DNA from: a virus
Reading direction: 5' to 3' (one strand)
DNA length: 22,369 bases
IMG/VR virus record: IMGVR_UViG_3300045999_012725
Coordinates: 1 to 22,369 of that record
The translations under genes and the position numbers were made by a program. Below are positions 1 through 22,369 of this stretch, in pieces. Within the stretch, counting starts at the first letter, position 1, and the number at the start of each line of letters is the position of its first letter. A model generated the notes under the pieces. That model saw only the letters and a list, made by a program, of their open reading frames with translations, was not told the DNA's origin and did no database searches.

Positions 1-146
1 AGGGCTTCTACAAATGAATTTGCAGTAATTGAACTTGCTACATCAAGTTGAATACCATCAAGAAGAGCATGCGCTGCAGATACCAAATCGTAATTGGTAA
101 TTAACTCAAGATCTTCTTTTTTGTACCCAGGGGAAGTAATGCTCAT
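1..146 (-). CDS. N-terminal part of a small unknown protein (runs off the left edge)
   Basis: An open frame reads leftwards from an ATG at 146-144 to the window edge without a stop, giving about 48 residues starting MSITSPGYKKEDLELI. The start codon overlaps the stop of the upstream gene in an ATGA junction, the same 4-bp overlap seen between the next two genes, which supports it as a translationally coupled last visible member of this minus-strand operon. The visible part is hydrophilic then alanine-rich with no motif I recognise. Function is unknown. Confidence 0.6.
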   Translation of the reverse strand, partial: MSITSPGYKKEDLELITNYDLVSAAHALLDGIQLDVASSITANSFVEA

Positions 147-532
147 TTTTGTTCTGCTGTTTTGTTGTAATCAATTTCTAAATAACGGATTCCATCTAGG
201 TCATTGATGACGTATCCAGCTTTTTCTGTAGGATCAATTTTTTGTGCTGCTTCCAGGATGCGCCTGAAAGTTTCCGCTAAATCTCCGCTATTTTGGTCTT
301 CGCACTTTTCTTGTGCGGAATGAATTTCTTCTAGGGTCCAAAAAAACATTGAACGTTGTTTATCTTCTGGTTGAAACACCATGACGCCGGGACCCTCGGC
401 TTCCCACATCTTGCAGTAGTGCTGCCCCATGTCACCAAGGATAAGTTTAAGTGTGGCTGAGAGCATCCTGGCGCTTGTCTTGTCCATCTCTGGACCGATC
501 ACGGAAGCAATAAGTTTTTCGCGTCGATTCAT
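143..532 (-). CDS. Hypothetical protein, 129 aa
   Basis: This 129-residue soluble protein has no signal peptide or membrane segment. It is mixed alpha/beta in composition, with an amphipathic N-terminal half (MNRREKLIASVIGPEMDKTS) and a C-terminal stretch resembling a short beta hairpin (GIRYLEIDYNKT). The start overlaps the upstream gene stop by 4 bp (ATGA) and its own stop overlaps the next start the same way, so it is almost certainly translated as part of a coupled operon. I do not recognise the family. Position in a short cluster headed by an HTH protein hints at an early or regulatory role, but that is inference only. Confidence 0.7.
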   Translation of the reverse strand: MNRREKLIASVIGPEMDKTSARMLSATLKLILGDMGQHYCKMWEAEGPGVMVFQPEDKQRSMFFWTLEEIHSAQEKCEDQNSGDLAETFRRILEAAQKIDPTEKAGYVINDLDGIRYLEIDYNKTAEQK

Positions 533-987
533 TTTTCGATCAATCCCTGACGTGTCAATGATTCCAACAGTTTAGGTAAAGGCTGATAAATAACGACCAT
601 CTTGCCAAGATTGCCGCGTTTTTTAATCAGCTTACCGCGTTCGTCTTTTAATTTATCGAACTCTCCAGAACGAATTAAGTATTCTGCCACGCAACGCAAA
701 CGTCTCTTAAGAGGCAGTTCAGCCAAAGGAAATTTACCGCAGATTGTATCGGGATTTAGGTCTTTAAAAGCTAAACGTAACCGATTTGCCAAGGTCATGC
801 TGGAGTTTTCGTCCTCTTCTTCATAGTTTTTTATGTTTTCTAAATACCGTACCAAGCATCCGGTATCAAATGAACCAACCGGTGGCAGAAAGTCTTTTAC
901 CTGTTCGGCCAGGGAAAGAGGAAGGAGCTCCGAATAGTTTTCAAGAGTGACGGCATAAATATCAATGCCTTTAAATCGATGTCCCAT
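529..987 (-). CDS. Hypothetical protein, 152 aa, possible nucleic-acid-binding C-terminus
   Basis: This 152-residue protein is charged throughout. An acidic stretch near residues 56-62 (YEEEDENSS) is followed by a basic region around residues 90-130 (LKRRLRCVAEYLIRSGEF, KLIKKRGN) that could form a winged-helix-like or other nucleic-acid-binding fold; this is a guess from charge and helix pattern, not a recognised domain. The start shares one base with the stop of the upstream HTH gene (TAATG) and the end overlaps the next gene by 4 bp, so it is coupled to both. No family was recognised. Confidence 0.7.
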   Translation of the reverse strand: MGHRFKGIDIYAVTLENYSELLPLSLAEQVKDFLPPVGSFDTGCLVRYLENIKNYEEEDENSSMTLANRLRLAFKDLNPDTICGKFPLAELPLKRRLRCVAEYLIRSGEFDKLKDERGKLIKKRGNLGKMVVIYQPLPKLLESLTRQGLIEK

Positions 988-1397
988 TATTGGTTATTCC
1001 CGTTTGCGCTCTTATACATTATGCCTTTATAAAAATCAGAGCTTTCTGGTTTTTTGTTTTTTGCAAACGACTGGATCAGGTTGTTCCATGGAATACGGAC
1101 CACTGCTTTCTTCCCTGGGTCAGGATTGATATTCACATAATGAATGCCTTCGGTCCAGCCCTTTTCAGCATTGTGCCTACCAAGATTAATCCAGTTGCGT
1201 AAAGTTTGATCAGAAACACCAAGACGCCTGGCGCACTCTTCAGTTGAGATATACTCATCTGCAAACGCCTGGGGATTTAACGTATCTGTTTCGCCGCCTT
1301 GGTAACGGCTGTGCCACATGGAAGCAAGAATATTGCGAATGCCTTTTAGTTCATGCGCAACATCTTCTAACCCCTTTCTAATTCCAAACGTTGCCAT
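987..1397 (-). CDS. Helix-turn-helix DNA-binding protein (excisionase/MerR-like)
   Basis: This 136-residue protein probably binds DNA. Residues about 49-72 (YISTEECARRLGVSDQTLRN and the following helix) match the helix-turn-helix layout of excisionase and MerR-type N-terminal domains: a Ser/Thr-led helix, a GVS turn and an RNW recognition helix. A downstream segment (GIHYVNINPDPGKKAVVRIP) would fit the wing or beta hairpin typical of these small proteins. It is the first gene of a minus-strand operon of at least four overlapping genes and lies divergent to the structural gene at 1452, a usual place for a local regulator. Whether it acts as repressor, activator or directionality factor cannot be told; no integrase is visible in the window. 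Confidence 0.75.
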   Translation of the reverse strand: MATFGIRKGLEDVAHELKGIRNILASMWHSRYQGGETDTLNPQAFADEYISTEECARRLGVSDQTLRNWINLGRHNAEKGWTEGIHYVNINPDPGKKAVVRIPWNNLIQSFAKNKKPESSDFYKGIMYKSANGNNQ

Positions 1398-1451
1398 TGA
1401 TGCGTTTCTTTTTCAGAAATGCTAATGTATAAACAAAGTTTTTGCTAGACG
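1398..1451. promoter_or_regulatory. Divergent intergenic region with a T4-late-like TATAAACA box
   Basis: This 54-bp AT-rich gap separates the divergently transcribed HTH gene and the 1452 gene, so promoters for both must lie here or inside genes. On the plus strand TATAAACA at 1428-1435 matches the T4-type late box TATAAATA at 7 of 8 positions and sits 16 nt before the ATG at 1452. No convincing -35/-10 pair was found for the minus strand, although TTTATACAT is present. No start-site evidence exists. Confidence 0.35.
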
Positions 1452-1784
1452 ATGGAAAACGAAGTCCCCATGAGCCAGCCTCCACTTCCCCAGCCAGAAC
1501 AGATGGTACAAAACCCCGTACCGCCTGCCTACCCAGACGTGGAAGCAATGAAGGCTCAGGCCCGTGAACTAGCTATCCAGCAGATCCTGGCGAGCAGAGG
1601 GGCTGCTTCTCCTCAGCCAGTACCGCAACCCCTGGAACCACGCGTCATCTATGTACGTCGCAACCTAACGGTGGCTGAATTGATTGTTGTATTTGCTATT
1701 GCATGTGGATTGGTAATTGGTGTTCCAAACGCCTGGAATTTTGCGTCTAGTCGACTGCCACAAATTGAAGTCAAAGTCAAGTAA
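1452..1784 (+). CDS. Small proline-rich protein with one membrane helix
   Basis: This 110-residue protein has a Pro/Gln-rich N-terminal half (PPLPQPEQ, PVPPAYP, SPQPVPQPLEP) and a single hydrophobic segment at about residues 75-93 (LIVVFAIACGLVIGVP), followed by a short polar tail. The predicted layout is a cytoplasmic or virion-side flexible arm with one transmembrane helix. An internal ATG at 1470 (MSQPPLP) is an alternative start. It opens the plus-strand virion and lysis block, immediately upstream of the tail fibre. A role in the virion, membrane penetration or lysis is possible, but no family was recognised. Confidence 0.65.
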   Translation: MENEVPMSQPPLPQPEQMVQNPVPPAYPDVEAMKAQARELAIQQILASRGAASPQPVPQPLEPRVIYVRRNLTVAELIVVFAIACGLVIGVPNAWNFASSRLPQIEVKVK

Positions 1785-1796
1785 TAAACACAGCTC

Positions 1797-1818
1797 TCTT
1801 ATAATTCAGAGTATAAGA
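1797..1818 (+). repeat. 7-bp perfect inverted repeat upstream of the tail-fibre start
   Basis: TCTTATA (1797-1803) and TATAAGA (1812-1818) are perfect inverted copies separated by 8 nt. The pair lies between the stop of the small membrane-protein gene and the GTG start at 1833. There is no T-run, so it is not a standard terminator. It could be an operator or a weak 5-prime hairpin; the right arm also gives a partial late-promoter-like TATAAGAA. Confidence 0.4.
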
Positions 1819-1832
1819 ATTGTGGTTCAATA

Positions 1833-4142
1833 GTGGCTAACAGGCGCATATCTGAGTTACCCGCCATTACTGCGGGAAATATTAATGATAGCGATCTGCT
1901 CACAATTGTTGATGTTGCAGAGGTTGATCCTGGTTTAAAAAATAAAAAACTTACGATCTCTACAACAAAAGAATACCTGAATGGCTATTATTTTCAACTA
2001 ACGGGTGGCACTATTGGTGGTTCTGTTGTAATCACCAATGACCTAACGGTTTCAGGTATTTTTAATCCGTCGACTATCCAGGTAAGCGGTACTGGTACTT
2101 TTGCACAACTTGTTGTAACAGGTAATGCAGAAGTCCGTAACACTTTAAGTGGCAATACAATTACGGGTTTACAGATTAACGGTTTAAACGTTAATGCAAC
2201 AACAGGTAATATCACAACTCTTACAGTTGGTTCGGAAACGGTAGGTACTGGTAACTTTACCCGCATTAGCGGCATCACGATTACTGGTACAACCGGACAA
2301 TTTCAGACGTTAACCGGACAAACTGTAAACAGCGCAACCGGTATTTTCTCAAGCCTTAGCGGTACCAACATCACCGGGGTCAATGGCGTATTCACGACCC
2401 AGGTGTCTGGTGCTGTTGTTACAGGAAGTGCTGGACGTTTTAGTAATGTCACTGGCATCAGCGGTGTTTTTACAACTCGTTTGTCTGGTGCAACGATTAC
2501 AGGTGATATAGTTCTTGGCGCTAATATCACAGGTGTAAGCGGCGTATTTACTACAAGGCTTTCTGGTTTAACGATTACTGGGGCGACTGGTTTATTTACT
2601 ACGTTAACCGGAGTTTCCGGTGTCTTTACTTCCCAGGTCTCTGGCACAACTATTACCGGTGCGACGGGAGCTTTCACAAACCTTACTGGTTCATTTGGTA
2701 CTTTTACAACTCAACTTTCAGGAACCTCAATCACGGGTACATCTGTTAATGCCACAGTAATCACTGGTGTTTCAGGTGTCTTTACAAACGCTGTATCTGG
2801 GGCAGTTGTCACAGGTGAGGTCGGTAGGTTTACGTCTGTTACCGGAACAACAGGTGTCTTTACTTCTCGTATTTCTGGTTTAACAATTACTGGCGTAACT
2901 GGTTTATTCCAGCGAATTGAAGCACTAACCGGTGTTTTTGTTGATACTATTTCAATTCCGACGATTAGTACGACGGGCAATATTGTTGCCGGTGGGAATT
3001 TAGTCATTAGTGGTAGCGGAGTCATTTCTTCTGGGTTTACGGTTAGCGGAACATTATCTGGTAGCACGGTCACAGGTGCAACCGGTGGATTTGGCATTCT
3101 TATTGGCAATGAGATTTACGGTCTAACCAGTATTTCTGGCGCAACCATTACGGGTGCATCTGGCTCCTTTACTCGTGTCACTGCTGTTAGTGGTGTTTTT
3201 ACCACTAACCTGAGCGGTGCAACAGTTACAGGCAATACCGTTAATGCAACAACTGGTAATTTTGTTACTGGTATTTTTAGTGTTGTATCGGGAACTGTTG
3301 TTACAGGCGACGCTGGACGTTTTACGGTAGTTACCGGAACAACAGGTGTCTTTACTTCTCAACTTTCTGGTGCTGTTGTAACTGGCGTCACTGGTGCTTT
3401 TTCTAATGTCAATGCAGTAAGCGGCACCTTTACAGATCGCGTTTCTGGTGCTGTTATTACAGGAGACGCAGGGCGTTTTAGTAACATTACTGGTATTTCT
3501 GGCGTCTTTACAACCAGTGTATCTGGAGCTACTTTCACCGGTGCTGCAGGTAGTTTTGGTACTGTTACGGGCGTTTCTGGTGTTTTTACGTCCCAACTCT
3601 CTGGTGCAACCATTACTGGCAATGCCGGTCTCTTTACTAGAATTACAGGTGTCAGTGGCTTATTTACTACGCAGCTTTCCGGACAAAATGTTGTTGGTGA
3701 AAACGCAACTTTTAACTACATTACTGGTAGTACTAGGGTTGAAGGTGGAACTGTTTCTGGGGCTATAGTAACTGGCAATACTGGTTTATTTGGAAATGTA
3801 ACTGCTGCTACTGGTAACTTTACGTCACGTGTTTCTGGTACATACATTACTGGAAACACCATTGAAGCGGTTACTGTTACTGCAACAACTGGTAATTTTA
3901 CAATTGCTAATTTTACTCAAACTACAACTGGAAACATCAGTGTAAGCGGTAGCGGCACCTTTGGTTCCGGTGTTTTAAGTGACGGTCCAATTGCTACTAA
4001 AATATTGTTTGAAAACAATCAAATTATTACAACAAGCTATACTATAACAACAGGAAGAAACGCAATGGCAGTAGGAGATATTACTCTTAATTCAGGAGTA
4101 GTGATTACAATTCCAAGTGGAAGTAGGTGGCTTATAGTTTAA
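1833..4142 (+). CDS. Repeat-rich tail fibre protein
   Basis: This 769-residue fibre protein probably forms a trimeric host-contact structure. The N-terminus (residues 1-50, RRISELPAITAGNINDSDLL and on through KNKKLTISTTKEYL) matches the attachment segment I recall from cyanophage tail fibres. Residues about 80-715 are built from degenerate repeats of roughly 26 residues, each with a SGVFTT-xx-SGATITG core followed by GxF and an NxTG turn, very rich in Gly, Thr, Ser and Val, as expected for a beta-helical shaft. The C-terminus (DITLNSGVVITIPSGSRWLI) is the short cap often seen at the end of such fibres. The start is a GTG without a clear ribosome-binding site, chosen because the ISELP motif follows at once. 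Antisense ORFs here are artefacts of the repetitive codons. Confidence 0.85.
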   Translation: MANRRISELPAITAGNINDSDLLTIVDVAEVDPGLKNKKLTISTTKEYLNGYYFQLTGGTIGGSVVITNDLTVSGIFNPSTIQVSGTGTFAQLVVTGNAEVRNTLSGNTITGLQINGLNVNATTGNITTLTVGSETVGTGNFTRISGITITGTTGQFQTLTGQTVNSATGIFSSLSGTNITGVNGVFTTQVSGAVVTGSAGRFSNVTGISGVFTTRLSGATITGDIVLGANITGVSGVFTTRLSGLTITGATGLFTTLTGVSGVFTSQVSGTTITGATGAFTNLTGSFGTFTTQLSGTSITGTSVNATVITGVSGVFTNAVSGAVVTGEVGRFTSVTGTTGVFTSRISGLTITGVTGLFQRIEALTGVFVDTISIPTISTTGNIVAGGNLVISGSGVISSGFTVSGTLSGSTVTGATGGFGILIGNEIYGLTSISGATITGASGSFTRVTAVSGVFTTNLSGATVTGNTVNATTGNFVTGIFSVVSGTVVTGDAGRFTVVTGTTGVFTSQLSGAVVTGVTGAFSNVNAVSGTFTDRVSGAVITGDAGRFSNITGISGVFTTSVSGATFTGAAGSFGTVTGVSGVFTSQLSGATITGNAGLFTRITGVSGLFTTQLSGQNVVGENATFNYITGSTRVEGGTVSGAIVTGNTGLFGNVTAATGNFTSRVSGTYITGNTIEAVTVTATTGNFTIANFTQTTTGNISVSGSGTFGSGVLSDGPIATKILFENNQIITTSYTITTGRNAMAVGDITLNSGVVITIPSGSRWLIV

Positions 4143-4152
4143 ATAGATTACA

Positions 4153-4164
4153 TTAAAATAAAAC
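4153..4164 (+). promoter_or_regulatory. A-rich promoter-like motif TTAAAATAAAAC
   Basis: TTAAAATAAAAC sits 22 nt before the 4187 start. Closely similar motifs precede two minus-strand genes (8688 and 9498) at similar distances, suggesting a phage late promoter element. Sequence similarity is the only evidence; AT-rich intergenic DNA could give this by chance. Confidence 0.3.
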
Positions 4165-4186
4165 ATAAGGAAACACTGGTAAAACA

Positions 4187-4732
4187 ATGAATTACGGAAC
4201 ACTTGCTGTTGATTACATTACTTATACATCTAACGGCAGTGGATCTACTGCGTATTTAAGTGGGTTTTTTACTGGAAGATTCCCTAGCGTTTCTACTACT
4301 GGTACGGTTTCTGGTACCACGGTAACTGGAAGCACAGGAAACTTTTTAACGCTTAATGCGGTCACAGGCATTTTTACCAGTTCTCAATTAACAGATCCAG
4401 CAATTATCGGTACAATTTCAGAAGATATCTATACTATTACTGACGGCGCTGCTTTTGAAGTGGATCCTGGAAATGGCAGTGTCCAATTAATAACCCTTGG
4501 GTCTAGTCGAACACCAAAAGCCACTAATTTTGCGGCAGGAGAAGCGGTTACATTAATGGTCAATGACGGCTCTGCTTATACGTTGACTTGGACTGATTCA
4601 ACTTGGGGAAGTGGTGGGGTTGTATGGACCGGCGGTTCTGCACCAACTCTTTCAACAAGTGGATATACAGTTTTGCAATTTTGGAAAGTAAGTGGTCAAG
4701 TTTATGGGGCAAATGTAGGAGCAGTAGCATGA
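4187..4732 (+). CDS. Fibre-like virion protein, 181 aa
   Basis: This 181-residue protein continues the fibre composition. Residues about 30-70 contain two copies of the SGTTVTGSTGNFLTL / VTGIFTSS repeat found in the 769-aa fibre. Residues about 75-181 form a different domain: ITDGAAFEVDPGNGSVQLIT, then GEAVTLMVNDGSAYTLTW and a C-terminal YTVLQFWKVSGQVYGA. That region matches the short beta-rich tip domain often found at the C-terminus of phage structural proteins in marine and freshwater viromes. An AAGGAA purine tract lies upstream but rather far from the ATG. The stop overlaps the next gene start (ATGA). It is likely a fibre tip or baseplate-associated protein; the exact place in the virion is unknown. 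Confidence 0.7.
   Translation: MNYGTLAVDYITYTSNGSGSTAYLSGFFTGRFPSVSTTGTVSGTTVTGSTGNFLTLNAVTGIFTSSQLTDPAIIGTISEDIYTITDGAAFEVDPGNGSVQLITLGSSRTPKATNFAAGEAVTLMVNDGSAYTLTWTDSTWGSGGVVWTGGSAPTLSTSGYTVLQFWKVSGQVYGANVGAVA
4717..4721 (+). promoter_or_regulatory. Ribosome-binding site AGGAG that sets the propeller gene start
   Basis: AGGAG lies 7 nt before the ATG at 4729 and inside the end of the upstream gene. It supports starting the propeller protein at MRIPLGLRAAAG rather than at upstream in-frame ATGs such as 4603, whose encoded residues are an out-of-frame copy of the previous gene. Confidence 0.65.
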
Positions 4733-6327
4733 GAATTCCTTTGGGGTTACGGGCGGCCGCAGGCAGTTCTTCAGGTGGTCCATGGAATATCGCATCTGCA
4801 GTTTATAACGGTTCTCCAATAAATTCTTACTATGTAGGAACACGAGACTCTAATTGTCAGGATGTTTTTTTTAAACCTGATGGCACAAAGATGTATATTC
4901 TTGGTAATGGAAACGATAATGTATATGAATACAATTTATCAACAGCATGGGATATCTCAACAGCTAGCTACTTACAGAGTTTTTCTGTAGCAGCACAAGA
5001 TAACACCCCTGCTGGTATTTCGTTTAAAGATGATGGTACCAAGATGTATATTGTCGGTAGCACCAATGACACCGTATATGAATACAATTTATCAACGGCT
5101 TGGAATATCTCAACCGCTAGCTACTTGCAAAGTTTTTCTGTAGCAGCACAAGATACCAATCCTGGCGGTCTTTTTTTTAAAACCGATGGCACCAAAATGT
5201 ATATTGTTGGCGTCGTCAACAGAATCGTATATGAATACAATTTATCAACAGCTTGGAATATCTCAACCGCTAGCTACTTGCAAAGTTTTTCTGTAGCAGC
5301 ACAAGCTGGCCCTCAGGGTATTTCGTTTAAAGATGATGGCACCAAGATGTATATTGTTGGTGCTGGAAGCGACAATGTATATGAATACAATTTATCAACG
5401 GCTTGGAATATCTCAACCGCTAGCTACTTACAGAGTTTTTCTGTCACATCGTATGAAACCACACCTAATGGAGTATTTTTTAAAGGTGATGGCACAAAGA
5501 TGTATATAATTGGCAGCAGTGCAAACGCTGTGTATCAATACGATTTATCAACAGCCTGGAACTTAGCTACTGCATCTTTTACAAATCCGACAACAAATTA
5601 TTTTTTTATTGGAACACAAGACACAATACCCAGTGATGTTTTTTTTAAACCAGATGGCACCAAAATGTATGTTGCTGGTAGTACAAACGACAATGTATAT
5701 GAATACAATTTATCAACGGCTTGGAATATCTCAACAGCTAGCTACTTACAAAGTTTTTCTGTAGTTGCACAGGAAAGTACAATTAACGGACTTTCTTTTA
5801 AGACAGACGGTACCAAGATGTATATTGTTGGTAGCATCAATGACACCGTATATGAATACAATTTATCAACAGCATGGAACGTTACAACAGCCAGCTACTT
5901 ACAGAGTTTTTCTGTAGCAGCACAAGACACACTTCCTGGCGGTCTTTTTTTTAAAACCGATGGCACCAAGATGTATATTGTCGGTAGCATTAATGACACC
6001 GTATATGAATACAATTTATCAACGGCATGGGATATCTCAACAGCTAGCTACTTACAAAGTTTCTCTGTAACCGCACAAGATAACACTCCTACTGGTATTT
6101 CGTTTAAAGATGATGGCACCAAGATGTATATTGTTGGTTTTACCACTGACACCGTATATGAATACAATTTATCAACGGCTTGGAACGTTACAACAGCTAG
6201 TTACTTGCAAAGTTTTTCTGTAGCAGCACAAGATACCGGTCCTATTGGCATCTCGTTTAAAGATGATGGTACTAAAATGTATATGATTGGCACCGTAAGA
6301 GATTCTGTATGGTCTTATGACCTCTAA
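4729..6327 (+). CDS. Ten-repeat beta-propeller virion protein
   Basis: This 532-residue protein consists almost wholly of ten copies of a 51-residue repeat. The core is a GISFKDDGTKMYIVG strand pair, then a DTVYEYNLSTAW strand pair, then DISTASYLQSFSVAAQ. DGTKMY occurs exactly ten times. The N-terminus begins part-way through a repeat (WNIASAVYNGS) and the C-terminus stops at SVWSYDL, the half the first repeat lacks, the circular arrangement that closes propellers. The fold could be one ten-bladed ring or two five-bladed ones. A short Gly/Ser-rich leader (AAAGSSSGG) precedes it. The gene is coupled to the upstream fibre-like gene by a 4-bp overlap and lies next to the tail chaperone, so receptor or glycan binding at the tail tip is the likely role. 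No enzymatic motif was seen. Confidence 0.75.
   Translation: MRIPLGLRAAAGSSSGGPWNIASAVYNGSPINSYYVGTRDSNCQDVFFKPDGTKMYILGNGNDNVYEYNLSTAWDISTASYLQSFSVAAQDNTPAGISFKDDGTKMYIVGSTNDTVYEYNLSTAWNISTASYLQSFSVAAQDTNPGGLFFKTDGTKMYIVGVVNRIVYEYNLSTAWNISTASYLQSFSVAAQAGPQGISFKDDGTKMYIVGAGSDNVYEYNLSTAWNISTASYLQSFSVTSYETTPNGVFFKGDGTKMYIIGSSANAVYQYDLSTAWNLATASFTNPTTNYFFIGTQDTIPSDVFFKPDGTKMYVAGSTNDNVYEYNLSTAWNISTASYLQSFSVVAQESTINGLSFKTDGTKMYIVGSINDTVYEYNLSTAWNVTTASYLQSFSVAAQDTLPGGLFFKTDGTKMYIVGSINDTVYEYNLSTAWDISTASYLQSFSVTAQDNTPTGISFKDDGTKMYIVGFTTDTVYEYNLSTAWNVTTASYLQSFSVAAQDTGPIGISFKDDGTKMYMIGTVRDSVWSYDL
4780..6327 (+). repeat. Ten tandem ~153-bp coding repeats
   Basis: The propeller repeats are also conserved as DNA: blocks such as TATATGAATACAATTTATCA and AGCTACTTACAGAGTTTTTC recur nearly unchanged, with variation concentrated between them. 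Such identity suggests recent duplication or ongoing recombination between units. The middle unit (around 5530-5640) is the most divergent. Confidence 0.85.
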
Positions 6328-6344
6328 CTGTTAAGTTAATCGCC

Positions 6345-6779
6345 ATGTTTGTTAAATTAATTGACGGTAAACCGAGCAAATTTCCTTATACACTAGGAGA
6401 ACTGCGCCGCGATAACCCCGGCACTTCTTTCCCTGATGAGCTCAGTGTTTCTACACTGGCTTCTTATGATGTACACCCAGTTATTCAAACAGAAGCTCCG
6501 TCGATAGATAGCAAAACACATCGAACTACTCAATGGGTTGAGTTTATTAACTCTGCATGGACTCAATCATGGCAGATTCAACGTCTTTCGGAAGAAGCTG
6601 CTTCTACTAACATTCGTGCTGAACGAAATCGTCGACTTGCTGATTGTGATTGGACCCATTTATCTGACGCACCAGTAGATTCGACTCCATGGTCAATATA
6701 TCGTCAAGAACTTCGTGACATTACCAAACAAGTAGGTTTCCCCTGGAACGTGGTTTGGCCTGAAAAACCAAATACATAA
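6345..6779 (+). CDS. Phage tail assembly chaperone-like protein
   Basis: This 144-residue protein probably assists fibre or tail assembly. The C-terminal half matches the phage tail assembly chaperone family that accompanies fibre genes (the family I recall as Phage_tail_APC): RAERNRRLADCDWTHLSDAP, then YRQELRDITKQVGFP and a final VVWPEKP. The Arg/Asn-rich helix, the DWT motif, the YRQxLRD helix and the WPxxP end are its signature. The N-terminal half (FPYTLGELRRDNPGTSFPDE) resembles the segment seen at the start of related cyanophage proteins. It follows the propeller gene after 17 bp and is therefore likely co-expressed with the fibres it helps fold or attach. Confidence 0.75.
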   Translation: MFVKLIDGKPSKFPYTLGELRRDNPGTSFPDELSVSTLASYDVHPVIQTEAPSIDSKTHRTTQWVEFINSAWTQSWQIQRLSEEAASTNIRAERNRRLADCDWTHLSDAPVDSTPWSIYRQELRDITKQVGFPWNVVWPEKPNT

Positions 6780-6787
6780 ACTATGTA

Positions 6788-6795
6788 TATAAATT
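6788..6795 (+). promoter_or_regulatory. T4-late-like box TATAAATT before the endolysin
   Basis: TATAAATT matches the T4 late consensus TATAAATA at 7 of 8 positions and lies 40 nt before the endolysin ATG. A transcript starting a few bases downstream would begin close to the hairpin at 6804-6829. No promoter data exist; the match is short. Confidence 0.35.
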
Positions 6796-6803
6796 AAAAT
6801 TGC

Positions 6804-6829
6804 TTTAGAGTTAATTAACTAACTCTAAA
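6804..6829 (+). repeat. 10-bp perfect stem-loop just upstream of the endolysin start
   Basis: TTTAGAGTTA (6804-6813) pairs perfectly with TAACTCTAAA (6820-6829) across a 6-nt loop. The stem ends 6 nt before the endolysin ATG, and no T-run follows, so it is not an ordinary intrinsic terminator. It may tune translation or mRNA stability of the lysis gene. Confidence 0.6.
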
Positions 6830-6835
6830 AACAAG

Positions 6836-7855
6836 ATGATAAAACTACGTGATGCAGCTAAACATTACAAACAGTTAGAGCATCAAGATGACGGTTGGGA
6901 TTGGTTGCAAAGACAACTAACGCCAGCTCAATTAGATGAATTTGCTGTGCGTTATCGCAACAGCGAAAAAAAACATGAGCCTGCACAAGAATCCTTTTCT
7001 AATACGTGGGAGGGTGTTCTTGCTGCAGGTAAAAAGGCAGGGGCTAAATTTCCTGAATGCGTTGCTGCACAATGGGCTCTTGAATCTGGTTGGGGTCAAC
7101 ACACATCAGGCAAAAATAATTTTTTTGGATTGAAAGGATCTGGCTCTAACGTCAATACACAAGAATTTATTAACGGTAAATGGATCACAATTAAAGCTGG
7201 CTTTATTGATTTCCCTGATCTTTACACCTGCGTTACGTACCTAGTTGAGCGTTGGTACAAAGACTTCGGAAAATTTAAAGGTGTTAATCGCGCTGCCAGT
7301 AGGAATGAGTGTGCACGTCTGTTGGTTGCAGAAGGATATGCTACAGACCCCGATTACAGTACAAAATTAATTCAGATTATGGATCGACAGCTCCAAAACA
7401 TTGGAGAAAAACCTGATTCAAATCCACATAATAATAGCTTTGCTCCTTGGAGCCCGTTCACTTACAAAGTGACACCTAACATTACCTATGGTGAGCTAAC
7501 ACTTAACCAAGAAGCACGGCGTTTTATCAAGCAATATCAGTGTGATACAGCAAAAGAAATCTGTTTATTCCTGGAACGTGCCAGAAAACAATTTGGCAAT
7601 AAACCAATTATTATTACCAGTGCTTCGCGTCCAGAACCTATCAATACTCAGGTTGGAGGTGCTAAAAATAGCGAGCATACATACAGTGCGCCATCAAGAG
7701 GAGCCATTGACTTTTATATCCAAGGGGTCAATATTTATACAGTGCAGGAATGGTGTGACAAAAACTGGCCCTATAGCTTAGGCTATGGTGCGCCCAAGGG
7801 GTTTGTTCATGTCGGTATCAGGGAAGGAAAACCAAAAGTACGCTGGGACTACTAA
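6836..7855 (+). CDS. Two-domain endolysin: glucosaminidase (GH73-like) plus M15 peptidase
   Basis: This 339-residue peptidoglycan hydrolase has two catalytic domains. Residues about 55-190 are a FlgJ/GH73-type glucosaminidase: AAQWALESGWGQHTSGKNNF carries the expected catalytic Glu (E83) and the NNFFGLKG signature. Residues about 203-339 are a peptidase M15 (M15_3-like) domain: TSASRPEPINTQVGG, then SEH (H281), RGAIDF (D292) and GFVHVGI (H325), the three zinc ligands. A short insertion (TYSAPS) separates the first His from the Asp region. The N-terminal 50 residues (DGWDWLQRQLTPAQLDEFAV) form a helical leader of unknown role. There is no signal peptide, so release would need a holin. It would cut both glycan and peptide parts of the cyanobacterial wall. 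Confidence 0.85.
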   Translation: MIKLRDAAKHYKQLEHQDDGWDWLQRQLTPAQLDEFAVRYRNSEKKHEPAQESFSNTWEGVLAAGKKAGAKFPECVAAQWALESGWGQHTSGKNNFFGLKGSGSNVNTQEFINGKWITIKAGFIDFPDLYTCVTYLVERWYKDFGKFKGVNRAASRNECARLLVAEGYATDPDYSTKLIQIMDRQLQNIGEKPDSNPHNNSFAPWSPFTYKVTPNITYGELTLNQEARRFIKQYQCDTAKEICLFLERARKQFGNKPIIITSASRPEPINTQVGGAKNSEHTYSAPSRGAIDFYIQGVNIYTVQEWCDKNWPYSLGYGAPKGFVHVGIREGKPKVRWDY

Positions 7856-7856
7856 G

Positions 7857-8018
7857 GTGAAGAAATATAAAGAACCACAGATACGCGTGAATATCTGCTG
7901 GGAAGTTCACAATGAAAAAAAGTGCGTAACACTTCCAAAAGCGGAAGCGTACGCAACAAGAGAATGGGTTGAAAAAGAAGGTGGTGTTTGTTTTTGGTTT
8001 CAGGCGTTGCCTAATTAA
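7857..8018 (+). CDS. Small hypothetical protein, 53 aa
   Basis: A GTG at 7857, one base after the endolysin stop, opens a 53-residue frame (VKKYKEPQIRVNICWEV to WFQALPN). I prefer it to the ATG at 7785, which would overlap the endolysin by 71 bp with residues that look like out-of-frame sequence. The pattern of a short beta-rich start, an AEAYATREWVEKEGG helix and a final beta strand suggests a tiny alpha/beta domain. Its function is unknown. It ends at the exact base where the convergent minus-strand gene ends, with no spacer between them. Confidence 0.55.
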   Translation: MKKYKEPQIRVNICWEVHNEKKCVTLPKAEAYATREWVEKEGGVCFWFQALPN

Positions 8019-8183
8019 TCAGCGTTGTTTTGCGCGACCAATCACAAGGCCACCAATCTCAATTAAACGATACAATTTACGTACAGCGGCATCGTCTTTA
8101 GGAGTAGGAGTTAAAGCACAAATTGCAGAAGCTGCGGCATGAATTGCAAGAGCAACTTCAATGTATTGATTCAGATGGGACAT
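8019..8183 (-). CDS. 54-aa small protein with TPTPKDD motif; possible holin-like
   Basis: This 54-residue frame starts at an ATG at 8183 and ends in TGA at 8019. Residues about 7-25 form a hydrophobic or amphipathic helix (YIEVALAIHAAASAICALT), followed by TPTPKDDAAVRKLYRLIE and a short second apolar stretch (IGGLVIGRAKQR). I recall this layout (an apolar helix, T-P-T-P-x-D-D, a YRxIE helix and a terminal AKQ) from small phage and bacterial proteins, often near lysis genes. A holin or lysis accessory role is an inference; the helix is only weakly hydrophobic. It overlaps the upstream gene by 26 bp. Confidence 0.65.
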   Translation of the reverse strand: MSHLNQYIEVALAIHAAASAICALTPTPKDDAAVRKLYRLIEIGGLVIGRAKQR

Positions 8184-8688
8184 AAGTCTCTAGTAGCTTC
8201 TTGTATTCTACCGCTGGATCTTTAAAGTAATAAAAAGAATCAGAACCTTCCATGTATTGCCAATCAATTGCGCCTTTACGTTGAAACCATTTCATATAAA
8301 CTCGACGTTGTTTATCTTTTTCAACTGCATCAAACCAAAACCAAAGCCCGTCATACCAAGGAATGTGGTCTTGGATATCTTTTAACCTGCTAAAAGCCCA
8401 GGTCAATGGTTTAGTTCCTGAGCTGCCAGACATTGAATGTTTTAGTTTACGCGCACGTTTTGTAGGACGGCTGTGAAACCAATCACTTAGCTGACGCCTT
8501 GATTTGCTAACACCTAATACAACAAGCCAAACGCATGTTTTATCAACGTAAACCCATGGCCTGGCCGTAAGTGCAACCCATTGATTTTGTTCTGTTTTAA
8601 GGATAAAACGTTTTATGCGCCGCTTAGCTCTATAAGTCATAGATTTTACAGGCGTTTGCACTTGGATTATTTTTGCAATATAGCGCAA
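8158..8688 (-). CDS. Hypothetical basic, tryptophan-rich protein, 176 aa
   Basis: This 176-residue protein has many Lys/Arg and Trp/Tyr residues and no membrane segment or known motif. Its N-terminal part is strongly basic (MTYRAKRRIKRFILKTEQNQ from residue 17, a possible alternative start). A second basic patch follows (RPTKRARKLKHSMSGSSG), then an aromatic region (IPWYDGLWFWFDAVEK, WQYMEGSDSFYYF). The composition would suit DNA binding or a virion protein, but neither can be shown. It sits between the probable structural protein at 8755-9498 and the small TPTPKDD protein, all transcribed leftward. Confidence 0.65.
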   Translation of the reverse strand: MRYIAKIIQVQTPVKSMTYRAKRRIKRFILKTEQNQWVALTARPWVYVDKTCVWLVVLGVSKSRRQLSDWFHSRPTKRARKLKHSMSGSSGTKPLTWAFSRLKDIQDHIPWYDGLWFWFDAVEKDKQRRVYMKWFQRKGAIDWQYMEGSDSFYYFKDPAVEYKKLLETYVPSESIH

Positions 8689-8708
8689 ATGCTTGATTTG
8701 GTTTTTGT

Positions 8709-8720
8709 GTTTTTATTTTA
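8709..8720 (-). promoter_or_regulatory. A-rich promoter-like motif TAAAATAAAAAC (minus strand)
   Basis: Read on the minus strand, TAAAATAAAAAC lies 20 nt before the ATG at 8688 and resembles the motifs upstream of 4187 and 9498. It is a candidate late promoter element in a 66-bp AT-rich gap. Confidence 0.3.
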
Positions 8721-8754
8721 TTTTTAAAAACTGTCTTTAATAAAGCTATAAGGT

Positions 8755-9498
8755 TCATGGTTGTGTTGCCAGAGGTACAAGTACAGCGGGAAAAGGTTGA
8801 TCCTGTGGATGTTCGCGCCTCCAGGCTTCATCCCATTCAGATAAAGAATGAGAGTGGAGATCATTGGAAGCAAAATTTTCTGTTACATCAGCAACAACAT
8901 AACTCTCATCGGTATCTTCATACAATAAGTACCCATAATCTTCTAAAAGAAGCTCAAATTCTGTTGTAGGGAATTCAATAACAACAGCTACTTCATAGGC
9001 CAAGGGTTCATTGCGTGTAGTTGAAACACACAAAAGATAAGAACCAGTCTCTAAAGGAAAATAAAGATTGTTCCCCTTATCAAAACGATCTGGATCAAAA
9101 TTATTATATAAATCAGAGCCCGCACCCATTACGTGACCAGTATATGGATGGCGACGTTCACCGTTGACATCTGTAACAATGCTGTCTTGATCAAAAATTG
9201 CTCTTGCTTGAATCGGTACCAGGTTCAAATCGTAAGTAGAAACTTGTATATATTTTGGCCTGGGACCACCTTTAGCAACAATGATCCAAGCAGGGGAAGT
9301 GATATTAAATTGAAACCAGTGGTTATAGGTGCCACCGCCAAAACCACCGTTAGATGTTGAACGCGTATCCGCTCTACCTACAACTTGATTCTTGGGACCA
9401 AGTGAACCCTTTAGATTACGAATCGACAGTTGAGAAAACGTACCAACAATAAGAGGATCATCCTGTGTTCTTTGTCGTTGAGATTGAGATACGCGCAT
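8755..9498 (-). CDS. Probable virion or secreted beta-sandwich protein, 247 aa
   Basis: This 247-residue protein has a beta-rich core. Residues about 55-180 (YNHWFQFNITSPAWIIVA, YIQVSTYDLN, NLYFPLETGSYLLCVSTT, YEVAVVIEF) have the strand pattern of a jelly-roll or PPC-like sandwich, in which a FxLxxGxYLLxVS segment is typical. The N-terminus (RVSQSQRQRTQDDPLIVGTF) is polar and unlike a signal peptide. The C-terminus is an acidic tail (LLLEDYGYLLYEDTDESYVV). I recall similar proteins in cyanophage genomes annotated only as hypothetical or structural. The role is uncertain; a structural or decoration protein is the best guess. Confidence 0.65.
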   Translation of the reverse strand: MRVSQSQRQRTQDDPLIVGTFSQLSIRNLKGSLGPKNQVVGRADTRSTSNGGFGGGTYNHWFQFNITSPAWIIVAKGGPRPKYIQVSTYDLNLVPIQARAIFDQDSIVTDVNGERRHPYTGHVMGAGSDLYNNFDPDRFDKGNNLYFPLETGSYLLCVSTTRNEPLAYEVAVVIEFPTTEFELLLEDYGYLLYEDTDESYVVADVTENFASNDLHSHSLSEWDEAWRREHPQDQPFPAVLVPLATQP

Positions 9499-9505
9499 TA
9501 TCTTG

Positions 9506-9517
9506 GCTTTTATTTAA
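9506..9517 (-). promoter_or_regulatory. A-rich promoter-like motif TTAAATAAAAGC (minus strand)
   Basis: Read on the minus strand, TTAAATAAAAGC ends 8 nt before the ATG at 9498 and resembles the elements before 4187 and 8688. The short distance would give a very short leader. Similarity between the three is the only support. Confidence 0.3.
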
Positions 9518-9521
9518 TATT

Positions 9522-10184
9522 TTACTCTGTCGTTTCTTTATGCTCTAAAGGATGTGAGATAGTGTGTTTAAAACCACGTTCGGTAATGATTGTATTGTCT
9601 TTATTTGCTCCATATACCATTAGTTTTTCTGCTACAAACCTGGTTTCAAACGGTGAAATGGTACTGGGTGGGAACAACCGATTCCAGCTTGAGATTAAAT
9701 GCAATGGATTGCAACACAAGGGATTGCCGCAAAGCCTGGTGACAACCATGGAACCAATGTCACCCCAGGCGCATTGGTAGATTGCCTTGTGGGGCGTCAC
9801 ATTCTCAGCTTTTTGGTGGCTATAAGACGAACGGTAGGACGGAAAGCAGACACGTTTGGGACTGTACCGCGTGCCATTTCTCAAGGGCCAACAATCATCC
9901 GTATCTTTAATCTCAATTTTGGACCAAAGCTTCTCATATTTGATTTTGTATTCCAAATTTAAGTAATTGACATCAAATCCACAGACGTTAGAGAGGATTT
10001 TTTTAACGCAGAAATAACACCAGTGCGTTTTTGAATCGCGGATGTAGTGGTTGTGTGGACAGACAAAACCTCTGTAATAGCCATGCGTTTCAAGAACTGC
10101 GTCACTTAGGGTCTCGATGTTGGGGACGTACCGAAATCCGGTGTCCTCTAGGGATTGCTTGATGTTGCGGTAGAAATTTGCCAT
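9522..10184 (-). CDS. HNH/His-Me finger homing-type endonuclease, 220 aa
   Basis: This protein is probably a free-standing DNA endonuclease. Two metal-binding-like regions are visible: CPHNHYIRDSKTHWCYFC near residues 42-59, a Cys/His cluster, and TRLCGNPLCCNPLHLISS near residues 148-165, a pattern typical of His-Me finger (HNH) homing endonucleases, in which RxCxNPxCxNPxHL holds the catalytic His and zinc ligands. I start the gene at ATG 10184 (MANFYRN), one base after the stop of the upstream HNH gene, rather than at 10217, which would overlap that gene. It lies head-to-tail with a second HNH gene, and both are probably mobile. Confidence 0.75.
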   Translation of the reverse strand: MANFYRNIKQSLEDTGFRYVPNIETLSDAVLETHGYYRGFVCPHNHYIRDSKTHWCYFCVKKILSNVCGFDVNYLNLEYKIKYEKLWSKIEIKDTDDCWPLRNGTRYSPKRVCFPSYRSSYSHQKAENVTPHKAIYQCAWGDIGSMVVTRLCGNPLCCNPLHLISSWNRLFPPSTISPFETRFVAEKLMVYGANKDNTIITERGFKHTISHPLEHKETTE

Positions 10185-10185
10185 C

Positions 10186-10509
10186 TCAGGAAAAACGGTT
10201 GCTGACAGGGACGGCAATCAGCTCCAGGCGATTGTCTTTTGTTTTGTTGTCGTCTGCATGAATGATGTCGTATCCCTCAATTGGTTTTTTGTGTCGCATG
10301 AGATACACAATGCGATGCGCCAGGTACCGCTGGTTGTCAACGCTCACCAGATAGAAGGAGTTACTGCGGTTTAGACGGCCTGCTTGGTCCCCCTCCTGGC
10401 GCCTACCACGAGCCGTCCGGTGCTCCAGGCCACTTGGGTACTGGTCCGATAACGCAAGGAGTTCTTCCAACCTCCAGAGGGGAGGTAGAGGGGTGTGACG
10501 GGAGCCCAT
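10186..10509 (-). CDS. HNH endonuclease (HNH_3-like), possibly shortened
   Basis: This 107-residue protein carries the core of the HNH_3-type homing endonuclease fold: YLVSVDNQRYLAHRIVYLMR followed by IIHADDNKTKDNRLELIAVP. In the family the second segment usually reads IDHIDGDRxNNRxxNLR; here the His, Asp and Asn positions are present but the usual DH is IH. The N-terminal 40 residues are low in similarity, and no downstream DNA-binding (AP2 or NUMOD) domain is present, so the protein may be a minimal or degenerate form. Its stop lies one base from the ATG of the second HNH gene. Confidence 0.65.
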   Translation of the reverse strand: MGSRHTPLPPLWRLEELLALSDQYPSGLEHRTARGRRQEGDQAGRLNRSNSFYLVSVDNQRYLAHRIVYLMRHKKPIEGYDIIHADDNKTKDNRLELIAVPVSNRFS

Positions 10510-10536
10510 GGAAAAGTGCGAATGAAGGTCAGCGTA

Positions 10537-10574
10537 GCAGAGAAACAGAGAATGTGGCAGAAAAACAGAGAATG
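10537..10574 (+). repeat. Two direct 18-bp repeats, period 20 bp
   Basis: GCAGAGAAACAGAGAATG (10537-10554) and GCAGAAAAACAGAGAATG (10557-10574) differ at one base. The second copy recurs inverted at 10724-10740. They lie just upstream (in minus-strand terms) of the HNH gene starting at 10509. Confidence 0.8.
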
Positions 10575-10723
10575 ACCATGTTTTTTCTTATATCTCTAGC
10601 AGATGACGCCGTTGTCACACAGTGTACGTGCTTTATTTCTCTTTGCTTTCCTCGCTCAACTTTTCAACATTACACCCTTTTACCAAAGTGTCATTTCCTA
10701 GCTCTAGGGTATGCGCGGCCCTT

Positions 10724-10740
10724 ATTCTCTGTTTTTCTGC
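10724..10740 (-). repeat. Inverted 17-bp copy of the GCAGAAAAACAGAGAAT repeat
   Basis: ATTCTCTGTTTTTCTGC is the exact reverse complement of 10557-10573, with 150 bp between the arms. The arms could bracket a mobile segment boundary, form a long-range stem or be protein-binding sites; nothing in the sequence decides among these. Confidence 0.8.
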
Positions 10741-10790
10741 ATCTCATTCTCACAATCTCTGCACATGCCCTTGCCACTTGGTATCACTAC

Positions 10791-10818
10791 AAACAAAAAC
10801 CCCCGCCGAAGCAGGGGT
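10791..10818 (-). terminator. Intrinsic terminator of the minus-strand replication operon
   Basis: Read on the minus strand, ACCCCTGC, a TTCG tetraloop and GCGGGGGT form an 8-bp stem (one U-G pair) followed by TTTTTGTTT. It starts 23 nt after the stop of the glycosyltransferase gene at 10842. The very stable UUCG loop and the T-run make this a classical rho-independent terminator acting leftwards. Confidence 0.85.
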
Positions 10819-10841
10819 CTAATCTTCTAATCGTCCACTAA

Positions 10842-12089
10842 TCAGGACTTTTTCTTCTTTCCTTTTGCTTTAGGTTTCACGATGCGCGGCACCTCCTCTT
10901 CTCGTTTGGCCAGCACCTCCTGGAAGGTGTCATCAAACTGACCAGCCACCGTCTCCCAATCGAAGCAGGTATCAGTCACACGGTCATAACAAGCTTGGGC
11001 CACCTGATCGAGCTTCTCACGGTTGTCGTACAGGTCGCCAAGGATGGCGGCAAGGTGGTTGTCGTCAGGGCATGGCATGATGCGACCAAAGTTGGTGTCA
11101 ACATCGGCGTGGAGGGAGCGGATTAGCTCGCCAGTGCCTTCAAAGATTTCCTTGCAGGAGGTGTGATCGGGCACCACCTGGGCCACACGGCAAGCTGCAT
11201 GCTCGAAGTTGACGAGACCCCAGCCTTCTCCTTTACAGGTATTGACGCCTACATCAGCGACGTTGTAGATGGTGTTAAGCATCTCAACCGGTACCGATGG
11301 TGGGTGGGGATGAGGGGTGGTCATGATGATGCGGTTGTTGGGATCAAGTCCTTGCCGCGCCATTTCTCGTGCAAATAACGGCATGATGTCCCAGCCTTGG
11401 TCCTTCATTCCCATGTGGAGATACAACCTGGCGTTGGGACGGCCGACCGCAAACTTGGCAAAAGCACTGATGGTGATATCAATACGTTTACGGAACTGGT
11501 TGCGGTTGCCATTGAAGACGATGAAGTCTTCTGGGTTGAGTCCTAGTTCTTGACGTGCTTTGTTTTTATCAATGGGATAAAACTGGTTTGGTGTCATGCC
11601 ATGAGGAATGACGGTGATAGGCACATTGGCACCAGCTTTAATTGTTTCATGTGCACCAAATTCTGTGTAACAGATTGCTGCATCCCATTCATTAAGTGTG
11701 TCGAGTAGTGCGCCATACCACTCATATGAATCCATGGGGTAGTAACCCACGAATTTAAACTTCAATTGATCACGAAGATCAGCAATGCGTCGCCATTGCT
11801 CATTAATGATCCAGCTGTCATTAATTGTAAAGATTACATCGGGATGAATACGTTCAACGATTTCACGAATCCGATCTTCACCAAATGGTGCCTGCTGGAA
11901 CCTATTGGAGGCTGGATACATGAAGTATTCCTCCTGGAGCGGGGTGTAATCACCATGCCAATTGCAACCCAAGACGTGGATTTCATATTTATCTTTCAGT
12001 TTGCTCAGTACATTTTCAGTTACACGAGCAAAACCAGTGGTGGCTACAATATCGCCAATCCACAAAAGCTTAGGTTTGTTGTCAGTCAT
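10842..12089 (-). CDS. GT4-family glycosyltransferase with lysine-rich tail
   Basis: This 415-residue GT-B glycosyltransferase would transfer a sugar from a nucleotide-sugar donor. The N-terminal domain opens with LLWIGDIVATTGFARVTENV, a form of the glycine loop near the acceptor site. The C-terminal donor domain shows FNGNRNQFRKRIDITISAFA (about residues 192-211) and KGEGWGLVNFEHAAC (about 286-300), with the E-x7-E type motif of GT4 enzymes represented by EGWGLVNFE. The last 15 residues are a Lys-rich tail (KPKAKGKKKKS), unusual for the family and perhaps for binding DNA or acidic lipids. It is the last gene before the terminator, 22 bp after speD. Its substrate may be a surface glycan, a virion protein or modified DNA bases; context does not decide. 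Confidence 0.8.
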   Translation of the reverse strand: MTDNKPKLLWIGDIVATTGFARVTENVLSKLKDKYEIHVLGCNWHGDYTPLQEEYFMYPASNRFQQAPFGEDRIREIVERIHPDVIFTINDSWIINEQWRRIADLRDQLKFKFVGYYPMDSYEWYGALLDTLNEWDAAICYTEFGAHETIKAGANVPITVIPHGMTPNQFYPIDKNKARQELGLNPEDFIVFNGNRNQFRKRIDITISAFAKFAVGRPNARLYLHMGMKDQGWDIMPLFAREMARQGLDPNNRIIMTTPHPHPPSVPVEMLNTIYNVADVGVNTCKGEGWGLVNFEHAACRVAQVVPDHTSCKEIFEGTGELIRSLHADVDTNFGRIMPCPDDNHLAAILGDLYDNREKLDQVAQACYDRVTDTCFDWETVAGQFDDTFQEVLAKREEEVPRIVKPKAKGKKKKS

Positions 12090-12111
12090 CTCAATTAATT
12101 GACTGACAATA

Positions 12112-12471
12112 CTATACAGATTTTGTTGGAGTTATTGAACGTACTAATTCTTTTTCTTCTGTTGTTTGCGCTTTGAGTTTATATCTTAAAAACTCTGCGG
12201 CCTTGTGCGAATTAGTTGTGTCACCACAAGTATAGAGATCAACGGCTGCATAACCAATCTCAGGCCAGGTGTGGATTGAGCAGTGAGATTCAGCAAGTAA
12301 TGCCAAGAGAGTCACACCTTGCGGATCAAATTTCTCGCCAATAATCCGCAAGATGCGTGCATTAGACATTTGCAATGCCACCTGCATTAGCTCTTGAAGA
12401 GCGTTGTAATCATCTAGCAACTGTTTATCACAGTCGTAGAGATCAAGAATGAGGTGGCGACCGTTGCTCAA
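12112..12471 (-). CDS. speD: S-adenosylmethionine decarboxylase proenzyme
   Basis: This 119-residue prokaryotic-type AdoMet decarboxylase makes decarboxylated AdoMet for spermidine synthesis. The motif AESHCSIHTWPEIGYAAVDL contains the self-cleavage site between E61 and S62, which yields the pyruvoyl group, and H67. YTCG provides C82. These match the Ser63, His68 and Cys83 positions of the well-studied bacterial enzyme almost residue for residue, and the length is normal. The start overlaps the primase-helicase stop by 4 bp (ATGA), so the two are co-translated. speD is a known auxiliary metabolic gene in cyanophages; polyamines may help host metabolism or DNA packaging. Confidence 0.93.
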   Translation of the reverse strand: MSNGRHLILDLYDCDKQLLDDYNALQELMQVALQMSNARILRIIGEKFDPQGVTLLALLAESHCSIHTWPEIGYAAVDLYTCGDTTNSHKAAEFLRYKLKAQTTEEKELVRSITPTKSV

Positions 12472-15101
12472 TTGATCAATTCGGGTTCTTCTATTCTTGC
12501 ATCAGTTTTCTTAAATAGTGTGTCCCCATAAAATTCTGTCCATTTTTCTTTATCCATACCTACTTCCACGATGGAGGGGTAATCATGGTATTTGGTTTTA
12601 TTTGAATCACGAACAGCAATGTTATTGATGCGAATGCCGCGTGCTTGTTTCATTTTGTAGACATTAAGTCCAAGCTGGTGCACGCACACATCCATAACAA
12701 GGGATTCAAATCGGCTACGGCCAAGGATATTACTATTGCTGCCACGAGAAAATTCACAGTAACTGGCGTACAACCACTCATCCCAATGGGAATAAATGTA
12801 GGTGGTGCCTGCACTGGTCTTGGCCAGACCAATTGCACTAGAGATACCTGGATCAAAAACCACACAATGACTCATCCAATCCATGATCTGGTTGGACTTA
12901 AGGATTTGCTCCTGGTGATGACGTGCAAAGAACTCAACTTTCTTGTTGGTTTCCATAAGATATTCCCGCATCTCAGGTTCTGTCATATCCAAGACCCAAT
13001 TCACAAGACCTGGGAGCATGGAAGCAAATTCACCAAAGGGTTTGCCTTTGTCATCCATATCAATGAGCGTTTTTTGCTCAGCGGATGAACCAGTAAATGG
13101 GCGATCGAAAGGAATTGTTAAGCGACGACGTGCCAAACCAGAGGTTGGATCTGTGGTTTGGATGGGTTCGTTGGCGGTGATCATGACCAGTCCATTGAAC
13201 TTAAATGGTTTTTGGCTACCAGCTTGGAACTTGCGTTCATTACGAATCAAATCACGACCGGTGATTGCTTTCAGTACTGAGACCGATCCGCCATAACGCT
13301 CCACATCATTAAAAAGCAAGAGCTTTTTCTTATAAAGATTGGCAGTTTCAAAACGATTTTTTTCCAGATGCTCCAGAGAAGAGATCATGGCGTTGTCATC
13401 GCCCACCAGTGCGTGCGCCAGGTTTGAATAGGTGGACTTACCCGATTTACCTGGGCCGACAATCTCAACAAACTTCTGAACTTCCGAGTGCCCCAGCAGT
13501 ACAGCACGCAACCAAGCCCGCAGCACCTGAGTCCGACCCCAGTGTTGATCTTGCGTGGACTTTAACCACTTAATGATTGGTTCACATCCCGCCGCTGGGT
13601 TGTAGTCATACGGAAGTTGTTGTGTGATGTAAAGCTCTTTACGGAAACCAGTCAGCTCCCGAGTATTGACATGAAGCACACCATTGGTGAACAGTAGGAG
13701 ATCATTGCCCTCGTACCAGTCATCGAAGATGGTACTGATCTTTAGTTGCTCTAGTACATCATTGATCATTTTCATGCTGTAGCCATTGGGCAACAGATTT
13801 TCTTTCACTTTTTCAAGCTTGTCTTTTAGATCGCCTTTGATTTCGTTATCTGAAAGGGGAGACCACAGGCCTTTGTTTTTATACTCGTAGATAAAAAAGG
13901 TGTTTTGGGCCTGGCTGAAGTGCAGATTATCTTTATAAAGCTGCAGCATTACATCTGCAATTTTGTCGTAAGAGGGATTACCGTTTCCTTCTTGTTTCTT
14001 TTTCTTACTGTTCTGTACTTTTACTTCAGTTGCCTGCCACTCAACCCTTGTAGGTGTCGGTGTTTCTTCAGGTTTAATTCCTAATTCGTTTTCTAATTCT
14101 TCTAACAGTTTGGACACGTGATCAAGGGTTTCGTCAGGGACATTTAGAGCTTTGTATTCTTGTTGCTCAAGAGGTGGTTTCCAACCGTGCTCTTGTGCAA
14201 TATGGAGGAGGGTACCAAGACCACGGCCGCCACCTTTACTAAAAGAAAGCCAACGTTTGTGGCACTCACCATCTTTGTATTTATCTGATTGCCGAGACCA
14301 TTGATCCCATTGTTCAAGAAGTGAATCATCCAACTGGTGCAGCACCTGACCAACGGTGATCCAAGTGTCGTAGTCATCAGCGGCATCAGGACCCATGCCC
14401 CACATACCATCGACCGCGAGCTTCATGTCACGCTCAAGATCGATGACGGTATTAATGGCAAATCCTGGTCCGACACGACGACTAACTTCTTTAGCTGGCG
14501 AACCTTGCTTGACGTTTTTATTGATGATGAGGGTGAGGAGCCAGTCTGGGAATTCCGGGATGTCAGGAATCCACTCGAATCCCATACCATCTGCGGTGTA
14601 GTAACCAGCGGTTTCAGGGTGAAGACCCATTAACACACCCTGGTGTTTACACCAAAGGATTTCAAGTTTTTCTAAGTTACCTTCTGCCTGCCAGACGTAC
14701 TTATTGCGGACAAAATGCTTTTGTTTTTCTCGTGCAATTTTGTATAGTTTGCGTTCACGTCCTTGTTTTCCGCTACAGATCGTTAGCGTTGGAGGAAGTG
14801 CGACATTAAATTCGGCGGTGTCCGCAAGTTCTGCGACCAGGTCATAGACCGTTGGCCCGTCGATATCCACCCAAACAAAACCGAAGGGATGATTAAAAAC
14901 AGGCCCAGACAGAAGTCCAACAGCCTTGCATTTACCTGTGATGATTTCTTCTTCAATGTCAGTGACGGTAAAGGGTTTGTTTTGCCAGCCAGCTGTGTAA
15001 GGATCTTTGTTACTGCCTAGGGGCGTAAGCGGCCAATCGATAGGGATGTAATCGAGCCGAATTTCGCCTGGCTTGATTGCTTGCTGGTTTTTACTGGTCA
15101 T
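12468..15101 (-). CDS. Primase-polymerase (PrimPol) fused to SF3 (D5-like) helicase
   Basis: This 877-residue replication protein has three regions. Residues about 15-190 resemble the archaeo-eukaryotic bifunctional primase/polymerase domain: WVDIDG (77-82) gives the catalytic Asp pair, with CSGKQGRERKLYKI and EILWCKHQGVLMGLHPETAG downstream. Residues about 225-305 look like a PriCT-2 linker (DYDTWITVGQVLHQLDD, KRWLSFSKGG). Residues about 375-700 are a D5/P4-type superfamily 3 helicase: Walker A GPGKSGKST (549-557), Walker B LLLFNDVE (594-601), motif C VMITANEP (639-646) and the arginine-rich ARRRLTIPFDRPF. The enzyme should prime and unwind the phage genome. It is framed by a small ORF overlapping by 11 bp upstream and speD overlapping by 4 bp downstream. 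Confidence 0.9.
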   Translation of the reverse strand: MTSKNQQAIKPGEIRLDYIPIDWPLTPLGSNKDPYTAGWQNKPFTVTDIEEEIITGKCKAVGLLSGPVFNHPFGFVWVDIDGPTVYDLVAELADTAEFNVALPPTLTICSGKQGRERKLYKIAREKQKHFVRNKYVWQAEGNLEKLEILWCKHQGVLMGLHPETAGYYTADGMGFEWIPDIPEFPDWLLTLIINKNVKQGSPAKEVSRRVGPGFAINTVIDLERDMKLAVDGMWGMGPDAADDYDTWITVGQVLHQLDDSLLEQWDQWSRQSDKYKDGECHKRWLSFSKGGGRGLGTLLHIAQEHGWKPPLEQQEYKALNVPDETLDHVSKLLEELENELGIKPEETPTPTRVEWQATEVKVQNSKKKKQEGNGNPSYDKIADVMLQLYKDNLHFSQAQNTFFIYEYKNKGLWSPLSDNEIKGDLKDKLEKVKENLLPNGYSMKMINDVLEQLKISTIFDDWYEGNDLLLFTNGVLHVNTRELTGFRKELYITQQLPYDYNPAAGCEPIIKWLKSTQDQHWGRTQVLRAWLRAVLLGHSEVQKFVEIVGPGKSGKSTYSNLAHALVGDDNAMISSLEHLEKNRFETANLYKKKLLLFNDVERYGGSVSVLKAITGRDLIRNERKFQAGSQKPFKFNGLVMITANEPIQTTDPTSGLARRRLTIPFDRPFTGSSAEQKTLIDMDDKGKPFGEFASMLPGLVNWVLDMTEPEMREYLMETNKKVEFFARHHQEQILKSNQIMDWMSHCVVFDPGISSAIGLAKTSAGTTYIYSHWDEWLYASYCEFSRGSNSNILGRSRFESLVMDVCVHQLGLNVYKMKQARGIRINNIAVRDSNKTKYHDYPSIVEVGMDKEKWTEFYGDTLFKKTDARIEEPELIN

Positions 15102-15282
15102 GAATCCCTTCCTGTTTTACTGTTACTTTAAAGTCTCGCTGGGGAAAGAAGTCCTCCTTTAGGATTAGAAAAGCATGAAGATGCATGTTGGTGGGCAGGC
15201 AAAAACAATCCCCATCAGCCGCACTTGACATGAGGCTTTGGAGAGTCTGCATCCACTCACCCACAGAAACGTGGATGTCCAT
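15091..15282 (-). CDS. Small hypothetical protein, 63 aa
   Basis: This 63-residue frame ends inside the first codons of the primase-helicase (11-bp overlap), a spacing common in this operon. The sequence SAADGDCFCLPTNMHLHAF, ILKEDFFPQRDFKVTVKQEG reads like a compact alpha/beta protein rather than random translation. An overlapping frame at 15165-15374 is possible but has the composition of a shadow. No family was recognised. Confidence 0.5.
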   Translation of the reverse strand: MDIHVSVGEWMQTLQSLMSSAADGDCFCLPTNMHLHAFLILKEDFFPQRDFKVTVKQEGIHDQ

Positions 15283-15351
15283 GGAGGGTGACTTGAGTGT
15301 CTCTTTATCCTACGGCGACCAATCCAGGACAACCCACAAGATTTTATTAAA

Positions 15352-15534
15352 TCACTGAGACTTATTAGACTCATCCTGTTTATATTTATTCCTCTTATCT
15401 ATCGAATTAAATTGATTCATTACTCTGTTATAAATATCAATTGCATCTTCTTTTGTTACAACAGCTTGCTCACAGGCAATGGTCCATGCAAGGCGCTTGC
15501 GACATTCCATTGGGTCTTGGGGGTTGTAGCTCAC
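15352..15534 (-). CDS. Small hypothetical protein, 60 aa
   Basis: A GTG at 15534, 16 bp after the nuclease stop, opens 60 residues: MECRKRLAWTIACEQAVVTK, EDAIDIYNRVMNQFNS and a polar tail (KRNKYKQDESNKSQ). It is probably all-helical and soluble. The position between nuclease and primase-helicase suggests an accessory role in DNA metabolism, without direct evidence. Confidence 0.55.
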   Translation of the reverse strand: MSYNPQDPMECRKRLAWTIACEQAVVTKEDAIDIYNRVMNQFNSIDKRNKYKQDESNKSQ

Positions 15535-15550
15535 TAGCCTACCAAAACAC

Positions 15551-16405
15551 CTAGATCAGATCTGGATCATACACATTGCAGTTTTCGATCTGCGTGTAAT
15601 ATTCCTCAACAATCTTAAGCCAGTCTTCTCGAAGAGAATCAAGGAATCGCCTGGAGATTTTGAAGATTTGTGTACGAACAGGCGTAGACACCAAAATGGC
15701 TGCTTGTTGTACAGTCATACCAAGCGTCTGTTCAATTGCAATGTCGTAGGCAGCCAACTGCTTGCAAGTTTTTTTAAATTTAAGGTGACCACCAAGCAGA
15801 TCCCTCCATTCCTGGGAGCCTTTTTCCAAATCTTTTGGCCACTTTCTACTGTATGGTTTGACACTTGTTTTTAAGTCTGCAAGCGTCAGTTTGTTATTGG
15901 CAACAGCAATAATATCAGGAGCACCAGCCCAAGCACGACCTTCGGAATCACAACCCCAGACGCGAGCCACGTCATCAGCGCCAATAGTAAAATTAAATTT
16001 ATCCAACACAGGGGATTCGGCCCAAAGCACTTCCTCGAATTGATCCAGAATTGGCGGCATGCCCGCCCAAAAATCTGCATAATCCTCTGGTATGTCTGGA
16101 TTCTTGTTGCCTTTGAGGTAGCACTCCATGCCGTAGTGGATGGCGGTACCCCTTTCAGCAGCAGATTCTTTAACACCGGGATTTGCTTTAGACCACATTT
16201 CAAGCTTCCGTTTGTTTGCTTCGGAAGCTGTCTCACTAATGATAGTAGTTACGGACGGTGCAGGTCCAGTGGGTAACGGAGTTGTATAGTGACGTTTTCC
16301 GTTAAGCGTAATTCTGGCTGCGGTCCGGTTAATTGACCGCATAACTTCTGGTTGCTCATCCTTGGCTTTGATCCAAGGATCTGATGTATTCAGTTTAGCA
16401 ACCAT
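15551..16405 (-). CDS. PD-(D/E)XK nuclease, RecB/Cas4-like exonuclease
   Basis: This 284-residue nuclease shows the full RecB-type motif set: RGTAIHYGMECYL (H90), AGAPDIIAVANNKLTLADLK with D164 and the D177-x-K179 catalytic pair, and QLAAYDIAIE (Q216, Y220), the trailing QxxxY motif. An N-terminal PSVTTIIS segment is also common in phage members of this family. It is expected to degrade or resect DNA ends during phage recombination, replication or host-genome breakdown. No CRISPR array or Cas1/Cas2 gene is present, so a Cas4 label is not warranted. It is the promoter-proximal gene of the minus-strand replication operon, divergent from the HLIP operon. Confidence 0.88.
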   Translation of the reverse strand: MVAKLNTSDPWIKAKDEQPEVMRSINRTAARITLNGKRHYTTPLPTGPAPSVTTIISETASEANKRKLEMWSKANPGVKESAAERGTAIHYGMECYLKGNKNPDIPEDYADFWAGMPPILDQFEEVLWAESPVLDKFNFTIGADDVARVWGCDSEGRAWAGAPDIIAVANNKLTLADLKTSVKPYSRKWPKDLEKGSQEWRDLLGGHLKFKKTCKQLAAYDIAIEQTLGMTVQQAAILVSTPVRTQIFKISRRFLDSLREDWLKIVEEYYTQIENCNVYDPDLI

Positions 16406-16414
16406 TGCAGGTTT

Positions 16415-16447
16415 TGTATATTGGTGTTAGTTTATCACGTGTGTCAA
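16415..16447 (-). promoter_or_regulatory. Possible promoter in the divergent nuclease/HLIP gap
   Basis: The 51-bp gap 16406-16456 must hold promoters for both operons. Read on the minus strand, it has a perfect -35 hexamer TTGACA (16447-16442). A TATACA -10-like hexamer lies at 16420-16415, but the 21-bp spacer is longer than the usual 17, so host sigma-factor use is doubtful. A CACGTG palindrome lies between the hexamers. No good plus-strand promoter was seen. Confidence 0.3.
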
Positions 16448-16456
16448 CAGAGTGTG

Positions 16457-16552
16457 ATGGACGATTTCAAATACGCAATCATCTCGATTCTTGGAGCTAT
16501 GCTGGCAGTAGCATCCCTGGATCTATACCTGTTCATTCACACTTCCAGATGA
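16457..16552 (+). CDS. 31-aa single-helix membrane peptide
   Basis: ATG at 16457 opens a 31-residue peptide (MDDFKYAIISILGAMLAVAS, then LDLYLFIHTSR) with one hydrophobic helix at about residues 6-26, a negative N-terminus and a basic C-terminus. Its TGA overlaps the HLIP start in an ATGA junction, the coupling used elsewhere in this genome, which supports it as a real gene. Size and layout resemble the one-helix subunits of photosystems and cytochrome b6f, but it does not match PsbM, PsbT, PetN, PetM or PsaM as I remember them. Function is unknown. Confidence 0.6.
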   Translation: MDDFKYAIISILGAMLAVASLDLYLFIHTSR

Positions 16553-16791
16553 ATAAATTTGTACTAACCATTCAAGGTTATATCAGTTGTTTTGGTTGGA
16601 TTTTTACCGAAACCTACAAAGCAATCTTGGAACAATGCCCTGACCTTAAGCTATGGGACATACCAACCCATCCAGATGACTTTCTATGTTATGCAGAGCG
16701 TGTGAATGGACGCTTGGCTATGCTTGCATTAACTGGCATCCTGGGCTGGAAATACATTAATTTAATTTATGCTGCTCATCATGTCCAGTAA
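16549..16791 (+). CDS. hli: High-light-inducible protein (HLIP)
   Basis: This 80-residue one-helix chlorophyll-binding protein has the signature AERVNGRLAMLALTGILG near residues 49-66, the ExxNGRxAM motif that ligates chlorophyll in the HLIP/LHC superfamily. The ~45 residues before it (LTIQGYISCFGWIFTETYKA) are longer than in the smallest cyanophage HLIPs. I start at ATG 16549 rather than upstream at 16405 because a 31-aa gene fills that stretch and overlaps by 4 bp. HLIPs protect photosystems under stress and are carried by many cyanophages, so this is the strongest evidence for the host type. Confidence 0.88.
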   Translation: MNKFVLTIQGYISCFGWIFTETYKAILEQCPDLKLWDIPTHPDDFLCYAERVNGRLAMLALTGILGWKYINLIYAAHHVQ

Positions 16792-16942
16792 TCTTACTAG
16801 GTTTTACTACGACGTTGATGAAGACTGTCGCACTGGTTGTTTTAATGGCAAAATCTTTGACGATGTTGAAACCATAGAAGCTGATGTATTTGAAGAGAAG
16901 CTAAAGTTGCAGGACATTGACTATTTGCGTGTTGACTTGTGA
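16781..16942 (+). CDS. Small acidic protein, 53 aa
   Basis: ATG at 16781 opens a 53-residue frame (MSSNLTRFYYDVDEDCRTGC to LQDIDYLRVDL) rich in Asp and Glu. It overlaps the end of the HLIP gene by 11 bp, and its TGA shares a base with the start of the GT2 gene (TGATG), so it is held between two genes by coupling. The pattern of alternating beta-like segments and an acidic helix (ADVFEEKLKLQD) suggests a small folded protein; no family was recognised. Confidence 0.6.
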   Translation: MSSNLTRFYYDVDEDCRTGCFNGKIFDDVETIEADVFEEKLKLQDIDYLRVDL

Positions 16943-17676
16943 TGTCTAAACCTATTGAGATGATTGGCACCATGGTGCTCAAGGGTGCTGATGACTTAAT
17001 AAATCAATTTGATTGTATTGATTACCCTGTTAAACGATACTTTATTCTCGACAATTCACAGGGAGACCCTGATGTTTTAAATGCAATCATTGGCATTAAA
17101 AATACACCTTCTAAATATGTAAATGAAATTAAAGTTGTTCACAACGTTACTAACGTAGGTTTTTCGGGATCTATCAATCAAATTATTAAGCAAAACACAG
17201 ACTGCCCCTACTGGTGCATCTTGTCAGTTGACTGGCACCCTAAGCCAGGACAGTTAAAGAAACTTGGTAAACGCCTGAAAGATCCGTTTGTTGGTATCTT
17301 ATGTGACGAAAGCCAAAACGGTTATTCGTCGATGGTATTTACGCCAGAACTTCTTTATGAAGTCGGCTACCTGGATGAAAATTTCTTCCCTGCTTATTAC
17401 GAAGACAACGACCATCGTTATCGCATGAAGTTGGCGGGGCTTGAATGGGAGTATTTACCTCTTCAATACACGCATCGCGTTAGTTCAACTCTCAAAAGTA
17501 GCGAAGAGTTTCAAAAGAAAAATCAAATGACGTTTGCTGAAAACTGTAGATATTACATTGAGAAATGGGGCGGCACCCCAACTCAAGAGAAGTACGAGAC
17601 GCCCTTTAATATGGACCTGCCTATCGACTATTGGCTCTATGATCCTGTACGTAGCGAACGGCAACAATGGACTTAA
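16942..17676 (+). CDS. GT2-family glycosyltransferase
   Basis: This 244-residue protein resembles inverting GT-A glycosyltransferases of family 2. VTNVGFSGSINQIIKQ (about 69-84) is the NxGFxxxxN nucleotide-sugar segment. LSVDWHP (about 94-100) stands where the DxD-like metal site lies (usually NNDxxP; here a single Asp). GYLDENFFPAYYEDNDHRYR (about 142-161) supplies the ED catalytic-base motif. There is no membrane segment. The start at 16942 is preferred over the GTG one codon earlier because of the TGATG junction. With the epimerase and dehydrase that follow, it probably attaches a modified sugar to a host or virion glycan. Confidence 0.8.
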   Translation: MSKPIEMIGTMVLKGADDLINQFDCIDYPVKRYFILDNSQGDPDVLNAIIGIKNTPSKYVNEIKVVHNVTNVGFSGSINQIIKQNTDCPYWCILSVDWHPKPGQLKKLGKRLKDPFVGILCDESQNGYSSMVFTPELLYEVGYLDENFFPAYYEDNDHRYRMKLAGLEWEYLPLQYTHRVSSTLKSSEEFQKKNQMTFAENCRYYIEKWGGTPTQEKYETPFNMDLPIDYWLYDPVRSERQQWT

Positions 17677-18533
17677 GTCTGTACGGAAGCACGGGCATTA
17701 TTGGCTCATACTTCCAAGAATTATTTCCATCGCTTTCGGTACCAAGAGATCTCCTTACACCTGGTAGCAAACGCGTCTTGTACTTGATTAGTACAACAGA
17801 CAATGAAACATTTAAAGAAGATCCCCTGATTGATGTTAATACCAATCTGGTGGAGTTAATGCGGCGGCTTGATGCTTGCCGCAAAGCGGGAGTCAAAGAA
17901 TTTAATTTTGTAAGCAGCTGGTTTGTATATGGTCCGACTCATCGTCGGCCCCATGAGTTTGTTGATTGCAAGCCGCATGGTTTTTATTCCATTACCAAGT
18001 ACACAGCAGAGCAACTTGTTAAGGAATACTGTACAGAATTTAAGATTGACTATCGAATTTTACGGCTAGGCAATGTGTATGGAGGCCCAGACTCTGGAAC
18101 ATCTAAACGTAATGCTCTTCACTTTTTGATTAACCGACTTAAAAAGAAAGAGTCCATCAGAGTAATGAATTATGTGACACGTGACTTCATTCACATATTA
18201 GACACGTGTAGAGCAATTGCTCTCGTTTGCAGCCTTGGCGAATTGAATACGATCTACAACATTGGCACGGGTAAAGCGACTGAACTGCTAAAAGCCGTCG
18301 AGTATGCAAATGAATTGCTGGGTAATCCAGCAGATATCTATCGATTTGATCCTCCACATGTTTATAATCAAGCCATACGTTTCAGCCTTGATTGTGGATC
18401 ATTGAACAATCTTGGTTTTGAACCTATATTTGATATCTATCAAGGGTTAGAAGATCTATGCCTGCATCGAAAGTTCTGTACTCCGGACCGTACTTTGATG
18501 GCGAAGAAATTAAAGCAGCAATCCAAACCCTAG
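17667..18533 (+). CDS. NAD-dependent epimerase/dehydratase (extended SDR)
   Basis: This 288-residue nucleotide-sugar-modifying SDR has an N-terminal GSTGIIG (GxxGxxG, residues 7-13), a catalytic Ser in FVSSWFVYGP (about 81-90) and the YSITK pair Y107/K111. RLGNVYGG follows as in epimerases. The N-terminus is unusually short before the first glycine, leaving only five residues of strand. The start overlaps the GT2 gene by 10 bp. The last 25 residues (LHRKFCTPDRTLMAKKLKQQ and on) are read through the next gene in another frame and look like a late extension rather than family sequence. The substrate is probably an NDP- or GDP-hexose. Confidence 0.8.
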   Translation: MDLSLYGSTGIIGSYFQELFPSLSVPRDLLTPGSKRVLYLISTTDNETFKEDPLIDVNTNLVELMRRLDACRKAGVKEFNFVSSWFVYGPTHRRPHEFVDCKPHGFYSITKYTAEQLVKEYCTEFKIDYRILRLGNVYGGPDSGTSKRNALHFLINRLKKKESIRVMNYVTRDFIHILDTCRAIALVCSLGELNTIYNIGTGKATELLKAVEYANELLGNPADIYRFDPPHVYNQAIRFSLDCGSLNNLGFEPIFDIYQGLEDLCLHRKFCTPDRTLMAKKLKQQSKP

Positions 18534-19714
18534 AAGAAGGTAAGTGGTTTCCTGCTGGTAGGCAGGTTGATAAATTTGAACGTGCGTTTTCCAAACGATT
18601 TGGTTTTGAGTCGTCACTGATGGTGAATAGCGGCAGTTCCGCCAACCTGGTGATGATTGCTGCATTGAAAAAATATTTTGAATGGCCGGATGGCGCAGAG
18701 ATTATTGTTAGTGTTGTTGGTTTTCCAACTACGGTCAACCCAATTATCCAGAATGGTTTGACTCCAAAATTTGTGGACATTACCTGGGATGATTTAAATT
18801 GGGACCTCTCGCAGGTCAAAGATGCCATCACGGATAAAACAGTTGCAGTTTTTAGCAGCCCTGTGTTGGGTAATTGTTACGATCTGGACCGTTTACTCGA
18901 TATCTGTGAAAGGCATTCATTGAAATATATTGCAGACAACTGCGATTCCCTTGGTTCCAAGTGGGATGGCGAGTACCTGACTAAGCATGCCGTCGCAGCA
19001 TCTTGTTCTTTTTATCCAGCACACCACATCACTACTCTTGAAGGTGGGATGGTGTCATCTAATCTTCCTGGGCTGACGACATTGGCACGTCAGTTTGCCT
19101 GGTGGGGACGAGATTGTTATTGCGTTGGAGAGTGCAATATGCTTGCCAATGGTTCATGCGGCAAACGATTTGATACATGGCTACCTGATTACGATGTAGT
19201 TGTAGATCACAAATATGTATTCAGTCAAATTGGATACAACCTCAAGCCCTTGGACCTACAAGGTGCAGTGGGTCTTGTACAGCTAGAAAAGTTTGATGAG
19301 ATTCATACGATTCGTCGGTTAAACTACAAGACAATTGTTAATTATTTCCAAGACTATCCAAATGAAGTTCAAATCATCGGAGAAAAATTACCAGCAGAAA
19401 CGTCGTGGTTTGGCGTCCCGATTGTCTGTGACAACCCAAAGGTTAAACAGGCGCTTCAACAGCATCTGGAAACAAAAGGTATACAGACACGTAATTATTT
19501 TGCTGGTAATTTATTACTCCATCCAGCTTACTCTCATCTTGGCAATGCCAAAGATTATCCCAATGCTTATGAAGTCCTCAAGCGAGTCTTCTTCTTGGGT
19601 ACATCTCCAGCTCTTACATATAATGACCTTTGTTATGTAGGGGAAACCATCCATTCATTTATGGTAAATACACCTATTTCATGTGATGGTTACTCTTGCC
19701 GGTTTAACGTATAG
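18458..19714 (+). CDS. PMP-type sugar 3-dehydrase (E1/RfbH- or ColD-like, DegT/DnrJ/EryC1 fold)
   Basis: This 418-residue DegT/DnrJ/EryC1-fold enzyme has the usual active-site Lys replaced by His: SFYPAHHITTLEGGMV (H189/H190). That is the hallmark of the dehydrases RfbH/E1 and ColD, which make 3-deoxysugars. VNSGSSANL binds the phosphate and IADNCDSLGS supplies the PMP-ring Asp. Cys162, Cys220 and Cys222 follow the C-x57-C-x-C spacing of the E1 [2Fe-2S] site; the last ligand is C226 or C234 instead of the expected x7 spacing. It overlaps the epimerase gene by 76 bp. An E1 enzyme normally needs a ferredoxin-type reductase (E3), and none is visible here. Confidence 0.85.
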   Translation: MPASKVLYSGPYFDGEEIKAAIQTLEEGKWFPAGRQVDKFERAFSKRFGFESSLMVNSGSSANLVMIAALKKYFEWPDGAEIIVSVVGFPTTVNPIIQNGLTPKFVDITWDDLNWDLSQVKDAITDKTVAVFSSPVLGNCYDLDRLLDICERHSLKYIADNCDSLGSKWDGEYLTKHAVAASCSFYPAHHITTLEGGMVSSNLPGLTTLARQFAWWGRDCYCVGECNMLANGSCGKRFDTWLPDYDVVVDHKYVFSQIGYNLKPLDLQGAVGLVQLEKFDEIHTIRRLNYKTIVNYFQDYPNEVQIIGEKLPAETSWFGVPIVCDNPKVKQALQQHLETKGIQTRNYFAGNLLLHPAYSHLGNAKDYPNAYEVLKRVFFLGTSPALTYNDLCYVGETIHSFMVNTPISCDGYSCRFNV

Positions 19715-19783
19715 TTAATATATGCGCTGATAATCCACATGCTGTTAATTGGTCCTATAGTTAGAACACCCAAAGAGTCTGAA

Positions 19784-19993
19784 ATGTCTTTATCCACTCA
19801 AGTCAAAGAGTCGATTGAACAAGCCGCTAATTGTATGCGCGATGCATTAGCTTTTGCTGCACGCACAGAGCATCCCATTACGATCACCACGATTTCAGAT
19901 ATCCTCTGTCGCCTGGAATCCCTGGAGCAAGTCGATGAATTGATGAATCAATTTGGACGTAAAGATGAAGGAACGACGCGGCCTAACCGATGA
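19784..19993 (+). CDS. Small conserved cyanophage-type protein, 69 aa
   Basis: I start this gene at the ATG at 19784 (MSLSTQVKESIEQAANCMRD) instead of 19739 because the former begins a helical repeat-like sequence I recall from cyanophage hypothetical proteins: ALAFAARTEHPITITTISDI, LCRLESLEQVDELMNQF. A purine-rich AAAGAG precedes it by about 7 nt. It is all-helical, soluble, and lies at the start of a run of tiny overlapping genes. Its role is unknown. Confidence 0.65.
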   Translation: MSLSTQVKESIEQAANCMRDALAFAARTEHPITITTISDILCRLESLEQVDELMNQFGRKDEGTTRPNR

Positions 19994-20132
19994 AGAACGC
20001 CTAGAGAAATATTTTGAAGAGTTAAGGCGTTGGATGCCACCCCCACCCGCAGATTGGGCAGTGAATGCTAAACCATGTAGGTGGGCTAAAATATTAGAAG
20101 AAAAGAAAGATAATCCTGATGCCACAGGATGA
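19965..20132 (+). CDS. Small hypothetical protein, 55 aa
   Basis: ATG at 19965 opens MKERRGLTDEERLEKYFEEL, RRWMPPPPADWAVNAKPCRW and a Lys-rich end. The frame overlaps the previous gene by 29 bp and the next by 14 bp. A charged helix, a PPPP turn and a WAVNAKPCRW segment look like coding sequence. No family was recognised. The overlaps on both sides and the absence of any competing gene make it likely but not certain. Confidence 0.55.
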   Translation: MKERRGLTDEERLEKYFEELRRWMPPPPADWAVNAKPCRWAKILEEKKDNPDATG

Positions 20133-20403
20133 TAGTAAGTATTCCAAACCAGAGTTACGCGAGCGCATCAAAGATCGTGTAATGGCTGGAGATAAAGGTG
20201 GCAAGCCTGGGCAGTGGTCCGCGCGTAAGGCTCAGCTTGTTGCGCAACAGTACGAAAAAGCAGGTGGCGGGTATAGAGGTGGTAAAGGTGAGAAACAAAA
20301 GTCTTTAGAGAAGTGGGGTAAAGAAAAATGGATGACAAAAGATGAATATGAAAAAAGAAGTAAAGCAAAGTCTGCAGCTAAAAAATATAAAGAGAGTAAA
20401 TGA
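20119..20403 (+). CDS. N-terminal part of a DUF5872-like protein
   Basis: This 94-residue basic protein contains PELRERIKDRVMAGDKGGKP, GQWSARKAQLVAQQYEKAGG and GYRGGKGEKQKSLEKWGKEK, which match the first half of a bacterial and phage family I remember as DUF5872 (number not verified). In full-length members these blocks are followed by a YLPxxAWxxLS and GKQxVxNT half. Here that half is absent and is encoded by the ORF at 20573. The C-terminus ends in a Lys-rich AAKKYKESK. Function is unknown in the family as a whole; the strong positive charge suggests nucleic-acid binding. Confidence 0.7.
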   Translation: MPQDDSKYSKPELRERIKDRVMAGDKGGKPGQWSARKAQLVAQQYEKAGGGYRGGKGEKQKSLEKWGKEKWMTKDEYEKRSKAKSAAKKYKESK

Positions 20404-20570
20404 TGCAAATTGCTGGACGGTATATGAGTAAATCTGGACCAGGCAATGATCCAAGAGATTTTTTATTAGAAGAAAATTTTTGGGCTAGTCAAGTTTTGCC
20501 CCAGGGTGTTTCCATAGACCAAGCTATTGAAAATGGTTTATGGCAAAAAATTATCAAATTTAAAAGATAA
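20403..20570 (+). CDS. Small hypothetical protein, 55 aa, between the two DUF5872-like halves
   Basis: ATG at 20403 shares a base with the stop of the previous gene (TGATG) and opens MQIAGRYMSKSGPGNDPRDF, LLEENFWASQVLPQG and IDQAIENGLWQKIIKFKR. It ends 2 bp before the next start. The coupled junctions favour a real gene; it is acidic in the middle and basic at the end. No family was recognised. Confidence 0.55.
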   Translation: MQIAGRYMSKSGPGNDPRDFLLEENFWASQVLPQGVSIDQAIENGLWQKIIKFKR

Positions 20571-20572
20571 AC

Positions 20573-20773
20573 ATGACAGACAAAGCAATTCAAAAAGGAT
20601 ATACTAAGCGTTACCTACCAGAAAGCGCCTGGGCGTCGTTGTCGTCAAAAGAACGTGCGGAGACTGACCAAAAGAAAAGAGCTGGTAGCAGAGAAGGTAA
20701 ACAGTTTGTTCCTAATACTGAACGTGCCAAGAAAGCTGGACGTGCAGCTCGTCGTTATAAACAAAGTAAGTAA
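20573..20773 (+). CDS. C-terminal part of a DUF5872-like protein
   Basis: This 66-residue very basic protein has KRYLPESAWASLSSKERAET, DQKKRAGSREGKQFVPNTER and AKKAGRAARRYKQSK, matching the second half of the family whose first half is encoded at 20119. It has its own ATG close behind the previous stop. Its C-terminal AARRYKQSK resembles the AAKKYKESK end of the first half, as if the tails had been duplicated. It may pair with the first half or act alone. Confidence 0.7.
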   Translation: MTDKAIQKGYTKRYLPESAWASLSSKERAETDQKKRAGSREGKQFVPNTERAKKAGRAARRYKQSK

Positions 20774-20776
20774 CTT

Positions 20777-20782
20777 TATAAT
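20777..20782 (+). promoter_or_regulatory. TATAAT -10-like hexamer before the Lys-rich ORF
   Basis: A perfect TATAAT lies 22 nt before the ATG at 20805, just after the previous stop. No good -35 is found 17 bp upstream, so the call is weak. Confidence 0.25.
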
Positions 20783-20804
20783 CGATTAAGATACTTTAAC
20801 TATC

Positions 20805-20972
20805 ATGCCACAACCCAAAAAACCTGCCGCTGGTAAAGCAGTTCCTCCTAAGGGAAAACCCGTACCCCCTAAAGCAAAAGGTGGTCCTTCCAATAAACAA
20901 GCCGAAGCGCGTGAGCGGTTTAAGGAAATGATTGCTAAGAAAAAAGAAGCTGCCGCAAAGAAGAAAAAATAA
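20805..20972 (+). CDS. 55-aa Lys/Pro/Ala-rich basic peptide
   Basis: ATG at 20805 opens MPQPKKPAAGKAVPPKGKPV, a PPKAKGGPSNKQAE segment, then an ARERFKEMIAKKKEAAAKKK helix. The Pro-Lys arm followed by a Lys-rich helix resembles histone-H1-like or nucleoid-associated tails. DNA or RNA binding is likely from composition alone. It follows the DUF5872-like pair and precedes the structured RNA region. Confidence 0.6.
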   Translation: MPQPKKPAAGKAVPPKGKPVPPKAKGGPSNKQAEARERFKEMIAKKKEAAAKKKK

Positions 20973-20980
20973 TGATATCC

Positions 20981-21074
20981 TGACATACGGAGCAATACCG
21001 CTCTGGAGCTAATAGTCGAACGCTCCTTCACCTTACGAAGTAGTGCTCAGCAACAGCTTGAGTGGGAAGGAAGT
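20981..21074 (+). ncRNA. Candidate structured RNA leader upstream of the 21103 gene
   Basis: This noncoding stretch can fold extensively: GAGC/GCTC (20990-20993 with 21000-21003), GGAGC/GCTCC (21005-21009 with 21022-21026), CCTTC/GAAGG (21025-21029 with 21066-21070) enclosing CTCAGC-AACA-GCTTGAG (21046-21062). It leads straight into a perfect hairpin with a T-run. It may be a small RNA with its own terminator, or a cis-acting leader or riboswitch-like attenuator for the gene at 21103. Some helices share bases, so alternative folds are possible. No known RNA family was recognised. Confidence 0.4.
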
Positions 21075-21122
21075 ATGATCCCGGTATACACCGGGATTTT
21101 TTGTGACTACTCTTGTTGCTAA
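21075..21122 (+). CDS. Possible 15-aa upstream ORF overlapping the 21103 start
   Basis: ATG at 21075 is preceded by a GGAAGGAAG purine tract and encodes MIPVYTGIFCDYSCC before a TAA at 21120. It runs through the hairpin and overlaps the GTG start of the next gene in another frame. It may be a leader peptide. If one T of the T6 run (21097-21102) is skipped, the frame would join the downstream gene. It is too short to be judged as protein. Confidence 0.25.
   Translation: MIPVYTGIFCDYSCC
21078..21102 (+). terminator. Rho-independent terminator-like hairpin with T6 run
   Basis: ATCCCGGT (21078-21085) and ACCGGGAT (21090-21097) form a perfect 8-bp stem with an ATAC loop, followed by TTTTTT. It would end transcription from the small-gene run, or act as an attenuator, because a GTG start codon begins on the base after the T-run. 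Confidence 0.75.
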
Positions 21123-21780
21123 CGTTCCTCCAGTCAAGGTTTGGGTACGACGTGAGTACCTGCGTGATTTGCGTGATGGTCATGGTGAGTACACACCTGG
21201 TTATTGGGTTACGTGCAAGTCATTGAGCGGTCGTGCTCTTTATTTTGAAACGTACTTGACAGAGTACGGCGCACTGTATGACAAGCTTCCCATCAGTGCG
21301 TTCCTTGCATGGAATCCCAACTATCCGGAAAAACCAGAAAGTCCAACACCAGATTTAGAGCTGACAGATCTGCAGTTCTGGAACGGGTTTGACACAGGGC
21401 TTACGGTCATTGAAAAGAATTTGATCTATAACATGGAGTTTCAGGTTATGACACGCAGTGCCGGTGTAATGACGGGCACATACTTATTTACGATTGACAA
21501 CTACCATCCACATAGAAACGAACCTGATTTTTACTTTGCGGAGTTTCCTGATGAGCACAAATCCCATAACATTGTGGCTTTGGACAACGGTCAAATTGGC
21601 GCTTATCCCAACAATCGGTGTCGCATGGTTGATCCATCACTAAGTAACCATGACCTTAAAACCCCAGACTTTAAAGTATCAACAAGATATTTTGATGTTG
21701 AACACGCCCCCAAGTGGGGTCGTCTTGGGGAATGTGATGATTATTTTTGGAAGACACCTAACGAAAAAGGTGTAGAATAA
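21103..21780 (+). CDS. Conserved phage hypothetical protein, 225 aa
   Basis: This 225-residue protein begins TTLVANVPPVKVWVRREYLR and continues with YFETYLTEYGALYDKLPISA, LQFWNGFDTGLTVIEKN, GTYLFTIDNYHP, EFPDEHKSHNIVALDNGQIG and AYPNNRCRMVDPSL. I recall close relatives in cyanophage and aquatic virus genomes, always without known function. It is soluble, with mixed alpha/beta and several conserved His/Asp residues (DNYHPHR, DEHKSHN) that could bind metal, though this is untested. The GTG start lies right behind a T-run and has no accessible ribosome-binding site, but related proteins as I remember them also begin at MTTLVANVPP, supporting it. Confidence 0.75.
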   Translation: MTTLVANVPPVKVWVRREYLRDLRDGHGEYTPGYWVTCKSLSGRALYFETYLTEYGALYDKLPISAFLAWNPNYPEKPESPTPDLELTDLQFWNGFDTGLTVIEKNLIYNMEFQVMTRSAGVMTGTYLFTIDNYHPHRNEPDFYFAEFPDEHKSHNIVALDNGQIGAYPNNRCRMVDPSLSNHDLKTPDFKVSTRYFDVEHAPKWGRLGECDDYFWKTPNEKGVE

Positions 21781-21899
21781 TTTGGTTCCCCCTCTCTTTT
21801 TGATGGGGCAGCAAGGGTGCAACAAGGAACGTTGCATTAAATAAAGGATCCCCTCAGCCGCATCGTAAATTATCGTAGGCGGACATCCTTGCCCTTTAT
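21781..21899 (+). ncRNA. Structured noncoding segment abutting the tRNA
   Basis: Several helices fit in this 119-nt gap. CCCC/GGGG (21789-21792 with 21805-21808) sits inside GTTCC/GGAAC (21785-21789 with 21826-21830). An alternative is TGCAAC/GTTGCA (21818-21823 with 21831-21836). Nearer the tRNA, ATAAAGG/CCTTTAT (21841-21847 with 21893-21899) encloses CCGC/GCGG (21858-21861 with 21879-21882), with AAGGAT/ATCCTT as a competing outer stem. The last helix ends on the base before the tRNA. It may be a processed leader, a small RNA or a regulatory fold; no family was recognised. Confidence 0.4.
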
Positions 21900-21973
21900 C
21901 GGGGATTAGCGCAGTTTGGTAGCGCAATTGCTTTGGGAGCAATGGGCCGCAGGTTCAAATCCTGCATCTCCGA
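21900..21973 (+). tRNA. tRNA-Pro (anticodon UGG)
   Basis: A complete 74-nt cloverleaf: acceptor CGGGGAT/ATCTCCG (one G-T pair), D stem GCGC/GCGC, anticodon stem ATTGC/GCAAT with loop TTTGGGA, variable GGGCC, and T arm GCAGG-TTCAAAT-CCTGC. The anticodon is TGG, and G37 is as usual for proline tRNAs. The discriminator is A and CCA is not encoded, so the host would add it. Phages often carry tRNAs to match their codon use, and a tRNA can also mark an integration site, though no integrase is seen. Confidence 0.93.
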
Positions 21974-21996
21974 TTATTCAAATTGATAATAAACGC

Positions 21997-22013
21997 CGTA
22001 TATTAGTTATACG
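21997..22013. repeat. 6-bp inverted repeat between tRNA and HNH gene
   Basis: CGTATA (21997-22002) and TATACG (22008-22013) are perfect inverted copies around TTAGT, 14 nt before the HNH ATG. It may be an operator or chance; no T-run follows. Confidence 0.35.
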
Positions 22014-22027
22014 AATAAACGTTATGT

Positions 22028-22282
22028 ATGGGTTGGGCTGATGCAAAGAAGCGCATCGACAAAAACCGACAAAAGCTTTTGGAGTACAAGAAGACTTTGC
22101 AGTGCGAGAAGTGTGGGCTGGATGATCATCGTGTCCTTGAGTTTCACCACGTAGGTGACAAAGATAACAACATATCATCCATGGTCAACCATGGTTACGC
22201 CTGGAGCAGGGTAGAAGCAGAGATTGAGAAGTGCATTCCGCTCTGTTGCAACTGCCACAGGCTTGAACATTGGTCCAGTTAA
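22028..22282 (+). CDS. HNH endonuclease, 84 aa
   Basis: This 84-residue zinc-ribbon HNH nuclease has CEKCGLDDHRVLEFHHVGDK (CxxC then the catalytic HH), followed by the second zinc pair CIPLCCNCHRLEH (CxxC). The spacing matches small phage HNH proteins used in packaging or homing. The N-terminus (MGWADAKKRIDKNRQKLLEY) is a basic helix likely to contact DNA. It lies behind tRNA-Pro, a frequent site for homing endonuclease genes, and overlaps a convergent minus-strand frame by 4 bp. Confidence 0.85.
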   Translation: MGWADAKKRIDKNRQKLLEYKKTLQCEKCGLDDHRVLEFHHVGDKDNNISSMVNHGYAWSRVEAEIEKCIPLCCNCHRLEHWSS

Positions 22283-22369
22283 ATCCCTTTAAATTGATGC
22301 TGAACGCCAGGAATTATTAAAGGCGCATCAGTTTGTTGCGTGTACCTTTTAAGCCACTCTTGTGGATCT
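22279..22369 (-). CDS. C-terminal fragment of an unknown protein (runs off the right edge)
   Basis: Reading leftwards from the window edge, an open frame of 29 codons ends in TAA at 22281-22279: DPQEWLKRYTQQTDAPLIIP, then GVQHQFKGI. The amino-acid pattern reads like real protein (a WLKRYTQ helix and a LIIPG strand). The alternative frames close quickly. It converges with the HNH gene with a 4-bp overlap. Function cannot be inferred. Confidence 0.5.
   Translation of the reverse strand, partial: DPQEWLKRYTQQTDAPLIIPGVQHQFKGI

Follow-up and report, generated by a model that had tools for sequence, protein, structure and literature searches.

When a terminator-like hairpin ends on the base before a start codon, two questions arise: what the structured region ahead of the hairpin is for, and how the gene behind it can be translated. 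This arrangement is found in an IMG/VR virus record of 22,369 bp, analysed here over its whole length (the window). Bases 21078-21085 (ATCCCGGT) are perfectly complementary to 21090-21097 (ACCGGGAT), giving an 8-bp hairpin; six T residues occupy 21097-21102, the first of them doubling as the stem-closing base, and the GTG start of a 225-aa gene follows on the next base, 21103. The preliminary description of the locus was accurate in these points, and also in describing the region as folded. The folding energy of the 128-nt stretch up to 21102 is -41.5 kcal/mol, against -30.4 +/- 3.5 kcal/mol for shuffled sequences (z -3.2), and 0 of 200 shuffles fold as well. A terminator-like pattern alone is unremarkable in the window, where six were found against 3.8 expected; what makes this one special is the conservation of the element to which it belongs. 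Two readings had been offered, an attenuator or riboswitch-like leader on the one hand, and a separate small RNA followed by a leaderless gene on the other. The comparison of relatives points to a standalone phage small RNA gene, whose RNA most likely acts in trans and whose terminator has a second use in cis, and we regard this reading as probable.

To collect relatives, homologues of the 225-aa protein were fetched and the regions upstream of their genes were compared. The leader is common to some thirty of them, and in most of the others the upstream sequence is unrelated. Further copies came from scanning viral contigs for the leader pattern alone and from loci around the upstream 66-aa gene, and at least 62 non-redundant copies were collected in IMG/VR phage contigs. 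All copies used have the intrinsic terminator. A covariance model built from the element (R1) scores close copies at 114-152 bits and divergent copies at 58-103 bits, and each record searched in full contained one strong match. In the window it matches 20973-21102 (126 bits), and the element begins with the promoter -10 at 20973, slightly upstream of the 20981 given earlier. A remote candidate (L031), with a stem GCGGAC/GUCCGU around AGUCGA and a terminator about 40 nt upstream of an ATG, reached only 16 bits with R1 and was not counted. The features of the element are listed in Table 1.

Table 1. Features of the candidate small RNA gene and the gene behind it, in window coordinates.
Feature	Position	Strand	Basis
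Extended -10 promoter TGATATCCT (TGnTAnnnT)	20973-20981	+	Signature in 61/61 core-selected copies with terminator
Small RNA, about 113 nt (predicted transcript)	20988-21102	+	Promoter, terminator and covariation
Hairpin SL1 (GGAGC...GCTCT)	20989-21004	+	GAGC/GCUC pairs invariant, 46 sequences
Hairpin SL2 (GGAGC...GCTCC)	21005-21026	+	Compensatory changes at all five pairs
SL2 invariant loop core AATAGTCG	21011-21018	+	
Variable middle with small hairpins P3 and P4, purine-rich GGGAAGGAAG	21027-21073	+	Folds of 62 copies; less certain
Shine-Dalgarno (SD)-like AAGGA	21067-21071	+	Sequence; mechanism inferred from T4 genes 25 and 38
Mini-AUG entering the hairpin	21075-21077	+	Present in 21/23 gene-adjacent clusters
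Intrinsic terminator (8-bp stem, 4-nt loop, T6)	21078-21102	+	Stem conserved, compensated changes, 46 sequences
225-aa gene, phrog_3704	21103-21780	+	N-terminus conserved in relatives

The constant core of the RNA consists of the hairpins SL1 and SL2 in tandem. In SL1, which comes first, GAGCA-N5-GCUC is invariant, and the closing pair is G-U, A-U or G-C among the copies, which is consistent with the + strand as the RNA. In SL2 it is the loop, AAUAGUCG, that is invariant, and the stem differs between copies: 12 different 5' strands occur, each paired at 5 or 6 of 6 positions, and all five of the pairs counted show compensatory changes. Pairing in the three main helices reaches 98.3% over 46 sequences, and double-change cells number 67 against 21.4 in shuffled alignments, the cells counting sequences and not independent events. 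The covariation score of the same sequences is 0.247 against 0.121 shuffled (equalled in 0 of 500), and slid controls stay at or below 0.125. In the variable middle, P3 covaries in part. SL2 is revealed only by the comparison of copies; it would escape a reader of the single window sequence, because the minimum-energy fold of the window puts a competing helix in its place. A conserved secondary structure with compensatory changes, as expected of a small RNA gene, is therefore found, and the covariance search among relatives suggested in the preliminary description returns the leader as both conserved and covarying.

A loop that stays invariant while its stem changes freely suggests specific recognition and not mere stability. 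This observation bears on the possibility that the RNA is only structural or related to processing, that is, a stable RNA of a tRNA region or a spacer that protects a transcript, with no base-pairing target. In several phages the RNA does lie near tRNA genes, and by description it is similar in this respect to RNAC and RNAD, phage-encoded stable RNAs of the T4 tRNA region whose role is unknown (PMC3014915). However, the invariant loop speaks for a recognised partner, and unlike RNAC and RNAD the cyanophage RNA, which many phages conserve, appears to have a promoter and a terminator of its own. We consider a purely structural role quite improbable.

The element was also sought beyond the collected loci. 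No family of Rfam 15 scored above its gathering score, in keeping with the earlier remark that the region belongs to no recognised RNA family; the best result of that search, anti-hemB (16 bits, E 0.38), is a chance match. In bacterial and archaeal genomes of 84,980 species, a strict pattern gave 0 matches and a relaxed pattern 71, against about 180 expected by chance by our own estimate, and the best model score among the latter was 19 bits, with no convincing copy. BLAST of the element against phage records found none, and a search of the phages S-EIV1 and DSL-LC03 gave no match. In the part of the literature that was covered, no description of the RNA was found. The existence of a conserved small RNA family is well supported by the copies compared, and the family is apparently undescribed, structured and phage-specific.

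A small RNA gene is expected to have its own promoter and its own terminator. In copies picked by the SL1-SL2 pattern alone, TGnTAnnnT lies 5-9 nt upstream of the core in 61 of the 61 with a terminator, compared with a background of 0.6% of window positions. Eight other matches to the pattern have neither terminator nor TGnTAnnnT and look like chance. The five hallmark bases of the extended -10 are constant and the other four positions vary; this base constancy partly reflects how the copies were selected, which the count of 61 of 61 does not. The -35 region is not conserved among copies. Transcription would start near 20988, about 7 nt past the last T of the -10 and at the foot of SL1, and the predicted start and the terminator together give an RNA of about 113 nt. 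The signature in every such copy argues for a promoter belonging to the element, and the conserved hairpin with its T run for a terminator of its own.

Downstream of the terminator, the commonest gene is phrog_3704, which encodes the 225-aa protein, and most copies with an intact phrog_3704 gene have it directly downstream. Such proximity is what a cis-acting leader (attenuator, riboswitch or put-like antiterminator) gating polymerase into this gene would produce, and the promoter-proximal tandem hairpins resemble, by description, the put RNA of HK022, in which tandem hairpins stand just after the promoter. However, the RNA also persists in loci in which the 225-aa gene is missing, divergent or displaced. 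Another phrog_3704 member, 29% identical, can follow with its start at 0 or +4 nt; an endonuclease VII-like gene (L032) or a phrog_1679 gene (L250) can take its place; and in a further set of phages there is no immediate gene, and a -10-like box or tRNAs follow the terminator (L091, L115, L122, L203, L213, L221, L232, L238, L239, L243, L249, L261, L267, L272, L259 and L086). Since the downstream neighbour changes between phages, the RNA is not tied to the 225-aa gene, and the constant association with one gene or pathway that a riboswitch or attenuator would have is not seen.

The terminator arm tells the same way. Alternative partners of its 5' arm were examined in 51 copies and no conserved anti-terminator was found: the gain by alternative pairing is 0 to -7.7 kcal/mol in 50 of them and -10.6 kcal/mol in one, against -10.1 to -14.0 kcal/mol for the terminator itself. 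With a next gene that differs between phages and no conserved alternative partner for the terminator arm, the attenuator or riboswitch-like leader of the preliminary description is not supported, and we consider any cis-acting leader into phrog_3704 unlikely. Its other proposal, a separate small RNA, is strengthened by the extended -10 promoter, the terminator, the covarying hairpin and the persistence of the RNA without the downstream gene. The two parts of the element can also be separated, as each occurs without the other: in four loci (L042, L045, L058 and L059) the 225-aa gene is preceded by SD, AUG, hairpin and start as one piece, the RNA body being absent, and L057 retains this piece in degraded form.

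How, then, is the gene behind the terminator translated? No room for a ribosome-binding site had been seen. In the window, AAGGA lies 31 nt upstream of the GTG, and the hairpin at 21077-21098 occupies 22 of these 31 nt, leaving 9 nt when it is folded out. The translation starts of T4 genes 25 and 38 are split in this manner, a hairpin shortening the gap between SD and start from 27 to 11 nt and from 22 to 5 nt, respectively (PMC3014915). The likeness lies in the hairpin that would bring the SD to a working distance, leaving about 5-11 nt, the spacing of a T4-type split start; unlike in T4, the hairpin here would also be the intrinsic terminator of a separate small RNA, and the start is read from sequence. 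By analogy, AAGGA brought near the GTG by the hairpin is the likely answer to the puzzle of the missing ribosome-binding site, and a leaderless gene is unlikely, because an SD-like motif comes to lie 9 nt from its start. The terminator thus probably serves as the start signal for translating the next gene as well, although part of the conservation of SD and hairpin could simply serve RNA structure or termination.

A nearly leaderless mRNA would also result if the hairpin loop were the -10 box of a separate promoter. TATAAC or TATGAT is frequent in the loop, and copies without a gene have TATAAT boxes after the terminator; yet the commonest loop has C where the hexamer should end in T, the loop of the window is TATACA, neither a TG nor a -35 element stands upstream, and the conservation of SL1-SL2 would be left unexplained, which makes such a promoter extremely improbable.

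Under the split start, a further detail of the hairpin may matter. Most relatives have an AUG running into the hairpin and, in frame with it, a stop (TAA, TGA or TAG) in the loop; in the window this mini-AUG is present and the in-frame loop stop is absent. By a hand tally, the mini-AUG is found in 21 of 23 gene-adjacent clusters against 2 of 10 others (Fisher p 1.3e-4, uncorrected for ancestry). Given this enrichment, it may aid translation by reinitiation and so help downstream initiation. In L250 (9517-9850) the mini-AUG frame runs stop-free through the terminator into the phrog_1679 gene (MIPVILGFFMWRLW...), and the terminator stem may therefore be coding there.

The standalone small RNA gene that we favour would work as follows. 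Host RNA polymerase would start at the extended -10 promoter and make an RNA of about 113 nt, composed of SL1, SL2 with its invariant loop and the variable middle, and transcription would stop at the intrinsic terminator. During infection this RNA most likely works in trans, using the SL2 loop to act on a host RNA or protein. In read-through transcripts, the terminator hairpin would shorten the distance between AAGGA and the GTG from 31 to about 9 nt, and initiation at the mini-AUG inside the hairpin would possibly assist the downstream start. A search of the fetched phage loci for a base-pairing target of the SL2 loop gave scattered matches only; one near window position 17624, in a 245-aa ORF and common to L086 and L105, falls within a conserved protein stretch (IDYW), is not enriched and was rejected.

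Among the RNAs described from cyanophages, CfrI of S-PM2 is a non-coding RNA of about 225 nt that is antisense to the psbA region (PMC12197685); the present RNA is likewise encoded by a cyanophage but has no overlap with that region. The manA, wcaG, glnA and PhotoRC-II elements are structured RNAs also carried by cyanophages, and are candidate cis-regulatory 5' leaders with Rfam models (PMC2864571, PMC9964418), none of which matches the RNA described here. It is conceivable, and we advance it tentatively, that the family represents a new class of trans-acting cyanophage RNA with the invariant loop, its terminator being reused as a translation start by several unrelated genes.

Around the 225-aa gene lie, among others, genes for primase-like, 119-aa S-adenosylmethionine decarboxylase-like and glycosyltransferase-like proteins. 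The same is true of Synechococcus phage S-EIV1, with which the 225-aa gene shares 76% DNA identity. The phage family probably infects freshwater cyanobacteria, a host assignment based on phages of Synechococcus and Prochlorococcus, S-EIV1 among them, that have the 225-aa gene, and not on the contigs themselves. The 225-aa protein is named 'ferredoxin' in phrog_3704 and PurM or ferredoxin in cyanophage records; these names look unreliable, as a Pfam search of the protein gave no match. Elsewhere in the window, 1833-4142 and 4603-6327 encode two long proteins (769 and 574 aa) built of short degenerate repeats; judged by eye, they are probably virion proteins resembling fibres or adhesins. Another structured RNA candidate, unrelated to the first (AGGGTGCAAC...GTTGCA...AAGGAT...CCGC...GCGG...ATCCTTGCCCT), lies at 21813-21894, just 5' of a tRNA-Pro (21899-21974). 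It has 24 distinct copies in the fetched loci, often just before a tRNA, one of them in the Kyanoviridae phage DSL-LC03. By eye its stems appear compensatorily changed, some copies have a loop insertion, and Rfam gave no match at E <= 10. Downstream of this RNA in L130 and L135, a tRNA-Pro-like sequence has an anticodon arm seemingly interrupted or fused by about 60 extra bases.

Few phage small RNAs are known outside the model coliphages, and most of the named cyanophage RNAs in the literature searched are cis elements. Because dozens of phage contigs have kept the RNA, a phenotype may be measurable when it is lost or overexpressed. If the terminator indeed serves as a translation start, one hairpin would influence the amounts of both a small RNA and the protein encoded downstream.
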